NCBI GenBank assembly: GCA_022841905.1
Contig: JALHQO010000007.1
Span: forward strand, 124,001 to 188,000
Source of the DNA: Hyphomonadaceae bacterium
GTDB lineage: Bacteria; Pseudomonadota; Alphaproteobacteria; Caulobacterales; Aquidulcibacteraceae
DNA: 64,000 bases
Direction of reading: 5' to 3'
The number at the start of each line of letters is the position of its first letter. Position 1 is the stretch's first letter. Made by a program: the position numbers and the translations under genes. This document shows, in pieces, positions 1 through 64,000 of this stretch. The notes beneath the pieces are model-generated. The model was given only the letters and a program-made list of their open reading frames with translations. It was not told where the DNA came from and did not search any database.

Positions 1-1202
1 GCGGCGGCGTGCGTGAGACGTTGCGCATTCTTTCCCAGCACGCGCCCATCGTTCAGCACGAAGTCCCGACCGGTACGCCGGTTCTGGATTGGACCGTGCC
101 GAAGGAGTGGGTGATCCGCGATGCGTGGATCAAGAACGCCGCCGGCGAGCGCGTCGTCGATTTTCAGAAGCACAATCTCCATGTGCTCAATTATTCAACG
201 CCGATCCGCGCGACGCTGCCGCTTGCGGAGCTGAAGAAGAATATCTTCACGCTGCCGGAGCAGCCCGATCTCATCCCGTACCGCACCTCGTACTACAACG
301 AGCGCTGGGGCTTCTGCATGGCACAGCGCTCGCTCGATGCGTTGCCGGACGGCGAGTACGAGGTTTGCGTCGATTCAGATTTGAAGGATGGTTCGCTGAC
401 CTATGGCGAGTTCGTTCATCGCGGCGCCTCGGAGGAGGAGGTGCTGTTGTCCGTGCACACCTGCCACCCGTCGCTCGCCAACGACAATTGCTCCGGCATG
501 GCCTTGTTGGCGTTGCTGGCTGGCCGCATGGCCGGCCTCAAGACGCGCTACACCTACCGCTTCCTGTTTGCGCCCGGCACGATCGGCGCGATCACTTGGC
601 TCGCGCTGAGCGGCGACGCTGCCAAGCGCATCAAACATGGGCTGGTCATGTCCTGCGTCGGCGATCGCGGCGGCTTTACCTACAAGCGCACGAAGCGCGG
701 CAACGCGCGCATCGATCGCGTGATGTCGCGCGTGCTCCGGGGGCGAGACGCGAACGTCATCGATTTTTTCCCGTACGGCTACGACGAGCGGCAATACAAT
801 TCGCCAGGCTTCGATCTGGATGTCGGGCTATTTCAACGCACGCAGTTCGCGACGTTTCCCGAGTATCACACGAGCGGCGACAATCTGGATTTCATCGACG
901 CTGCATCATTGGCGGAAAGCTATCGCGTCGTCGTCGCCGTGATTGAAGCGCTGGAGACCGAGCGCCGCTATCTCAACACTTCCCCCCACGGCGAGCCGCA
1001 GCTCGGCCGGCGCGGGCTCTATGCGGCGATCGGCGGGGATAAGGATAGTTACGCCAAGAGCATGGCAATGCTCTGGGTGCTGAACCTGTCCGATGGCGAT
1101 CACTCGCTTCAAGATATTGCTGACCGCGCCGGGGCAGAGTTGGCGGTGATCGAAGAGACGGCGCTCTTGCTGGAGCGAGCCGGGCTGCTGAAAGCGCTCT
1201 GA
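1..1202 (+). CDS. DUF4910 aminopeptidase-like protein (5' end outside window)
   Basis: The frame is open at the left edge and the first possible start (GTG at 9) lies inside a conserved block (GGVRETLR), so the true start is upstream. The protein matches the DUF4910 family: an M28-like aminopeptidase fold with candidate metal ligands in HTCHPS and NDNCSG (about residues 150-163 of the visible part) and EYHTSGDN (about 287), followed by a C-terminal winged-helix-like domain. Family members commonly sit in O-antigen or capsule clusters; the substrate is unknown. It converges on an RmlC-type epimerase gene and probably belongs to the same modified-sugar locus. The family call is firm; peptidase activity is inference. 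Confidence 0.85.
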   Translation, partial: GGVRETLRILSQHAPIVQHEVPTGTPVLDWTVPKEWVIRDAWIKNAAGERVVDFQKHNLHVLNYSTPIRATLPLAELKKNIFTLPEQPDLIPYRTSYYNERWGFCMAQRSLDALPDGEYEVCVDSDLKDGSLTYGEFVHRGASEEEVLLSVHTCHPSLANDNCSGMALLALLAGRMAGLKTRYTYRFLFAPGTIGAITWLALSGDAAKRIKHGLVMSCVGDRGGFTYKRTKRGNARIDRVMSRVLRGRDANVIDFFPYGYDERQYNSPGFDLDVGLFQRTQFATFPEYHTSGDNLDFIDAASLAESYRVVVAVIEALETERRYLNTSPHGEPQLGRRGLYAAIGGDKDSYAKSMAMLWVLNLSDGDHSLQDIADRAGAELAVIEETALLLERAGLLKAL

Positions 1203-1298
1203 TATGGAGCGCGGGCGTCCTCGCCCGCATCGGCAGTCGGCAAGTGACGATACCGTCGATGTCAGCCGACCTGCGGGCGAGGACGCCCGCGCTCCATA
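1203..1298. repeat. REPIN-like twin-hairpin inverted repeat
   Basis: Two perfect 27-bp inverted arms (1203-1229 and 1272-1298) flank a 42-bp spacer. Each arm contains its own hairpin (GCGGGCG, loop TCCT, CGCCCGC) after the head TATGGAGC. The element fills the gap between two convergent stop codons (TGA 1200-1202 and, on the other strand, TAA 1304-1302), so it could also act as a two-way terminator. A second, diverged copy with the same architecture lies at 58684-58746. The structure is read directly; the REPIN (paired REP) assignment is by architecture only. Confidence 0.75.
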
Positions 1299-1301
1299 AG
1301 A

Positions 1302-1832
1302 TTACCCAGCGAAATCCGGCCAAGCTCTATCTTTGTCGCTTATCTCGCTAACCGGCAGCGGCCACTCGATCGCGAACGCCGAATCGTCCCAGCGCACGCC
1401 GGCAGCGGCGTCCGGGGCATAAAATTCCGAGATCAGATAGCCGATCTGGCAATCGTCTTTGAGGGTTTGGAAACCGTGGGCGAAGCCCTTGGGGATGTAG
1501 AGCTGGCGCATGTTTTCAGCGCTGAGTTCGAAGCCTTGCCAGCGGCGGTAAGTCGGCGAGTCCGGATTCAGATCGATGATCACGTCCCAAATCGCGCCCT
1601 TCAGGCAGCGCACCAGCTTCACCTCGGCGTGCGGCGCGCGCTGAAAATGCATGCCGCGCAGTGTGCCGCGCTGGACGTTTTGGGACGTCGAGTGCTGCGG
1701 AAAGCGCGTCTCGAGACCATGCGCGCCGAACTCGCGTTCGCAGAAAGTCCGCGCGAACCAGCCGCGCGTATCACGCGCGGGTTCAGGTTCGACCAGCCAG
1801 GCCCCTGCGAGGTCGGTTTTGGTAAAAATCAT
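1302..1832 (-). CDS. rfbC: dTDP-4-dehydrorhamnose 3,5-epimerase family (RmlC-type cupin)
   Basis: This 176-residue protein has the normal RmlC length. The catalytic His lies in RGMHFQ (about residue 61), followed by the cupin block YIPKGFAHGFQTL (about 113-125) and YAPDAAAGVRWDD near the C terminus. RmlC enzymes epimerise C3 and/or C5 of NDP-4-keto-6-deoxy sugars in the cytoplasm. RmlA, RmlB and RmlD are not in the window, and the nearby nucleotidyltransferase looks cytidylyltransferase-like, so the substrate could be a CDP- rather than a dTDP-sugar. The gene is divergent from the oxygenase at 1943 and convergent with the DUF4910 gene. Confidence 0.9.
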   Translation of the reverse strand: MIFTKTDLAGAWLVEPEPARDTRGWFARTFCEREFGAHGLETRFPQHSTSQNVQRGTLRGMHFQRAPHAEVKLVRCLKGAIWDVIIDLNPDSPTYRRWQGFELSAENMRQLYIPKGFAHGFQTLKDDCQIGYLISEFYAPDAAAGVRWDDSAFAIEWPLPVSEISDKDRAWPDFAG

Positions 1833-1942
1833 CGCTAGTTAGACGCTCTGCAAAGCCCGCGCCCGTCGCGCGCGAATTCGCTTATAACGTCCGTATAGCG
1901 AACCTAGAATACGCTGGCTGGGACCCGAGGCCGCCAACTCCG

Positions 1943-2884
1943 ATGACCAACGTCTATATCGACGCCGACCTGACCGACGAGGAGCGCCGAGCGCGCCTCT
2001 ATGCGGGGGACATCTTCCTGTTCAGCCCGACGCCCGCCTCGCTTGAGCTGGTGGCGCTTGGGCGGCGCATGATCGAGGAGGCGTTTGCACCTCACGATCC
2101 GCGAACCATTCATCGGCACAAGTCGCCGGCCGAGGTCGCCGAGATCCTGGCGGTGGTGAAGCCCGCCTTTATCCACCACCCCGAGGCCAAGCGGATTTTG
2201 CCAATGATTATGGCTGAACGCGGGGTCGATCTCGACAAGCTTTATTTTGACGTGCCGCGGTTGCGTTCGGCTTACCCCTCGCATTTCCTGTCTTCGGGCA
2301 TCGCCTACGCCTTTCACCCGCACCGCGACACATGGTATTCGGCGCCGCAATGCCAGTTGAACTGGTGGCTGCCGATCTATCCGGTCGATCCCAATAACGG
2401 CATGGGCTTTTACCCCCGCTATTTCGACGCGCCGATCGCCAACAATTCCGAGATTTATAATTACTACGAGTGGAACACGAAAAGCCGCGCCAGCGCTGCC
2501 GCGCACGTGGCCAACGACACCCGCCAGCAGCCTAAACCGCAAGCGCCGGTAGAAGGCGTCAGCCAGCGGTATATTGCGCCGCCGGGCGGTATAATCTTGT
2601 TTTCCGGCGCCCAGCTGCACGAAACCGTGCCGAACACGACCGACGTGGCCCGCTACTCGATCGATTTCCGCACCGTGCATCTGGACGATGTCAGCGCCAA
2701 ACGCGGCGCGCCGAACGTGGACGCCAAGTCGACGGGCACGACCATGCGCGACTATCTGCGCGCGAGCGATCTGAGCAAACTTCCCGAAGAGCTGGTCGCT
2801 CTTTACGATGACGGGAGCGCGACGCCCGATAAGGTGCTTTACTTCGGAGACCGGTTGGCGGCGGGCGGCGATCAGGGCATGTAG
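1943..2884 (+). CDS. putative Fe(II)/2-oxoglutarate-dependent oxygenase (PhyH-like)
   Basis: A 313-residue soluble protein. It carries an HxD iron-binding pair in HPHRD (about residues 125-129), a distal His in QLHETVP (about 223) and, ten residues later, an Arg in RYSIDF that could bind the 2OG carboxylate. This HxD...H...R layout is that of phytanoyl-CoA-dioxygenase-like cupins. It is the first gene of the rightward sugar-modification block, 55 bp before a sugar C-methyltransferase, so hydroxylation or oxidation of a sugar intermediate is a reasonable inference. The start is the ATG at 1943; no strong ribosome-binding site is evident. No specific family name is claimed. Confidence 0.65.
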   Translation: MTNVYIDADLTDEERRARLYAGDIFLFSPTPASLELVALGRRMIEEAFAPHDPRTIHRHKSPAEVAEILAVVKPAFIHHPEAKRILPMIMAERGVDLDKLYFDVPRLRSAYPSHFLSSGIAYAFHPHRDTWYSAPQCQLNWWLPIYPVDPNNGMGFYPRYFDAPIANNSEIYNYYEWNTKSRASAAAHVANDTRQQPKPQAPVEGVSQRYIAPPGGIILFSGAQLHETVPNTTDVARYSIDFRTVHLDDVSAKRGAPNVDAKSTGTTMRDYLRASDLSKLPEELVALYDDGSATPDKVLYFGDRLAAGGDQGM

Positions 2885-2939
2885 GCCTTGTGCGGCGGCT
2901 TGGGTTTTGCTTACCCGGCACCGAGGGGCGCGCCTAGAA

Positions 2940-4229
2940 ATGACTGCTCAAACCAGCACCGAATTCAACGCCGCGAAAGCGACGTCGGGCGCCTGCCGGC
3001 TGTGCGGCGCGGGCCTGAAGCACAGCCTGGTCGATCTTGGTAAATCGCCGCTGTGCGAGACGTTCCTCGACGCGCGTCAGATCGATATGATGGAGCCGTT
3101 CTTTCCGCTCCATGTTTTGGTGTGCGATAGCTGCTGGCTGGTGCAGCTAAAGGAATACGTCGCCGCTGACGGCATTTTCAACGAGCACTATCCGTATTTC
3201 TCGTCCTACTCGACCTCGTGGGTCGAGCATGCGCGCCGCTATTGCGAGATGATCACCAAGCGCCGCGGGCTGACGGCGGAGAGCTTCGTCGTCGAGATCG
3301 CGTGCAATGATGGCTATCTGCTCCAACATTTCCCGCCGCTGGGCGTGACCAACATCCTCGGCGTCGAGCCGACCGCGAACACCGCCGAGGTGGCCAAGGG
3401 CAAGGGCATTCCGGTTACGGTTGATTTCTTCGCCATCGCGCTGGCGCAGAAGATTGAGGCGGAGAAGGGCAAAGCCGATCTCATCCTCGGCAACAACGTG
3501 CTGGCGCACGTGCCGGACCTCAACGATTTCGTCGGCGGCGCCAAGGCGCTGCTGAAGCGGGGCGGGGTCATCACGTTCGAATTCCCGCACCTGCAAAACT
3601 TGATCGAGCAAAACCAGTTCGACACCATCTATCACGAGCACTTCTGCTACTTCTCAGCTATCGCAATTGACGCGATCGCCAAGAAGCACGGGCTGGTTTT
3701 CTTTGATGTCGAAGAGATCCCGACCCACGGCGGCAGTCTGCGTGTCTTCCTTGCGCACGAAGGCGAGGAAGAAGTCAGTCAAGCTGTCCGCGATCTAGTC
3801 GCGCGCGAAGAGCGGCTCGGCTACAAGACGCTGGAGCTTTACGCCGCCTACGAAGAGCAAGTGAAAGCCACTAAGCGTAAGCTGCTCTCGTTCCTCATTG
3901 AAGCCAAGAACGCGGGCAAGCGCGTTGTCGGCTACGGCGCGCCGGGCAAAGGCAATACGCTATTGAACTATTGCGGCATTGGCCCGGACTTCATCGACTT
4001 CACCGTCGATCGCAACCCGCACAAGCACGGCCGCTTCACGCCTGGCACGCATATTCCGGTGCTGCCGGTCGAAGCGCTCGATGCGGCGCGGCCGGATTAT
4101 GTGCTGATCCTGCCTTGGAATTTGCGCAAGGAAATCGTCGCGCAGATGCGCCATATCGGCCAATGGGGCGGGAAATTCGTGGTGCCGATTCCTGAGGCCA
4201 CTGTGATCGATCCGGAGACCGCGCAATGA
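2940..4229 (+). CDS. sugar C-methyltransferase, class I SAM-dependent (TylC3/NovU type)
   Basis: 429 residues in the three-part arrangement of NDP-sugar C-methyltransferases. An N-terminal zinc-binding domain has CRLC (about 19-22) and CDSC (about 64-67). The SAM domain has VEIACNDGY (about 120). The diagnostic YHEHFCYFS follows at about 230, then a C-terminal Methyltransf_14-type domain with GYGAPGKGNT. Relatives add a methyl group at C3 of a 4-keto-6-deoxy sugar to make branched sugars. The ATG at 2940 is preferred over an upstream in-frame start because the protein then begins just before the zinc domain. It overlaps the next gene by ATGA, indicating coupling. Confidence 0.87.
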   Translation: MTAQTSTEFNAAKATSGACRLCGAGLKHSLVDLGKSPLCETFLDARQIDMMEPFFPLHVLVCDSCWLVQLKEYVAADGIFNEHYPYFSSYSTSWVEHARRYCEMITKRRGLTAESFVVEIACNDGYLLQHFPPLGVTNILGVEPTANTAEVAKGKGIPVTVDFFAIALAQKIEAEKGKADLILGNNVLAHVPDLNDFVGGAKALLKRGGVITFEFPHLQNLIEQNQFDTIYHEHFCYFSAIAIDAIAKKHGLVFFDVEEIPTHGGSLRVFLAHEGEEEVSQAVRDLVAREERLGYKTLELYAAYEEQVKATKRKLLSFLIEAKNAGKRVVGYGAPGKGNTLLNYCGIGPDFIDFTVDRNPHKHGRFTPGTHIPVLPVEALDAARPDYVLILPWNLRKEIVAQMRHIGQWGGKFVVPIPEATVIDPETAQ

Positions 4230-5014
4230 AGGTCGTTCTCTTCTGCGGCGGCTTGGGTACGCGCATTCGCGAATATTCCGAAGCGGTGCCGAAGCCGATG
4301 ATCCCGATCGGCCAACAGCCGATCCTTTGGCATGTGATGAACTATTACAGCCAATACGGGCACAAGGATTTCGTGCTTTGCCTCGGCTACAAGGCCAATA
4401 CGGTCAAAGACTTCTTCCTCAACAACAAGCAGCAATCCTACGCTGACGTCGTCGTCGAAGGCTCTAAGGTTCAGACACTTGGGCCGCGCGAAGAAGACTG
4501 GCGTGTGGCGATGATCGACACTGGCGTGTGGCGCAATATCGGCAGCCGGATGTGGGCGGTGAAAGAGCATGTTCAGAACGAAGAGATGTTTCTCGCCAAT
4601 TACAGCGATGGCCTCTCCGACGTGAACCTGGACGACATGATCGCGAAGTTTAAGGCGAGCAACGCGGTTGCGTGTTTCCTCGCCGTGCACCCGCCGGTCA
4701 CTTATCACATCGCCGACATCGCCGCCGACGGACGCGTGCGCGAGTTCCTGACTTCGGACAATTCCACCATCTGGATCAATGGCGGCTTCTTCCTGCTGAA
4801 ACCCGCGATCTTTGACTATATGAGCGACGGCGAGGAGCTGGTTGAGGCGCCGTTCGCTCGGCTCATCAAGGAAAACAAGCTCCTGGCCTATAAGCACGAA
4901 GGCTTCTGGCGTTCGATGGATACGCTGCGCGATCGCCAAGTACTCGAAGACATGATCGAGAAGGGCGACACGCCTTGGCGCGTCAACGGCGATAACTGCA
5001 AGAAGCCGGGCTGA
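4226..5014 (+). CDS. rfbF: glucose-1-phosphate cytidylyltransferase-like nucleotidyltransferase
   Basis: A 262-residue sugar-nucleotide pyrophosphorylase. The N terminus holds the nucleotide-binding signature GGLGTRIREYSEAVPKPM (residues about 8-25), followed by ILWHVMNYYSQYGHKDF and INGGFFLL, as in RfbF-type enzymes (about 257 residues). RfbF makes CDP-glucose from CTP and glucose-1-phosphate. The sequence also resembles a less-studied alphaproteobacterial and actinobacterial branch beginning MKVVLFCGG, so the exact base and sugar are uncertain. The start codon overlaps the stop of the methyltransferase; the PIG-L gene follows 1 bp downstream. Confidence 0.8.
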   Translation: MKVVLFCGGLGTRIREYSEAVPKPMIPIGQQPILWHVMNYYSQYGHKDFVLCLGYKANTVKDFFLNNKQQSYADVVVEGSKVQTLGPREEDWRVAMIDTGVWRNIGSRMWAVKEHVQNEEMFLANYSDGLSDVNLDDMIAKFKASNAVACFLAVHPPVTYHIADIAADGRVREFLTSDNSTIWINGGFFLLKPAIFDYMSDGEELVEAPFARLIKENKLLAYKHEGFWRSMDTLRDRQVLEDMIEKGDTPWRVNGDNCKKPG

Positions 5015-5015
5015 C

Positions 5016-5660
5016 ATGCTTCCGCTCGCTCTCGCGCAGCCGGGCAAGACGCTGTCGGTTCTGGCGATCGGCGCGCATGCGGATGATATCGAAATCGGCG
5101 CCGGCGGAACGATCCTCTCTTGGATTGCGTCCGGCGCGCGCGTCGAGGTCGATTGGTGCGTGGCGAGCGCGCCGGGCGAACGCGCAGACGAAGCGCGCGC
5201 GAGCGCGGGTGATTTTTTAGCCGGCGCGACCCGCACCGATGTGCATCTGGCAAATTTTCGCGACGGCTACATGCCGGCGGAGCGAAGCGTGGTGAAAGAC
5301 TGGGTCGAGGGGCTAAAGCGCCTGGCGCCTGATGTTATTCTCACGCATCAACGCAACGATGCGCACCAGGACCACAGGCTGATCAATGAGCTGACCTGGA
5401 ATACGTTTCGAGATCATCTGATCTTCGAATACGAAATCCCTAAGTGGGATGGCGATCTGGGCCAGCCCAATGCGTACATCGAACTCAGCGAAGCCATGCT
5501 GGCGCGCAAGATCGCGCTGTTGATGAAGCACTTCGGTTCTCAGCGCTCGAAAGCGTGGTTCGATGAGGAGACGTTTCGCGGACTCGCGCGGCTGCGCGGC
5601 GTAGAGTGCCGGGCCCGCTACGCGGAAGCCTTCTTCGCCGGCAAACTGATGATGAAGTAG
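5016..5660 (+). CDS. PIG-L/LmbE family deacetylase
   Basis: A 214-residue zinc-dependent N-deacetylase. The N-terminal motif GAHADDIEIGAGG (about residues 19-31) supplies the Asp base and a His/Asp zinc pair; a second zinc His lies in NDAHQDHR (about 112-119). PIG-L enzymes remove N-acetyl groups from GlcNAc-type substrates. The gene sits one base after the nucleotidyltransferase and nine before the aminotransferase, so it shares the operon. The substrate is probably a sugar intermediate of the surface polysaccharide; this is inferred from context. Confidence 0.88.
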   Translation: MLPLALAQPGKTLSVLAIGAHADDIEIGAGGTILSWIASGARVEVDWCVASAPGERADEARASAGDFLAGATRTDVHLANFRDGYMPAERSVVKDWVEGLKRLAPDVILTHQRNDAHQDHRLINELTWNTFRDHLIFEYEIPKWDGDLGQPNAYIELSEAMLARKIALLMKHFGSQRSKAWFDEETFRGLARLRGVECRARYAEAFFAGKLMMK

Positions 5661-5669
5661 GGTGCGGCG

Positions 5670-6998
5670 ATGATCGACAAATTCGCCGAGTCTGAGCGCC
5701 TCCGTGTGAAAGCGCACGCCATGATCCCCGGTGGCTCGCACACCTATGCCAAGGGCGACGACCAATATCCGATCCTGTCTCCGAGCCACATCGTGCGCGG
5801 GCAGGGCGCGCATGTGTGGGACGCGGACGGCAACGAATACATCGAGTACGGCAATGGCAATCGCGCCGTGTCGCTCGGCCATGCATTTCCCGCTGTCGTC
5901 GAAGCAGTAAAGCGCGAGTTGGACAATGGCGTCAGCTTCACCCGCCCGGGCGCGATCGAAGTGGCGGCCGCTGAACACTTCCTCTCCATCGTCGGCAATG
6001 CCGAGATGGTGAAGTTCTCTAAGGATGGCTCGGACGCCACTTCAGGCGCAGTGAAACTCGCGCGCGCCTATACGGGCCGCGATCTCATCGCCATCTGCGC
6101 CGATCATCCGTTTTTCTCGGTCGATGATTGGTTCATCGGCTCGACCCCCATGCACGGCGGCATTCCGGACGCGGTGCGGGATCTCACGGTCAAGTTTCGC
6201 TACAACGACATCGAGAGTGTCAAAGCGCTGATCGCCCAATTTCCTGGCCAGATCGCGGGCTTCATTCTCGAGCCCGAGCGCCTCGATCCGCCAAAGGAAA
6301 ATTTCCTGCACGAACTGAAGCGCCTCGCGCATGAAGCCGGCGCGCTCTTCATTCTCGATGAAATGATCACCGGCTTCCGCTGGCATCAGAAGGGGGCCCA
6401 GCACGTCTACGGACTTGATCCGGACCTCTCCACGTGGGGCAAGGCGTTGGCCAACGGGTTTTCAGTCTCGGCGCTTGCGGGCAAATACGAGTTCATGCGC
6501 CTGGGCGATCTTACTCAGACGGACCACAAGCGCGTCTTCCTGCTCTCAACCACGCACGGCGGCGAAACGCATGGCCTTGCTGCAGCGATAGCGACGATGC
6601 AGGTCTATCAGCGCGAGCCTGTGATTGAGCACATGCATGGCGTTGGCGAGCGGCTGCGTCAGGGCTTCACGCAGGCGGCTCAGGTGCATGGCCTGCAAGG
6701 CCACGTCACGGCCATGGGCCGCGCCTCCAACTTGCTGTTCGGTACGCTCGACGCGGAGGGCAAGCCCAGCCAGGCGTTCCGGACGCTCTTCTTGCAGGAG
6801 ACGATCAAGCGCGGGGTGATCATGCCGTCGCTGGTCGTCTGCTATTCCCACAGCGATGAGGACGTGGATCGGACCATCGATGCGGTTAGCGGCGCTATGG
6901 CCGTCTATAAACAGGCGCTGGAAAGCGGCGTCGAGCGCTTCCTTGTCGGGCGCGCGTCAATCCCGGTTTACCGCACCTACAACGCCCCGGCTGAATAG
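5670..6998 (+). CDS. class-III PLP aminotransferase, glutamate-1-semialdehyde aminomutase-like
   Basis: 442 residues, HemL-like. The N-terminal block GGSHTYAKGDDQYP is the GSA-aminotransferase hallmark. The PLP Asp lies in ILDEMITGFR (about 228-237) and the Schiff-base Lys in TWGKALANGFS (about 254). In surface-polysaccharide loci such paralogues are thought to aminate sugar-derived or small-molecule carbonyls rather than make tetrapyrroles; the context here (nucleotidyltransferase, PIG-L, C-methyltransferase) supports that, so hemL is not assigned. It is the last gene of the block; a terminator-like hairpin follows at 7210-7232. Confidence 0.88.
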   Translation: MIDKFAESERLRVKAHAMIPGGSHTYAKGDDQYPILSPSHIVRGQGAHVWDADGNEYIEYGNGNRAVSLGHAFPAVVEAVKRELDNGVSFTRPGAIEVAAAEHFLSIVGNAEMVKFSKDGSDATSGAVKLARAYTGRDLIAICADHPFFSVDDWFIGSTPMHGGIPDAVRDLTVKFRYNDIESVKALIAQFPGQIAGFILEPERLDPPKENFLHELKRLAHEAGALFILDEMITGFRWHQKGAQHVYGLDPDLSTWGKALANGFSVSALAGKYEFMRLGDLTQTDHKRVFLLSTTHGGETHGLAAAIATMQVYQREPVIEHMHGVGERLRQGFTQAAQVHGLQGHVTAMGRASNLLFGTLDAEGKPSQAFRTLFLQETIKRGVIMPSLVVCYSHSDEDVDRTIDAVSGAMAVYKQALESGVERFLVGRASIPVYRTYNAPAE

Positions 6999-7209
6999 CC
7001 AGCGTCGCCGGCTTAGATGCACGTGGCGGTTTCAAACGATTAACCATGATCAGGCATTTTCAGCACTTCAGGCTTCAAACACCGCCCGGAGAGCGCCCAA
7101 ATGTCCCCTTCGCGTCACGCCGCCCGAAATAGCGACCCAGCATTTCCCGCCGCGCGCGCATCCTGTTGCGTTACGGGTCAATCAGGCGGGATTTTAGCGC
7201 TCCATTCCC

Positions 7210-7232
7210 AGGCGCCCCACCGGGCGCCTTTT
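7210..7232 (+). terminator. Rho-independent terminator-like hairpin
   Basis: AGGCGCCC (7210-7217), a 4-nt loop, and GGGCGCCT (7222-7229) form a perfect 8-bp GC-rich stem followed by TTTT. It lies about 210 bp after the aminotransferase stop and just upstream of the outer-membrane barrel start, so it probably closes the sugar-modification operon. The rest of 6999-7209 shows no gene. Confidence 0.6.
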
Positions 7233-7247
7233 GGCGGGGGCGTTGAC

Positions 7248-8447
7248 GTGCGTATCAATCCATTCGTGTCGCTGTTCGCGGCGTCGCTGATTTCATTCCT
7301 GCCAGTCCATGCGATGGCGCAGACCACAGATAGCAGCGCTGTCTCGGTGCGTGAGCGCGAGCGCCCTGAACTCGACCCCATGGGCACACGCCTTGGCGCC
7401 TTCACGCTGAACGCGACGCTCGACCTTGACGTTACCAGCACGGACAACCTTTTCGCGACCTCGACCGGCGAAGTTGACGACATCATCTACACGGTCGCGC
7501 CGAGCGCGCGTCTGGCCTCGGGCTGGTCGCGTCACTCGCTCGCGCTGGAAGCCGGCGCGGCGTTCCGCAGCCACGAAGACTTCTCGAGCGAAGATGTCGA
7601 TACGCATTACCTGCGTGGCGTCGGCCGCCTCGATATCGGCTCCAACACCGCGCTGCACGGCTCGGCCCGCTACGCCCACGACTTCACACCGCGATACGAT
7701 CCGGACTCGCTTGTCGGCGCGCCGACTGAATTCGATCGCACCGATGCGTCGATCGGCGTCTCGCACCGCTTCGCCCGCATGGGCATTCGCGCCGATGCCT
7801 TCACCAGCGAGCGTGAGTATGATGGCGCGGCGGCGTCGCGTGACTTCACCCAAAACGGTCTACGCGGACGTCTCGATGTCGAGCTTTCACCGCGCATCAC
7901 CGCCTTCGCGTCTGGCTCGATCGATGAGCGCGACTACGACAACTCCCCGGCCTCGAACTCCGAGGGGCGCTCGCTCCTGGTCGGCGCAGCATTTCAGGGA
8001 AACCTGCTGCGCGGCGAGATCTCTGCGGGCCAGTTCGAACGCGACTATGACGGCTTCGACTCCATCGATGGTTTGGCTGTGGCCGGCCGCGTCGAATGGT
8101 CGGTGACGCCGCTGACGACCGTTACGGTCGATGCAGTGCGTAGCGCCGACGACAATGTCGGCATCGCGTCGGGCTTCCCGTACGTTTCCATGGAGTACGG
8201 CGCGCGTGTCGATCACGAATTGCTCCGCAACGTCATTCTGACGGCGGCGGTGCGTTCGGGTGAACGCGACTATGAAGGCGCGGACCGCGATGACGAGTAC
8301 ATGCGCTACGAAGTGGGGGCCGATTACATCCTCAATCGGCGCGTGGCCTTGCGTGCGCGTTATTCGCGCGACGACGTTGACTCTTCGGTGCCGTCCCGCA
8401 ATTTCGATCTCGAAGCCGTGACGGTTGGCTTGAGCCTGCGCCTGTAG
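7248..8447 (+). CDS. outer-membrane beta-barrel protein of the polysaccharide locus
   Basis: The GTG at 7248 is chosen because the protein then begins with a classical signal peptide (MRINPFVSLFAASL..., cleavage after AMA-Q, about residue 24); the frame extends upstream but that part is not protein-like. The mature 375 residues alternate polar and hydrophobic positions with many aromatic strand ends and finish in a hydrophobic C-terminal strand (VTVGLSLRL), typical of a 14-18-strand barrel (BBP2-type). Such barrels accompany alphaproteobacterial exopolysaccharide clusters and may form the outer-membrane exit; its exact role is inference. Confidence 0.8.
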   Translation: MRINPFVSLFAASLISFLPVHAMAQTTDSSAVSVRERERPELDPMGTRLGAFTLNATLDLDVTSTDNLFATSTGEVDDIIYTVAPSARLASGWSRHSLALEAGAAFRSHEDFSSEDVDTHYLRGVGRLDIGSNTALHGSARYAHDFTPRYDPDSLVGAPTEFDRTDASIGVSHRFARMGIRADAFTSEREYDGAAASRDFTQNGLRGRLDVELSPRITAFASGSIDERDYDNSPASNSEGRSLLVGAAFQGNLLRGEISAGQFERDYDGFDSIDGLAVAGRVEWSVTPLTTVTVDAVRSADDNVGIASGFPYVSMEYGARVDHELLRNVILTAAVRSGERDYEGADRDDEYMRYEVGADYILNRRVALRARYSRDDVDSSVPSRNFDLEAVTVGLSLRL

Positions 8448-8486
8448 GCTAAAGCGCCGCGGGCGAGCCCTGAGCTGTTAAGGACC

Positions 8487-8930
8487 ATGCCCGCCAAGAA
8501 AAAAGCGACGAAGCGCCAGCCCAAGCCGGCGCCTAAGAAGAAAAAGGGCGCCGCGCGGAAACGTGCGGCGCCGTCGCTTGCGGGCGCGCTCGCCGAAGCC
8601 GCCTGGGCGGAAGCAGATCAGGCGCTGGCTGAGGCGTTGGTGGAATCCGACGAAGTGGAAAGCGCAACCAGTGCTGCGCAGCGCGAGGCCGCCGTTGCAC
8701 TGATGATCCAGGCGCTGTCACGCGCAGGGCGCAAGCGCGGCCTAACGCGGATCGGCGTGTTGGGCGCGCGCGAGCCTTACGATCCGGCCAAGCACCAGCT
8801 CATGGCTGCTGTCGCGAAAAAGCCAAGGACGGTACGTATTGCTGCGCGGGGCGTGGCGCGAGGCGAAAGCATTCTGGTGTTGCCGCGTGCGGGCCCCGTT
8901 GTGCGAGGGCGGCGAAAGAGCGGGCAATGA
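8487..8930 (+). CDS. basic protein with possible nucleotide-exchange-like tail, paired with Hsp70-like ATPase
   Basis: 147 residues, not recognised with confidence. The first 30 residues are Lys/Ala/Pro-rich and probably disordered. Residues about 40-85 form an alanine/glutamate-rich helix. The C-terminal part contains GVLGAREPYDPAKHQL (about 91-106) and a small beta-rich segment ending in a basic tail. The G...YDPxxH pattern is reminiscent of the head of GrpE-like exchange factors that pair with Hsp70 proteins. The stop overlaps the start of the Hsp70-like gene (8927), so the two are translationally coupled. Function is inferred only from this pairing. Confidence 0.6.
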   Translation: MPAKKKATKRQPKPAPKKKKGAARKRAAPSLAGALAEAAWAEADQALAEALVESDEVESATSAAQREAAVALMIQALSRAGRKRGLTRIGVLGAREPYDPAKHQLMAAVAKKPRTVRIAARGVARGESILVLPRAGPVVRGRRKSGQ

Positions 8931-10309
8931 GCGATTGGACGCTCTGCATCGATTTTGGAACGGCCTTCTCGAAAGCCGCGGCCGCGCCGACTGGCGCGTG
9001 GTCACGTTTCGAGCCGGCGTCCGTGCGCCCGTTGCGGCTTAGCCAGCATGATGCGCGCGGTAATGCCTTTCTGCTCGATAGCGCCGTCTTCGTTGATGAC
9101 GGGCGTATTTTGTTTGGCCGTTCGGCCATCGCCCGCGCTGATGCGCTCGGCGGCAAGAAGCGCAGTGCGCTCAAATCGTTCAAGACGCTTTTGAGCGTCA
9201 GCGATCTCGATCGCGCGCTGAACACAAACGCGCCGCTCAGCATCGATCCGCACCGGCTCTTCCAGATGCGCGACCTGATCGTGCTTTATCTGGCGTATCT
9301 ATTAGCGGCGATTGAGAAGGCGCGGGCGCTGGATCCGATGATCAGGGGTCGGATCACGCGCCGTTACGCCGCGCCGGCTTGGCGCGGGGCAGACAGCGCA
9401 GGCCTGCACGGCACGGTGGTCAAGCTCTTCGGCGAAGCCGAGGCCTTTCGCAGCCAAGCCGGCGAGGCGCTGCTTTCGGACGCTGGGCTCGATATCGACG
9501 CGGTGGTGAAAGCGCTGCCTGTAGCGATGGAAAACGCGCAGCCGCTGGACATGGGGCTCATCTATGAAGCCACCGCCGCCGCTGCCTATACATCGATCGG
9601 CTTGGACGACAGCGCTTCACATCTGCTCGTCGTCGATATGGGCGCCGGCACGACTGACATTGCGGCGCTCGCACGTATCGGCAACCGCATGTTTGAATTG
9701 CCGGAAGCGCGCGCAACATTAAAGCAAGCAGGCGACTTCATCGATCGCGTCATCGCCAACCGCGCCCTCGACGCGGCGAAATGGGCTAAGACCACAGACC
9801 AAAAGGCGGGCCTCTGGGCCGAGCTGATGCGCGGCATGCGCGACACCAAGGAGACGTTGTTCGCCGAAGGCCGCGCCAGCGTGCGCTACCGCGATCATAT
9901 CTTCACGATGGGCCTTCGCGACGTTGAGCGCGACAAGGACTATCAAGCGTTCGCCAAAGAGCTGAAGGGGTCTTACGAGCACTGCGTTGCGGTCGTGCGC
10001 GATGATGCGTCCGCGCGGGGTCGCAGCGCGATCGAAGCTGTGGCGGTCGGCGGCGGGGCAGCTGCGCCTTTCATTCAAGCGCTGATCGCCAGCAAGAACA
10101 CGCGTGGGGCGCGCCCGCGTGTGACGCCCCGTCCGGCGACGCCGGATTGGGCGCACGCGGCTGAGTTCGGCGGCAATCTCGCGCCGGTGTTTCCGCAACT
10201 GGCGATCGCGATTGGTGGGGCGTTGGCGCCCGACGGCATGCTGGCGGCGCGTGGGACGACTAGTCCGGCCGCAAGCGCCCGAACCGGTAGCCCGGCAACA
10301 CGCGATTGA
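8927..10309 (+). CDS. Hsp70/actin-fold ATPase-like protein
   Basis: 460 residues with the actin/Hsp70 ATPase motifs: phosphate-1 CIDFGTAFSKAA (residues 6-17), phosphate-2 VVDMGAGTTDIAAL (about 230-243) and an adenosine-type loop AVGGGAAAPF (about 370-379). It lacks a DnaK-type substrate-binding domain, so it is not a housekeeping chaperone; it resembles the divergent single-domain Hsp70-like proteins. The coupled basic protein upstream may be its partner. The last about 50 bp overlap, tail to tail, the BY-kinase-like gene. Its position within the polysaccharide cluster suggests a role in envelope assembly, but this is inference. Confidence 0.8.
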   Translation: MSDWTLCIDFGTAFSKAAAAPTGAWSRFEPASVRPLRLSQHDARGNAFLLDSAVFVDDGRILFGRSAIARADALGGKKRSALKSFKTLLSVSDLDRALNTNAPLSIDPHRLFQMRDLIVLYLAYLLAAIEKARALDPMIRGRITRRYAAPAWRGADSAGLHGTVVKLFGEAEAFRSQAGEALLSDAGLDIDAVVKALPVAMENAQPLDMGLIYEATAAAAYTSIGLDDSASHLLVVDMGAGTTDIAALARIGNRMFELPEARATLKQAGDFIDRVIANRALDAAKWAKTTDQKAGLWAELMRGMRDTKETLFAEGRASVRYRDHIFTMGLRDVERDKDYQAFAKELKGSYEHCVAVVRDDASARGRSAIEAVAVGGGAAAPFIQALIASKNTRGARPRVTPRPATPDWAHAAEFGGNLAPVFPQLAIAIGGALAPDGMLAARGTTSPAASARTGSPATRD

Positions 10310-11297
10310 CGAACACGGCGGTCTTTACCGCTGCGCGTTGCTGCAGGGTGCGCACGGTCTGACGGATGGCGGTGATTGGTGTTTGATCCCAAGCGGTGAC
10401 GGCGATGCACTTTTCCGCCTGGCTCGCCAGCAAGACGCCCTCGCCGCTGCGGAGCGCCGGCGGGCAATCGAGCACCACCAGATCGTAGTTCTCACCGAGC
10501 AGGGTGAGCAGGACAGGCAGGCCTTGCGCGCCGACCAGCGTGCGCCACGGATTGATCATGCGCGCGGCCGGCATAAGGTGGAGCCCGGTTTCGGGCTCTT
10601 CCTCGATATAGTCGCGCCAGTTCTGTGGCTCGTCGCAACATTCGAGCACGCCGCGATCTGGGTTGCTGCCGAGTTCCTTGGTCAGCGAGCGGCGGCGCGT
10701 GTCGCAGTCGACTACGATCACACGCCGGCCCTGCTGAGCCGCGCTCACCGCCGCGCACAGTGCTGTTGTCGTGGCGCCTTCGCCGGGCAGCGAGCCGATG
10801 AAGGCGACCAGCCGATCCTCGCGCATGGCGCCTTGGAGGTCGCGGAACGCGGTCGAGAAGGGCGAGGCGGGTTGGAAGGTGACGCAGCCGAGCGGTGAGC
10901 GTTTGTCGGGCGCCAGTTCGCGCAGGGCTTGCGGCGTGAGTTCGGGGGCCGCGCCCAGCACCGTGTAGCCGCGATGCTTGCCGAGATTGGAAAGCACAGT
11001 GACGGTGTTTCGATTGAGTTCGCGCAGCAGCGCCACCAAGAGCCCGGCGCCCGCGCCGATTGGCGCCCAAAACAGCGCCGAGGTGAACGGCCGCACGCCG
11101 CCGGCCAGATCGTAAGCGATGCCGCCGCCGGCCACGATCAGCGCCACCACGACGAAAAGCCAAGCTTGGCGGCCAACGGCGCGCTGGGCGCGTCCCAGAG
11201 CCAGCGACTTCGAACCGGGGCGGCGTGAACGCAGGGTTGCAGCGCCAAGCGTCCCGGGCTCAAATCGGCTCCGGTCGCTTGTGATCGGTGACGTCAA
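10260..11297 (-). CDS. BY-kinase/CpsD-like ATPase with degenerate Walker A
   Basis: 345 residues. Two membrane segments (about residues 45-67 and 74-93) precede a CpsD/CapB-type ATPase domain with Walker A' IVVDCDTRRRS and Walker B VVLDCPP. The P-loop reads GSLPGEGATTT: the invariant lysine (GEGKTT in active BY-kinases, and intact in the neighbour at 12343) is replaced by alanine. There is no C-terminal tyrosine cluster. It is therefore probably catalytically weak or a regulatory partner of the Wzc-type kinase. It converges with the Hsp70-like gene and is divergent from the phosphoglycosyl transferase. Confidence 0.83.
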   Translation of the reverse strand: MTSPITSDRSRFEPGTLGAATLRSRRPGSKSLALGRAQRAVGRQAWLFVVVALIVAGGGIAYDLAGGVRPFTSALFWAPIGAGAGLLVALLRELNRNTVTVLSNLGKHRGYTVLGAAPELTPQALRELAPDKRSPLGCVTFQPASPFSTAFRDLQGAMREDRLVAFIGSLPGEGATTTALCAAVSAAQQGRRVIVVDCDTRRRSLTKELGSNPDRGVLECCDEPQNWRDYIEEEPETGLHLMPAARMINPWRTLVGAQGLPVLLTLLGENYDLVVLDCPPALRSGEGVLLASQAEKCIAVTAWDQTPITAIRQTVRTLQQRAAVKTAVFVNRVLPGYRFGRLRPD

Positions 11298-11569
11298 GTT
11301 CGCCCTCTTCGCTGCCCAGTCCGGGCGTCGCTAATCTGTGCTCTGCTCACGCGAGCTGCGCAATCCTAAAGGTGCAACGCGTCCCTGGGTGGCTGGCTTC
11401 CAGTTTATCCACAGACTTGGCGTGTTCTTGGGCAGAATTTCCCGCGCAGAGGGCGGCTTGTGGCGTCTCCGGCCCAGTAAGCAAAATATCGTTAAATCCG
11501 CAGCGCCGAACGTGTTGCGCTTTTCGGCAGGAATTCTAATTCTGGGCGAACAGGCACAGGGTCGATTCA

Positions 11570-12346
11570 ATGCTCATCCAAATGCCTCGCGGGTCATCCG
11601 ATCAGCCAGGTTCAAATAGCGCAGAAGCGCGCAACACGTTCGAGGCAGCACTGCGCCGCGATCTCGCCAGTGCGCCGGTCGTTTCTTACGACGCCGTAGT
11701 AGGCGGCATCGCCAAGCGGATTGCCGACATCGCCATCGTCGTGTTGAGCGCGCCTTTGTGGGCGCCGGTCATGGGCATCGCCGCCGGTGTCGGAAAGCTG
11801 CGCCATGGCGCGCCGGTCTTCTACGCTGATGAGCGCGTCGGCTACGGCGGCCGGATTTTCCTGCGATACAATTTGCGCATGTCGGCCCCGAAGGCGACGG
11901 TCGAGCAAGTGTTCACCGGCGACGAGACCGATCAGAGCAAAGCGTGGCGCGTGATTGAAGTGCAAGCCGAGGATCGCCGCGCCAAGTGGGTGCATGCGCT
12001 GGAGCGGTTGCCGCAATTGCTGAATGTGCTGCGCGGCGAGATGTCGATCGTCGGCCCGCGTCCGTTGTCGCGCGAGCAGCTTGACGTGCTGAAGTCGGCC
12101 AAGCGGCATTATCTGAGCGCGCGGCCAGGTATTGTCGGCGTCAGCGCTATTCTCGATGGCCACGAAGACAAGTCGGCGCAGTATAAGGCCTATGCGATCT
12201 CGTGGTCGTTCATGACAGACGCGGTGGTGTTCTGGGACGCGCTTCGCTCGCTGCGCAATCGCGGTGAGCTGTGGCAGCCCGGCATGGCGCGTCCGAAGGC
12301 CGAGGGCCAACGCGCCGTCGTCGTCCGCCGTCGCTCCGCTTCTTAA
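11570..12346 (+). CDS. polyprenyl-phosphate sugar phosphotransferase (WbaP/PglC-type)
   Basis: 258 residues of the PF02397 bacterial sugar transferase family. One membrane helix (about residues 50-70) is followed by a catalytic block (PVFYADERVGYGG), LPQLLNVLRGEMS with the following IVGPRPLS, and ARPGIVGVSAI. These monotopic enzymes start repeat-unit assembly by moving a sugar-1-phosphate onto undecaprenyl phosphate at the inner membrane. The catalytic region is slightly divergent from WcaJ consensus. The 272-bp region before it (11298-11569) separates it from the divergent BY-kinase-like gene and shows no other gene. Its stop overlaps that of the Wzc gene by 4 bp. Confidence 0.88.
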   Translation: MLIQMPRGSSDQPGSNSAEARNTFEAALRRDLASAPVVSYDAVVGGIAKRIADIAIVVLSAPLWAPVMGIAAGVGKLRHGAPVFYADERVGYGGRIFLRYNLRMSAPKATVEQVFTGDETDQSKAWRVIEVQAEDRRAKWVHALERLPQLLNVLRGEMSIVGPRPLSREQLDVLKSAKRHYLSARPGIVGVSAILDGHEDKSAQYKAYAISWSFMTDAVVFWDALRSLRNRGELWQPGMARPKAEGQRAVVVRRRSAS

Positions 12347-14433
12347 GAGACGCTGTAGTAGGACTTGCTCTGATCGAAATAGAGCGAGTCCGTGTAGGTC
12401 TGCCAATGCGGCAGCACGCAATTAAGCGCGATTCCCAGCACAGAGCCGCCAGCGCCTTCGGTTTGCAGCACAGCGGCGCGCAACGCGCCGGCGGGCGTCT
12501 TGCCCGAACGCGCAACCAGCACCGTCGTATCGGCTTGCGCCACCAGGATGCGCGTTTCCGCGACCGCCAGGATTGGCGCGCAATCGAGAACGACGAGGTC
12601 ATAGTGATTGCGCAGATCTGCAATTAGCGTCGACATCGCTTCGGAGCCAAACACGTCGCGCGGCGTGAAGCCGGCAGTGGCGACGGGCAGCACGTGCGCG
12701 TCTGAATTGGGGTCGCGCACGATGGCCGAACGCCACGGCGCTTCGCCGGCTAGCACTTGCAGAATGCCGACATCGGTTTCGATGTCGATCACGTCATTGA
12801 TTGATTGCATGCGTAGGTCGCAATCGACGACGCACACCTTTTGCCCCGACATCGCGGCGACACGCGCCAAGCACATGGAAATAGTCGTCTTGCCTTCATT
12901 CGGCAGCGCCGAAGTGACGGCGACGACTTTCACCGAGAAATCCAATTTGGAATAGACGATCACCGTGCGCAGTACGCGCAGCGCTTCCGTGAACGCCGAC
13001 ATCGGCCGGCCCACGAGATAGCCCGAAGGATGCCGCTCCGCCGGCGGCATTTGGCGCATCATGCGTTTGGAAATGGTGGGGATCGAGGCGATCGCCTTGT
13101 GCCCGACCTTGGCTTCAAGATCGTCGGCGTTCTTCACCGATTGGTCGAACATATCGATCAATGCGCCTGCGCCGAGGCCGAGCAGCAAGCCGGCCGCGAT
13201 CGCCAGCGCGAGCGCGAGGCGCAATTGCGGTGACGACGGCGCGGCAGGCAAGGAGGCGTAAGAGAGCAGGCGCGCATCGGCGGCGCTGGCGCCTTGGCCG
13301 ATAATCGCCTGTTGGCGTTGCAAGAAGCCCTCATAGACTTGGCGGCTTTCCAGCGCTTCTTGTTCGAGTTCACGCAAACGGTCGCTCGCGCCAGTCGTTC
13401 CGCGCAGATCGCCGCTGGTTGAGCGGAGCGATTGCTGCAGCGATTCAAGCCGGACGCGGGCCGCCGAAGCTTGGTCGGTCAGCTCGACCGAGGCGCGCTG
13501 GATTTCGCGCTGAATGCGGGTGTCGAGATCGGTGCGCTCAGCATTGGCGGCGACCACATCTGGGTGGTTAGGCAAATAGCGCTGATTCAGATCCTCAAGC
13601 CGGCGGTCGAGTTCGGTGGAGCGTTGCAGCAATGGTCCGAGCGTGGATGAGTTGAGCGCGCCGGCGACAGCGTCGAGCGAAGCGCCTGAATTGCGCAGCT
13701 CCTGCACGCGGCGATAGCGCGACTGGCGGTCATTGAGTTCGTTTTGTGCTTGTTGAACCTGGGCTTGCAGATCGCCGAGCGCCGCTTCGACGCCGCTGCC
13801 TTCGTTCAGGCCCGCTTCGGCGCGGAAGGCGTCCGCCGCACTTTGCTTTTCCTGCGCATCTTCGCGCAATTGCGCGAGGCGCTCGGAAGCGATGGTGCTC
13901 GACTGGACGTCGCCGCCGACTTGGGCGTTGAGCTGGCCGGTCAGATAAATGTCGGCGTATGTGTTGGCGATCAAGCGTGCGCGCTCGGCGCTGCCGGAGC
14001 GGGCGCGAATTTCGATAACGCCTGTGTTGCCGCGTCGTTCGATGTCGATGACGCTGGCGAGATCCATCTCGACCGCGTCGGTGGCGTCGCCGCCGCGCAT
14101 GCCGAGCGCCTCGGCGAGATCGTCCATCAGCGCTGGCGAGCGGAGCAATTCGATTTCGGATTCGAGCGCCGAAGGCGGCGGCGCCGCGCCGATTGCGGTT
14201 GGCGCCGTCTGGCTTTGCTCACGCGGCGTGATCATGAGCAGCGACGAGGCGGTGTAGGTCGCCGGCTGTAGCATCATGATGGTGAACGTGATCACGGCGG
14301 CCGCAACGCCGACGGCCAAAATCAAGGAGAGCCGGCGGCGGATCATCTGCATGGCCGTGGTGACGCCGAGCACGTCAGCCAGCCCGCGTGGGGCGCTGGG
14401 CGTCATTTCTGGCGGCGTGTTCATCACGTTCAT
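12343..14433 (-). CDS. Wzc/ExoP-type chain-length determinant and tyrosine autokinase
   Basis: 696 residues, full length for a BY-kinase fused to its co-polymerase domain. An N-terminal Wzz domain starts with a helix at about 35-57, a long periplasmic coiled coil covers about 190-410, and a second helix lies at about 435-460. The cytoplasmic kinase has an intact Walker A (SALPNEGKTTI, about 527), Walker A' VVDCDLR and Walker B VVLDCAP. Four tyrosines occur within the last 18 residues, the expected autophosphorylation cluster. It controls polymer length and export of the polysaccharide together with the Wza-type lipoprotein upstream and probably the phosphatase-like gene at 15345. Confidence 0.93.
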   Translation of the reverse strand: MNVMNTPPEMTPSAPRGLADVLGVTTAMQMIRRRLSLILAVGVAAAVITFTIMMLQPATYTASSLLMITPREQSQTAPTAIGAAPPPSALESEIELLRSPALMDDLAEALGMRGGDATDAVEMDLASVIDIERRGNTGVIEIRARSGSAERARLIANTYADIYLTGQLNAQVGGDVQSSTIASERLAQLREDAQEKQSAADAFRAEAGLNEGSGVEAALGDLQAQVQQAQNELNDRQSRYRRVQELRNSGASLDAVAGALNSSTLGPLLQRSTELDRRLEDLNQRYLPNHPDVVAANAERTDLDTRIQREIQRASVELTDQASAARVRLESLQQSLRSTSGDLRGTTGASDRLRELEQEALESRQVYEGFLQRQQAIIGQGASAADARLLSYASLPAAPSSPQLRLALALAIAAGLLLGLGAGALIDMFDQSVKNADDLEAKVGHKAIASIPTISKRMMRQMPPAERHPSGYLVGRPMSAFTEALRVLRTVIVYSKLDFSVKVVAVTSALPNEGKTTISMCLARVAAMSGQKVCVVDCDLRMQSINDVIDIETDVGILQVLAGEAPWRSAIVRDPNSDAHVLPVATAGFTPRDVFGSEAMSTLIADLRNHYDLVVLDCAPILAVAETRILVAQADTTVLVARSGKTPAGALRAAVLQTEGAGGSVLGIALNCVLPHWQTYTDSLYFDQSKSYYSVS

Positions 14434-14575
14434 CGGTTCAAGCCTGCTGCCGGCGCCGTATGGCGGCGACGGGAACGGTTCAACCTAGCACCGTGGCTTG
14501 GTTGATGTCGTCTCCGCGTGCACAGACATGCATGGTCCGCGCCGCGCGCGAAACATGGCTAATGCAGGCTTTAGC

Positions 14576-15157
14576 CTAGAAAATGCGCTCGCCGATGCGG
14601 ATCGTGTCGCCCGGCATAACCGGCGTCGTGACGCCCAAATCATACGACCGCTCAACCGACTCGTTGGCGTGACGAATGAAGACGCGGCCACGATTCGCGC
14701 GATAGGTGAATCCGCCCGCGGTTGCGACGGCGTTCATCACGGTGAGGTCGACGACGTACGGATACGAACCCGGACGCTGCACTTCGCCCAGGATGAAGAA
14801 CGGGCGGTAATTGGTCACTTCTACGCTGACGCTGGGATTGCGCACATATTGGCTGAGCGCTTCGCGCAGGGCGTCAGTGAACTGGGGCACGGTCAGGCCA
14901 GCGGCGCGGACGTCGCCGACCAGCGGGTAGGCGATGTTGCCCTGGGCGCCGACCACGTAGGGGCCGGTGAGGCCCGGCTCGTTGAACACGGTGATGCGGA
15001 TTTGATCGGACGGGCCGAGGCGATACTCGACCGGTTGCCAGGTCGTGGTTGCCGGCGCGGCGGGCGCGCCCGCGCAGGCGCCAAGCGCGCTCGCGCCGAC
15101 GCCGAAAGCCAAGCCGCGCAGAAGAGTGCGCCGTGTGTGCCAAATTGGCGAAGTCAT
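14576..15157 (-). CDS. polysaccharide export lipoprotein (Wza/KpsD family)
   Basis: The start ATG at 15157 gives 193 residues beginning with a twin-arginine-like basic N region and a lipobox (LGAC, Cys about residue 28). The mature part has the Poly_export domain (YRLGPSDQIRITVFNEPGLTG) and a SLBB domain (FFILGEVQRPGSYPY). It is shorter than E. coli Wza (about 380 residues), with a single SLBB repeat, like many alphaproteobacterial export proteins. It would form the periplasmic and outer-membrane part of the export channel. The gene precedes the Wzc gene in the same direction, with a 142-bp gap. Confidence 0.9.
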   Translation of the reverse strand: MTSPIWHTRRTLLRGLAFGVGASALGACAGAPAAPATTTWQPVEYRLGPSDQIRITVFNEPGLTGPYVVGAQGNIAYPLVGDVRAAGLTVPQFTDALREALSQYVRNPSVSVEVTNYRPFFILGEVQRPGSYPYVVDLTVMNAVATAGGFTYRANRGRVFIRHANESVERSYDLGVTTPVMPGDTIRIGERIF

Positions 15158-15218
15158 GCGGGAGCCGTCCTTTGACGCGAACTTACGCGAACACTCCCGG
15201 GAAGCAAAGACGAGGCCA

Positions 15219-15240
15219 GCCCGCGGGCCGCTCCGCGGGC
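15219..15240. other. GC-rich hairpin in the wza-like upstream region
   Basis: GCCCGCGG (15219-15226) and CCGCGGGC (15233-15240) form a perfect 8-bp stem with a 6-nt loop, inside the divergent region 15158-15344 between the export lipoprotein and the phosphatase. It could affect mRNA of the export gene or be incidental; no T-run follows. Confidence 0.35.
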
Positions 15241-15344
15241 GCGGCAAATATGCGCGTTACAACGGTATTATGTTTAACCCGGCGCTGTGCAGTCCGTTGC
15301 GGGAACCACGTTGCAGTTGGCATCGGTCGAGCTAAATCAAAGCC

Positions 15345-16136
15345 ATGAACTTGCTGCGGATGTTCGAGCGCCCTCCGCCGCGCGCCGCCAAGTTCGCGGA
15401 GGGGCGCGTCGGCTACGCCGTGGGCGATATCCACGGGCGCGCGGATTTGCTCGCCCTCCTGCTCGACCGTCTTGAAGGCTGCGCCGAAGTCGATCAGCGG
15501 CCGGCGGGCGCGCCGTTCCTCATCTTCCTGGGCGACTACGTCGACCGTGGCCCCGAGAGCCACACCGTGATCGAGCTGCTGCTGTCTGGGCGTCCCGCTG
15601 GCTACGAGCGCCGTTATCTGCGTGGCAACCACGAACAGATCATGCAGGCGTTCATGGACGACCCCGTCGCCACCCGCGCGTGGGTGCTGCAGGGCGGGGC
15701 GGAGACGATGCTTGCCTACGGCGTCACGCCGCCGTCGCCGATGACGGCGACCGAAGAGGATTGGCATGCGGCGGCCACGGCATTGCGCGCCGCCGTGCCG
15801 CAGACGCACATCGATTTCCTGAACGGTTTGGAGCGCTACGTTGCGCTCGGCGACTATGCCTTCGTACATGCCGGGGTCGATCCGGCGCGCTCGTTGGAAC
15901 AGCAGGCGGACGAGGATCTCTATTGGGCCCGCGAACGCTTCATCGCCAGCCGCCGGCCGTTCTCGCATCGCGTCGTCCATGGCCACACGCCGGTGGACAA
16001 GCCTTATGTCGATGAGCGCCGCATCGCGGTGGACACCGGCGCCTATGCCTCCGGCACGCTCACCGCCGCCCGCTTCGAGGATGAGGACGTAAGTTTCGTC
16101 TCAGTATCGAGCCGCCCGGTGTTCAGAGCCCCCTGA
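15345..16136 (+). CDS. PPP-family metallophosphatase (serine/threonine phosphatase-like)
   Basis: 263 residues with the complete PPP signature set: GDIHGR (about residue 27), GDYVDRG (about 64), RGNHE (about 94), HAGV (about 173) and HGHTP (about 210). These coordinate a dimetal centre for phosphoester hydrolysis. Similar bacterial phosphatases sit beside exopolysaccharide genes in alphaproteobacteria. Its placement head-to-head with the export/BY-kinase genes suggests a link to phosphorylation control of export, which is inference; BY-kinase phosphatases are usually of the low-molecular-weight or PHP type instead. Confidence 0.87.
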   Translation: MNLLRMFERPPPRAAKFAEGRVGYAVGDIHGRADLLALLLDRLEGCAEVDQRPAGAPFLIFLGDYVDRGPESHTVIELLLSGRPAGYERRYLRGNHEQIMQAFMDDPVATRAWVLQGGAETMLAYGVTPPSPMTATEEDWHAAATALRAAVPQTHIDFLNGLERYVALGDYAFVHAGVDPARSLEQQADEDLYWARERFIASRRPFSHRVVHGHTPVDKPYVDERRIAVDTGAYASGTLTAARFEDEDVSFVSVSSRPVFRAP

Positions 16137-16237
16137 TCGCGGGAATTGGCCGCGCCCCCTTCAGACCAGGGGCCCGCTTGTTCGCTCGCGCGGCGCGGTT
16201 TACACCCCGCCCAACAGGGTTTTCCAGGAGACAGGTG

Positions 16238-16543
16238 ATGGCGTCGCACAGCGACACGCGCGGACATATGGACATCCACGACCAGAAGGAGACCTTCCAC
16301 GGCTTCCTGATGGCTTCGGTTTGGACCTGCGGGCTGATCGCGCAGACCGTCGCGCTGCTGACTTTGGCGTTCGCCATTGGCGCCGGTTGGTGGGCGGGCT
16401 TCGGCGCGTTCGTTGTCATTGGCGTGGCGCTCGGCTTCGCCTTCCGGCTCTCCGGCGTCTATTGGGCCACGCAAGTTGCGCTCTGGGTGCTCTTGGGTCT
16501 CGGCGGCATGATCGTGCCGGCGCTCAGCGGCATGGTAGGCTGA
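16238..16543 (+). CDS. aa3-type cytochrome c oxidase subunit IV
   Basis: 101 residues from the ATG at 16238, which follows CAGGAGACAG at good spacing. The N-terminal HMDIHDQKETFHGF pattern and a C-terminal hydrophobic part of two to three helices match the alphaproteobacterial COX IV family, the small accessory subunit of aa3 oxidase. It stands immediately before pntAA (4 bp), an arrangement common in this class. No other oxidase subunits are in the window. Confidence 0.82.
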   Translation: MASHSDTRGHMDIHDQKETFHGFLMASVWTCGLIAQTVALLTLAFAIGAGWWAGFGAFVVIGVALGFAFRLSGVYWATQVALWVLLGLGGMIVPALSGMVG

Positions 16544-16547
16544 GCGC

Positions 16548-17684
16548 GTGCGCATCGCCGTCCTGAAAGAAAGCGCCCCGGGCGAGACCCGCGTCGCGGC
16601 CACGCCGGAGACGGTGAAAAAGATCACCGCGGCTGGCCATAGCGTGACCGTGCAAGCGGACGCGGGCGCGAGCGCGAGCTACCCGGACGCGTTGTTCCAG
16701 ACGGCTGGCGCCGAGATTGCCGCCGATGGCGGCATTGGCGGCGCTGACCTCGTTCTCAAAGTCCGCCGCCCGTCCGAAGCCGAGATCGGCGCGATGAGGG
16801 CAGGCGCCGGTTTCGCTTCATTGCTTGAGCCGTATGGCGATCGGACTGCCGTCGATGCGCTGGCGAAAGCGAAGATCGATGCGGTGGCGATGGAATTCAT
16901 TCCGCGCATCAGCCGCGCGCAATCGATGGATGCTCTGAGCTCGCAAGCCAACCTCGCCGGCTATCGCGCAGTCATCGAAGCGGCCGAACTTTATGGCCGC
17001 GCTTTTCCAATGATGATGACGGCCGCCGGCACGATCGCGGCCGCGAAGGTTTTCATCATGGGCGTCGGCGTCGCCGGTTTGCAGGCGATCGCCACGGCAC
17101 GCCGTTTAGGCGCGATCGTGAGCGCCACTGACGTGCGGCCCGCCACGAAGGAGCAAGTCGCTTCGCTCGGCGGCAAGTTCGTCGCGGTGGAAGACGAAGA
17201 ATTCAAACAGGCCGAAACCACAGCTGGCTACGCCAAGCCGATGAGCGCCGAGTATCAAGCTAAGCAAGCGGCACTCGTGACCGATCATATCGCCAAGCAG
17301 GATATCGTTATCACAACGGCGCTGATCCCAGGCCGCGCAGCGCCGGTGCTGGTGACGGAAGCGCAAGCCAAATCAATGCGGCCGGGCTCAGTGATCATCG
17401 ATCTCGCGGTCGCGCAGGGCGGTAATTGCCCGCTGTCGAAGCCGGACGAACTGGTCGAGGTCGGCGGCGTCAAGATCATGGGTTTCACCAACTTGCCGGC
17501 GCGCTTGGCGTCGGATGCGTCATCGCTCTACGCCAAGAACCTGCTCGCGCTATTGCCGTTGCTCACTGACAAGGCGAGCAAGGCATTTGCACCTGCCTGG
17601 GACGACGAAATCATCAAGGGCGCGATGCTGACCAAGGGCGGCGCGCTCATCCATCCGCATTTTGCCCCAAAGAGCGCGGCATGA
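16548..17684 (+). CDS. pntAA: NAD(P) transhydrogenase subunit alpha 1 (PntAA)
   Basis: 378 residues, the NAD(H)-binding domain I of the split alphaproteobacterial transhydrogenase. The N-terminal ETRVAATPETVKKI block, the Rossmann glycine motif MGVGVAGLQAI (about 165) and the GRAAPVLV segment are characteristic of the AlaDh/PNT family. With PntAB and PntB it couples hydride transfer from NADH to NADP+ to proton entry. It starts with GTG at 16548. Its stop overlaps the next small gene by 4 bp, so the whole interrupted operon seems coupled. Confidence 0.95.
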   Translation: MRIAVLKESAPGETRVAATPETVKKITAAGHSVTVQADAGASASYPDALFQTAGAEIAADGGIGGADLVLKVRRPSEAEIGAMRAGAGFASLLEPYGDRTAVDALAKAKIDAVAMEFIPRISRAQSMDALSSQANLAGYRAVIEAAELYGRAFPMMMTAAGTIAAAKVFIMGVGVAGLQAIATARRLGAIVSATDVRPATKEQVASLGGKFVAVEDEEFKQAETTAGYAKPMSAEYQAKQAALVTDHIAKQDIVITTALIPGRAAPVLVTEAQAKSMRPGSVIIDLAVAQGGNCPLSKPDELVEVGGVKIMGFTNLPARLASDASSLYAKNLLALLPLLTDKASKAFAPAWDDEIIKGAMLTKGGALIHPHFAPKSAA

Positions 17685-18028
17685 ACGACGACGAATTCGC
17701 GGAGCGCTATTACGCCGCCTGGAACGCGCGCAACATCGACGCGATTATGGCGCTCTATCACGAGGACATCGAGTTCTCGTCGCCCTACATCGCCGCGCTT
17801 GGCTTTTCCGGCGATGGCGTGATCCATGGCAAGGATCTGCTGAAGCTCTACTTCCAGCGCGCGCTCGATCGCGCGCCGCAGCTGACCTTCACGCCGGAAG
17901 CGCTTCTCGTTGGCGCACGCGGCCACACGCTCGTCTATCGCAATCATCGCGGCGAGCAGGCGGCGGAGTGCCATGAGATGGACGGTGGCCTCGTCGTCCG
18001 CGCAGACGCAACCTACGCAACCACCTAG
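17681..18028 (+). CDS. SnoaL/NTF2-like small protein
   Basis: 115 residues with the NTF2-fold start EFAERYYAAWNARNID and a downstream LYHEDIEFSSPY, typical of SnoaL-like polyketide-cyclase/ketosteroid-isomerase-fold proteins. No catalytic set can be assigned. It overlaps pntAA by ATGA and so lies inside the transhydrogenase operon, an unusual place for such a gene. It may be a small-molecule-binding or hydrolase protein; function unknown. Confidence 0.75.
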   Translation: MNDDEFAERYYAAWNARNIDAIMALYHEDIEFSSPYIAALGFSGDGVIHGKDLLKLYFQRALDRAPQLTFTPEALLVGARGHTLVYRNHRGEQAAECHEMDGGLVVRADATYATT

Positions 18029-18041
18029 TCCGGAGAGCCCG

Positions 18042-18389
18042 ATGCGCAGCCTTCGTACATTGACGCTGGCGGCGCTGCTTGCAGGCGCGCTCACTGTCCC
18101 AGCGAATGCGCAATCGCCGGAAGCAAGCTTGGCGCAGGATTTATCGAATTGCGCCGGCGCGGTTTCCGCGCACGCCAATCTCGATGTGCTCGCTTATCCT
18201 CGTGGCGCCGCGGGTCAGTGGGCGCCGGTGCTGGGCGCCATCCTGGATGCGATGAACCGCGAAGAGGGCGTCGAAGGCATGACAGGCCGGTATGCTGCGA
18301 GCGCAGCGGCGGAATATTGGCGCCAACAAATAGCTTCGGCGCGTGAAGCCGAAGCCAATGCGTGCCGCGCGCGCTTTGGGAGAGAATGA
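18042..18389 (+). CDS. small secreted protein of unknown function
   Basis: The ATG at 18042 (preceded by GGAGAG) gives 115 residues with a clear signal peptide (MRSLRTLTLAALLAGALTVP, cleavage near ANAQ). The mature part is helical with two cysteines (about 41 and 109). I do not recognise a family. Its stop overlaps the pntAB start (ATGA), so it is translated with the transhydrogenase genes. Confidence 0.7.
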   Translation: MRSLRTLTLAALLAGALTVPANAQSPEASLAQDLSNCAGAVSAHANLDVLAYPRGAAGQWAPVLGAILDAMNREEGVEGMTGRYAASAAAEYWRQQIASAREAEANACRARFGRE

Positions 18390-18691
18390 TGGTCGATCCT
18401 TTCGTCTTCTATCTGGCCATTTTCGTGCTGGCGATTTTCGTCGGCTATTACGTCGTCTGGTCGGTGACGCCGGCGCTGCACACGCCGCTTATGGCCGTCA
18501 CCAACGCGATCTCGTCGGTGATCATCGTCGGTGCGTTGATTGCGGCGGCGGCTGGCGGTCAATCCGATGCGGGCTGGATCGCCAAGGGCGCGGGCGGCTT
18601 GGCGGTTGCGCTCGCGGCGGTCAACATTTTCGGCGGCTTCCTCGTCACCCAGCGCATGTTGGCGATGTATAAGAAAAAAGAGAAGAAGTGA
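18386..18691 (+). CDS. pntAB: NAD(P) transhydrogenase subunit alpha 2 (PntAB)
   Basis: About 101 residues, made almost entirely of four membrane helices, ending in a basic tail. The block VWSVTPALHTPLMAVTNAIS is the conserved proton-channel segment of the transhydrogenase domain II. The start is one of two adjacent ATG codons (18386 or 18389); the first overlaps the preceding stop. It is separated from pntAA by two unrelated small genes and from pntB by one. Confidence 0.94.
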   Translation: MMVDPFVFYLAIFVLAIFVGYYVVWSVTPALHTPLMAVTNAISSVIIVGALIAAAAGGQSDAGWIAKGAGGLAVALAAVNIFGGFLVTQRMLAMYKKKEKK

Positions 18692-18692
18692 C

Positions 18693-19316
18693 GTGACGCC
18701 CGCGGACTGGCGCGCACTGATCGAGGCTTATCTCGACGGCCGGCTTTCGGCCGAAGCCTTCATGCGCCGGTTCGTCGAAGCTTGGCGCGCAGCGGATGGC
18801 CGCGTGCCGCCGGCTATCGCTTCGCTGCAATCGACCGTCGAAGCGTTCGAGGCTGATGTTCTCGATGCTCGGGAGGACGGTGTCGTCAACGATGACGAAC
18901 TGCGCCAGGCCGCTCAGCGCGCAATCTCAAATCTGAGCGAAGACGGCCCAGCGGTCGCGCCGCAAACGTTTGATCGCACCCGCGCGCGCGCTGAGTTTCG
19001 CCGCTTTCAGGTGCAAGCAACGGGCTGCGCCGGCATTGGCTGCGTGATTGCGCTGATCTGGGTCGCGCTGTGCGTGCTGCAGATCTATTTCGTCAGCGAG
19101 TGGATACAGGAAGCGTTCGACTGGGGCGCATGGCCCTCCGCGGTGGCCGGCTTCCTGCTCGCCTTCGTGCCGATCGTCGGCAACATCCTCGCTTATCTTG
19201 GCGCGACGCAAGAGGGCTGGCCCTCTTTGGTTGCCGCTATCGTCTTCTTCGCCGCACCGGCGGCGACAATAATCTCCGGCTGGACGCGCTGGCGTCAGCA
19301 GGGACCTAGGGGCTGA
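18693..19316 (+). CDS. membrane protein with colicin-immunity-like N-terminal region
   Basis: GTG at 18693, 1 bp after pntAB, gives 207 residues. The first 80 residues (WRALIEAYLDGRLSAEAF and following) resemble the bacterial self-protective colicin-immunity-like fold. Three membrane helices follow, at about 113-135, 142-165 and 172-192. It ends 1 bp before pntB, so it is embedded in the transhydrogenase operon. No function can be given; an accessory or assembly role is possible but unsupported. Confidence 0.68.
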   Translation: MTPADWRALIEAYLDGRLSAEAFMRRFVEAWRAADGRVPPAIASLQSTVEAFEADVLDAREDGVVNDDELRQAAQRAISNLSEDGPAVAPQTFDRTRARAEFRRFQVQATGCAGIGCVIALIWVALCVLQIYFVSEWIQEAFDWGAWPSAVAGFLLAFVPIVGNILAYLGATQEGWPSLVAAIVFFAAPAATIISGWTRWRQQGPRG

Positions 19317-19317
19317 C

Positions 19318-20721
19318 ATGAACGCTGATCTCGCTGCGCTGCTCTATCTCGTATCCGGGGTGCTCTTCATCCTGGCGCTGCGCGGGCTGTCGAGTCCGGA
19401 GACCAGCCGCCAAGGCAACAATTTCGGCATGATCGGCATGGCCATCGCCGTCGGCACGACGCTGTGGCTCGTCTCGCCCGATACGACGACGTGGACGATC
19501 ATCGTTGCAGCGCTCGTGATCGGCGGCGGCGCCGGCGCTTTCATCGCGCGCTCGATCAAAATGACGGACATGCCGCAACTGGTTGCGGCGTTTCACTCGC
19601 TCGTCGGTTTGGCGGCGGTCGCCGTCGCGGCGGCCGCGTTTTATGCGCCGGAGAGCTTCGGCATCTCCGAAGCGGGCGGCGGCATTCACATGGCGTCGCT
19701 GATCGAGCTTTCGCTCGGCACCGCCATCGGCGCAGTGACGTTCACCGGCTCCGTGATCGCGTTCGCCAAGCTCAACGGCAATATGAGCGGCGCGCCGATC
19801 ATGTTGCCGGGGCGCCACCTCATCAACATCGCCATCGCGCTCGCGATCGTCGCGCTCATCGTGATGATGGTGCAGACGCACGGCACGGTGACGTGGCATT
19901 TCTGGGCGATCGCGGGGCTCTCGCTGCTGATCGGCGTGCTGCTGATCGTGCCGATCGGCGGCGCCGACATGCCGGTCGTCGTGTCGATGCTGAACTCGTA
20001 CTCCGGCTGGGCCGCTGCGGCGCTTGGCTTCACGCTGGAGAACGTGGCGCTGATCATCACCGGCGCGCTGGTCGGCTCGTCTGGCGCGATCCTCAGCTAC
20101 ATCATGTGCAAAGGCATGAACCGCAGCTTCATCAGCGTCATCCTCGGCGGTTTCGGCACAGCTGACGGCGGCGCCGCAGGTGGACACGTTGAGACGCGGC
20201 CGGTGAAGCAGGGCAGCGCCGACGATGCGGCTTTCATCATGAAGAACGCCAGCAAGGTGATCATCGTGCCGGGTTACGGCATGGCGGTCGCGCAAGCGCA
20301 GCACAGCGTGCGCGAAATGGCCGACATGCTGAAGAAGGAGGGCGTCGAAGTGAAGTACGCCATCCACCCAGTCGCCGGCCGCATGCCCGGCCACATGAAC
20401 GTGCTGCTGGCCGAAGCCAACGTGCCGTACGATGAAGTGTTCGAACTCGAAGACATTAACAACGAATTCAGCCAGTGCGACGTCGCTTACGTCATCGGCG
20501 CCAACGATGTCACCAACCCGATCGCCAAAACCGATCCGCAATCGCCGATCTACGGCATGCCGATCTTGGACGTCGAAAAAGCGAAGACGGTTCTCTTCGT
20601 CAAACGCGGCTTGGGCTCGGGCTATGCCGGCGTCGAAAACGAACTCTTCTTCCGCGACAACACCATGATGCTGTTCGGCGACGCGAAGAAGATGACGGAC
20701 GAGATTGTGAAGGGGCTCTAG
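19318..20721 (+). CDS. pntB: NAD(P) transhydrogenase subunit beta (PntB)
   Basis: 467 residues, full length. The N-terminal half has about nine membrane helices (domain II). The C-terminal NADP(H)-binding domain III carries VPGYGMAVAQAQ (about 320), GRMPGHMNVLLAEA (about 355) and VIGANDVTNP (about 395). Together with pntAA and pntAB it completes a proton-translocating transhydrogenase. A DUF1801 gene follows with no gap. Confidence 0.96.
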   Translation: MNADLAALLYLVSGVLFILALRGLSSPETSRQGNNFGMIGMAIAVGTTLWLVSPDTTTWTIIVAALVIGGGAGAFIARSIKMTDMPQLVAAFHSLVGLAAVAVAAAAFYAPESFGISEAGGGIHMASLIELSLGTAIGAVTFTGSVIAFAKLNGNMSGAPIMLPGRHLINIAIALAIVALIVMMVQTHGTVTWHFWAIAGLSLLIGVLLIVPIGGADMPVVVSMLNSYSGWAAAALGFTLENVALIITGALVGSSGAILSYIMCKGMNRSFISVILGGFGTADGGAAGGHVETRPVKQGSADDAAFIMKNASKVIIVPGYGMAVAQAQHSVREMADMLKKEGVEVKYAIHPVAGRMPGHMNVLLAEANVPYDEVFELEDINNEFSQCDVAYVIGANDVTNPIAKTDPQSPIYGMPILDVEKAKTVLFVKRGLGSGYAGVENELFFRDNTMMLFGDAKKMTDEIVKGL

Positions 20722-21123
20722 ATGGCCGAAGCAAAAACTCAGCGCACTAAAGCCTCCGTCACCCAATTCATCGCCTCCGTGGAGGACGACACGCGTCGCG
20801 CAGACGCCAAGGCCGTCGACAAGATGATGCGCGACATCACTGGCGAGAAGCCCGCCATGTGGGGGCCGACGATCATTGGGTATGGCGAGTATGAGGGGCC
20901 CACCGGCAAATGGCCGCGCATCGGCTTCAGCCCGCGCAAAGCCAATCTCGTTCTCTACATGATGGACGGCTACGAGAACGAGCCGCTGATGAAGAAGCTC
21001 GGCAAACACAAGACGGGGCGCAGCTGCCTCTACATCAACAAGCTCGCCGACGTTGATGAAGGTGTTCTGCACCAGCTCGCCGTGAAGAGCTGGAAGGCGA
21101 TGGCGAAGAAGTATCCAGAATAA
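20722..21123 (+). CDS. DUF1801 domain protein (YdhG-like)
   Basis: 133 residues with the DUF1801 features: VTQFIASVEDDTRRADA at the N terminus, then MWGPTIIGYGEY and a C-terminal KTGRSCLYI...LADVD block. The fold is a frataxin/YdhG-like alpha-beta sandwich of unknown function. Its ATG directly follows the pntB stop, so it is the last gene of the operon before the terminator at 21124-21160. Confidence 0.85.
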   Translation: MAEAKTQRTKASVTQFIASVEDDTRRADAKAVDKMMRDITGEKPAMWGPTIIGYGEYEGPTGKWPRIGFSPRKANLVLYMMDGYENEPLMKKLGKHKTGRSCLYINKLADVDEGVLHQLAVKSWKAMAKKYPE

Positions 21124-21160
21124 AAAAGGGGAGCGCCTTGCAGCGCTCCCCTCAATCTTT
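21124..21160. terminator. bidirectional Rho-independent terminator
   Basis: AAAAAA, then GGGGAGCGC (21128-21136), loop CTTGCA, GCGCTCCCC (21143-21151), then TCAATCTTT. The stem is a perfect 9 bp with an A-run on one side and a T-rich tail on the other. It lies between the ends of the convergent pnt operon and M13 peptidase gene and can stop transcription both ways. Confidence 0.85.
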
Positions 21161-21173
21161 CACGGTTTCGCGC

Positions 21174-23231
21174 TTACCAGATCGTGACGCGCTGATCCGG
21201 CGGCAGATAGAGATCGTCCTCAGCCGTGACGTCGAACGCGGCGTACCAAGCATCCATGTTCCGCACCGGGCCGTTGGCGCGGTACATGCCCGGCGAGTGC
21301 GGGCCGTTGAGCACTTGGTTGCGCAGCGCTTCCTCGCGGAAGAGCGTGCGCCAAACTTGAGCCCAGCCAAGGAAGAAGCGCTGATCGCCGGTGACGCCGT
21401 CGATCACTTGCGCCTCGCGGCCGCCACGCGAGATCGTGTAGGCGTGATAGGCCACTTGAAGCCCGCCATTGTCGCCGATGTTTTCGCCGAGTGTCAGGCG
21501 GCCGTTGATCGGCAAACCGGGCAGCGGTTCGAACGCCGAATACTGATCAGCCAAGCGGCCGGTTACTTCCTCGAAGCGGCGGACGTCCTCAGCGTTCCAC
21601 CAATCGCGCAACACGCCTTGTGCGTCTGACTTGGCGCCTTGGTCGTCGAAGCCGTGGCCCATTTCGTGGCCGATAACGCCGCCGATGCCGCCATAGTTCA
21701 CGGCTGGGTCAGCGTTCGGGTCAAAGAAGGGCGGCTGCAGGATGGCGGCCGGGAAGACGATCTCGTTGAACACCGGGTTGTAATAGGCGTTCACCGTTTG
21801 CGGCGTCATGAACCACTCGTCCTTGTCGGTCGGTCGGTCGAGACGCGAGACGCTTTCTTCCCAATCGAAGATCTGCGCGCGCTTGGAATTGCCGAACGCG
21901 TCGCCGGCGCGGACTTCCAGCGCGGAGTAATCGCGCCAGCGGTCCGGATAGCCGATCTTCGGGCGGAAGGTGGCGAGCTTTTCGCGCGCCGCGACCTTGG
22001 TTTCCGCCGACATCCAGGAGAGAGCGTCAATGCGCTGGCCGTACGCCGTGCGCATGTTCTCGACCAGCTCAAGCATTTGCGCCTTCGCCGCGGGCGGGAA
22101 GTGACGCTGCACGTAGACTTGGCCGACCGCTTCGCCGAGCGACCCGTTGACTGCGGCGACAGCGCGCTTCCAACGTTCGCGTTGCTGCGGCTGACCGTTC
22201 AGCACGCGGCCGTGGAAATCGAAGATCTCCGCATCGATGTTGCTCGGCAGGACCGAAGCGTTGTTCCGCACCAGATGATACGAGAGGTAGGCTTTGATCG
22301 TGTCGATCGGCGTGGCCATGAAGAGTTCGGCCAGCGGACCCATCGCCGAGAGTTCGGCGATGACGACTTCTTGGGCGCCGCCGAGACCGGACGCTTCAAA
22401 CGCCGCATCCCATGGGAAGCTCGGCGCCAGCGCGCGGATTTCGGCGCGGGTCTTTAGATTGTACGTGCGTGAACGATCGCGACGATCGGCGCGGAGCCAA
22501 TGGCGCTCGGCGATTTGCGTCTCGAACGCCATGACAGAAGCTGCTTTCGCAGCGCCGTTGGTTTGGCCCACAAGCTCCAGCGTGCGGCCCATGTGCGCCA
22601 CGTATTGCTCGCGCAGGCCCGGGAAGACGCCATCGGTGCGGCGATAATATTCGCGCTCCGGCAGGCCGAGGCCGCTGTGCGACATGTTGGTGATGTAGCG
22701 GTTCGGATTGCGCTCATCGAGGCCGACATACATGGCGATCGGCGATGTCACCGCGATGCCGGGAGAGGCGATGACGCGGATCGCTTGCTCGTGGTTTTGC
22801 ACGGCGGCGATCTGGGCCAGCTCTTCTTGCAAGGGCGCGAGGCCGCGCGCGTCAATGGCGGCTTGGTCGAGATAAGAATTGTAGTAGTCGGCGATCTTCT
22901 GCTGGTTGGTGCCGGGGCGGCCGCCTGCGAGCGCCACTTCTTCGATGATGACACGCTGATCGTTGTCAGCTTTCTCGCGCAGGATGTCGAACGTGCCCCA
23001 GCGTGTGCGGTCCGATGGGATTGGCGTGTTCGCAGCCCATGTGCCGTTGGCGTATTGGAAGAAATCGTCGCCAGGGCGAACGCTCAGATCGCGGCCGGCG
23101 AGATCGACGCCGAACGAGCCGATGGCCGGCGCGCCGCCGCTGCCAGTCGTGCCGCCGCTCGTGCCCGTTGCGCAGCCCGCCAATAGGGCCAGCGACGACG
23201 CGCCCATGGCGCGACGTGAAAGCATAATCAT
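21174..23231 (-). CDS. M13 family metallopeptidase (PepO/neprilysin-like), lipoprotein
   Basis: The ATG at 23231 is preceded by GGAGGAAC and gives 685 residues with a lipobox (LLAGC, about residue 20). The M13 set is complete: NAYYNP (substrate binding), GHEMGHGFDDQG (HExxH zinc site) and ENIGDNGG (third ligand region, ExxxD). M13 enzymes are endopeptidases that cleave peptides of limited size; as a lipoprotein it would act in the periplasm or at the outer membrane. It converges with the pnt operon. Confidence 0.95.
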   Translation of the reverse strand: MIMLSRRAMGASSLALLAGCATGTSGGTTGSGGAPAIGSFGVDLAGRDLSVRPGDDFFQYANGTWAANTPIPSDRTRWGTFDILREKADNDQRVIIEEVALAGGRPGTNQQKIADYYNSYLDQAAIDARGLAPLQEELAQIAAVQNHEQAIRVIASPGIAVTSPIAMYVGLDERNPNRYITNMSHSGLGLPEREYYRRTDGVFPGLREQYVAHMGRTLELVGQTNGAAKAASVMAFETQIAERHWLRADRRDRSRTYNLKTRAEIRALAPSFPWDAAFEASGLGGAQEVVIAELSAMGPLAELFMATPIDTIKAYLSYHLVRNNASVLPSNIDAEIFDFHGRVLNGQPQQRERWKRAVAAVNGSLGEAVGQVYVQRHFPPAAKAQMLELVENMRTAYGQRIDALSWMSAETKVAAREKLATFRPKIGYPDRWRDYSALEVRAGDAFGNSKRAQIFDWEESVSRLDRPTDKDEWFMTPQTVNAYYNPVFNEIVFPAAILQPPFFDPNADPAVNYGGIGGVIGHEMGHGFDDQGAKSDAQGVLRDWWNAEDVRRFEEVTGRLADQYSAFEPLPGLPINGRLTLGENIGDNGGLQVAYHAYTISRGGREAQVIDGVTGDQRFFLGWAQVWRTLFREEALRNQVLNGPHSPGMYRANGPVRNMDAWYAAFDVTAEDDLYLPPDQRVTIW

Positions 23232-23256
23232 TGTGTTCCTCCGAATACCTTGGATT

Positions 23257-26200
23257 TTATTCCGCCGCGGCGAGTTTGCGGCGGCCCCCGTAAAGTCTGC
23301 CATAGAAGCCAAACAGGCCGGTGGTGACCCGCTTGATGTCGACCCCGATCATGTAGAAGGCGGGGGTCAGGATCAAGGTCGCCGGCATGCACAGGAGCAC
23401 GCCAAACGCGAGGCTGAGCACCATGGGCTTCAGGAACTGCACGATGGCGGCGTTCTCAAGGATCATGGGCGAGGTGCCGACGAATTCCGTGACCGACGTC
23501 AGGAAGATCTGACGGAACCGAGAAATTGAGGCTTCCGTGATCCCAACTTCGGCCTTCACCCGCATGATCTGGAAGCCGAGCGCCTCCAACTCAGCTGCCT
23601 GCTCGCGATACTCTGACGCGTCGTGACGCATTTGGTCTGAGGTCTTGAGGTCGATTGGACCGCGCTGGAACCCGGACTCCGCGCCTTGGATGATGAAGTC
23701 CTCGTGCGGCTCAAGGTCGGGGGCGATGCCGATGTACTCGACCACTTGCCCATTGGGCAGCGTGATGTCGTGCGTCTCCCAGGTGCTTTCTTCCGGCAGT
23801 GCGCCGCCCGTGCCTTTGCGGCGGAGTGCGAAGTAGCCGCGGATCTGGTTGCAGCGATCCACCAGCACGACGTTGTCGTTCACGACGACGCCCACTGCGG
23901 CGATCACGCCGAGCCAGGAAAAGAGCGCAAAGCTCACCCCGAAGAGCATGTGGCCAACCAGCGCGCCGACGATCGCAAACGGGATGACGCACAGGATCAT
24001 CGCCGGCTGTGCGTAGGAGCGGAAGGTGACTGCGAGCAGGAAGTAGATGCCGAGGAAGGCGAGACCCATCAGCATCAGGAATTCGTTCATGAACTCCTGT
24101 TGCCCTTCGGCTTCGCCGATCGAGCGGCGCGACACTGTGTTGTAGCGCGCCTCGAACTGCGGCCAGAACTCCGCATCGAGCGTGCGCATGATGTCGGCGC
24201 GCGCTTCCGCGTTGACGAGGTCGGCCGTCACCAGGATCGAGCTCTGCCGTTGCCGGCGATCGAGACCCGTTACACCGGGCGCGAACTCCCACGTGGCGAC
24301 GGAAGCGAGTGGCACTTCGCGGCCATCGCTTGTGCGAATGCGGAAGGAGCCGAGGCTTTCGAGCGTGCGCCGATCATCGCGCGGATAACGGACGTACACG
24401 CGGACATCGTCGCCGCCGCGCGGCAAACGCTGCGCTTCTTCGCCGAAATAGGCTTGCCGGACTTGCCGCGTGATGTCGGCCAGCGTGATGCCAAGCTGTT
24501 CGGCGCCGGGCAGGAGCGCAAAGCGCAGCTCTTCGTTGGCGGCGTCCTGGCTGTCGCGGACGCTGGTGACGCCCTCGAACTGCAGCAGGCGCGCTTTCAA
24601 CTCTTCAACCGCGACTTCGAGGTCTTCGGTGCTGTCGCTGATCAGAGCCAGATCGATACTGGGCGAGCCTGAGCCGGAGAGCGAGAAGCTCACTTGATCG
24701 GCGTCCGGCACTTCGCCGAGCAATTCTTCGAGCCGCTCGGTGATGTGGCGCGAGCGCAAGCCGGGGCGTGTTTCCGGCGGCGTTAGACCCACGAACGCTT
24801 GGATCGTGTTTTCGTCGATGAACTGGCTCCACGAGCGCACGGCGCCGCGAGACATTTGCCCGGTGTTGGGGTCTTCAGTCGCGAACTCGGCGGTCTCTTC
24901 CTCAAGCGCGCGGCGGGCGGCGTCGAGCTGTGCGCCGACTTGCTCCATGCGTGAGAAGGGAGTCGTTTGCGGCAGCGTGATATTCGCCATCATGAAGTCG
25001 CCTTCGACTTCGGGCATGAAGGTCTGCTTCACGCGGCCGGACACCATGAGGCCGATCGCCAGGACCATGACGACCAGGAAGACCGACCAAGTCAGGTAAC
25101 GCGCCTTCACCGCAACGCGCACCAATGGCGCGTGCAGGTTTTGCGCGACCCAGATCACCGAATGCGCGCACTTTTGTTGGATGCGCATCAACCGTGCGCC
25201 AAGGCCGTTGCCCTGCGGATCGGGCTTGGTCACATGCGACAAGTGCGCTGGCAGGATGATCAAGCTCTCGATCAGCGAGAACACCAAGGTCGAGATCACG
25301 ACAATGGAAATCGCCGACGTGAACTGCCGCACCTCGCCCGAGAACATCATCATCGGGCTGAACGCGATCATCGTCACGAAGACCGACGCGACCAGCGGTT
25401 TCAGCACGATCTGTGTCGCCATGATCGATGCGTCGACGCCGGTATGCCCTCGCTCCGCCCTCTCATAAATGGCTTCGCCGACAATAATGGCGTCATCGAC
25501 CATGATGCCGAGCACGAGCAGAAAGCCGAACACGCTCATGAAATTGAGCGATACGTTGAGATAGGGCAGGATGAAGAACGAGCCCGCGAACGCGGTCATG
25601 ACGCCCAGCGTCGCCCAGAAAGCGACCTTCGGGTGCAGCGTCAGCAGCAGAAGGACGAAGATCAGGATGAAGCCCTGCAGCGCATTCTGGAAGAGAAGGC
25701 CCAGCAGGGCGTTATAATCCTGCGACTCGTCTTGGATGATTGTCAGCGCGACGCCTGATGGCAGCGTCGCACGAAACGCCTCCAGCGTTTCATCCATGGC
25801 TTTGGCGGTGTTCCAGATATTGAACTGATCCGCCGTTTGCAGCGCGACCAGGATCGCCGGTTCGCCGTTCATGCGCGAATAGAGATTGCTGTCCACAAAG
25901 CCGTCGATGACGGTCGCGACATCGGCGACGCGCACCGTGCCGCCATCCGGCGTTTGCCGGATGATGATGTTCTCGAAATCGAGTTCGCTATCGGCGAGAT
26001 TGCGCGCCTGCAGCTGGAAATTGCCATCGTCGGTGCGAACAGCGCCTGCGCCGGCGTTCAGGGAGCTTGCACGCACCGCGCGCGCGACATCGTCGAACGT
26101 GAGCCCGAACGCTTGCAGCGAAGCTTCCGACACTTCGATCGAAACTTCGGGCGGGCGCGAGCCCCAGACTTCGGTGTTGGCGCCGCCTTCGATCAGCGAA

Positions 26201-26688
26201 ATGTTATCGCGTAGGCGTTCTGCGGTGTCGCGAAGCGTGCGCTCGCTGACGTCGCCATGAATGCCGATGATGAAGGAGGCGTTGCGGCCGACTTGCCGCG
26301 ATACGCGGATCGGGTCCATCGCGGCCGGCAAGCCGCTGATCGAGTCGATGCGTGAGCGCACTTCCGCGGTCATCGCGTCGATATCGGCGCCTGACTCCGA
26401 TTGAATGCTGACCCAGCCAAAGCCTTCGCCCGAACGAGAGCGCACCCAGTCGACGCCATCGAGGTCGGCGGTGGCCTCCTCGATGCGGATGATGACCTGG
26501 CTTTCCATGTCTTCAGGGCTGGCGCCGGCCCAGCTCGCCTGCACATAGACGGAGTTGTCACGCCCCGGCGGCCAGAACTCCTTCTCCATCTTGTTAAAAG
26601 AGAAGATGCCCGCGATGACGCAGATCAGCATCAACAGGTTGCCGGCGACCGGATTGCGGCCCCACCACGCGACTAGTCCCTTCAGCAT
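23257..26688 (-). CDS. RND efflux permease with an unusual C-terminal loop insertion
   Basis: 1143 residues, about 100 longer than AcrB-type pumps. The first helix (about 12-32), the large periplasmic domains, and the proton-relay helix with LGIMVDDAIIVGE are all present. The second half has LGVIAAVGVVVNDNVVLVDR. Between that segment and SRFRQIFLTSVTEFVG, about 105 residues (roughly 950-1055, genome 23525-23845) replace the usual short cytoplasmic loop. It is the inner-membrane pump of the tripartite operon OMF-MFP-RND. Substrate unknown. Confidence 0.94.
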   Translation of the reverse strand: MLKGLVAWWGRNPVAGNLLMLICVIAGIFSFNKMEKEFWPPGRDNSVYVQASWAGASPEDMESQVIIRIEEATADLDGVDWVRSRSGEGFGWVSIQSESGADIDAMTAEVRSRIDSISGLPAAMDPIRVSRQVGRNASFIIGIHGDVSERTLRDTAERLRDNISLIEGGANTEVWGSRPPEVSIEVSEASLQAFGLTFDDVARAVRASSLNAGAGAVRTDDGNFQLQARNLADSELDFENIIIRQTPDGGTVRVADVATVIDGFVDSNLYSRMNGEPAILVALQTADQFNIWNTAKAMDETLEAFRATLPSGVALTIIQDESQDYNALLGLLFQNALQGFILIFVLLLLTLHPKVAFWATLGVMTAFAGSFFILPYLNVSLNFMSVFGFLLVLGIMVDDAIIVGEAIYERAERGHTGVDASIMATQIVLKPLVASVFVTMIAFSPMMMFSGEVRQFTSAISIVVISTLVFSLIESLIILPAHLSHVTKPDPQGNGLGARLMRIQQKCAHSVIWVAQNLHAPLVRVAVKARYLTWSVFLVVMVLAIGLMVSGRVKQTFMPEVEGDFMMANITLPQTTPFSRMEQVGAQLDAARRALEEETAEFATEDPNTGQMSRGAVRSWSQFIDENTIQAFVGLTPPETRPGLRSRHITERLEELLGEVPDADQVSFSLSGSGSPSIDLALISDSTEDLEVAVEELKARLLQFEGVTSVRDSQDAANEELRFALLPGAEQLGITLADITRQVRQAYFGEEAQRLPRGGDDVRVYVRYPRDDRRTLESLGSFRIRTSDGREVPLASVATWEFAPGVTGLDRRQRQSSILVTADLVNAEARADIMRTLDAEFWPQFEARYNTVSRRSIGEAEGQQEFMNEFLMLMGLAFLGIYFLLAVTFRSYAQPAMILCVIPFAIVGALVGHMLFGVSFALFSWLGVIAAVGVVVNDNVVLVDRCNQIRGYFALRRKGTGGALPEESTWETHDITLPNGQVVEYIGIAPDLEPHEDFIIQGAESGFQRGPIDLKTSDQMRHDASEYREQAAELEALGFQIMRVKAEVGITEASISRFRQIFLTSVTEFVGTSPMILENAAIVQFLKPMVLSLAFGVLLCMPATLILTPAFYMIGVDIKRVTTGLFGFYGRLYGGRRKLAAAE

Positions 26689-26702
26689 CGTCGTACGTCT
26701 CC

Positions 26703-26724
26703 GGGGCGGACAGCGGTCCGCCCC
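26703..26724. other. REP-like hairpin between MFP and RND genes
   Basis: GGGGCGGAC (26703-26711), loop AGCG, GTCCGCCCC (26716-26724) form a perfect 9-bp stem in the 43-bp gap between the two pump genes. It could damp downstream expression or protect mRNA, or be a single REP-type palindrome. No T-run follows, so it is not a typical terminator. Confidence 0.5.
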
Positions 26725-26731
26725 ACAAGGA

Positions 26732-28030
26732 TTATCTGCGGATTTCGAGTTCTTCTTGCGGCTGCGCCGGCGCTGGTGCGGGCGTCGCCTCGGTGCCGCC
26801 TTCGCGGTCGATCGGGGTCACCGCCATGCCGGCGCGTGGCGACGTCAGCACCGACACCACGACACGTTCGCCATCAGCGACGCCTTCGCGGAACAGCACT
26901 TCGTCATTGGTCGTTTGAGCTGGGCGCACTTGACGGACGTCAATCGTGTTGTCGGGCAGGACGACGTACACGAACTCGTTGCGCTTCAGCGCGCTGCGCG
27001 GCGCGGCCACCAGCGTCTCGCTGGCTGAACCTTCAAGACGCACCGACACGAACATGCCCGGTGCAAGCGGCGCGGGCTGTTGGGCGCCGAACGGATCGCG
27101 CACTTCGACAACGGCGTAAACAAGCCGCGTGCGTGCATCGACGGACGCTTCCGTACGCACCAAGCGGCCTTCCCAGGTCTGAATGCGACCGCCCGTTACT
27201 GTCGAGACGTGCGCGAGCGGACCGGCATTGGCGGCCGACGCCGTGAAGCCGACCGGCAGGCGCATCGAAGCGAGGTCGGCGTCAGTCAGCGGCAAACGGA
27301 TTTCCATCGTGTCGGTTGCGAACATTACAGCGACCGGGGAGGAAGGGCCCACATAGTCGCCGACGCTGGCGCGGCGTTCGCGGACGCGGCCGGTGAACGG
27401 CGCGCGGATGGTGGCGCGTCCGAGATCGAGTTCAGCCGAACGCAACGCAGCTTGTGCAGCAGCGAGCTGGGCGCGCGCTTGCGCCAATTGCGGCTCGCGC
27501 ACCGCCAGCGGCGGCGCTTCGCCGCGACCCAGGGCTTGCCAATCTTGGCGAGCCAATTCGCCTTCGGCTTCTTCGCGCACCAGTGCTTCTTCGGCCTGCG
27601 CGACCTGCGCGCGGGCGCGCACGACGGCGAGTTGATAGTCAGCCGCGTCGATACGGGCCATCACTTCACCTTCGGTGAAGGCGCCGCCATTGACGAATTT
27701 CGGGCTCGCCCAAACGATGCGGCCCGCGACTTGCGCCGCCAAAGTGGCTTCGACGCGCGGGCGGGTTTCGCCTTGTACGTCGATAGAGATCGTCGTCGGG
27801 CGCGCATGCGCGACCGCGAACTGCACCGCTGGCGGGTGCGGCGCGTCGGTCTTTTCTTCCGGCCGCGGGCCCGTTGCGATCATCAGCATGAGCAGCGCGA
27901 TGCCGCCCACGATCACGACCACGGGTGCGGCGAAAATCAGGATGCGCTTCACCGCAGGCCAGAGGCCTCTCTTCGGTGCTTCATCTTCGGCGGCGGATTG
28001 CGACATCATGTTGAGGTCCATCTTGTTCAT
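26732..28030 (-). CDS. RND efflux periplasmic adaptor subunit (HlyD/AcrA family)
   Basis: 432 residues. A single N-terminal membrane helix (about 29-52) anchors the protein. It is followed by a lipoyl half-motif, a helical hairpin (about 105-195, rich in Ala/Glu/Arg/Gln), the second lipoyl half GRATIRAPFTGRVRERR, then beta-barrel and membrane-proximal domains. The C-terminal tail is Pro/Ala/Glu-rich. It links the RND pump to the outer-membrane factor. Its start overlaps the stop of the OMF gene by 4 bp. Confidence 0.93.
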   Translation of the reverse strand: MNKMDLNMMSQSAAEDEAPKRGLWPAVKRILIFAAPVVVIVGGIALLMLMIATGPRPEEKTDAPHPPAVQFAVAHARPTTISIDVQGETRPRVEATLAAQVAGRIVWASPKFVNGGAFTEGEVMARIDAADYQLAVVRARAQVAQAEEALVREEAEGELARQDWQALGRGEAPPLAVREPQLAQARAQLAAAQAALRSAELDLGRATIRAPFTGRVRERRASVGDYVGPSSPVAVMFATDTMEIRLPLTDADLASMRLPVGFTASAANAGPLAHVSTVTGGRIQTWEGRLVRTEASVDARTRLVYAVVEVRDPFGAQQPAPLAPGMFVSVRLEGSASETLVAAPRSALKRNEFVYVVLPDNTIDVRQVRPAQTTNDEVLFREGVADGERVVVSVLTSPRAGMAVTPIDREGGTEATPAPAPAQPQEELEIRR

Positions 28031-29451
28031 TGGACGACTTCCCTGTCTTCGTCGATGCCGCCTGTCCGCGCGCCGCCGCCGAGGGCGACGTGGTAGGAGA
28101 TGCGGTTGGTTACGCGTTGCGCGCGCGCGGCGATCAGTCCGCGTTCGGCGTCGATGCGGCGCGTGTAGGCGTCGATCAGTTCGAACAATGTCGCGACGCC
28201 GCGGGCGTATTCACGCTCGGCCAGTTCTTGCGCCGCGCGCGCTTCTTCGGCGGCGCGGGCGAACTCGGTTTCGCGGATTTCGAGGCTCTGGTCGGCGCTG
28301 ATCGCGCCTTCGACTTCGCGCCATGCGGCGATTGACGTGCGCACATAGTCAGAAGCTGCGGCGCGGCGATCGTTCACGCTAGCGCGCGATTCCGCGATCA
28401 GCGCGCCGCCATTGAAGATCGGCATGGTAATGCCGGCGATTAGGTTGGAGATCAGATCGGCGCTGTTGGATATGTCTTCGATGCCTTGGCCACTGGCGCC
28501 GGCAGTGCCGGTTAGGGTCAGCCGTGGCAACAGCGCGGCGCGCGCCTCGTGAATGCGAAAACCGGCGGCTCGCATGCGGTTTTCGGATGCAAGAACATCC
28601 GGGCGGCGTTCAAGCAGATCAGCCGGCGCGCCTGCGGCGGCGATCGGTTGCAGGCTCGGGAGATCGCCCACAGCGCGCAACGTGCCGTCAGGATAGCGGC
28701 CCATCAATTCTTGCAGGCGGCGCGCACTGATCAAAACTGTGTCCTGCGCCTGCGCGCGGAAGGCGCGCGCGGAGGCGACTTGGCTGCGCGCCGTGCGTAA
28801 AGCGAGCGAGGTGGTGATGCCGGCGTCGTAGCGGCGTTGGGTCAGATCAAGCGCGCGTTCGCGCGTCTGCAAATCTTCTTCAGCCAGCGCGAAGAGCTGT
28901 TGCGCTTCAATGAGATCCACCCACGCTCGCGACGTTTGCCCGGCGACAGAAAGGCGGGCGCCGTTCAAATCTTCTTCGGCTGCGTCGGCGGTTAAATCGG
29001 AGGCCAGTGTGCGCGCGGTGAGGCGGCCCCAGAGATCGATTTCCCAGCTGGCGACGACACTTGAGGTCATGATCTCGCTGCGAATGCGTTCGTCGGAGCC
29101 GGAGACCGGTGTTTCAGTGCGGATGCCGTCGACGCCGACGCTCAAGCTTGGCAGCAGATTGCCGCCGAAGGCGCCGCGCGCGCGCCAGCGGGCTGCGCGG
29201 TAGCGCGCCTCGACGATCTGCAGATCAGGGCTGCCCGCCAGCGCTTCGCGCGCCAGCGTCGACATTTCAGCGGAGTTCAGATCGTCGAGCCAGGTTGACG
29301 CCGGTGACGCTGCGAGTTCTGCGGCGCGTTCGGGTCCAATCTCATCGGCGGCGACATAGGAATCCGGCTCGGGCGGCAGGTTGCGGCCCGCGCACGACCC
29401 GGCCGCCGCCAGCAGGCCTAAACCGACCCAGAAACGCACCCCGTAATTCAT
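28027..29451 (-). CDS. outer-membrane efflux lipoprotein (NodT/TolC family)
   Basis: The ATG at 29451, preceded by GAGGGAA, gives 474 residues with a signal peptide and lipobox ending at Cys about residue 20 (AAGSCAG). The body shows the two OEP repeats: long helices with strands such as ARWRARGAFGGNLLPSLSVGV and EARAALLPRLTLTGTAG. This is the first gene of the OMF-MFP-RND operon. A 30-bp palindrome upstream (29486-29515) is a candidate repressor site. Confidence 0.92.
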   Translation of the reverse strand: MNYGVRFWVGLGLLAAAGSCAGRNLPPEPDSYVAADEIGPERAAELAASPASTWLDDLNSAEMSTLAREALAGSPDLQIVEARYRAARWRARGAFGGNLLPSLSVGVDGIRTETPVSGSDERIRSEIMTSSVVASWEIDLWGRLTARTLASDLTADAAEEDLNGARLSVAGQTSRAWVDLIEAQQLFALAEEDLQTRERALDLTQRRYDAGITTSLALRTARSQVASARAFRAQAQDTVLISARRLQELMGRYPDGTLRAVGDLPSLQPIAAAGAPADLLERRPDVLASENRMRAAGFRIHEARAALLPRLTLTGTAGASGQGIEDISNSADLISNLIAGITMPIFNGGALIAESRASVNDRRAAASDYVRTSIAAWREVEGAISADQSLEIRETEFARAAEEARAAQELAEREYARGVATLFELIDAYTRRIDAERGLIAARAQRVTNRISYHVALGGGARTGGIDEDREVVQ

Positions 29452-29485
29452 GTTCCCTCGCAACGGCGGCTTACCAAAGCACTCT

Positions 29486-29515
29486 CGAAAGTCAATAAAA
29501 GAATATTGATTTTCG
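29486..29515. promoter_or_regulatory. 30-bp palindromic operator candidate upstream of the efflux operon
   Basis: Twelve-base arms 29486-29497 and 29504-29515 around a 6-bp AAAGAA spacer are complementary at 11 of 12 positions (core TCAATA...TATTGA). The site lies 34 bp before the OMF start, in locally AT-rich sequence. Size and symmetry fit a TetR/AcrR-type operator. No regulator gene is adjacent, so its repressor would be encoded elsewhere. Confidence 0.65.
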
Positions 29516-29716
29516 ATAATACAGCAGTCGCACCTCGGCAGCCGTTTTGTCCCCGGTTCGTCCCTAGGATGCCGGCCAACTTGGTTTTGGATGCGCCCCC
29601 AACGTCCGGCTCAAGGGGAAGCGGCGAAATTTCCTCTTCCACGCACAAGGACGCGCTTGGGTGCAGCCAGCCGACATCTGTTGCCGGGGGCGGCGGGTGT
29701 GCCTAAGCCCGGCTCA

Positions 29717-31057
29717 ATGGCCACGAACCGATTTCCGGAGATCCGCTGGCGCCTCGACCGCATTCCGGCCCTGGCGTGGGCCACCGGCGCGCTGGCGGTG
29801 CTGGCGGTTGTCTTGGCGTTCGTCACCAGTGCGCCGGCGGTTGTGCTGATGGTGCTGGCGGGCGCTGCGACGTATTGGACGGCAAAGGAGGCGCGCCGTT
29901 TCGTCATCGCCTCCAGTAGCGGCGACGATCAGATTGAACTCGTTGGCCTAGCCGAGCTTGCGCCGCTTCTGGAAGCGCTGCCCGATCCCGCTTTGCTGAT
30001 TGACGATCAGGGCCGCATCGTAAGCTCCAATGACGCCGCGCGCGGGCAGTTGCAATTCGAAGCGCGGGGCCAATTCTTGACGTCGATCCTGCGCCATCCG
30101 GACGTGCTCGAAGCGGTGCAGGCCGCAGTGCGCGACGGCGAAACGCGCGCTGTGGAGTATGAGACGACGACGCAAGTCGATCGCCACACACGTTGCTACG
30201 TGGCGCCGGTTACGTGGGGCGCCGAGCGGGCGGCAATGCTGGTTTTTCATGATCAAACCGCCAAAATCAGCACTGAGCGTATGCGTGCGGATTTTCTGGC
30301 GAACGCCAGCCACGAGTTGCGCACGCCGCTCTCTTCGCTGACGCTTTTAATTGAAACCATTGCTGGCCCGGCGCGCGATAACGCCGAAGAGCGCGATCGC
30401 TTTCTTGGCATGATGCAAGTGCAGGCCGAGCGTATGCGCCGGCTAATCGCCGACCTGCTCTCGCTCTCTCGCATCGAACTCGATGAACATGTGCCGCCCT
30501 CTGATCGCGCCGATCTCGTCGATGTCGCGCGTGAGGTGATCGACGCGCTCAATGGCGCCGCAGCGGCGCGCGGCGTGCGCATCGAACTGGACGCGCCTGA
30601 CCAGACGGTGAAGGTGGTGGGCGAGCGTTTCCAGCTGGCGCAAGTCGTTCAAAACCTGATCGACAACGCCATCAAATACACGCCGAAAGACGGGGTCGTT
30701 CGCGTGCAAGTCGCCCGGGGTGGCGACGCAGAAGAGACCGCCGCGCGCGCCGGGCGCCAATGGGAGGAGGCGGGGCGAGCAGTCCTGCTCCCCGCGGCGG
30801 CTGCGGCAAACCGCTCCTACGCCTATGTCCGCGTCGAGGACGCGGGGCCTGGCGTGGCGCGCCGGTTCTTGCCGCGCCTGGGCGAGCGCTTTTTCCGGGT
30901 TGAGCGCGAAATGGGGGACGAGCGCGGCGGTACGGGCCTGGGGCTGGCCATCGTTAAGCACATCGTCAACCGCCACCGGGGCGGGCTTTTGGTCGAAAGT
31001 CTGCCCGGCCGGGGCTCGGCCTTCGCCGCCTATGTCGAATCGGCGGAGGAGGATTGA
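29717..31057 (+). CDS. phoR: phosphate regulon sensor histidine kinase PhoR
   Basis: 446 residues from the ATG at 29717 (a GTG at 29699 is an alternative). Two adjacent hydrophobic segments (about 18-60) are followed by a PAS domain ([19 protein letters not shown]). The kinase core has the H-box [13 protein letters not shown]-box [11 protein letters not shown]1 EDAGPGV and G2 [12 protein letters not shown]. Together with pstB, phoU and phoB downstream it is clearly the phosphate sensor. An Arg/Ala/Glu-rich insertion lies between the N- and G1-boxes. Confidence 0.93.
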
Positions 31058-31166
31058 GCAGGCGCATGGTGTTTTTCACATCAGTGTCATCAAATCCGCC
31101 TATGAGCGAGCCCGCTGGGATCGGGCTCGTGTCGTTCGCCCGGCGAGACGGGCGAAGGGATCGAAA

Positions 31167-32024
31167 ATGGAAGAGTTTTCAGCGGCTGGCGCTGACCGCG
31201 GAGCCCCGCCTGTGTCGATGATGACCACGCCTACCGTCCGCAATAATGGCGGCACCCTGGTCGGCGCGGCCGTCAAGGTCGCGGCGCGCGACGTCAACGT
31301 TTTCTACGGCGACAAGCAGGCGCTGTTCGACGTTTCGCTCGACATCCCCGATCGCGCCGTCACCGCCTTCATCGGCCCGTCTGGCTGCGGCAAGACCACG
31401 TTCCTGCGCTGCATCAACCGCATGAACGACACGATCGATGGCTGCAAGGTCACCGGCTCGCTGCAGATCGAAGGCAAGGACGCCTACGGCAAGAACGTCG
31501 ATCCGGTGGTGCTGCGCACCCGCGTCGGCATGGTGTTCCAAAAACCGAACCCGTTTCCGAAGTCGATCTACGAAAACGTGGCCTACGGCCCGCGCATTCA
31601 CGGCATGGCCAAGAACAAGGCCGAGATGGACGTTATCGTTGAGAAGTCGCTGAAGCGCGCCGGCCTCTGGGAAGAGGTCAAGGATCGCTTGGCTCAGCCT
31701 GGCACCGGCCTCTCCGGCGGTCAGCAGCAGCGCCTCGTCATCGCCCGTACGGTGGCGGTGAATCCAGACATCATCTTGATGGATGAGCCGTGCTCAGCGC
31801 TCGACCCGATCGCCACCGCCAAGATCGAAGAACTGATCGACGAACTGCGCGACAAGTACACGATCATCATCGTTACCCACTCGATGGCGCAGGCCGCCCG
31901 CGTCTCGCAGAAGACGGCGTTCTTCCACTTGGGTAAGCTGGTGGAGACCGGTGCGACCGAGGAAATCTTCACCAATCCTCGCGACTCTCGCACGCAAGAC
32001 TATATTACGGGCCGGTTCGGCTAA
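31167..32024 (+). CDS. pstB: phosphate ABC transporter ATPase PstB
   Basis: 285 residues from the ATG at 31167, with about 30 extra N-terminal residues compared with E. coli PstB (an internal ATG pair near 31218 is an alternative). Walker [25 protein letters not shown], signature LSGGQQQR and Walker [13 protein letters not shown] are all intact. It energises high-affinity phosphate uptake, but pstS, pstC and pstA are not adjacent, unlike in most alphaproteobacteria. Confidence 0.95.
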
Positions 32025-32089
32025 TTCCGATGGCCGCGCCGAAACGATCGCGCAGCGTTCCTGCGCTCGCCCGCCGGGTAAAGACAAGC

Positions 32090-32782
32090 ATGGCCGAACA
32101 CACAGTCAAAGCGTTCACCGAAGAACTCGACGCGATCACTCAGGAAGTGGCGCGCATGGGTGGTTTGGCGGAAGCCGCCATCAATGACAGCCTGTCAGCT
32201 GTCGGTCGCCGCGATACCGAACTGGCGCAATTGGTCATCCAGCGCGACGCTAAGATCGATGCGGCTCAGCGCGAGATCGAAAAGCGCGCCATCAAGCTGT
32301 TCGCGTTACGCCAACCGATGGCGAGCGATCTGCGCGTTGTGCTGACCGCATGGCGCATCGCGGGCGAGCTGGAGCGCGTCGGCGATCTGGCCAAGAACAT
32401 TGCCAAGCGCACGCTGATCCTGAATCAGGCAGAGCCGATCCAGCTCACCCGCTCGGTCGAGCGCATGGGCAAGATCGCCGCCGCGCATTTGAAGCAGGTG
32501 ATCGACGCCTACGCCAACAAAGATTTGCAGGCCGCGATCACTGTCTGGCACGCCGACGACAATATCGATGCGCACTACAATTCGCTGTTTCGCGAATTGC
32601 TGACCTATATGATCGAAGACCCGCGCATGATCAGCTCGTGCGCGCACTTGCTCTTCATCGCCAAGAACCTCGAACGCGTCGGCGACCACGGCACCAACAT
32701 CGCCGAGTACATCCATTTCCTTGTCACTGGCGAAGAAATCGCCACGCAGCGGCCGCGCGGTGACGCGGACGTCGCGGATTAG
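32090..32782 (+). CDS. phoU: phosphate signalling protein PhoU
   Basis: 230 residues from ATG 32090, normal PhoU length, with two repeated three-helix bundles. The metal-binding-type motifs ELERVGDLAKNIAKR (first repeat) and NLERVGDHGTNIAEY (second repeat) are present. PhoU links the Pst transporter to PhoR and restrains the Pho regulon. It lies between pstB and phoB in the same direction. Confidence 0.95.
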   Translation: MAEHTVKAFTEELDAITQEVARMGGLAEAAINDSLSAVGRRDTELAQLVIQRDAKIDAAQREIEKRAIKLFALRQPMASDLRVVLTAWRIAGELERVGDLAKNIAKRTLILNQAEPIQLTRSVERMGKIAAAHLKQVIDAYANKDLQAAITVWHADDNIDAHYNSLFRELLTYMIEDPRMISSCAHLLFIAKNLERVGDHGTNIAEYIHFLVTGEEIATQRPRGDADVAD

Positions 32783-32793
32783 AGGCTCAGCCC

Positions 32794-33492
32794 ATGGCCA
32801 AGGCCCCGCACGTCCTGGTCGTCGAGGATGAAGAAGCGCTATCGCAGCTTCTGAAATACAATCTCGACAAAGAAGGCTATCGCGTCAGCGTCGCCACCGA
32901 TGGCGAGGAAGCTTTGGTGATGGCGCAGGAAAGCGCGCCAGACCTCATCATTCTTGATTGGATGCTGCCGAAAGCGCCGGGCATTGAAGTGTGCCGCCGT
33001 TTGCGCGCGCGCCAGGAAACGCGCAACACGCCGATCGTCATGCTGACTGCCCGCAGTGAAGAGACCGACCGCGTGCGCGGGCTCGACATCGGGGCCGACG
33101 ATTACATCACCAAGCCCTTCACGATGAACGAGCTGCTGGCCCGCTTGCGCGCCGTCATGCGCCGTATCCGGCCGGGTCTGGCCGAAGATAAGATTGTGTG
33201 CGGCGACATCGTCATGGACCGTGTCTCGCACCGCGTGAAGCGCGGCGCCCGCGATGTGCATCTCGGCCCCACCGAGTTTCGCATCCTCGATCACCTAATG
33301 CAGCATCCGGGGCGCGTCTTTAGCCGCGAGCAATTGCTCGATGCGGTCTGGGGCTCGGATGTCTATGTCGAAGCGCGCACGGTTGACGTGCACATCGGGC
33401 GTTTACGCAAAGCGCTGATGGTGGGCGAAGAAGCCGACCCGATCCGAACGGTCCGCAGCGCCGGCTACGCGTTGGACGCCGAAGCGGCTTAG
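32794..33492 (+). CDS. phoB: phosphate regulon response regulator PhoB
   Basis: 232 residues. The receiver domain has the acidic pair EDEE (about 11-14), the phosphoacceptor Asp in LIILDWMLP (about 54) and Lys in ITKPF (about 109). The C-terminal winged helix has the OmpR/PhoB recognition segment VDVHIGRLRKAL. It is 11 bp after phoU and completes phoR-pstB-phoU-phoB. Confidence 0.95.
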   Translation: MAKAPHVLVVEDEEALSQLLKYNLDKEGYRVSVATDGEEALVMAQESAPDLIILDWMLPKAPGIEVCRRLRARQETRNTPIVMLTARSEETDRVRGLDIGADDYITKPFTMNELLARLRAVMRRIRPGLAEDKIVCGDIVMDRVSHRVKRGARDVHLGPTEFRILDHLMQHPGRVFSREQLLDAVWGSDVYVEARTVDVHIGRLRKALMVGEEADPIRTVRSAGYALDAEAA

Positions 33493-33537
33493 GCGAACGC
33501 GACGCCGAGCGGGATCGGCGCCGCGCTGCTTTGCAAT

Positions 33538-33867
33538 CTAGTGCCGGCGGTCCCAGCGGTTCTCGCGGCGGTCCCAGCGATTTTCACGCCGGTCCAGCAC
33601 GTCCTCACGGGCATCGCGCACATCTTCGCGCGCATCGAAGACGTCTTCACGCTGATCGCGCCAGCCGCCTTGGTACTGCGCATCGCGAACGTCCTCGCGC
33701 ACATCGCGCACATCTTCACGCCGGTCGAAGCGGTTCTCACGGCGATCAAGCCGGTTTTCGGCGCGGTCAAAGCGATTTTCGATCCGATCCCAATTCTGCG
33801 CGTACGCCGACGGCGCGGCAAACGCGGTAAACGCCACGACGGCGCACAAGGCTAAAGTCCGTTTCAT
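33538..33867 (-). CDS. secreted charged heptad-repeat protein
   Basis: The ATG at 33867, preceded by GAGGAG, gives 109 residues. A signal peptide (cleavage after AYA, about residue 24) is followed by about ten degenerate seven-residue units of the type DRRENRW, DRREDVR and DAREDVL, interrupted once by an AQYQGGW segment. The mature protein is about three-quarters Arg, Asp, Glu and Asn, and should form a highly charged helix. Similar repeat proteins occur in related bacteria but I know no function. It converges on phoB; stress or phosphate linkage is only positional. Confidence 0.8.
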   Translation of the reverse strand: MKRTLALCAVVAFTAFAAPSAYAQNWDRIENRFDRAENRLDRRENRFDRREDVRDVREDVRDAQYQGGWRDQREDVFDAREDVRDAREDVLDRRENRWDRRENRWDRRH

Positions 33868-33992
33868 GGAAGAGCTCCTCTTTGTCCCTCGGAGCTTCAA
33901 ACGAGGCGGGCGCGGGATTCCGTCGGCATGGACGCCATAGACGAGCGTCGCTATATCCGCGCTTCGATTTTCCCTCAGAACGGACCGATCCC

Positions 33993-35663
33993 ATGGCGGC
34001 GCAGCCGGCACAGTACATTTTCACGATGCAGGGCCTCACCAAGGCTTATCCGGGCGGCAAGAAGGTGTTCGAGAACATCTGGCTGTCGTTCTTCCCGGAC
34101 GCCAAGATTGGCGTCGTCGGCGTCAACGGCTCTGGTAAGTCGACGCTGCTGAAGATCATGGCCGGCCTCGACAAGGATTTCACCGGCGAAGCCTTCGCCA
34201 TGGCCAACACCAAGATGGGCTACCTGGAGCAGGAGCCGAAGCTCAACGACGCGATGACGGTGCGCGAAAACGTCGAGAGCTGGTGCCGCGAAAAGCAGCT
34301 GGTCAATCGCTTCAACGAAGTCAGCATGGAAGTGGGCGAGAACTACACTGAAGAGCTGATGGAGGAGATGACCAAGCTTCAGGAGCAGATCGATGCGTCT
34401 GACGCGTGGGACATCGATTCCAAGATCGACATGGCGATGGATGCGCTGCGTTGCCCGCCGGACGATAGCGGCGTGGAGAAACTCTCAGGCGGCGAACGCC
34501 GCCGTGTCGCGCTCTGCCGCTTGCTTCTGTCGAAGCCCGACATGCTGCTGCTGGACGAACCGACCAACCACCTCGACGCCGAGAGCGTCGCCTGGCTGCA
34601 GCATCACCTGGAAGCGTTTCCCGGCTGCGTCATCCTCGTCACCCACGATCGCTACTTCCTCGATCAAGTGACGAAGTGGACGCTCGAACTCGATCGCGGC
34701 CGCGGCCATCCGCACGAGGGCAATTACTCGGCCTGGCTCGAGATCAAGGCCAAGCGCTCGGAGCAGGAATCGTCCGAGAGCGATAGCCGCAAGAAGGCGC
34801 TCAACCGCGAACTCGAATGGGTGCGCCAGTCTCCCAAGGCGCGCCAAGCTAAATCGAAAGCGCGCCTCACGCGTTATGATGAAATGGCGGCGGAGGCCGA
34901 GCGCGAGAAGCAAACCTTCGCGCAAATCCAAATCCCGCCAGGCCCGCGCCTCGGTCAGAACGTCATCGAGTTCGAGAATCTCAAGAAGGGCTTTGGCGAC
35001 AAGCTTTTGATCGATGGCTTGAGCTTCAAACTGCCGCCGGGCGGCATTGTCGGCATTATCGGCCCGAACGGCGCGGGCAAGTCGACATTGTTCAAGATGA
35101 TCACTGGCCAAGAAAAGCCGGACGAGGGGAGCATCGCGATCGGCGAAAGCGTGAAGCTCGGCTTCGTCGATCAATCGCGCGATGCGCTCGATAATGCCAA
35201 GAACATCTGGGAAGAGATTTCCGGCGGCCTTGACGTGCTCACTGTCGGCAACCGCGAAATTCCTTCGCGCGCCTATGTGTCGAGCTTTAACTTCAAGGGC
35301 GCCGATCAACAGAAGAAGGTCGGCCAGCTCTCAGGCGGTGAACGCAATCGCGTCCATCTGGCGAAGACCTTGCTCACCGGCGCCAACGTGCTGCTGCTCG
35401 ACGAACCAACCAACGATCTCGACGTCGAAACGCTACAAAGCTTGGAGGCGGCACTCGAAGATTTCGCCGGCTGCGCCGTCGTCATCAGCCACGATCGCTG
35501 GTTCCTGAACCGCTTGGCCACGCACATTCTCGCGTTCGAAGGCGACAGCCACGTCGAGTGGTTCGAAGGCGATTTCGACAGCTACGAAGCGGATAAGATG
35601 AGGCGCCTAGGCGTGACGGAAATCATCCCAAGCCGGATCAAGTTTCAGAAGTTTGGGCGGTAG
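33993..35663 (+). CDS. ettA: energy-dependent translational throttle protein EttA (ABC-F)
   Basis: 556 residues from ATG 33993, the normal EttA length. Two ABC domains carry Walker A GVNGSGKST and GPNGAGKST, signatures LSGGERRRV and LSGGERNRV, and Walker B LLLDEPTNHLD and LLLDEPTNDLD. There is no membrane domain. EttA binds the ribosomal E site and gates the first elongation cycle according to ATP/ADP level. It is divergent from the heptad-repeat protein gene. Confidence 0.95.
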   Translation: MAAQPAQYIFTMQGLTKAYPGGKKVFENIWLSFFPDAKIGVVGVNGSGKSTLLKIMAGLDKDFTGEAFAMANTKMGYLEQEPKLNDAMTVRENVESWCREKQLVNRFNEVSMEVGENYTEELMEEMTKLQEQIDASDAWDIDSKIDMAMDALRCPPDDSGVEKLSGGERRRVALCRLLLSKPDMLLLDEPTNHLDAESVAWLQHHLEAFPGCVILVTHDRYFLDQVTKWTLELDRGRGHPHEGNYSAWLEIKAKRSEQESSESDSRKKALNRELEWVRQSPKARQAKSKARLTRYDEMAAEAEREKQTFAQIQIPPGPRLGQNVIEFENLKKGFGDKLLIDGLSFKLPPGGIVGIIGPNGAGKSTLFKMITGQEKPDEGSIAIGESVKLGFVDQSRDALDNAKNIWEEISGGLDVLTVGNREIPSRAYVSSFNFKGADQQKKVGQLSGGERNRVHLAKTLLTGANVLLLDEPTNDLDVETLQSLEAALEDFAGCAVVISHDRWFLNRLATHILAFEGDSHVEWFEGDFDSYEADKMRRLGVTEIIPSRIKFQKFGR

Positions 35664-35704
35664 GAAGCTGCGCCCCCCTCTCCAAGGAGCGGGGCGCGGC
35701 TTCC
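35663..35704. terminator. long hairpin between ettA and TonB-like gene
   Basis: GGAAGCTGCGCCCC (35663-35676) pairs with GGGGCGCGGCTTCC (35691-35704), giving a 14-bp stem with one T-G wobble. It begins in the ettA stop codon and lies between two convergent genes, so it could end transcription in both directions, although no clear T-run follows. Confidence 0.6.
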
Positions 35705-35713
35705 GTTGATTGC

Positions 35714-36414
35714 TTACCCGCGTCCGCGGCGATCTTCATCTTCCAGGCGGGACACCACGCGCAGGTTCACTGGCGTACCTGTCGCATCGCGGCCATCGGC
35801 CAGCGTGGGTGAGTGGCGGAAGGTGCGCGCTACTCGGAGCGCCGCCGTTCCGAAGCCCCCCGGCGTTTCTTCGATGCGCACGCAATCGAGCGCGCCGCGC
35901 TCCTGCACCGTGCAGCTCAGCCGCGCTTCGCCTTCGCGTCCCCGTTCCAGCGCACGCGACGGGTAGAGCGGGTTGAGGCGCCGCGCAGTCGGCGTGCTCG
36001 CCCAGATCGGGCGGCGCGCGCCGGTGACGACGATTTCGCCGTTGTCATCGACCGTCGCGCTCGCCGGCGTGATGCCGATGGTTTCTTCGGGCACGGGCTC
36101 GGCGCTGGCGGTCACGGTGCGCTGGGCCGGTGCGGGGGGGCGCTCGGCGGTGGAAGCGGGAGCGGCGATCGGTTCGTCTGATGTGGCGTCTGCCGGGCGT
36201 CTGTGTCCAGCGGGCCGGCGCGAAGGTCGTCGTCGTAAGCGTTGTTGATGGCGTAATCGGCTTCGCGATTTTCGTTCGGCGACAGCGTGTTCCAGGCTGC
36301 GTAGGCGCCGCCTGCAATCACGACCGCGGCCACTGCGCCAAGCAGCCACTTGCCGCCACCGCCGCCTTTAGAGGCGCGGATGGTTGTGGCGCCATGTTTG
36401 GGATCTTCGCTCAC
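35714..36414 (-). pseudogene. TonB-family protein, interrupted by a frameshift
   Basis: The GTG at 36414, preceded by GAGGAG, opens a frame with a membrane helix (KWLLGAVAAVVIAGG and on, about 24-42) and an acidic then proline-rich linker. That frame runs out of coding character. A second frame, from about 36205 down to 35714, carries a proline-rich stretch and a C-terminal TonB-like domain (YPSRALERGREGEARLSC, then VARTFRHSP). A seven-G run on the plus strand (36134-36140) lies in the overlap; one extra G there would join both frames into a normal inner-membrane TonB-like protein. True pseudogene, slippage site or assembly error cannot be told apart here. Confidence 0.7.
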
Positions 36415-36505
36415 GTTTCGTCTCCTCGCAGATGTCACCAGGAACCCGCACCCGCGCAACGTTCGCACTCAGCCTATGTTCCGATTGTCATCGCGACCGT
36501 GCGAG

Positions 36506-36540
36506 GCATTTCGACGCGCCGTTTGAAGCGTCGAAAATGC
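36506..36540. other. hairpin downstream of the SbtB-like gene
   Basis: GCATTTCGACGC (36506-36517) pairs with GCGTCGAAAATGC (36528-36540) with one bulged A. It lies in the 200-bp gap after the SbtB-like stop and before the TonB-like start, both leftward genes, so it may end the sbtA-sbtB transcript. No T-run follows. I see no gene in 36415-36615. Confidence 0.45.
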
Positions 36541-36615
36541 GCGCTTGATGTGACCGAGGTCATGGCGTGAGTTGCGAGCTAGCGTTCCAGCAAAGCCGCC
36601 GTCGCAGCTCCTTCG

Positions 36616-36927
36616 TCAGAACCGTTCCGGACGAAGCACTTGGACATCGCTGAGGCAAACTAGGCCGCGATAGTCGGAGAAATAGTCCTTCAGCCAAGCC
36701 AGCGCCTTCTGAGCGGCGGGTTCGTTGGTGACCGCAATGATGAGGCGCATGTCGCCGCCGCCATCCACCGCGCTTTGGCGCCAAGCGCCGTGGGCGCCCG
36801 CGCCCTCCACGCCGTCGAAGACACTCCATCCCTTGACGCCTTCGTTAAGGAGCATCCGCTCAACGTGCGACAGCGCGTGCGCCTCGACAAAAATTTCCAG
36901 CTTCTTTCGGGTTACGAGGTTCATCAC
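36616..36927 (-). CDS. PII-like protein of the SbtB type
   Basis: 102-103 residues (GTG 36927 or ATG 36924). The KLEIFVEAHALSHVERMLLNEG start and the loop GVEGAGAHGAW followed by DMRLIIAV have the PII-like ferredoxin-fold layout. Its start follows the stop of the SbtA gene immediately, as in cyanobacterial sbtA-sbtB pairs, where SbtB binds adenyl nucleotides and controls the bicarbonate transporter. The C-terminal Cys-containing loop of some cyanobacterial SbtB proteins is not seen. Confidence 0.8.
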   Translation of the reverse strand: MMNLVTRKKLEIFVEAHALSHVERMLLNEGVKGWSVFDGVEGAGAHGAWRQSAVDGGGDMRLIIAVTNEPAAQKALAWLKDYFSDYRGLVCLSDVQVLRPERF

Positions 36928-37917
36928 TCATCTCACCATGAAATCGGCCGCTGCCTGATAAAGGGGAATGCCGATCAGCAGATTGAACGGGAACGTGATG
37001 GCCAGCGATAGCGAAAGATACACGCCGGCATCAGCCCGCGGCAGCGCTATCCGCATCGCCGCCGGCGCAGCGATGTAGGATGCGGAGGCCGCCAATACGG
37101 CCATCAATGTGGTGTCGCCCGCGCTCAAGCCAATCTGCGCCGACGCTATCGTTGCGATTGCCGCCGCGAGCAATGGCCACGTCAGCGCGTATGCCAAAAG
37201 ATTGAACTGAAGATTTGGCGACATGGCGAGTTGTCGTGACGCGACGAGGCCCATGTCCAGCAAGAAGAGGCAAAGCACCCCTTGGAAAAGGGGATTTACG
37301 AACATTTCGAGCCGATCATAGCCCCGCTCGCCCGTGATAGCGCCGATGACGAAACTGCCAACCAGCAAGACGGCCGCGCCGTTCAGCAAGACCTCGCGCA
37401 GCAGTGCGCCGCGACGCGGATTGTGTGCGCCCTGCGAAGCGTTGCCGCCGACGATGAGAAGCGCAGCCAGGATGGCCGGTGTTTCCATTAGCGCCAAAAC
37501 CGCCGCCATGTGGCCACTGAACTCGACGCCGATGCCGCGCAGGTATTCGGACGCTGCAGCGAAGGTGACGACGGAGACGCTGCCATAGTGCGCAGCGACG
37601 GCGGCGGCAGTTGTCCGGTCCAGTTTGGATATGACCCGCAACAAGGCGAAAGCGGCAAACGGCGTCAGAAAGCTCAGCGCTAGCCCGAGCGCCCCGGATG
37701 CGAGTAGCTCGCTTGATAGGCCTGCCCTGTGCGCTTCCACCCCGCCTTTGAAGCCGATGCAGAGCATCAGGTAGAGCGCCAGCGTCTTTGCGACTTGCTC
37801 GGGAATGGCGAGGTCCGAGCGCAGGAGGCCCGCGACCATGCCGAGGACAAAGAACAAAATCGCTGGGGTAAGGAGGTTGGCGGCGGCCGCTGATCCGACA
37901 GAGCCGAAGATATCCAT
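36928..37917 (-). CDS. sbtA: sodium-dependent bicarbonate transporter, SbtA family
   Basis: 329 residues with about ten membrane helices in two inverted halves, matching the SbtA (DUF897) family in length. Typical segments are LTPAILFFVLGMVAGLLRSDL, AAVAAHYGSVSVVTFAAA (first-half binding crossover) and ASASYIAAPAAMRIALPRAD (second half). It would import bicarbonate with sodium at the inner membrane. The adjacent SbtB-type gene supports the call. No carboxysome or RuBisCO gene is in the window, so it may feed anaplerotic carboxylases. Confidence 0.88.
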   Translation of the reverse strand: MDIFGSVGSAAAANLLTPAILFFVLGMVAGLLRSDLAIPEQVAKTLALYLMLCIGFKGGVEAHRAGLSSELLASGALGLALSFLTPFAAFALLRVISKLDRTTAAAVAAHYGSVSVVTFAAASEYLRGIGVEFSGHMAAVLALMETPAILAALLIVGGNASQGAHNPRRGALLREVLLNGAAVLLVGSFVIGAITGERGYDRLEMFVNPLFQGVLCLFLLDMGLVASRQLAMSPNLQFNLLAYALTWPLLAAAIATIASAQIGLSAGDTTLMAVLAASASYIAAPAAMRIALPRADAGVYLSLSLAITFPFNLLIGIPLYQAAADFMVR

Positions 37918-38127
37918 CCCGCTGCACCTCCCGTTGCCGGGGCGGACTTACGATGGCGCCGGGTAAGTGGATCAGTGCGTGTCGAAAAATGTTATCCTGG
38001 TGCGACCGAGACGGCGCACTGCATTGCTCGTTCCGGCGCCACTGTGCATAAGGCGCAAATCAGTTCATCATTCCTCTCCGTCACCGTTCCGGACCCGATC
38101 CGGACAACGCGAAACGGGAGCGCGTGC

Positions 38128-38382
38128 ATGTCGTCGCTGCGAAAGTACAAGCCGCTACAGGCTCATCTCGAACGCCGTCGTGGCCGTCCGGAAATGCTCA
38201 CTTTCGAAGACATCGAAGAAATCATCGGCAAGGAATTGCCCGAGAGCGCTCTGAAGCATCGCTCGTTCTGGGCTAATGACAATCAAGATAGCGGCGCCGC
38301 CCGGGCCTGGTCGCGCGCCGGATACCGGGTGGCCTATCTCGATCGCGACCAGAAAGTGGTGCGGTTCGAACGCACGCGCTAA
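38128..38382 (+). CDS. small DUF7662-like protein
   Basis: 84 residues from ATG 38128. The pattern YKPLQAHL, MLTFEDIEEIIGKELPESA, HRSFWANDN, ARAWSRAGYRV resembles the small domain also found at the head of some McrA-like restriction proteins (DUF7662-type). No catalytic residues are evident. The frame continues upstream, but that part is not protein-like. Function unknown. Confidence 0.7.
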   Translation: MSSLRKYKPLQAHLERRRGRPEMLTFEDIEEIIGKELPESALKHRSFWANDNQDSGAARAWSRAGYRVAYLDRDQKVVRFERTR

Positions 38383-38412
38383 ACACCTCGCCATTGAGCG
38401 AGGAGCGATCCG

Positions 38413-38547
38413 ATGCGGAAAGTGCTGATCCTGTTGACCGCAGCCATGATGCTGAGCGGGTGCATGTCCACACTGCAAGCCGCTTATGACGAGCGCCGCC
38501 AGCAAGAATGCGCGGAGGGCAGTCGCTCCGGCCGGCTGAATTGCTGA
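38413..38547 (+). CDS. 44-residue entericidin-like lipoprotein
   Basis: ATG 38413 lies 7 bp after GAGGAG. The product starts MRKVLILLTAAMMLSGC, a complete lipoprotein signal with the lipobox Cys at residue 17, and has a short charged tail ending in a second cysteine-rich end (NC). Tiny lipoproteins of this size resemble entericidins but no true homology can be claimed. It follows the DUF7662-like gene by 30 bp. Confidence 0.7.
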   Translation: MRKVLILLTAAMMLSGCMSTLQAAYDERRQQECAEGSRSGRLNC

Positions 38548-38659
38548 TCTTTCGCATCCGGAAGCCCCAAGCCCTGCATCTCTCTCCCGAGACCATGCAA
38601 ACCCGCGCCTTGCGGGCGGCGGCGTGCGCGCCGACAGTGGCCTCACAGAGGAGGATTTC

Positions 38660-39208
38660 ATGCGTTGGTTGATGGCGGCTGCGGCGCTGGCCCTAGTGGC
38701 GGCGTGCGACGGCTCTAACGTATCGGTCGACGGCGTCGATGTCGGTGAGCCGGGCGGCTACACGATCGAAATCCGCGCCAGCGAAGCGGAGCAAACATAT
38801 CTGATCACCACACCAGAGGGTCAAACCGTCGGCGCGCGCGCCGCTGAGGGCGCCTCCGCGCTCATGGATCAGCCGCGCGCCCAGGCGCTCGCCGCTGAAC
38901 CGCCGCCGCGCAGCAGCGAGGAAGTACCTGAAGTTATGTCGCTGCGCGTCCCAGGTTTCGAAATGACCATTGGCGGCACGGGAGATGACGTCAATGGCGA
39001 GAACGGCCAAGTCGCGATGCGCATTGGCGGCGGGCGTCAGAACATCGTCGTCAATGCTGACGAAGGCGGTCCTGGCGAAGCCGACGATCGGGCGTACGTC
39101 CGCATCACCGGCGCCGACGCCGATGCTGTCCGCGAATTCATTGCGGAGGCGGATGAAATTTCACCGTCCGTGCAAGCGCAAATGCTGGCGGAACTCGGCT
39201 TGGAATAA
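38660..39208 (+). CDS. lipoprotein of unknown function
   Basis: ATG 38660, preceded by AGAGGAGG, gives 182 residues with a lipobox (LVAAC, about residue 16). The mature part is acidic and rich in Ala, Gly, Glu and Asp, with a probable disordered middle (EPPPRSSEEVPE) and a C-terminal helical segment (ADADAVREFIAEADEIS). I do not recognise a family. A strong hairpin follows at 39217-39242. Confidence 0.72.
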   Translation: MRWLMAAAALALVAACDGSNVSVDGVDVGEPGGYTIEIRASEAEQTYLITTPEGQTVGARAAEGASALMDQPRAQALAAEPPPRSSEEVPEVMSLRVPGFEMTIGGTGDDVNGENGQVAMRIGGGRQNIVVNADEGGPGEADDRAYVRITGADADAVREFIAEADEISPSVQAQMLAELGLE

Positions 39209-39216
39209 AGCCGCAG

Positions 39217-39242
39217 CGGCGCGCGCTTGAATGCGCGCGCCG
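39217..39242. terminator. GC hairpin after lipoprotein gene
   Basis: CGGCGCGCGC (39217-39226), loop TTGAAT, GCGCGCGCCG (39233-39242): a perfect 10-bp stem 8 bp after the lipoprotein stop. A short TTT occurs at 39251-39253, not adjacent to the stem, so it is a terminator-like structure of moderate confidence. Confidence 0.55.
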
Positions 39243-39283
39243 GCTCGCGCTTTCCTATCCTCTGACTGATTCGAGGATAGTCG

Positions 39284-41347
39284 ATGCGCAGAATGCTGCA
39301 CGCGGCCGCGGCCGCACTTCCCATGCTTGCTTTAGCCGCGTCACCTGTTGCCGCCGAAGAGGGCATGTGGACGTTCGACAATTTTCCAACCGAACGCATG
39401 ACCGAGGACTTGGGCTGGTCGCCGGATCAGGCTTGGCTCAATCGTGTGATGGGCGCGACCGCGCGGATGCCGGGTTGCTCGGCGTCCAACGTGAGTGGCC
39501 AAGGCCTGATGCTCACCAACCATCACTGCGTCCTCGACTGCGTCACCGCGCTCTCGACGGCTGACGCCAACTATATTCGCGATGGCTTCACCGCGCGCCT
39601 GCGCGAAGAAGAGCTGCGCTGCCCCAGCATGACGATGGATGTGCTCGTCAGCGTCACAGACATTACCGATCAGATCGATCAGGCCACGAGTGCAGCGCCT
39701 CCCGAAGGCTTCGCCGCCGCGCGTGACGCCGAGTTTGCGCGCCAAGAACGCGCTTGCGCCGAAAGCGGCCAACGCTGCGAAGTGGTGACGCTCTATCGCG
39801 GCGGCCGCTACGCCTTGCATGCCTACCGCCGCTTCGGCGACGTGCGCCTCGTTTTTGCGCCCGAGCATCGTCTCGCTGCCTTTGGCGGCGACGCCGACAA
39901 TTTCGAGTTTCCGCGCCACGGGCTCGATTTCGCGTTCTTGCGCCTCTACGAGAGCGGCGCAGCAGCACAGACGCCCAATCACTTGAGCCTCCAGTTCGAG
40001 CCGCCCGCGGAAGGCGACATCGTGCTCGTCGCCGGAAATCCGGGCAGCACGTCGCGGCTGCGCTCCGTCGCCGAACTTGAGTTCGAGCGCGATGTGAATT
40101 TGCCATGGCTGATCGCCTCGCTGACCGAGCAGCGCGAGCGCATCCGCGCTTATGCCGCCCGTGGACCCGATGAAGCGCGCATCGCGTCGAGCACGCTGCA
40201 AACGGTGGAGAATTCGCTGAAGGGGCTGACGGGGCGCCGCGATGCGTTGCGCAATCAGGAAGGCTTTGCGCAAGTTGTCGCGCGCGAGACGGATTTACAG
40301 ACACGCGTCGGCCGCAACCGCGCCGCCACACGCGAAATGGGTGACGCGTGGGGCGAGGTGCAACGCGCGCAAGCGGCCTACCGTGATTTGTTCGCCGCGT
40401 ACCAAAATCTGGAACTGCGCGCCGGCGAGCGATCGGCGCTGTTTTTCTGGGCGCGCGATCTCGTGCGCGGCGCCGCCGAACGGCCGCTGCCAAGCGCCGA
40501 GCGTTTGCCCCGCTACGCCGACGCGCGCCTGCCTGCGATCGCTGGCGCTTTGCGCTCGACCACGCCTGTGACGCCTGCATTCGAAGAGGTGCATCTGCAA
40601 GTCTGGCTCGAGCGGCTTGAGCGCGAACTTGCGGGCGACCCGGCGATGGCGCAGCGTGTGCTCGGCGGTGAGACGCCGTCGGCGCTGGCGCAACGTTTGG
40701 CGCAATCGCGTCTCGCCGATCCGCAATATCGCATGCAGCTTTGGGTCGGCGGCGCGACGGCTGTAGCAGCGTCAGACGATCCGATGATCGTGTTCGTGCG
40801 GGCCTGGGACGACGCGGCGCGGCAGGTGCGTGCGCGCTATGTGGCCGACGTCGAAGCGCCAGTGGCGCGCGCGCAAGAGCGCATTGCGCGCGCGCGCTTC
40901 CGCGCCTTTGGTACACGCCAATATCCAGACGCCACATTCAGCCCGCGCCTCTCCTACGGCACAGTGCAAGGCTGGACCGAGCCCGACGGCGAAGAGATCG
41001 GCGCCTTTACCAATGTCGACGGCCTGTTCGAGCGCGCCACCGGCGCATCGCCCTTCGAACTCAGTCAGCTCTGGCTCGACGCGCGCCCGCGTCTGGACGG
41101 CGATGTCGTGTTCAATCTCGCCAGCGCCAACGATGTCATTGGCGGCGCTTCGGGTAGTCCGCTGCTCAACCGCGATGGCGATATCGTTGGCGTCATCTTC
41201 GACAACAACATGCACGCGCTCGGCGGCGAGTATTTCTACGACGGACGCTACAATCGCAGCGTCAGCGTTTCCGCCTCAGTCATCCGACTTGCCTTGGCGG
41301 ACGTCTACGCCATGCAGTCGCTGCTGCTGGAACTGCAAGCGGAGTAA
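39284..41347 (+). CDS. S46 family peptidase (DPP7/DPP11-like)
   Basis: 687 residues with a signal peptide (cleavage after VAA, about residue 25). The catalytic triad is visible: His in TNHHC (about 85), Asp in GDADNFEFPRH (about 203) and Ser in GGASGSPLL (about 625). S46 enzymes are periplasmic dipeptidyl-peptidases. The residue 18 after the catalytic Ser, which is Gly in DPP7 and Arg in DPP11, is Asn here (FDNNMHAL), so specificity is hard to predict. An extra cysteine follows the His motif (HHCVLDC) instead of the usual HHCGY. Confidence 0.93.
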   Translation: MRRMLHAAAAALPMLALAASPVAAEEGMWTFDNFPTERMTEDLGWSPDQAWLNRVMGATARMPGCSASNVSGQGLMLTNHHCVLDCVTALSTADANYIRDGFTARLREEELRCPSMTMDVLVSVTDITDQIDQATSAAPPEGFAAARDAEFARQERACAESGQRCEVVTLYRGGRYALHAYRRFGDVRLVFAPEHRLAAFGGDADNFEFPRHGLDFAFLRLYESGAAAQTPNHLSLQFEPPAEGDIVLVAGNPGSTSRLRSVAELEFERDVNLPWLIASLTEQRERIRAYAARGPDEARIASSTLQTVENSLKGLTGRRDALRNQEGFAQVVARETDLQTRVGRNRAATREMGDAWGEVQRAQAAYRDLFAAYQNLELRAGERSALFFWARDLVRGAAERPLPSAERLPRYADARLPAIAGALRSTTPVTPAFEEVHLQVWLERLERELAGDPAMAQRVLGGETPSALAQRLAQSRLADPQYRMQLWVGGATAVAASDDPMIVFVRAWDDAARQVRARYVADVEAPVARAQERIARARFRAFGTRQYPDATFSPRLSYGTVQGWTEPDGEEIGAFTNVDGLFERATGASPFELSQLWLDARPRLDGDVVFNLASANDVIGGASGSPLLNRDGDIVGVIFDNNMHALGGEYFYDGRYNRSVSVSASVIRLALADVYAMQSLLLELQAE

Positions 41348-41526
41348 GGGGCGAGAGCGTCTGCGGACGAGTACTCGGATCACGCCGCGACGCTCTCTGG
41401 CGCTCCTGCTGGCGAAGAAGCGTTGCTACATAAAAACAAGCGACGCGGCGCGTGCGTCAACGCAAACGAGACGGTGTGCGGAGTCACTGCGGCGCGTGGC
41501 GTTTGTCTGCGACGAATGGCGGGGGC

Positions 41527-42483
41527 TTATCCCAGCGCCTCGTTGAGGAACGCCATCTGGCGCTGCAAGGATGCAAACGTCTGCGGCGTCGGGAACGCGA
41601 TGAAGCCGTGGCAGGCGCCGGGATAGATATCGAGCTCACTCTGATTGCCGGCGGCGGCCCAGCGCGCATGCATGAAGAGGCTGTCGTCCAACAATGCATC
41701 GCGCGTACCGATGGTGAAGAGCGCCGGGCAGAGGCCGCGGAGATCGGCGTAGAGCGGCGACAGCTCAGGCGAGCGCTTCTCCTCGCGCGAGACGCCCGGC
41801 AAGAAGGCGTCGCCGAACTTCAGAATGTCGATGGTGCGCAGGATAAGCCGTTCATCGCCGAAATTTCGCGCGCTTGGCGTCATGCCGAGGTCGAAGACGC
41901 CGAAGACGAGGTTCGCGGCATGGAACGGCATGCGGCCATGCTTGTCGCGCAAGCGCAGCATGGTCAGTGCAGCCAGATGCGCGCCAGCGCTCTCGCCGCC
42001 AATGGCAAGCTTCGCGCCGCCGAAATCCGAGAGGTGATCGCTCACCCAAAGCGCCGCCGCTTCGCAATCGTCTGGGCCCGCTGGGTACGGGTTTTCCGGC
42101 GCCAAGCGATACTCGACACTGACCGCTGTGAGGCCGGTCGTATCCGCGACGCGCTCCAGCAGACGGTCTTGCTGATCGGCGCCGCCAAGCACGTGGCCGC
42201 CGCCGTGCATGTGCAGATACACGCCGCGCGACTGCGCCGGCGCGAGTATGCGGAGCTTCAGTCTTCCCGCCGGCCCGTCGATCTCCACCCAGCGCGCGCG
42301 ATCCGACTTGGCCGCGGGGGGGAACGCGCCTTCGCCACGTGCGCGCGCCTCGCGCACCTTCTGCGCGCCGACATCCCACCATTCCGCCATGCCCGTCATC
42401 GCCGCGACGATGGCTTCGTTGGCGCTGCGGGTTTCGGGCGGGATTGCGTCGTCGGAGAAGACGGCTGGATCGAGGTTTGTCAT
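41527..42483 (-). CDS. alpha/beta hydrolase, hormone-sensitive-lipase family
   Basis: 318 residues. Oxyanion-hole HGGGHV (about 93), nucleophile GGESAGAH (about 154), and the acid/base pair in GTRDALLDD and GACHGF near the C terminus define the HSL-type esterase family. The substrate is unknown. Its ATG overlaps the EVE gene stop (ATGA), so the four leftward genes 44544-41527 may be expressed together. A further in-frame start upstream (42516) is within the EVE gene and less likely. Confidence 0.9.
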
Positions 42484-42890
42484 TTCAGCCCACCCATTTT
42501 CCGGATCGCTTTCCATTCGTCGGCCGTCACCGGCTGCACCGATAGACGCGAATTTTTCACCAGCACCATGTCGGCGAGCTTCTTATCGGCCTTGATCGTC
42601 GCCAACGTCACCGGCGTTTTCAGCGGCTCCACCGCTTTCAAGTCCACGCACACGAACGCGCCGGTCTTATCGTTCGGATCGGGGTAAGCCTCTTTTACCA
42701 CTTCGCTGACGCCGACAATCTCTTTGCCCTCGTTGGAGTGGTAGTAGAACGCAAGATCGCCCTTCTTCATGGCGTTCAGATGCGCCTTGGCTTGGTGATT
42801 GCGCACGCCGGTCCAGGCGTCGACGCCTTTCTTGACGTGCTGCGACCAGGACCAAGTGTCCGGCTCGCTCTTGACCAGCCAGTACGCCAT
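42480..42890 (-). CDS. EVE domain-containing protein
   Basis: 136 residues made of a single EVE domain: [14 protein letters not shown] at the N terminus and [20 protein letters not shown], the conserved modified-base-binding pocket region. EVE domains (PUA-like) recognise modified cytosines or RNA bases. It overlaps its neighbours on both sides by one to four bases, so translation is coupled with YceI and the hydrolase. Confidence 0.93.
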
Positions 42891-43468
42891 CAGTTCGCGG
42901 CTGCCGGAACTTGCGCCAGCGCTTCGATTTGAATGGTCACGGTGTTGCCGATCATGTTTGCCGCCGTGGCCAGACCCCAGACCGTGCGGTCGAGCGTGCC
43001 GGTGGCGGAGAAGCCGGCTGTGCGGCGGTTGTTGTTCGGCGCCTCGGCGATGCGGTTGAGGGTGACGTCGAGCGTCAGCGGGTGCGTCTGACCCATGAGC
43101 GTGAGATTGCCGATGACTTCGGCGCGCGTGTCGCTGATGAGGCGCACCGATGTGGATTCGAACGACATGGTCGCGAATTGTTCGGCGTTGAGCCAGCGGT
43201 TGCCGCGCAAATGTTCGTCGCGCGTTGCGTTGCCTGAGCTCACGCTGCCGATCTGGACCACGGCGCGCACGGACGAGTTGGCCGGGTTCGCTTCATCCAA
43301 GATGAGTTGACCTTCAACCGCGTCGAACTGACCGAGCACGCGGTTAAAGCCGAAGCGGTCGATCGAGAACGCGACTTGCGTGTGGGCGGGATCGAGCGCG
43401 TAGGTGACCGGCTCGGCGTGGGCGGCGCCGGCCGCGAACAGCGCGGCGGCGAAAAACAAAGCTCGCAT
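42890..43468 (-). CDS. YceI family periplasmic protein
   Basis: 192 residues. Signal peptide (cleavage after AHA, about residue 18), then the YceI lipocalin-like barrel starting VTYALDPAHTQVAFSIDRFG. YceI proteins bind isoprenoid lipids such as polyprenyl chains in the periplasm. It shares one base with the EVE gene, and lies 17 bp after the methyltransferase gene. Confidence 0.93.
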   Translation of the reverse strand: MRALFFAAALFAAGAAHAEPVTYALDPAHTQVAFSIDRFGFNRVLGQFDAVEGQLILDEANPANSSVRAVVQIGSVSSGNATRDEHLRGNRWLNAEQFATMSFESTSVRLISDTRAEVIGNLTLMGQTHPLTLDVTLNRIAEAPNNNRRTAGFSATGTLDRTVWGLATAANMIGNTVTIQIEALAQVPAAAN

Positions 43469-43485
43469 TCAAATGTCCCCTGGCG

Positions 43486-44544
43486 TCAGGCCCGCGCCTC
43501 GAACACCAGATTGAACGGCGTCTCGGCGGCGCGTCTGAATTTACTGAAGCCTGCGTCCTTGACCACCTTTTTCAGCCGCGCCTCGCCAGCTTGCGCGCCG
43601 AGCCCCATGCCGACCTCCTGGCTGAGCGAGGCCGGGGTGCAGATCATGGTCGATGCTGCGTAATAGACGCGGCCAACCGGGTTCAAATTGTCCTTCAAAT
43701 CGTCATGCGCGAACGGTTCCACCAGCATCCACGTGCCGTCTGGCGCCAACGCATTCTTGACGTGTTTGCCGGCGCCGATCGGATCGCCCATGTCGTGCAG
43801 GCAATCGAAGAAGGCGACCATGTCGTAGCCGAGCGCGGGATAGTCCTTGGCGCTGGCCTGCGCGAAGGTGATGCGCTTGGAGACGCCGGCGTCCTTGGCC
43901 AGTTGTTTGGCGCGCTCGATCGACGGCGCGTGATAATCGTAGCCGTAGAATTTCGACTTCGGATAAGCGAGCGCCATCAGGATCGTTGAAGCGCCGTGAC
44001 CGCAGCCGACATCGGCGACTTTCGCGCCCTTCTCCAATTTTTCCTGCACGCCCCTCAGCGAAGGAATCCATTGCGAGACGAGGTTTGCGTTATAGCCGGG
44101 GCGAAAGAAGCGCTCAGTGCCGCGGAAGAGGCAGGCGGAATGTTCGTGCCAGCCCACGCCCTTGCCTGTCTTGAACGCCTCCGCGATCTTCGGCTCGTCG
44201 AGCCACATCGCCTGCAGCAATTCGAACGCGCCGGCAAAGAAAGCTGGCCCGCCTTCATCGGCGAAAGCGCACGCTTGTTCTGGATTGAGTTTGAACTTCT
44301 TGGTCTTCGGGCTGTAGTCGATGTAGCCCGCCGCAGCCTGGGCCGAGAGCCACTCGCGCAGATAGCGGGCGTTGAGCTTGGTTTTTTCGGCGAGGTCTTC
44401 CGGCGTTACGGCTTTGCCGTCAGCCATGGCTTTGTAGATGCCCAAGCGATCGCCGAGCAGCACCAATGCGGCGCCGGCGCTGGCGCCGACATCGCCGACT
44501 AATTTTCCAAGGAATGCGTTCAGTTTTTCTGGATCGGGCTTCAT
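43486..44544 (-). CDS. class I SAM methyltransferase with winged-helix N terminus
   Basis: ATG 44544, preceded by GGAGG, gives 352 residues. The N-terminal 90 residues form a winged-helix dimerisation domain (DRLGIYKAMADGK, LNARYLREWLSAQAAAGY); the C-terminal domain has SAM motif I VADVGCGHGAS (about 178) and FFDCLHDMGDP. The Rv2258c-type family includes small-molecule O-methyltransferases. The substrate is unknown. It is the first gene of a leftward run. Confidence 0.9.
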   Translation of the reverse strand: MKPDPEKLNAFLGKLVGDVGASAGAALVLLGDRLGIYKAMADGKAVTPEDLAEKTKLNARYLREWLSAQAAAGYIDYSPKTKKFKLNPEQACAFADEGGPAFFAGAFELLQAMWLDEPKIAEAFKTGKGVGWHEHSACLFRGTERFFRPGYNANLVSQWIPSLRGVQEKLEKGAKVADVGCGHGASTILMALAYPKSKFYGYDYHAPSIERAKQLAKDAGVSKRITFAQASAKDYPALGYDMVAFFDCLHDMGDPIGAGKHVKNALAPDGTWMLVEPFAHDDLKDNLNPVGRVYYAASTMICTPASLSQEVGMGLGAQAGEARLKKVVKDAGFSKFRRAAETPFNLVFEARA

Positions 44545-44616
44545 GGCCAATCCTCCGTTGCGGAAGATTGGAGCTAACGCCGCCATTTTCCGCTCGGCAA
44601 GGAGCCTGGGAAAATT

Positions 44617-45021
44617 TTAGGTTTGCGCAGACCCGCCGAGCCGCGCGCCAAACCAAGCAGCTGCCGGCACGGCTATGATCGCGGCGATCAGCATCCATAG
44701 TGGATGCGGGATCATCACCAGATTCAAGCCCGTCGCCGCAAACAAAACGCCGCCAGCGAACCATCCCGCCCACGTGCGCGCCGCGATCTTCGCAGCTGCG
44801 AAAGATGCAGCCAAGGCAGCGATCGTCCATGTGACCGGCAAGCCCAACAGCGAGAGAACGGGCGCCGTCTGCATGTAGTCCCGGATTGCTTCGGGATTGG
44901 TGACTTGAACATCCGGCGGCGGCGGGAAGAAACGATGGTTCAGGGCGTCGCCAACCATGACAACGCCAATGCCAACCGCCACGCCAATGACGATCCCCAA
45001 CACGATGCGCAGAATGGACAC
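44617..45021 (-). CDS. four-helix membrane protein of unknown function
   Basis: 134 residues with four predicted membrane helices (about 4-24, 55-78, 83-102 and 108-127) and a short loop containing PPPPDVQVTNPEAI between the first two. It has no recognisable family motif. It is divergent from the NatAB-type exporter at 45124. Confidence 0.72.
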   Translation of the reverse strand: MSILRIVLGIVIGVAVGIGVVMVGDALNHRFFPPPPDVQVTNPEAIRDYMQTAPVLSLLGLPVTWTIAALAASFAAAKIAARTWAGWFAGGVLFAATGLNLVMIPHPLWMLIAAIIAVPAAAWFGARLGGSAQT

Positions 45022-45123
45022 GCGCCGCCTCCCCAGACTGACGGCCCTAAAGATGCTGCCTTTCCTATTCGCGCGTCAATCGCGCGCGCTTGATCTCCCG
45101 GCAAAGCCGCTTACAGACACGCC

Positions 45124-46068
45124 ATGGACGCCGCGCTTGAAGCAGAAGGGCTGGTCAAGCGCTACGGCGCACGAACAGCGGTTCAGGATCTTAGTTTTCA
45201 GGTCCCGAGAGGGGCCATTTATGGCGTGCTCGGGCCGAACGGCGCCGGCAAGTCGACGACGCTGCGCATGCTCGTCGGCGTGATGCGCCCGACATCCGGC
45301 CGCATCACCGTTCTTGGTGGCCCTCCGACGCGCGAGACGATGAAGCGCGTCGGCTATCTACCGGAAGAGCGTGGGCTCTATCGCTCGATGACCACGCGCG
45401 GCGCCATTGCCTATCTCGCACGCTTGAAGGGCGTGTCGGCGGGCAAAGCGTTCAAGCGCGCTGATCAGCTGCTCGAAGCGCATGGGCTCGGCAAACACAG
45501 GCACAAGAGGATCAAAACGCTCTCCAAGGGCATGGCGCAGAAGGTTCAAGTTCTCGCCGCCATCGCGCATGAGCCTGACTTGATCATTTTCGACGAACCG
45601 TTCTCCGGTCTCGATCCGGTGAACCAACGCGTGCTCGAAGAGACCATTCGCACCGAAGCTGCGACCGGTCGCACAATTCTCTTCTCTACGCACGTCATGG
45701 AGCACGCCGAACGCTTGTGCGATCGCATCCTTCTGATCGCGCACGGCACGGCGGCGTTCGAAGGCACGGTGTCGCAAGCGTTGGCGCTGGCGCCGAGCTT
45801 GGCTCTGCTCGAGACAGAGGGCGATTTCGATCTCGCCGCGGTGCTGAGCACGCGCGGCTTTAACATCAGCTATGATGGCGAAGAGCACGGCAATAAACGC
45901 TGGCGTGCGCGGCTGGAAAATGGCCACGGTTCGCGTCAATTGTTGCAAGCGTGTGTCGAAGCCGGCGCGCCGCTTTCGCTGTTTGAACCGGCGCGCGCGA
46001 GCTTGCACGAAGCGTTTGTCGCGCTGGTTGGCGATAAGGCCATGCCGAACGCGGCGGAGGAGCGCTGA
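45124..46068 (+). CDS. ABC transporter ATPase, NatA-like
   Basis: 314 residues. Walker A GPNGAGKST (about 36), signature LSKGMAQKV (about 134) and Walker B LIIFDEPFSGLDP are intact. The C-terminal extension of about 90 residues is the DUF4162 type seen in NatA-like ATPases. Its stop overlaps the permease start by one base. NatAB exporters move sodium or other ions or hydrophobic compounds; the substrate here is not known. Confidence 0.92.
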   Translation: MDAALEAEGLVKRYGARTAVQDLSFQVPRGAIYGVLGPNGAGKSTTLRMLVGVMRPTSGRITVLGGPPTRETMKRVGYLPEERGLYRSMTTRGAIAYLARLKGVSAGKAFKRADQLLEAHGLGKHRHKRIKTLSKGMAQKVQVLAAIAHEPDLIIFDEPFSGLDPVNQRVLEETIRTEAATGRTILFSTHVMEHAERLCDRILLIAHGTAAFEGTVSQALALAPSLALLETEGDFDLAAVLSTRGFNISYDGEEHGNKRWRARLENGHGSRQLLQACVEAGAPLSLFEPARASLHEAFVALVGDKAMPNAAEER

Positions 46069-47501
46069 TGTCGCCGGTGTTCCTCGTCGCACGTCGTGAA
46101 TATCTGGCTTATGTCGGCGCCTGGGGCTTTTGGCTCTCGCTGCTGACGGCGCCGGTGATCATTGCGTTGCTGATTTTTGGCCCCGTGCTGCTCGCGCGCG
46201 CGGAGCCGCCGCGTGTGCTCGCCGTAGTCGCTGAGCAAGCGAGCGACGCTGCGTATGTCACCAACGCGTTTGCTGCGAACGCGCGGCGTGAGGCGCGCGG
46301 TGAAATCCGCGCTTATCTTGAAGCGGCTGCGCCAGCCGTCGTGCCCGAGGCAATCGCGGCGTTCGACGCCGCGCCCAATCGCGCCGCCGCCATTGAAGCG
46401 GCGCGCGCGGTGATCGTGCGACAGGCGCCGCGGGCGTTGGCGGCGTTTCCCAATCCAACCGAGCGCTACCAACTCGTCATCCCGCCGGAGCCCGACATTG
46501 CCGGCATGCGGCCTTATCTCGATGGCTCCCGTGCGCTGCCGGACGGGCGCGCGCTTTATGGTGCGCTCAATATCCGCCGCACCGATGGCGCGCCGGTGAT
46601 CGAGTATTGGAGCGTCAATCTCAGCCACGAAGAGCCCAGCAACATCGCCCGCCGTGCGCTGCGTTTGGCGATGCAGCGCGAGGCGCTGTCGGCGCAGGGC
46701 TTGCCGCCTGAGGAGGCGGATCGCCTCGACGGCTTCGATCCGCAAGTGGCGCAGTTCGATCCGCGCCCGAGCGCCGGAGAGGGCGAAGTCACCTTGCGCC
46801 AACGGGCGCCGTTCTACGCTGCGTTGGCGCTTTCGTTTGTGCTTTGGAGCGTCGTTTTCTCCGTCGCCAACATGCTGCTCTCCGGCGTGATCGAGGAGAA
46901 ATCCAACAAAATCCTCGACACGCTGCTGACCAGCGTTTCGCCGATGCAAATCCTGATCGGCAAGCTGCTCGGCGTCGCCATGGTCAGCCTCACTCTGTTT
47001 ACATTCTGGGGCGCGCTTGGCGGCGGCTTGCTGACGCTGGCGGCTGAGCGGGCAGGCGAGAGCATGTTTGGGCAGATTGCCGCCGCCTTCCTCGAACCGC
47101 GCCTGCTGGCGGCGTTCATCGTCGGCTTTATCGCAGGTTATCTCATGTACGGCGCGATTTTCCTGGCGCTCGGCTCGCTCTGTGAGTCGTTGCAGGAAGC
47201 GCAGACGTTGCTAGGCCCAGTCGCACTCGTGCTTGCGATCCCGATGATGCTGATCACACCGGCGCTCGACAATCCAAACGCGCCTCTGGTTGAGACCGCG
47301 AGCTGGATCCCAATCTTCACGCCGTTCCTGCTGCTCGTGCGCGCGCCCTCTGGCTTAAGTTGGCTCGAAATCGCCGGCATGGCGACGCTCATGGGCGCGA
47401 CGGTCGTCGTGATCCTCTTCCTCGCAGCGCGCGTTTTCCGCGCCGGGGTCGTCGATCAAGTCAGCATATCGAGCTGGCGCGGACGCAAGGCCAAGGGCTA
47501 A
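46068..47501 (+). CDS. ABC-2 type permease, NatB-like
   Basis: 477 residues. One N-terminal helix (about 20-42) is followed by a large extracytoplasmic domain (about 45-255), then six helices, with the conserved LLSGVIEEKSNKILDTLLTS loop after the second helix. This is the usual NatB layout. It pairs with the ATPase immediately upstream. Start ATG 46068 overlaps the ATPase stop. Confidence 0.92.
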   Translation: MSPVFLVARREYLAYVGAWGFWLSLLTAPVIIALLIFGPVLLARAEPPRVLAVVAEQASDAAYVTNAFAANARREARGEIRAYLEAAAPAVVPEAIAAFDAAPNRAAAIEAARAVIVRQAPRALAAFPNPTERYQLVIPPEPDIAGMRPYLDGSRALPDGRALYGALNIRRTDGAPVIEYWSVNLSHEEPSNIARRALRLAMQREALSAQGLPPEEADRLDGFDPQVAQFDPRPSAGEGEVTLRQRAPFYAALALSFVLWSVVFSVANMLLSGVIEEKSNKILDTLLTSVSPMQILIGKLLGVAMVSLTLFTFWGALGGGLLTLAAERAGESMFGQIAAAFLEPRLLAAFIVGFIAGYLMYGAIFLALGSLCESLQEAQTLLGPVALVLAIPMMLITPALDNPNAPLVETASWIPIFTPFLLLVRAPSGLSWLEIAGMATLMGATVVVILFLAARVFRAGVVDQVSISSWRGRKAKG

Positions 47502-47581
47502 GGCGCCCGCAACGTCATCTTGACGCCGTCGCGCGACGCGGCACTCTCCGCGCCAACAAAGCGACACCGGGGAGAAATGTC

Positions 47582-47962
47582 ATGGCGCGGCTTGGTTATG
47601 TTTGCATCGGCACCAATGATTTCGATCGCGCCACCGCGTTCTACGACGCGCTCTTGGCTGATCTTGACGGCAAGCGCCTGTTTCCGACGCCGCACGGTTT
47701 GCTCTATCGGCTTGGCAAGGGTGCGATGATCATGGTCACGCGCCCCTATGACGGCGAGACGGCGACGATCAGCAATGGCGGCATGATCGCGATCGAGGTC
47801 GACAATAAAGAGCAAGTCGCCAGTGTTCACGCTAAAGCGCTGAGCCTTGGCGCGACATCGGAAGGCGAGCCGGGTCCGCGTGGCGCGTTTGGCGAGTTCG
47901 GCTATTTTCGCGATCTCGACGGCAACAAGTTCGCAGTGTTCTACACCGGACGCGGCGGCTAA
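47582..47962 (+). CDS. VOC family protein (glyoxalase-like)
   Basis: ATG 47582, preceded by GGGGAGAAAT, gives 126 residues: MARLGYVCIGTNDFDRATAF at the start and GYFRDLDGNKFAVFY at the end, the two beta-alpha-beta-beta-beta halves of one VOC domain. Ligands and substrate are not evident. It converges with a second, only distantly related VOC gene and overlaps it by 4 bp. Confidence 0.9.
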   Translation: MARLGYVCIGTNDFDRATAFYDALLADLDGKRLFPTPHGLLYRLGKGAMIMVTRPYDGETATISNGGMIAIEVDNKEQVASVHAKALSLGATSEGEPGPRGAFGEFGYFRDLDGNKFAVFYTGRGG

Positions 47963-48360
47963 GCCGCGCGCCAGCCCATCAGATAGATCGGCCGTCCCTC
48001 TGGGTCCTTGAACGGGCGCAACATATGTTCGCGCGCGCCCTCGCGCTGAACTGCCATGGCCGGCCGATCGAAGACGACGCCTGAGGCCTCGAGCTTTGCC
48101 TCCGCTGCGTTCCAGTCCGCCGGTTCGAAATAGAGCATGACATCGCCGCTCGGCGCTTTCGCGTCTGGCACGGCGCCGATCATGAGCGAGGTCGCGCCCG
48201 CGCGCATGAACGTCATGCCGCCGGCTTCGAACAGGACCGGAAAGCCCAGCACGTCGCGGTAAAAGGCGACGAGTTTCTCTGGGGCCGCGCTGGCAATACC
48301 GATCTGGCACACGCCGCTGAGCAGCGATGGCGTCGTTCGGCCCGTTTCATCTTGAGACAT
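47959..48360 (-). CDS. VOC family protein
   Basis: 133 residues with a VOC fold: QIGIASAAPEKLVAFYRDVL near the start and LRPFKDPEGRPIYLM at the end. It is divergent from the MarR regulator at 48442, with a perfect palindrome between them (48402-48418), so it is the likely MarR target. A role in detoxifying a small molecule is inferred from this arrangement. Confidence 0.9.
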   Translation of the reverse strand: MSQDETGRTTPSLLSGVCQIGIASAAPEKLVAFYRDVLGFPVLFEAGGMTFMRAGATSLMIGAVPDAKAPSGDVMLYFEPADWNAAEAKLEASGVVFDRPAMAVQREGAREHMLRPFKDPEGRPIYLMGWRAA

Positions 48361-48401
48361 CGCGCTTCTCCCGCTGGCGGCTTGATGTGACGCGTATATA
48401 A

Positions 48402-48418
48402 TTAGTTTGACTAACTAA
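48402..48418. promoter_or_regulatory. 17-bp palindromic operator, MarR-type
   Basis: TTAGTT (48402-48407), spacer TGACT, AACTAA (48413-48418): perfect symmetry. It overlaps a TATAAT at 48397-48402 and lies in the 81-bp divergent region between the VOC gene and marR, so the MarR protein probably controls both genes here. The size (two half-sites one helical turn apart) fits a MarR dimer. Confidence 0.75.
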
Positions 48419-48441
48419 CCAAGTCAATCCACCCTCTCTCT

Positions 48442-48870
48442 GTGTCCCGCACCGATTCCCTCCACGTCGCCGATCGTCTGCATAGCGCCGCGATCCGGCT
48501 GCTCCGCGCCGTGCGTGTCGCTGACGCCGAAGCTGGCGTGACCGCGCCGAAGCTGTCAGCGCTTTCAGTGCTCGTATTCGCGGGGCCGATGAGCCTGACT
48601 GCGCTTGCCCGCAATGAGCAGGTGACCGCGGCCACAATGTCCAAACTCGTCGCCGACCTCGAAGGCGAGGGGCTGGCCTCCAAGCGCGCCGATCCGGCGG
48701 ACAAACGCGGCGTGCGGGTCGAAGCAACGGCGAAGGGCAGGGCTATCCTCGAAGCGGGCCGCAAGCGCCGCTTAGCGCTGTTGCAAGCCAAGCTCGCGAA
48801 GCTCCCGCGCGAACAACGCGCTTTGCTCGCTGAAGCCGCCGAACTCATGCTCGAGCTCGCCAAGAGCTAA
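48442..48870 (+). CDS. MarR family transcriptional regulator
   Basis: 142 residues from GTG 48442. The winged helix is clear: MSLTALARNEQVTAATMSKL (recognition helix), then the wing LASKRADPADKRGVRVEATA, with terminal dimerisation helices. MarR dimers repress neighbouring genes and respond to small ligands. The 17-bp palindrome upstream is its likely site. A terminator follows at 48880-48910. Confidence 0.92.
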   Translation: MSRTDSLHVADRLHSAAIRLLRAVRVADAEAGVTAPKLSALSVLVFAGPMSLTALARNEQVTAATMSKLVADLEGEGLASKRADPADKRGVRVEATAKGRAILEAGRKRRLALLQAKLAKLPREQRALLAEAAELMLELAKS

Positions 48871-48879
48871 CCGAAAATA

Positions 48880-48910
48880 AAAGCGCCGCCCGGAAACCGA
48901 GCGGCGCTTT
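48880..48910. terminator. bidirectional terminator
   Basis: AAAGCGCCGC (48880-48889) and GCGGCGCTTT (48901-48910) form a perfect 10-bp stem with an 11-nt loop, flanked by A-rich sequence on the left. It separates the convergent marR and rpsU genes and can serve both. Confidence 0.8.
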
Positions 48911-48932
48911 CAAAACTTTAGTGCTGTCGGCC

Positions 48933-49166
48933 TTACCGCGGACGTGGCGGCGGCTTCGGCAGGAGACCCTCGCGTTGGGCGCGCTTGCGGGCCAGCTTAC
49001 GGGCGCGGCGCACGGCTTCGGCGCGTTCACGCGCACGCTTTTCCGACGGCTTCTCGTAATGGTTACGGCGCTTCATTTCGCGGAAAGTGCCTTCCCGCTG
49101 CATCTTCTTTTTGAGCGCCTTCAACGCCTGATCGACGTTGTTGTCGCGAACGAAAATCTGTACCAG
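48933..49166 (-). CDS. rpsU: 30S ribosomal protein bS21, apparent CTG start
   Basis: 77 residues matching bS21: [39 protein letters not shown] and a basic C terminus with a Pro/Arg tail. The family starts at M-V-Q-I or similar. At that position the sequence reads CTG GTA CAG ATT, with no ATG, GTG or TTG beside it. GGGAGA lies at ideal spacing (6 nt) before the CTG, so CTG (49166-49164) seems to be the start. A TTG 33 bp upstream is the nearest standard alternative but would add 11 poorly conserved residues and lacks a good ribosome-binding site. Confidence 0.88.
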
Positions 49167-49326
49167 GGGACGTCTCCCGTAACCCGAAACCAATACCAAG
49201 CCGGCCGCCAGCGCCGCTGCGCCGCGAGCCCCGTTCTGAAGCGAAGGCGGGGGATAGCAAAAGGCCGCGCCCCTGTCCATGCCGCAGCCGGTCGACGTCT
49301 CCTCAAGCCAAGCGTACCCTCCCACT

Positions 49327-49974
49327 ATGACTGAAGCGCCCTCCGCCCGGTTCCGGATCCGGATTCTTGAGGCTTTTCCGGCCCATGCCGCCCGTTTGGG
49401 CTGGACGGATGCCGCCTTCAAGGACGCATACGAAGAGGTTCAGCTCTCCGAAGGCGAGGCGGCTTTGGCTTGTCCGCGAGGCGCGGAGGACCTGTTCGAC
49501 GCTTTTGCCGACCGAGCCGACCAGGCCATGCTCGACGCCCTGGACGATCTTGACCTCCAGGCCATGCGCTACAGCCAGCGCGTAAAGGCTTGCGTCCAGG
49601 TCCGCCTTGAAGCGCAAGTGCCCTACAAGGAGGCCGCCCGCGCCATGACGCGGGCTCTGACCCGTCCTGATCGCGGCCCGCTCGCCGCACGCCTCGTTTG
49701 GCGCACCGCCGATCGCATTTGGCGCGCTCTGGGCGATACCAGCACAGACGGCAATTTCTACTCCAAACGCGCCATTCTCTCCGGCGTTCTCGCCAGCACG
49801 TACGCCCGCTGGTTTAGCGATGAGAGCGCCGACCACGAAGCCACCTGGGCGTTCCTCGATGCACGCATCGAAAACGTGATGCAGTTCGAAAAGTTCAAAG
49901 CGCGCATGAAGCCGCTCGGCGAGCACATGCAAACCGCTGTCGGCATCGCGGCGCGGTTTAGATATGGGCGCTAA
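49327..49974 (+). CDS. COQ9 family protein (ubiquinone biosynthesis)
   Basis: 215 residues from ATG 49327. The TetR-like helical fold with [20 protein letters not shown] at the start and a C-terminal COQ9 domain ([32 protein letters not shown]) match the family. COQ9 binds lipid and helps COQ7-type hydroxylation of ubiquinone precursors. Its placement next to rpsU, in divergent orientation, is common in alphaproteobacteria. Confidence 0.93.
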
Positions 49975-49977
49975 AGT

Positions 49978-50702
49978 TTAGGGTTCGCCAGCGGCGGCCG
50001 GCTGCGTTTCGGGTGGTTGCCAGTCGCCGCTGGGCGGCGCACGCAGTCTCGCCGCATCGAATAGCCAGCGCGCATAAGCGCTTTGGTCTCCGCCATGCGG
50101 CGCATACAGAACTGGCCGTAACAAGGCCGCGGCGTTGTCATAGTCTTCTGATCGGATCAGTTCACGCGCGAGCAGCAAGCGAATGTGGTCTGCTTGCGGC
50201 GCGAGTTCGAGCGCCCGGCCTAGCACGTCAAGCTGCTCGTCACTCATTGGTTGCGGCTCGCCGGCGAAGGTCGACGCGTAGAGGTAGAGCGTCGGATAAT
50301 AGGAAGGGTCCTGGAACGCACGAGATGCCGGCGAGCTTCGGCTAAATCGGCGCGCGCTTCTTCGCCTGACTTGGCGTTCATTTCTTCCAGGATCATGTCG
50401 GCCAGAAGGTAGCGGCCTTCTGCGTGATTTTCTTGTTGAGCGAAGAGGCCTCGTAAGTTGCGCACAAGAAACACTTCGAGCTTGTTCTGGTTCTCACGGC
50501 TCTCCAGCCGCGTAAGCGCCCGCAGCACGAGATCGAAATCCTCGAGCGATTGCGCGGCATTGCGGACTTGCTGTTCGTTCAGATCGCCATAGACGATGAA
50601 GTTGGCGCTTTCGGCGCGCCACCAGCGGCCGTCTTGTGCGGACGCCGCGCCCGTCAGCGCAGCCGTACTCAATAGTACGCTCGCAATCAGACGCGCCAGC
50701 AT
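49978..50702 (-). pseudogene. secreted TPR-like protein, interrupted by a frameshift
   Basis: ATG 50702, preceded by GGAGG, opens a frame with a signal peptide (cleavage near ASA, about residue 23) and WWRAESANFIVYGDLNEQQV, a start typical of DUF1570-like alphaproteobacterial secreted proteins. The frame is lost at about 50325. The neighbouring frame continues without a break from about 50335 down to 49978 (AFQDPSYYPTLYLYASTF, then a TPR-like helical region). One missing base near 50325 explains this. It may be a real mutation or a sequence error. Confidence 0.75.
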
Positions 50703-50793
50703 CCGCTCCTCCCTGAGTTGCAAAGGGAGCCTAATGCGCATTTGGGAATTGCCAAGACACCCGCATACCGGGGCGGTGCATCTGCGCGCAAAG

Positions 50794-51861
50794 CTAAAAC
50801 TTCAGCTTCGTCACGTGGCCCATTTTGCGGCCGGCGCGGGCGTTGCGTTTGCCGTAGAGATGGAGGCGCGCGTTTGGATCGGCGGCGAGCGCTGACCAGT
50901 CTCCTGCTTCCTCGCCGATGAGGTTCAGCATTTCGATACCGGCGATGCGCGTTGTTGGGCCGAGCGGCCAGCCGGCGATGGCGCGGATGTGTTGTTCGAA
51001 TTGCGAGGTGAGCGCGCCCTCGATCGTCCAGTGGCCGCTATTGTGAACGCGCGGCGCCATTTCGTTGGCGACGAGCGAACCATCCGGCATCACGAAAAAC
51101 TCTATCGTCAGAACGCCAACATAGTCGAACGCCTGCAACACTTTTTGAGCGGCTTCGAGCGCCGTGCCGAGAATGGCGTCGCTGATCTGCGCCGGCAAAG
51201 TGGTGCGCGAAAGAATGCCGCCGGCATGCTCGTTCTCGCAGAGATCGTAGTGCACAATCGCGCCATCCCAGCCGCGTGCTGCGATTATGGAGACTTCGCG
51301 TTCGAACGGGCAGAATCCTTCGAGAATGCCCGGCGCGCCGAGCTTTTCGTAAGCGCCTGCGACGTCGGCTTCCGTTCTCAACCGCAACTGCCCGCGACCG
51401 TCATAGCCAAGCCGGCGCGTTTTCAGGATCGCGGGCAGGCCGATGCGGGCGACGGCGTGCTCTAGCTCCGCTTGAGAAGAAACAGCGGCAAACGGCGGCG
51501 TCGCAATGCCGATCGATTCCAAGAAGCTCTTCTCATCAAAGCGATCCTGCGCGACGGCGAGCGCTTGCGGCGATGGCGCGACGCGCGCGCCAGCGGCGAT
51601 CAATGCTTCCGCGGTTTGTGCCGGGACGTTTTCGAACTCCGTCGTCACGACGCTGACGCGCCGCGCGAAATCCGCGAGAGCTGCGTCGTCGAGATAATTG
51701 CCGATGATGGTTTTGGCCGAAACGCGCGACGCTGGGCTGTCCGGTTCGTCGGTAAAAATGCACACGTCGAAGCCAAGTTGTGCGGCGGCGATCGAGAGCA
51801 TGCGGCCCAATTGGCCGCCGCCGAGAATGCCGATCGTCGAACCCGGCTTGAGCGGCGTCAT
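50794..51861 (-). CDS. purK: 5-(carboxyamino)imidazole ribonucleotide synthase (PurK)
   Basis: 355 residues. The N-terminal [20 protein letters not shown] and the ATP-grasp body ([37 protein letters not shown]) are diagnostic. PurK carboxylates AIR to N5-CAIR using ATP and bicarbonate in purine synthesis. The start overlaps the purE stop (ATGA), giving the usual purE-purK coupled operon. Confidence 0.96.
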
Positions 51862-52346
51862 GTCGGGCTTTCGCTCACCGCTTCAGTTTGCGCCGCGCGA
51901 TAGGCATCGAGCCGCAACGCCAGCGCTTCGTCGCTCAACGCCAAAATCGCCGTCGCCATCAAAGCGGCGTTCACCGCGCCCGCTTCGCCGATTGCGAGCG
52001 TCCCAACCGGCACGCCGCGCGGCATTTGTACGATCGAGAGCAAGCTATCCAAGCCTTTGAGTTCTCGGCTTTTTATTGGGACGCCCAAAACTGGGAGGGG
52101 CGTCATCGCGGCGGCCATGCCGGGGAGGTGGGCAGCACCCCCGGCGCCGGCGATGATGATCTTGAGGCCGCGCGCCTTGGCGGTGGCCGCGTACTCGTAG
52201 AGCCGCTGCGGCGTGCGATGGGCGGAGACGACCTTCGCCTCGAACGGCACGCCGAGCGCCTTTAGCGTTTCGGCGGCGAGGTTCAGGGTTTCCCAGTCGG
52301 ACTTGGAGCCCATGATCAAACCGACCAACGGGGCGGGGGTAGCCAT
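51858..52346 (-). CDS. purE: N5-CAIR mutase (PurE)
   Basis: 162 residues from ATG 52346. [11 protein letters not shown] (about 8-18), [14 protein letters not shown] (about 38-51), [11 protein letters not shown] (about 66-76), GVPIKS and [17 protein letters not shown] are the class I PurE signatures. It converts N5-CAIR to CAIR. It is coupled to purK and divergent from the GGDEF gene at 52465. Confidence 0.96.
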
Positions 52347-52464
52347 GTTTCGGCTGCTCCTAAAAAATGGGCCAGTAAAGGAAGCCGCCGCAGGCGTCCA
52401 GTCCGGAAGGCTAACGCGTCCTTTACCTCCATGGCGCATCCCTCGGGGTGAGAGGCGCACTGAC

Positions 52465-53124
52465 ATGGCCTTGGGCCCCGCCAGGACCGAAACCGAAACG
52501 AGCCAGCTGTTGCAACGGCTCGGCCTCGACGCGCGCGACGTTTCCGAGCCTGCGATCGAAGTTTTGGCGCGACTCACCCTCGAATTGGAGGCCATGCAGG
52601 CCCAGTTGGCCGACGCCGAGACGCTGGCCGACCGCGATACGCTGGCGCCCGTCTTCAACCGCCGCGCCTTTCTGCGCGGCCTGCACCGGACGATGTCCGA
52701 GGTCGAACGCTACCGCACGCCCGCCGCCGTGCTCTACATCGACCTCGATGGCTTCAAGGCGCTCAATGACAGTTTCGGTCATGGCGCCGGCGATGCGATT
52801 TTGCGTCATGTCGGGCGGCTCCTGGTGGACAACGTGCGCGAGTCCGATGTTGTCGGCCGGCTCGGCGGCGATGAGTTCGGCGTTATCCTCAATCGCGCCA
52901 CCGCTGACGAAGCGCGCGCCAAATCGGCGATGCTGAGCGCGGCGATCAATTCGTCCGCTGTCGTGTATGCCGGTATGCATCATCGTGTGCGGGCAAGCGT
53001 TGGCGTGCATCCGATCGCGCTGGTCGAAGATCCCGAATACGCAATCGCGCGCGCCGACGAGGCAATGTACGCAGAGAAGTACGCCCGCCGTGCGCAACAA
53101 GCGCAGGCGTTTTCGGGTTTCTAG
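52465..53124 (+). CDS. diguanylate cyclase (GGDEF domain)
   Basis: 219 residues from ATG 52465. A short N-terminal helical part (about 1-55) leads through [16 protein letters not shown] into a canonical GGDEF domain with the active-site motif GGDEF (about 139-143). An RxxD inhibitory site (RESD) lies exactly five residues before it, so the enzyme should be active and feedback-inhibited by c-di-GMP. There is no sensor domain; the N-terminal helix may dimerise. No membrane segment. Confidence 0.92.
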
Positions 53125-53132
53125 CTTCGCCA

Positions 53133-53190
53133 GTCCGCCTCCGCCAAGGCTTCGGCGGACGATTTCGCTTGCGCGAAATCGGAGGGCGGA
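53133..53190. other. structured element after the GGDEF gene
   Basis: Two adjacent hairpins, TCCGCC-GGCGGA (53140-53145 with 53154-53159) and GATTTCGC-GCGAAATC (53161-53168 with 53173-53180), are bounded by an outer GTCCGCCTCC/GGAGGGCGGA pairing option (53133-53142 with 53181-53190). It lies just past the GGDEF stop and may be a terminator or a small dispersed repeat; no clear T-run follows. Confidence 0.4.
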
Positions 53191-53587
53191 GACGCGAGGG
53201 TTGCATCTCAAGGCAGTTACAGTGTGCGCTGCTTGCACAGCGCCAGACGCTTCGCTCGCGTCTCCGTGATCTGCTTCACCGGCGCCGTCGCGAGAGATGT
53301 TTCACTCTCGGAGGCGGCGCGGCCGGCGGCGTGACAGTCGTCGCTGCTCGCGACGATCCTGTGTACGTGCTCCAACGGTTGCGACCCCGCGGGCTTCTGC
53401 GTTCGATGCGGTACGCGACGGGAGGGCGTCCAAGGGGTCTGTCCGTCTCTTCGCGGCGCCTTCTCATGAAAGAGGAGCATCAATTGCATCACGCTCGATC
53501 ACACCATCTCCGCGTTGGCTGAACAGGGATCCAACTGCCCTCCTGCGAAGATGATGGGGTGATCATACGCCGGGTTGGGATGCTGTC
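53191..53587. other. long intergenic region without a recognisable gene
   Basis: With the neighbouring hairpins, about 585 bp (53125-53709) separate the GGDEF gene from the cyclase gene, the longest non-coding gap in the window. No convincing protein or RNA gene can be read. Several short frames exist on both strands (for example the minus-strand frame 53492-53217) but have poor codon usage and no family resemblance. From about 53460 on the GC content is lower than in the neighbours, which suggests decayed or acquired DNA. Confidence 0.5.
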
Positions 53588-53607
53588 GGATAGATTGGAT
53601 TCTATCC
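53588..53607. promoter_or_regulatory. inverted repeat upstream of the cyclase gene
   Basis: GGATAGA (53588-53594) and TCTATCC (53601-53607) form a perfect 7-bp inverted repeat with a 6-nt spacer, about 100 bp before the cyclase start. It may be an operator or a hairpin in the leader. No regulator can be named. Confidence 0.4.
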
Positions 53608-53709
53608 TCGTAATGTTGGTTGCTTTTCGCCCATAGCGGATATTGGTAGTGTAAGGCTGTGGCCTCGCTTGAGCGCTCCACAAGCCGCACTACCCAGCCG
53701 AAGGTTTTT

Positions 53710-55728
53710 ATGACCGACGACGCCCAGGCCCGCAAACTCACCACTATCGTCGCGCTGGATGTCGCAGGCTATTCCGCGCGCACCGAAGCTGACGAGGCCA
53801 GGACAACCGCCGAGGTAGCGGCGCTGCGCAGGGTGATCGAAGCCATAGCCGCGCGTCACGGCGGCCGCTTATTCAGCACGGCCGGCGACGGCTTCATGCT
53901 GGACTTTGGTTCGAGCCTTGCTGCTGTCGAAGCTGCGTTTGAACTCGCCGCAACGTGCGAACCGAAAGTGCGCGTCGGCGTCCACCTGGGCGACGTTGTA
54001 GTGCAACCGAATGGCGACCTCCTGGGCCACGGCGTCAACGTCGCCGCGCGCCTCATGGCGCAATCGACGCCAGGCGCGGCTTTGGTATCAGCGACAGTTC
54101 GGCAAACGATCCGTGGCCCGATCGCAGATCGCCTGCAGTCGCGTGGGCTTCTCAAGCTCGACAAGATGGCCGAGACGATCGAGGCGTTTGCACTGACCGT
54201 TGCCGTCGTGGCGAATGCGGCGCCGGCGCCGGCGCCGACGGAAGCTGACCCCATCCTCGTCGTCCTACCGTTCGACAATTTGTCGACAGATCCCGAGATG
54301 CAATTCTTCTCCGACGGCGTCAGCGAGGAGATCATTCAGCGTCTGTCGCGCGGCGCGAAGCTTAAGGTCATCGGGCGAACGTCGAGCTTTCAGTTTCGGG
54401 GCGAGAAGAAGAGCGATGCGGCGCACATGCTAAAATGCAGTCACTTGCTCGACGGCTCAGTGCGCCGGGCGGGCGCACGCGTGCGCATCGCCGCGCATCT
54501 CGTCGAAACAGCCTCGCACACTACCCTGTGGTCCGAGCGTTACGACCGCAGCCTCGACGATACGTTCGCTGTACAGGACGAGATTTCCGAAGCCATCGCT
54601 GGCGCCTTGCAACAAACGTTCACCAGCTTCTCGACCAAGGCTATCGATCCGGTGGCCTATGATCTTTATCTGCGCGCCAGCATCAAGTCGTATGCGCCGG
54701 ACGAGTTGTGCGGGCACGTCGAACTATTGGAGGCCGCGGTTCAGCTTGCGCCCAACTTTGCGGAGGCTTGGGGGAGGCTGGCGTACGTCCGCACCTGGGC
54801 GCGATTGTATCAGCCGTTCGCCGAACGCGCGGCGTCTACCGCCTTGGTGACACGCGAAGCGGAACGGGCGCTGGCGCTCGATCATGAAAACGTCGACGCG
54901 CTGACCGCTCAGTATTTCATCTTGCCGCCGTATGGCAGTTTCATCGAGTCGGACGCCGCTATGGAGCGCATTCGCCGGGCGCCGGGTCGCGGCGAGGGCC
55001 ACGGTTATGTCGGCTGGCATGCCCGCACGATCGGACGGACCCGCGAATGCGCCGAGATCACGGAGGAGATTTATCCGTCTGATCCGCTGAACCCGATGTT
55101 CGTGATGATGACGTCGATGGCCCGAATGGCCGTCGGACAAGTGGCCGAGGCGATCCCGCTCCTCGAAGGTCTCATGGCGCGCGCGCCAGGCATGATTTAT
55201 CCGGTCGTGGTTCTGCTTCGCGCCCACGCTCTTCTGAACGACTGGCCGGCGGTGGACAGGCTGATTGCAGCGGCGGCGAACTGGCCGGCGCGTGCATTCG
55301 ATGACGGGGTGATGTTCGTCCGCGCCGAGCGCAATCCGACGGCGGAGAACATTGGCGCCATACGCGACGCGCTCGAAGCGCATGTCGCAAAGACCGGCTC
55401 GGTGGACGTCACGCGGCTTGTGTATGCGGCTCACCTGGGCCTCGTTGACGACGTCTATCGCATCGCTGAAAGCGCCCATCTTGGACCGCGGGGGAGCGCT
55501 GACGACGTCATCGGTCCCGACGCCTACCGCACCGGCATGCTGTTTTGGAAAGGGATGCCCGAAATCCGCAACGATCCGCGCTTCGTGCGGCTCTGCGCGC
55601 GGCTCGGCCTCGTCGAGTTTTGGCTCGCGACTCAGAAATGGCCCGACTGCGTGGACGAGGTCCCCTACGACTTTAGGGTCGCGTGCGAACAGGCGCGGAG
55701 CATTCCGAAGGAAGCTTTCGAGTTTTGA
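53710..55728 (+). CDS. class III adenylate cyclase fused to TolB-like and TPR domains
   Basis: 672 residues from ATG 53710 (an upstream in-frame start is 17 codons away). The N-terminal cyclase domain has one metal Asp in VALDVAGYS (residue 17), the second in GDGFMLDFG (about 60) and the catalytic Asn/Arg in VNVAARL (about 120). From residue about 190 a FlgO/TolB-N-like domain follows (VLPFDNLSTDPEMQFFSDGV and on), and from about 320 a TPR array to the end. There is no membrane helix, so it is soluble. It probably makes cAMP in response to a partner bound by the TPR part. Confidence 0.88.
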   Translation: MTDDAQARKLTTIVALDVAGYSARTEADEARTTAEVAALRRVIEAIAARHGGRLFSTAGDGFMLDFGSSLAAVEAAFELAATCEPKVRVGVHLGDVVVQPNGDLLGHGVNVAARLMAQSTPGAALVSATVRQTIRGPIADRLQSRGLLKLDKMAETIEAFALTVAVVANAAPAPAPTEADPILVVLPFDNLSTDPEMQFFSDGVSEEIIQRLSRGAKLKVIGRTSSFQFRGEKKSDAAHMLKCSHLLDGSVRRAGARVRIAAHLVETASHTTLWSERYDRSLDDTFAVQDEISEAIAGALQQTFTSFSTKAIDPVAYDLYLRASIKSYAPDELCGHVELLEAAVQLAPNFAEAWGRLAYVRTWARLYQPFAERAASTALVTREAERALALDHENVDALTAQYFILPPYGSFIESDAAMERIRRAPGRGEGHGYVGWHARTIGRTRECAEITEEIYPSDPLNPMFVMMTSMARMAVGQVAEAIPLLEGLMARAPGMIYPVVVLLRAHALLNDWPAVDRLIAAAANWPARAFDDGVMFVRAERNPTAENIGAIRDALEAHVAKTGSVDVTRLVYAAHLGLVDDVYRIAESAHLGPRGSADDVIGPDAYRTGMLFWKGMPEIRNDPRFVRLCARLGLVEFWLATQKWPDCVDEVPYDFRVACEQARSIPKEAFEF

Positions 55729-55742
55729 GCGGCGCTTAAGCG

Positions 55743-56759
55743 CTAGAGCCGCCAACTAAGCGCAAACGCGCCGAAATCTTGGCGCGTCGGTTGGGTTTCG
55801 AATTCTTCGGTGCGCCAGACATAGGTGTAGGCGAGACGCCAGTCTCCGGCGCTGACTGAGAAGCCGGTTTGGAAGTCGGCGACGTATGGCGTGCGCTCGA
55901 CCGAGGCGCTGTCTTCCCAGGTGTTGCCGTCGAGGAAGAGATTGCGCGCAACGGCGCGGCCTTGGATGCCCGCGAACACCGACCAGGATAGCGGCCCGCC
56001 GGCGAAGTGTTCGACACCGGAGAGCGAGGGGCGCACGCGTGGGGGCCCGTAATCGTTGTCGATACGCCAGCCGATGCGGGCGGTGAGGCCCACGCGCGCT
56101 TCCGTGCGCAGCGTGCCGAGGCTTGCGCCGGCGCTCGGTGTCAGATCGAACTCGAGGCCGCCGGGCACGTCGATGAACGCGCGCACGGCGCGCCAGCGGC
56201 GATCGAACGAGACGGCGAAGGCAAACTCGTCTTCGAGTTGGCTGTCCCAGCCTTGCGGATCGGGCGCGCCCAGAGATTCGTGGATGCCGCGCTGGGCTTG
56301 TTCGCCCATCGCCGAAGGGCCGGTGATGCCGAATTCGAGTTCGTAGGTGTCGAGATAGCGCGGCGCGCGGCCGTCCGTGCGATCTTCTTCGGCGCCGACC
56401 ATGAGCTGCATGTAGAGCCAGCCGGCGTAGGGGTGCTGATCGGCCGGGGCGGGCACGGCGGCGATGTCTTCGGGCGTGAAGATCGATTGGCCAATGGCGA
56501 CGCCCCAAAAGTCCGGTTGCGAGTTCGAGAAATAGCGCGTGAAGCCGCCGGCGCCGCGCAGCCAATCGGGCACGCCTTCAGCCGGCGAGACGTAAGCCAG
56601 CTTGATGCCGGAGGTGTAGTTGCGGTCAGCGCCGGAGGAGAGGCTGTCATTCTCGACCGCGATCGAGAACACGCCTTGCAGCTCATCGGGGCGATCTTCG
56701 GCGAACGCCGCGCTCGGCAGCGCGGCCAATAGTGCCGCGCCCGTCAGCCAACGCTTCAA
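55743..56759 (-). CDS. lipid A deacylase LpxR family protein (DUF2219)
   Basis: Starting at TTG 56759 (which overlaps the YdcH stop, TTGA), the protein has 338 residues with a signal peptide (cleavage near AFA-ED) and a 12-strand outer-membrane barrel. The active-site segment AVENDSLSSGADRNYTSG and HPYAGWLY match LpxR, which removes the 3'-acyloxyacyl group of lipid A. A GTG or ATG start upstream would run into the YdcH gene, so TTG is preferred. Envelope remodelling is the likely role. Confidence 0.86.
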   Translation of the reverse strand: MKRWLTGAALLAALPSAAFAEDRPDELQGVFSIAVENDSLSSGADRNYTSGIKLAYVSPAEGVPDWLRGAGGFTRYFSNSQPDFWGVAIGQSIFTPEDIAAVPAPADQHPYAGWLYMQLMVGAEEDRTDGRAPRYLDTYELEFGITGPSAMGEQAQRGIHESLGAPDPQGWDSQLEDEFAFAVSFDRRWRAVRAFIDVPGGLEFDLTPSAGASLGTLRTEARVGLTARIGWRIDNDYGPPRVRPSLSGVEHFAGGPLSWSVFAGIQGRAVARNLFLDGNTWEDSASVERTPYVADFQTGFSVSAGDWRLAYTYVWRTEEFETQPTRQDFGAFALSWRL

Positions 56760-56995
56760 GCGATGATGTCCGGCGTCAGCCTGTCTTCGATCCATTGAAT
56801 TTGGTCCCTCAACACGAGCTTGCTGCGCTTCAAGCGAGCAATTTGCAGCATGTCGCCGCTGGTCTTCTCTTGCAGTGCAGCAATCGCGCTGTCGAGCGCG
56901 CGGTGCTCCTCGCGCAGCTCTATCAGCCGTGCGCGTAACGCTCGTTTTTCTGGCGTATCGTTAATGTCGAATTCGTCAGGATCGTCGGCGTCCAT
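56756..56995 (-). CDS. YdcH family protein (DUF465)
   Basis: 79 residues from ATG 56995. After an acidic 20-residue head, the two-helix DUF465 hairpin is seen: RARLIELREEHRALDSAIAA and IARLKRSKLVLRDQIQWIED. Function unknown; small coiled-coil protein. A second, shorter relative is encoded on the other strand at 57208. The stop overlaps the LpxR-like start. Confidence 0.88.
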   Translation of the reverse strand: MDADDPDEFDINDTPEKRALRARLIELREEHRALDSAIAALQEKTSGDMLQIARLKRSKLVLRDQIQWIEDRLTPDIIA

Positions 56996-57207
56996 GTGCC
57001 CTGTTCCGCCGTGCGCGGCCGGAACCCCGAGGGCCGCGCGCCGAGCTAAGCCACGCCAGAAAGGCGCTGTAAAGCGCCACAACTCGCCAAATTTAAAAGC
57101 AGGAACAAGGGCTGGCGTAAGAAATGTAAATTTTGTTGATGATGTAAGGAGACAATAGTGAAATTCGGGAGCATCCTCGGACTCGCCAACCAAAGGAGGC
57201 GCCTTCG

Positions 57208-57384
57208 ATGGCTATCGAGCAGCGTTTACGCGAACTCGACGCCCGGCATCGGGATCTCGACTTAATCATTGAACATGAGGCCAAAAGGCCGGCCGTGGAT
57301 CCTGCCCGGCTCACCGCAATGAAGCGGCAAAAACTCAAACTCAAAGAACAAATCGAAGTGATCCGACAGAGTCTCAGTCACTGA
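57208..57384 (+). CDS. YdcH family protein (DUF465), 58 residues
   Basis: ATG 57208 follows AAAGGAGG by 9 bp, a near-perfect ribosome-binding site. The product, MAIEQRLRELDARHRDLDLI... with MKRQKLKLKEQIEVIRQ, has the same two-helix hairpin as the divergent 79-residue relative but lacks the acidic head. Conserved small protein; function unknown. An AT-rich 212-bp divergent region lies between the two genes. Confidence 0.9.
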   Translation: MAIEQRLRELDARHRDLDLIIEHEAKRPAVDPARLTAMKRQKLKLKEQIEVIRQSLSH

Positions 57385-57410
57385 ACTGAGCGCTCGCCCT
57401 GGCGTGTAAC

Positions 57411-57437
57411 GCGCCGCCCTGAGTTTTGGGGCGGCGC
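57411..57437. terminator. hairpin between ydcH-like and msrB
   Basis: GCGCCGCCC (57411-57419) and GGGCGGCGC (57429-57437) form a perfect 9-bp stem with a 9-nt loop containing TTTT. It lies between the convergent YdcH-type and msrB genes and probably terminates both. Confidence 0.55.
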
Positions 57438-57439
57438 TG

Positions 57440-57982
57440 TCAGCGCGACGCGGTTTCAGTTTCGCCATCCACCAGCGGCAGATAGCGCGCGTATCCTTCC
57501 GCGGCCATGCGTTCGCGTGGGATGAAGCGGATGGCGCACGAATTGATGCAGAAGCGCTGGCCGCCCGTGCCGCGCGGCCCGTCGTCGAACACGTGGCCCA
57601 AGTGTGCATTGCCCTCGCGCGAGCGCACTTCGATTCGGCGCATGCCGAGTGTGTAATCCTCGTGCATCGTGATGGCGTTGGGATCGATCGGCGTGGTGAA
57701 GCTCGGCCAACCGGAACCGCTGTCATATTTGGTGGTCGAGGCAAACAGCGCCTCGCCGGTGCGGGCTTCAACGTAAATGCCGGTTTCGTGGTGATTCCAG
57801 TATTCGTTGTCGAACGCGCGCTCGGTGCCGCCCTGGTCCATGACCCAATTGCGCAGGCGTTCGAGCGCGTTCGGCGAGCGCTCAGTTTGCGCGATCGGGC
57901 GCTCGCGGGTCTGCGCGTAGGCGTAGTAGCCCGCGCCGCTGACGGCGAGCAGGGCGACGGCGATGATGGGGGCGAGGCGCAT
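57440..57982 (-). CDS. msrB: exported peptide-methionine (R)-S-oxide reductase MsrB
   Basis: 180 residues. An N-terminal hydrophobic signal or anchor (about 5-23) precedes the MsrB domain: HHETGIYVEARTGEALF, GSGWPSFTTPID, AHLGHVFDDGPRGTGG and the catalytic Cys in RFCINSCAIRF. The zinc-binding CxxC pairs of zinc-type MsrB are absent. It should repair Met-R-sulfoxide in periplasmic proteins. It is divergent from an exported msrA. Confidence 0.93.
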   Translation of the reverse strand: MRLAPIIAVALLAVSGAGYYAYAQTRERPIAQTERSPNALERLRNWVMDQGGTERAFDNEYWNHHETGIYVEARTGEALFASTTKYDSGSGWPSFTTPIDPNAITMHEDYTLGMRRIEVRSREGNAHLGHVFDDGPRGTGGQRFCINSCAIRFIPRERMAAEGYARYLPLVDGETETASR

Positions 57983-58074
57983 AAGGGAGGCTCCAGTGTT
58001 GAAAGCTTATACGCCTAAGGGCGTCGCGCGGTTGCGCTGGAAACCAGAGACAGTCGCCATACGTAAGCACCCAT

Positions 58075-58683
58075 ATGATCCGTCGCTCAATCCTCGCCAG
58101 CTTCCTCCTGCTCGTCGCCGCTGCGTGCTCGCCGCCGGCGCCGGCGACCGCGCAACCTCAGACGCCGCCGACTGGCGCGGTGGAGGAGGCGATTTTCGCT
58201 GGCGGGTGCTTTTGGTGCATGGAGCACGACATGGGCGCGATCCCGGGCGTGATGTCGGTTGAGAGCGGCTATACCGGCGGGCGCAACGAGAACCCGACCT
58301 ACGAGAACCATCCGGGCCACTTCGAGGCCGTGCGTGTGCGCTACGATTCAGGCCGCATCGGCTATCGCCAATTGCTCGATCGCTATTGGCCGCTGGTCGA
58401 TCCGACCGATGACGGCGGCCAATTCTGCGACCGAGGCTCCAGCTATCGCACCGCGATTTTCGTGACCGCCGCGCAGCGCGCCGAAGCCGAAGCCAGCAAG
58501 CGCGCTATCATTGCGTCCGGGCGCGTGAACGGCCGCGTCCTGACGCCGGTACTCGATGCGGCGACGTTCTGGCCGGCGGAAGAGTATCACCGCAACTATG
58601 CCCGACGAAATCCCGCGCACTACGCCGCCTACCGCGCCGGATGCGGACGCGATCGGGTGCTACGTCAGGTTTGGCGGCGTTGA
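58075..58683 (+). CDS. msrA: exported peptide-methionine (S)-S-oxide reductase MsrA
   Basis: 202 residues. A lipobox (VAAAC, about residue 18) and a Pro/Ala-rich linker precede the MsrA domain with the catalytic GGCFWCMEHD (about 43-52), GYTGG and the HFEAVRVRYD block. It reduces Met-S-sulfoxide. Being divergent from msrB with a shared 92-bp promoter region, the pair forms a periplasmic Met-sulfoxide repair module. The stop TGA directly abuts the REPIN-like repeat. Confidence 0.93.
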   Translation: MIRRSILASFLLLVAAACSPPAPATAQPQTPPTGAVEEAIFAGGCFWCMEHDMGAIPGVMSVESGYTGGRNENPTYENHPGHFEAVRVRYDSGRIGYRQLLDRYWPLVDPTDDGGQFCDRGSSYRTAIFVTAAQRAEAEASKRAIIASGRVNGRVLTPVLDAATFWPAEEYHRNYARRNPAHYAAYRAGCGRDRVLRQVWRR

Positions 58684-58746
58684 TATGGACCGCCGGCGTC
58701 TCGCCGGCCAGCACATACGCATGCCGGCGAGACGCCGACGGTCCAT
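58684..58746. repeat. REPIN-like twin-hairpin inverted repeat, second copy
   Basis: Arms 58685-58708 and 58723-58746 (24 bp) are complementary except at one position, with a 14-bp spacer. Each arm holds a hairpin (GCCGGCG, loop TCT, CGCCGGC on the left). Compared with the copy at 1203-1298, the head differs in one base and the stem carries G-to-C changes on both sides, so pairing is kept. It starts immediately after the msrA stop codon and ends 9 bp before the TrcR stop. Confidence 0.75.
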
Positions 58747-58755
58747 GAAGAGCGA

Positions 58756-59385
58756 CTAGCCTTCGTCAGCTTGCTCGTACGTCTCGGCCGGCACGGTCTC
58801 CTGTGCGCCTTTGAGCGTCTTGGACTCTTCTTTGGCCTTGCGGGCGTCGGTGCGGGCTTTGGCGGCGGCGGCGTCGGCGACGACGGCGTCGAGTTCGATC
58901 TGGGTGCACAGGCCGATCGTCACCGGATCGACCGGCTTGATCTGCGGTGAATTCCAGTGCGTGCGGTTGCGCACCTGTTCGATGGTCGACTTGGTCGTGC
59001 CGATCAGTTTCACGATCTTGGAATCCGGTACTTCCGGGTGGTTCTTCAAGAACCAGTTGATGGCGTCTGGGCGATCTTGGCGGCGCGCGATCGGCGTGTA
59101 GCGGGCGCCCTTCTTTTTCACTTGCGGCAGGTCGATGCGCTTCTGCTCGAGCGGCTTCAGCACGTAGGTTTCATCGGCCTCGCCCTTGGCGATCTCTTCG
59201 CGCGACAGAAAGCCCCCAGCGATGGGATCGACGCCGCGAATGCCCTTGGCGACATCTTCGTTGGCGATGCCTTGAACTTCCAGCGGATGCAGGCCGGTGA
59301 AATCGGCGATCTGCTTGAAGGCGAGCGAGGTGTTTTCGATCAGCCACACGGCGGTGGCCTTCGGCATGAGGACGTTCGAGGTCAT
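58756..59385 (-). CDS. TrcR-type cell-cycle transcriptional regulator (DUF1013)
   Basis: 209 residues from ATG 59385. The DUF1013 blocks are clear: PKATAVWLIENTSLAFKQIA, GIRGVDPIAGGFLSREEI, RRQDRPDAINWFLKNHPEV, and a helix-turn-helix-like KIVKLIGTTKSTIEQVRNRTH. The C-terminal tail is Ala/Lys/Glu-rich. The family is restricted to alphaproteobacteria and has been named TrcR. It converges with msrA through the repeat element; the symporter gene lies upstream. Confidence 0.92.
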   Translation of the reverse strand: MTSNVLMPKATAVWLIENTSLAFKQIADFTGLHPLEVQGIANEDVAKGIRGVDPIAGGFLSREEIAKGEADETYVLKPLEQKRIDLPQVKKKGARYTPIARRQDRPDAINWFLKNHPEVPDSKIVKLIGTTKSTIEQVRNRTHWNSPQIKPVDPVTIGLCTQIELDAVVADAAAAKARTDARKAKEESKTLKGAQETVPAETYEQADEG

Positions 59386-59520
59386 GTGCTTAGGCTCCAG
59401 ATACGCAAACGCGCCCGGCGGCGTCGCCAGGCGCGGGGCCAGATGGAGCAACGGGCTGACGACCACGGGCGCGGTAAATCAGTTGCCCGCGATATAGCGC
59501 TGGTTGTGGGCGAAGGGAAG

Positions 59521-59551
59521 GCGGGATCGCGCCTTTTGGACGTGATCCCGC
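59521..59551. terminator. terminator-like hairpin after the AGCS symporter gene
   Basis: GCGGGATC (59521-59528) pairs with GATCCCGC (59544-59551), with further internal pairs (GCGCC/GGACGT region) and a TTTT loop. It lies just past the symporter stop (leftward gene), so it probably ends that transcript before the TrcR gene. Confidence 0.55.
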
Positions 59552-59556
59552 AGCCT

Positions 59557-61017
59557 TTATTCGTGGTCCTTGCCGGCCGTCTTGTCGCCGCGCGCCAGTT
59601 TGAACACGACGCCGGAGAGCAGCACCAGCGCGAGTAGGTTGGGCAGCGCCATGGCGGCGTTGGCGATGTCGCCGAAGCGCCAGACGAAATCCAAATCCTG
59701 GAACGAGCCGACGAAGATCATCGCCACCCAGACGAGGCGGAACGGCAGGATCATGCGGTCGCCGAAGAGGTGCGTGATCGAGCGTTCGCCGTAATAGGAC
59801 CAGGTGATCAGCGTGGTGAATACGAACAGGATGAGCGCGAGCGACGCGATCAGCTGGCCGATTGGAAAGCCGAGCACGAGCGTTGGAAACGCCGTCGCAT
59901 AAGCGGCTTGCGTCATGTCGAAGCCGCGCAGGTCCGAGCTCCAGACGTGCTCTTGCACGCCCGCCGCTGAGGGGAAGGCGCCTTGCACGGTGAGGATGAC
60001 GAGGCCGGTGCAGGTGCAGACGATGATGGTGTCGATGAACGTGCCCATCATGGCGAAGCGGCCTTGGCGGGCGGGGTCGTTGGTTTGCGCCACCGCGTGC
60101 GCCATCGGCGTCGAACCCTGGCCGGCTTCGTTGGAGAACAACCCGCGCGCGACGCCGAAGCGAATGGCCATAATCATGCCCGCGCCGAGGAAGCCGCCAG
60201 TTGCGGCGTGGCCGTTAAAGGCGCTGTCGAAGATGAGCGCGAACGAGGCGGGGATGTCGGACGCGTTAAGCGCCAGCGCCCAGAGCGCCATGACGATATA
60301 GCCCAACGCCATCACCGGTACGACCGCTTCGGCGACGCTGCCGATTGATTTGATGCCGCCGATGATGACGACGAACACCAAAGCCGCGACGATCAAGCCC
60401 GCGCCCCAATCCGGCAGAACTGGAAAGAGACCGGTGAGCGAGTCGGCGATGGAATTGGCTTGAATGACGTTGCCGGTGGCGATGGAGGAAATCAGCGCGC
60501 CGACGGCGAAGACGCCGCCGAGCCACGCCCAGTTTTTGCCGAGGCCGCGCCGGATGTAGGTCATCGGTCCGCCGCGATAATGGCCTTCCGGCGTCTTGTC
60601 GCGGAAGCGCACCGCGAGCGAGCCTTCAGCGAAGGCGAGCGCCATGCCGAAGAGCGCCGTGATCCACATCCAGAAGAGCGCGCCTGGGCCGCCGAGCGTG
60701 ATGGCGGTGGCGACGCCCGCGAGATTGCCGGTACCGATCTGGCCGGAGAGCGCGGTCGAAAGCGCGGCGAACGGCGAAATCTCGCCGGCTTCTTTTTCTT
60801 TGCTGCGCTTGAACAAGCCTGCGAAGGCGGTGCCCAAGTGTGTGATCGGATAGAACCGAAGTCCGATCATGAAATAAAGGCCAGCGCCGAGGAGCGCGAT
60901 GACCATGGGCGGGAAGGGCAGTATCTGTTCGCTATTCCAGGTCCCGCCCCAGATGAAATCCGAGACATTGGTGACGTGGGCGTAGAATTGCTCCACCGGC
61001 GACACGGCTGCTGTCAT
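59557..61017 (-). CDS. sodium:alanine symporter family protein (AGCS)
   Basis: 486 residues with about ten to eleven membrane helices. The AGCS signature GQIGTGNLAGVATAI (about 92-106), the segment GGPMTYIRRGLGKNWAW and GLFSNEAGQGSTPMAHAVA are all present. It imports alanine or glycine with sodium at the inner membrane. Single gene, terminated at about 59551. Confidence 0.95.
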   Translation of the reverse strand: MTAAVSPVEQFYAHVTNVSDFIWGGTWNSEQILPFPPMVIALLGAGLYFMIGLRFYPITHLGTAFAGLFKRSKEKEAGEISPFAALSTALSGQIGTGNLAGVATAITLGGPGALFWMWITALFGMALAFAEGSLAVRFRDKTPEGHYRGGPMTYIRRGLGKNWAWLGGVFAVGALISSIATGNVIQANSIADSLTGLFPVLPDWGAGLIVAALVFVVIIGGIKSIGSVAEAVVPVMALGYIVMALWALALNASDIPASFALIFDSAFNGHAATGGFLGAGMIMAIRFGVARGLFSNEAGQGSTPMAHAVAQTNDPARQGRFAMMGTFIDTIIVCTCTGLVILTVQGAFPSAAGVQEHVWSSDLRGFDMTQAAYATAFPTLVLGFPIGQLIASLALILFVFTTLITWSYYGERSITHLFGDRMILPFRLVWVAMIFVGSFQDLDFVWRFGDIANAAMALPNLLALVLLSGVVFKLARGDKTAGKDHE

Positions 61018-61120
61018 GCCTGAGTTCCCCTACTCGCCGCGATGCGGCGTCCCTGGGGGATAATAGAGCAGCCGAGCGCGTATATGGCTAGCCTTTGAAG
61101 CCGCGCGCGCAACCGAAGAA

Positions 61121-61150
61121 GACGGCGGACGCAAGAGTGCGCCCGCCGTC
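61121..61150. terminator. terminator hairpin after outer-membrane protein gene
   Basis: GACGGCGG (61121-61128) pairs with CCGCCGTC (61143-61150) plus inner CGC/GCG pairs. On the minus strand it is followed by TTCTTC, 12 bp past the stop of the leftward barrel gene at 61162. Confidence 0.6.
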
Positions 61151-61161
61151 TCGCTCGGTGA

Positions 61162-61935
61162 CTAGAAGCGGAAGCGTAGTCCTGCTTCGATTATTGAAGA
61201 GCGGTTTTCCACGTCGAGCGTTGCGTCGAAGAGGGACACATCGGTCTCGACGTCGTCGGTGGCGCGATAGCGGTATTGCGCGAACAAAGCGGTGCGATCG
61301 CTGATGTCGTAGCTGGCCCCGGCGATCAGCTGGTATGCGAAGACCGTGGCGTCGTCATCGACGATCTGCACGCCGGACGGCGAATAGTCGACGTTGACGA
61401 AGCCAACCCCAACGCCGCCGCCGACATAGGGCCTCACCGGACCGAGTGGCGTGAAATCGTAGTAGCCGTTCGCCATCAGGTATGTCGTGTCGATCGAGCC
61501 TTCACCGTCATCGACCAGGGCGCCAACGGTCACGCCGAGATTTGGCGAGCCCGTGATCAGTACGCCGGCATCTTCGCTGTCGATGATACCGCCGCCGACA
61601 GCCACGTTGTTGTGCGTGTCGATGTCGTTGGACTGATAAGCGAGTTCGAGTTCGCCGCGGAACGCGCCGAATTGGCGGCCGATCGCGGCGCTCACCGTGT
61701 AGCCTTCATCAAACTCAGTGGTCCAGCCGACGCTTGTACCTGCTGGAAGCACTGTGCCGGACGGGATCGTCGTGCCAGCGCCGGTGGTGAAGGGGCTATC
61801 AAACTGGCCGCTATTGTCCGTATCGTCTAGCCAAGCCGCGCCAACACTGACGCTGCCGTAATAATCTTGAGCGAGCGCGGGGGTAGCGGTGAACGCAATC
61901 GCGATCGCCGCTGCGCTTAATGACAAGCGAAGCAT
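61162..61935 (-). CDS. outer-membrane beta-barrel protein (porin-like, OmpA-barrel type)
   Basis: ATG 61935, preceded by GGAG, gives 257 residues. A signal peptide (cleavage after ALA, about residue 23) is followed by an eight- to ten-strand barrel beginning QDYYGSVSVGAAWLDD, with segments GPVRPYVGGGVGVGFVNVDYS and a C-terminal strand ending in Phe (IIEAGLRFRF), the BamA recognition type. Similar 26-31 kDa surface proteins occur in alphaproteobacteria. Substrate or role unknown. Confidence 0.87.
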   Translation of the reverse strand: MLRLSLSAAAIAIAFTATPALAQDYYGSVSVGAAWLDDTDNSGQFDSPFTTGAGTTIPSGTVLPAGTSVGWTTEFDEGYTVSAAIGRQFGAFRGELELAYQSNDIDTHNNVAVGGGIIDSEDAGVLITGSPNLGVTVGALVDDGEGSIDTTYLMANGYYDFTPLGPVRPYVGGGVGVGFVNVDYSPSGVQIVDDDATVFAYQLIAGASYDISDRTALFAQYRYRATDDVETDVSLFDATLDVENRSSIIEAGLRFRF

Positions 61936-62089
61936 GAGATGAACTCCACATTTCTGCGGGTGCGCAAGGCGCCGCCGCGTGCTGCGAACGATGCGATCTA
62001 CGCGGCGCGTTAGAGCGCGGATCACAGGTCTGTTTCGCAACGCCGGAACTGCTGCGACTTGCCGCAGTTCTGCTGAGTGGAGATCATTG

Positions 62090-62272
62090 ATGACAACGCC
62101 GCAACAGCCGCCGCACGAACGAGACGCTAAGTCAGGCGTGAAGCCAGGCGAGACGCCGAGCACTGACAAGACGAGCAAGCCTGATCGTCCCGTCGATGAG
62201 GAAGATGTGTTCGGCGGGCACGAGCGCACGCACAAAGCGGACGACGTCGAGTCTGGCAGCGTGAAGCCCTAG
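62090..62272 (+). CDS. small disordered hydrophilic protein
   Basis: ATG 62090, preceded by GTGGAG, gives 60 residues rich in Pro, Lys, Asp, Glu and Thr (TTPQQPPHERDAKSGVKPGE..., ending EDVFGGHERTHKADDVESG). It has no hydrophobic core and must be disordered. It ends by overlapping the oxidoreductase gene tail by 4 bp. No family is recognised, and a spurious frame is not excluded, but the ribosome-binding site and codon use support it. Confidence 0.55.
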   Translation: MTTPQQPPHERDAKSGVKPGETPSTDKTSKPDRPVDEEDVFGGHERTHKADDVESGSVKP

Positions 62273-63231
62273 CTCGCAATCAGCACGATCTTTCCCGCGT
62301 GTCCGCCGCTTTGCAGGCGGGCGTGCGCGGCTTCGGCTTCGGCGAGGGGAAAGGTTGAGTCGATCACCGGCTTCACTTTGCCGGCGGCGATCCACGGCCA
62401 AACGACGCGTTCGACTTCGTGCGCGATGCGGGCCTTTTCCTCGTTGGAACGCGAACGCAGCGTGGAGCCGGTGAGCGTCAGGCGCTTCAGCATGAGGCGC
62501 ATCAAGTTCACTTCGGCATGCGGGCCTTGCAGAAAGGCGATCATCACGCAGCGGCCTTGGTCGTTGAGCAGGTTGAGATTCTTCTGCACGTACGGTCCAC
62601 CGACCATATCAAGCACGACATCGGCGCCGCCGAGATCGCGCACGACGGCTTCGAAATCCTCGGTGCGATAATTGATGCAGCGTTCGGCGCCGAGTTTTTC
62701 GCAGAGCTTGACCTTGGCGTCGTCGCCCGCCGTGGCGAGAACGCGGGCGCCGTGGGCTTTTGCCATTTGGATTGCAGTAGTGCCGATGCCGGAAGCGCCG
62801 CCGTGAACCAGCAGCGTCTCGCCTGGCTTCAGCGCCGCCGCTTCAAACACATTGGCCCAGACGGTGAAGACGGTTTCCGGGAGCGCGGCGGCCTCGATCA
62901 GCGACAAACCTTTAGGCAGCGGCAGCGCCGAGCCCTCTTGCGCGATGGCGTAGGTGGCGTAGCCGCCGCCGGAGAGCAGCGCGCAGACTTCGTCGCCTTC
63001 GTGCCAACGCGTCACGCCGGGGCCGACGCTTTCGATCACGCCTGACACTTCGAGGCCGAGCGTCTCGGGCGCGCCAGGCGGTGGCGGATAGAGACCAGCG
63101 CGTTGCATCAGATCCGGGCGGTTAACCCCTGCGGCCGCTACTCGGATTAGTATCTCGCCGCGTCCGGGGTCCGGACGCGCCACGACGGCGAGGGTGAGTG
63201 GTTGATCGGCGCCGTGGATGATCTTGCGCAT
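62269..63231 (-). CDS. NAD(P)H-quinone oxidoreductase, zinc-independent MDR family
   Basis: 320 residues. GVNRPDLMQRAGLYPPPPG, EVSGVIESVGPGV and the dinucleotide motif VHGGASGIGTTAIQMAKAHGA (about 145-165) are the quinone oxidoreductase (QOR/PIG3-like) signatures. It lacks the zinc cysteines of alcohol dehydrogenases. It reduces quinones with NADPH. Single gene, convergent with the small protein at 62090. Confidence 0.94.
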   Translation of the reverse strand: MRKIIHGADQPLTLAVVARPDPGRGEILIRVAAAGVNRPDLMQRAGLYPPPPGAPETLGLEVSGVIESVGPGVTRWHEGDEVCALLSGGGYATYAIAQEGSALPLPKGLSLIEAAALPETVFTVWANVFEAAALKPGETLLVHGGASGIGTTAIQMAKAHGARVLATAGDDAKVKLCEKLGAERCINYRTEDFEAVVRDLGGADVVLDMVGGPYVQKNLNLLNDQGRCVMIAFLQGPHAEVNLMRLMLKRLTLTGSTLRSRSNEEKARIAHEVERVVWPWIAAGKVKPVIDSTFPLAEAEAAHARLQSGGHAGKIVLIAS

Positions 63232-63305
63232 GCGAGCTTTGCTCCCCGGCGACGCTTAAACGCGGCGCCGTTGTGCGTTAGAGTAAGGCGGAGGAGGTGA
63301 GGCCA

Positions 63306-63506
63306 ATGTTCGAAGACGATCCGTTTGCTCCGCCGGCAAAGAAAACCTTACCGCTGGAACAGCAGCTTGAGAACGCCTCGATCGAGGATCTGGAGGCGCG
63401 TATCGGAAAGTTGAAGTCCGAGATCGTGGCGTGCGAGCAGGCGATCGCGGCCAAGCGGGCCCAGCGCGCCGCGGCCGACAGCGTCTTTGGCTCAGGCTCA
63501 TCGTAA
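63306..63506 (+). CDS. DUF1192 family small protein
   Basis: 66 residues from ATG 63306, preceded by GGAGGAGGTG. The DUF1192 pattern is clear: MFEDDPFAPPAKK, then LEQQLENASIEDLEARIGKL and EIVACEQAIAAKRAQRAAAD with a terminal SVFG. It is a short coiled-coil protein of unknown function, found in alphaproteobacteria beside the RcdA gene, as here. Confidence 0.92.
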   Translation: MFEDDPFAPPAKKTLPLEQQLENASIEDLEARIGKLKSEIVACEQAIAAKRAQRAAADSVFGSGSS

Positions 63507-63551
63507 ATATTCGGGCCACAGGCGGCCCACTCCTTGCGAACTTTCAGGCGT

Positions 63552-64000
63552 ATGACCGACACGATCCAAGTTTCCCCAATGAAGGCGGGTTTCGACCCGA
63601 AGCGGGCGCTCGAATTCGCCCGATCGGAGGTGTTCGACCGCACCTTCAAAGAGGGCATGGCGATGGTTGAAGAAACCGCCGCTTATCTCGATGGCCCCGG
63701 CCGGGCCGCATCCAAGCGCCTGTCGCGGGCGGCTGCACTTGCTTATGCCGGTGAGAGCATGCGCCTGACGACACGGCTGATGCAGGTTGCCTCGTGGCTC
63801 TTGGTGCAGCGCGCGGTGCGCGATGGCGAGATTCAGCTGACGGAAGCGGCCAGCGACAAGTATCGGTTAATCTCGCGCGAGCCGCAGGCGGCGACGAGCT
63901 TTGCCGGCGCCGATGAGCTGCCGCAGGCGCTGAAGGCGCTGATCATCAAAGGCGGGGCGATCTATGAGCGCGTGCGTCGCCTCGATGAGACGATGTATGA
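63552..64000 (+). CDS. rcdA: RcdA, regulator of CtrA degradation (DUF1465), cut by window end
   Basis: ATG 63552; the frame is open to the right edge (149 codons seen). The segment FDRTFKEGMAMVEETAAYLDGPGR and the highly conserved AYAGESMRLTTRLMQVASW followed by LLVQRAV identify Caulobacter-type RcdA. RcdA is an adaptor that brings CtrA and other substrates to the ClpXP protease during the cell cycle. The acidic C-terminal tail that matters for cargo lies outside the window. DUF1192 lies 45 bp upstream. Confidence 0.93.
   Translation, partial: MTDTIQVSPMKAGFDPKRALEFARSEVFDRTFKEGMAMVEETAAYLDGPGRAASKRLSRAAALAYAGESMRLTTRLMQVASWLLVQRAVRDGEIQLTEAASDKYRLISREPQAATSFAGADELPQALKALIIKGGAIYERVRRLDETMY

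Follow-up and report, generated by a model that had tools for sequence, protein, structure and literature searches.

What is the perfectly palindromic sequence that lies between two converging genes near the start of this stretch of DNA, and how did it arrive there? The window, i.e., the whole stretch of 64,000 nucleotides that was analysed, corresponds to C7:124001–188000 of a 3.56-Mb Hyphomonadaceae genome (G000, hereafter the own genome; 27 contigs, 99.4% complete). An earlier note, made from the letters of the window, described positions 1203–1298 as a REPIN-like element in which both arms of a perfect 27-bp inverted repeat are hairpins themselves, and pointed to a second copy at 58684–58746. 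The analysis described below makes it very probable that both elements are REPINs, non-autonomous mobile elements whose spread through a genome depends on a RAYT (TnpA-REP, an HUH/Y1 endonuclease) acting in trans.

Two doublets in the window and their copies in the genome

The element at 1203–1298 (REPIN 1) comprises two REP units. Unit 1 (1203–1228, plus strand) starts with a TATG+GA+GC head, followed by a GCGGGCG stem, a TCCT loop, and a CGCCCGC stem; unit 2 (1273–1298, minus strand) is the same sequence inverted, with its head outward, and each unit scores 43.1 bits with the covariance model introduced below. The arms (1203–1229 and 1272–1298) are 27 nt long, 100% complementary, and have 42 nt between them, the outermost base on each side of the spacer (1229–1272) being also a part of the arms; they make the first of the 26 inverted repeats of the window. 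Folded as single-stranded DNA, the whole of REPIN 1 reaches −49.9 kcal/mol (z −12.1, none of 200 shuffles as good), and the arm 1203–1229 by itself forms the 7-bp hairpin and leaves an 8-nt head unpaired (z −3.4, 0/200). The inverted-repeat listing and the folding thus bear out the hairpin-within-arm structure proposed initially.

REPIN 2 is built from a unit at 58684–58708 (plus strand; TATGGACC GCCGGCG TCT CGCCGGC; 34.5 bits) and a unit at 58723–58747 (minus strand, head outward; CATGGACC GTCGGCG TCT CGCCGGC; 28.3 bits). Its arms, 58685–58708 and 58723–58746 (24 nt, 96% complementary), are the second of the 26 inverted repeats, and it folds as single-stranded DNA with −33.6 kcal/mol (z −8.9, 0/200; z −3.2 and 1/200 for its arm). 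The architecture is as the earlier note had it, and so is the replacement of G by C on one side of the stem and of C by G on the other; the end of the element has to be moved to 58747. In addition, the right head reads CATGGA, the loops are TCT, and the outer palindrome contains one mismatch. A 26-nt unit pattern with up to three mismatches has two matches in the window, both in REPIN 1, where 0.01 are expected; it misses REPIN 2 because of the 3-nt loops of the latter.

Both elements are docked to the ends of converging genes. On the left of REPIN 1 is the gene for a DUF4910/DUF2172/HTH_47 protein (9–1202, plus strand), whose TGA codon (1200–1202) abuts the head, and on the right is the gene for dTDP-4-dehydrorhamnose 3,5-epimerase (1302–1832, minus strand) with its stop 3 nt away. 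REPIN 2 directly follows the stop of a peptide methionine sulfoxide reductase gene (58075–58683, plus strand), and the stop of the gene for a TrcR family protein (58756–59466, minus strand) lies 8 nt from its other end. An Rfam search of the window gave no match above the gathering scores, i.e., no known structured RNA. Elsewhere in the window, at 33545–33752, imperfect direct repeats recur about every 21 nt.

The earlier note proposed counting copies genome-wide and testing for their paired, inverted occurrence, and the own genome does contain copies arranged in this way. A consensus search with up to three mismatches gave 28 units, 14 per strand, versus one match for the reversed control pattern. 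A covariance model built from 30 unit variants found at least 50 hairpin units at E ≤ 1, a lower bound because only 150 of the 12,943 first-look candidates were scored. As many as 42 of the 50 make 21 neighbouring pairs within 200 bp, and all 21 are inverted with the heads outward, so that, as in REPINs, two inverted REP hairpins form one long hairpin, in folding as well as in the arrangement of the close pairs. The elements are mostly 63–76 or 94–104 bp in size. Twelve of the 50 units have E above 0.05 (eight in pairs, four single), and three of the 21 pairs consist of such weak units alone; three of the four weak single units, which are sited inside called genes, are probably false. The family is multi-copy and mainly extragenic, with 15 of 20 own REPINs outside the genes called by a home-made caller. 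The outcome that would have spoken against the REPIN reading, two copies alone and none in sister genomes, did not occur, since matches are present in all 30 genomes of the genus.

Two REPINs inside reading frames deserve a separate mention. In locus L022 (G000:C13:28805–31830), a REPIN at 1501–1580 lies in frame within a reading frame of more than 1000 codons, which presumably encodes a hydantoinase/oxoprolinase-like protein, and adds to it the stretch SGPPAPSPA...AGEGAGGPD; the flanks match locus L335 of the sister genome G001, whose element contains a run of N. In L008 (G000:C13:11013–14038), a REPIN is found inside a reading frame that we take to be AMP-ligase-like, close to a stretch of N that is preceded and followed by the same piece, the duplication being probably a scaffolding artefact.

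Covariation of the stems, which had been claimed from the two window copies, was followed in 48 distinct variants gathered from the REPIN loci collected at that point, and it is borne out. Four of the seven stem pairs are changed on both sides (columns 10–25, 11–24, 13–22, and 15–20). Paired cells make up 94.9%, a figure to be read with the gathering scan in mind, which holds most stem bases constant and thereby biases the sample towards pairing and conceals variation; on each of five measures, all 500 shuffles fall short, and slid controls never exceed the structure. A first run on 30 chosen variants of the 48 gave 96.2% paired cells, with 0/500 shuffles on four measures and 1/500 on the fifth.

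Related units and RAYT genes in sister genomes

All 30 genomes of the genus, the own one included, have matches at up to two mismatches, from one unit in G002 to 190 in G011; reversed controls give 0 or 1 per genome, so that genomes with one or two units are indistinguishable from chance. Outside the genus, a match was found in 8 of 31 genomes, with at most four units. At least 117 stretches of public contigs carry a unit, and the titles among the matches listed are mostly Hyphomonadaceae, also Terricaulis and others. The occurrence in metagenome-assembled genomes (MAGs) beyond the genus is read from record titles. The richest of them is a Vicinamibacteraceae-titled MAG (G062; L266, L316) with 1107 units in 3.4 Mb, some as arrays, and with a RAYT that exceeds the family cut-off, is 47% identical to the RAYTs of the genus, and has the same REP on both sides. 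A Sumerlaeota-titled MAG has 83 units and a RAYT over the cut-off, but without an adjoining REP of the window type; a Hyphomicrobiales-titled MAG has 89 units and no RAYT at E ≤ 1e-5; four further MAGs hold 1–13 units. A Prevotella MAG seems likely to be misbinned.

A RAYT-type (Y1 transposase) gene, which the earlier note proposed to look for, was not found in the own genome (99.4% complete) with PF01797 at E ≤ 1 or with profile A1 at E ≤ 10. Profile A1, made of eight sister RAYT proteins, does detect RAYTs in sister genomes and matches E. coli TnpA-REP (PDB 4er8) with E 1.4e-9. E. coli genomes with REPINs yet without a RAYT have been described (PMC8049555). PF01797 reveals Y1 transposases in many sister genomes; members of the RAYT profile occur in 16 of the 30 genomes of the genus, G009 and G026 having distant relatives only. 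The proteins of L061, L073, L084, and L085 score 83.5–95.5 bits, over the curated NCBIfam NF047646 cut-off of 80 bits.

It is in the sister genomes that the proposed linkage of the family to RAYTs becomes visible, with RAYT genes sitting between inverted copies. Three of the four genes over the cut-off (L061, L073, and L084) are bracketed by the window-type REP with the heads outward, and the RAYTs of L063, L065, L099, L109, and L113 likewise lie between inverted window-type REPs; those of L112, L066, and L086 have doublets alongside. There are exceptions: the flanking units of L075 are on the same strand, L087 has a unit on one side only, and L071 is at a contig end. At several loci, the RAYT reading frame ends within the REP, which supplies its last codons (AGEGAGGP, AGEDAGGP). 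In G001, a REP-RAYT-REP cassette sits in DNA whose syntenic counterpart in the own genome is 91–93% identical and has neither the cassette nor a repeat; this could equally reflect a gain in G001 or a loss in the own lineage.

Copy number goes with the presence of a cognate transposase. The median is 92 units in the 11 genomes with a RAYT flanked by the window-type REP versus 8 in the other 19 (p 1.2e-4), and the difference holds for genomes that are at least 90% complete (7 versus 13 genomes, p 1.3e-3); these tests ignore kinship, and the RAYT-flanked labels were assigned by hand. In E. coli, RAYT presence has likewise been linked to REPIN number (PMC8049555). Deviations exist in both directions: many units occur without a RAYT in G020 (58), G028 (57, in a 57% complete genome), and G017 (34), and G010 has a cognate RAYT, yet only 5 units.

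Empty sites and the origin of the elements

REPIN 1 is absent from G001, where the flanks are 89–94% identical and, as the alignment reads, the stop codons of the converging genes overlap. In G010 and G011, the ends of the same neighbours adjoin without an element; other sequence is present in G019 and G022, and in G003 a REPIN also follows the left gene, here represented by a more distant homologue (~56% identical). The simpler reading of this comparison would be an insertion of REPIN 1 in the own lineage. Between GCGCT and TTA, the insert has a net length of ~103 bp, made up of the 96-bp REPIN plus a few bases at either end; the empty site, a single case, would allow insertion 3′ of a CT dinucleotide. 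The REPIN 2 junction is bare in G004 and G029, is occupied by other REPINs in G003 and G022 and by a lone unit in G005, and has a different neighbour in many of the 30 genomes. At least 7 of 29 own sites are common to the G001 REPIN loci fetched, as judged by flank alignment. At L012/L341 (G001:C18:5447–7472), a CTTGGACC REPIN of G001 immediately follows 11 nt that remain of a TATGGAGC REPIN. Together, the filled/empty pair at REPIN 1 and this overlay suggest past movement, as far as alignments can tell. At the G001 counterpart of the REPIN 2 junction (L194 14720–15378, G001:C33), there are ~660 bp of other DNA resembling a small two-gene module, by eye perhaps a toxin–antitoxin one.

If it works like E. 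coli TnpA-REP and IS608, a RAYT would bind the REP hairpin together with the foot tetranucleotide on single-stranded DNA, would cut near the hairpin, and would carry the doublet to a new place, the single-strand step being borrowed from the same systems. Since the own genome has no RAYT, movement there today is unsupported; its lineage would once have had a RAYT, and its copies would now be immobile. The sites behind converging stops may be those where insertion is least harmful, or those where the enzyme prefers to land.

The same sites could be taken for the work of the host, which might have made a bidirectional terminator or a stabiliser of mRNA 3′ ends for converging genes and kept it for that role. 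Indeed, converging genes surround both window copies, their stops being 0, 3, 0, and 8 nt away, and the hairpins are very stable. The home-made gene caller, which uses a codon score, places 10 of the 20 own REPINs and 12 of the 21 of G020 between converging genes, whereas 10 of the 58 adjacent gene pairs of the window converge; when 22 of 29 sites were picked by hand as strong and five inside a gene were set aside, 9 of 17 were converging (Fisher p 0.005). However, a terminator scan found none around REPIN 1, the same junction does without the element in G001, G010, and G011, and copies also occur between tandem genes and within reading frames (L008 and L022; by the caller, 5 of 20 own REPINs and 1 of 21 in G020 are inside genes). 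Nor would a terminator role explain the RAYT flanks and copy numbers that range from 1 to 190. A host-made device is improbable, and an intrinsic terminator as the origin is rejected on the empty terminator scan around REPIN 1 and the empty junctions; a secondary role acquired after insertion may exist.

Another kind of mobile element, either a MITE mobilised by some other transposase or a transposase-less REP of the CGTC type, has a still smaller probability, and we consider it very improbable. It would fit a genome that lacks a RAYT, as the own one does, and CGTC REPs are reported to be the predominant type in alphaproteobacteria and to be transposase-less (PMC3733652); they share with the window family the host class, head-to-head dimers, and short loops. 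But the terminal unpaired CGTC is absent from REPIN 1, REPIN 2, and the listed own REPIN heads, the window family is associated with RAYTs, as CGTC families reportedly are not (PMC3733652), the window-type REP brackets RAYT genes with outward heads in several sister genomes, and the REP type tracks the RAYT tree. As for a chance palindrome or an assembly artefact, one could invoke the 27-contig assembly and the N-gap with a duplicated piece in L008, but this is hardly credible given 0.01 window matches expected, matches in 30/30 genomes of the genus, and reversed controls of 0 or 1 per genome; the genus-wide matches, the 50 own units, and the window expectation rule it out. That the family is moved by RAYTs is thus the most likely reading. 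The window element itself is an ordinary family member and probably a relic. What the earlier note said of REP/REPIN membership stands, with the qualifications that the head is not the canonical GTAG/GTGG, that the own genome has no RAYT in the profile searches, and that movement is read from the comparison of genomes.

Heads, RAYT lineages, and stop codons

The element belongs to a known kind. REPINs of Pseudomonas fluorescens SBW25, as described in PMC3116915, are also inverted REPs with a spacer that form a long hairpin, with doublets as the rule and a link to RAYTs, and are comparable in size (71 and 110 bp between first residues there); the present family differs in its TATG, TCTG, or CTTG heads followed by GA and in that its own genome lacks a RAYT. 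GTAG-1 and GTAG-2 REPs, in the account of PMC3733652, share with it an unpaired tetranucleotide and a dinucleotide (GW there, GA here), a GC-rich stem with a short loop, head-to-head dimers, stems with compensatory changes, locations between genes in converging or tandem orientation, and RAYT genes with flanking REPs that may overlap the 3′ end of the gene. Unlike in these families, where GW follows the tetranucleotide GTAG, the tetranucleotide here is not GTAG, and an extra unpaired SC dinucleotide precedes the 7-bp stem. A search of the literature, mostly outside subscription sources, gave nothing relevant beyond the REP/RAYT papers cited here. It is the head variant and the docking at stop codons that are worth specialist attention.

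The REP heads are of the TATG, TCTG, and CTTG types followed by GA. The canonical REP foot is GTAG or GTGG (PMC6006769), and none of the listed own REPIN heads has it, which places them outside the GTAG super-family as defined. We infer that the first four head bases (TATG in REPIN 1) are the guide homologous to GTAG/GTGG. Around the RAYT genes, a flank scan requiring GGA found 111 hairpins versus 3 in mononucleotide shuffles; without this requirement, GGA was present in 79 of 206 hairpins, the next most frequent triplet being CGC with 31. Heads differ among RAYT clades. The clade of L060, L062, L067, L069, L070, L074, and L085 has GTTG+GA in 22 of 40 heads, as well as three GTGG and one GTAG; a clade with the window-type REP has CTTG+GA at 5 of 5 RAYTs, one of them with ATTG on the other side; other RAYTs with the window-type REP have TATG, TCTG, CCCG, or ACTG heads before GA. 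On the RAYT tree, stem type requires 3 changes against a shuffled mean of 10.5 (0/300 as low; 30 of 31 rows labelled) and head type 4 against 7.1 (0/300 as low; 13 of 31 rows labelled, L063 being left out because of different heads on its two sides). The tree omits 14 of 45 RAYT-like proteins as fragments or distant relatives, includes L075 cut at 195 residues, and has L316/L317 on a weakly supported branch.

The proteins resemble class 2 TnpA-REP (PMC6006769; PDB 4er8) in the Y---NP signature, here Y[IV]ExNP, and in the HUH motif, present as NHVH or THVH; they differ in that their REPs lack GT[AG]G and in several residues. Five residues read GTAG in the E. coli protein according to PMC6006769. 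In eight aligned sister RAYTs, W94 and R104 are unchanged. The position of Q95 is taken by R, Q, or A, that of E100 by D, and that of H101 by R; the replacements of E100 and H101 have also been reported in some GT[AG]G-reading subclasses (PMC6006769), so the Q95 position alone speaks for a changed reading. The choice of REP and target by RAYTs has been dissected in vitro for few enzymes (three in PMC8266576); for one of them, changes in the guide shift the cut dinucleotide, and attempts with the two others are reported to have failed.

Docking at stop codons is strong. A gene stop is within 0–4 nt of the element end at 10 of 20 own REPINs and 15 of 21 in G020, a gene start at 0 and 1, respectively. 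In 32 of 76 pairs, one end or both ends lie directly against a stop triplet, whereas outward-shifted positions give 4.25 such pairs on average and 11 at most; the five tandem-array pairs of L079 had been dropped from a total of 81. AA precedes the head at 44 of 104 ends of the GGACC class and at 6 of 42 of the GGAGC class; in the former, it helps to make TAA, and in the latter, 15 of 42 ends stand behind a stop triplet though AA is rare. It is possible, though we hold it only tentatively and think it rather doubtful, that a RAYT lineage of the genus, with a relative in the Vicinamibacteraceae-titled MAG, abandoned the GT[AG]G guide in favour of clade-specific heads before GA; provided that the choice of the cut site still depends on the head, a switch of heads would retarget the element, and docking at stop codons would reflect target choice and not selection alone. 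A genus with 30 genomes, several clades of RAYTs with REP types to match, RAYT-plus and RAYT-minus species, and 1–190 copies would make head evolution, co-evolution, and decay once a RAYT is lost testable.

A second REP family (GGASC GCGGGTC TTCA GACCCGC) is represented in the own genome by 21 units outside the window. It has members in 23 of the 30 genomes of the genus and flanks the RAYT L072 in G006. Its copy number was considered as a test of RAYT specificity, and the prediction failed: G006, with an intact flanked RAYT, has 16 units and is not above genomes in which no such RAYT was found (G019 and G022, 26 each); 3 units are present in G012, where a stop interrupts the flanked RAYT on C159. 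Homogeneity alone fits a link to the RAYT, with 13 of 16 units exact in G006, as compared among the matches listed.
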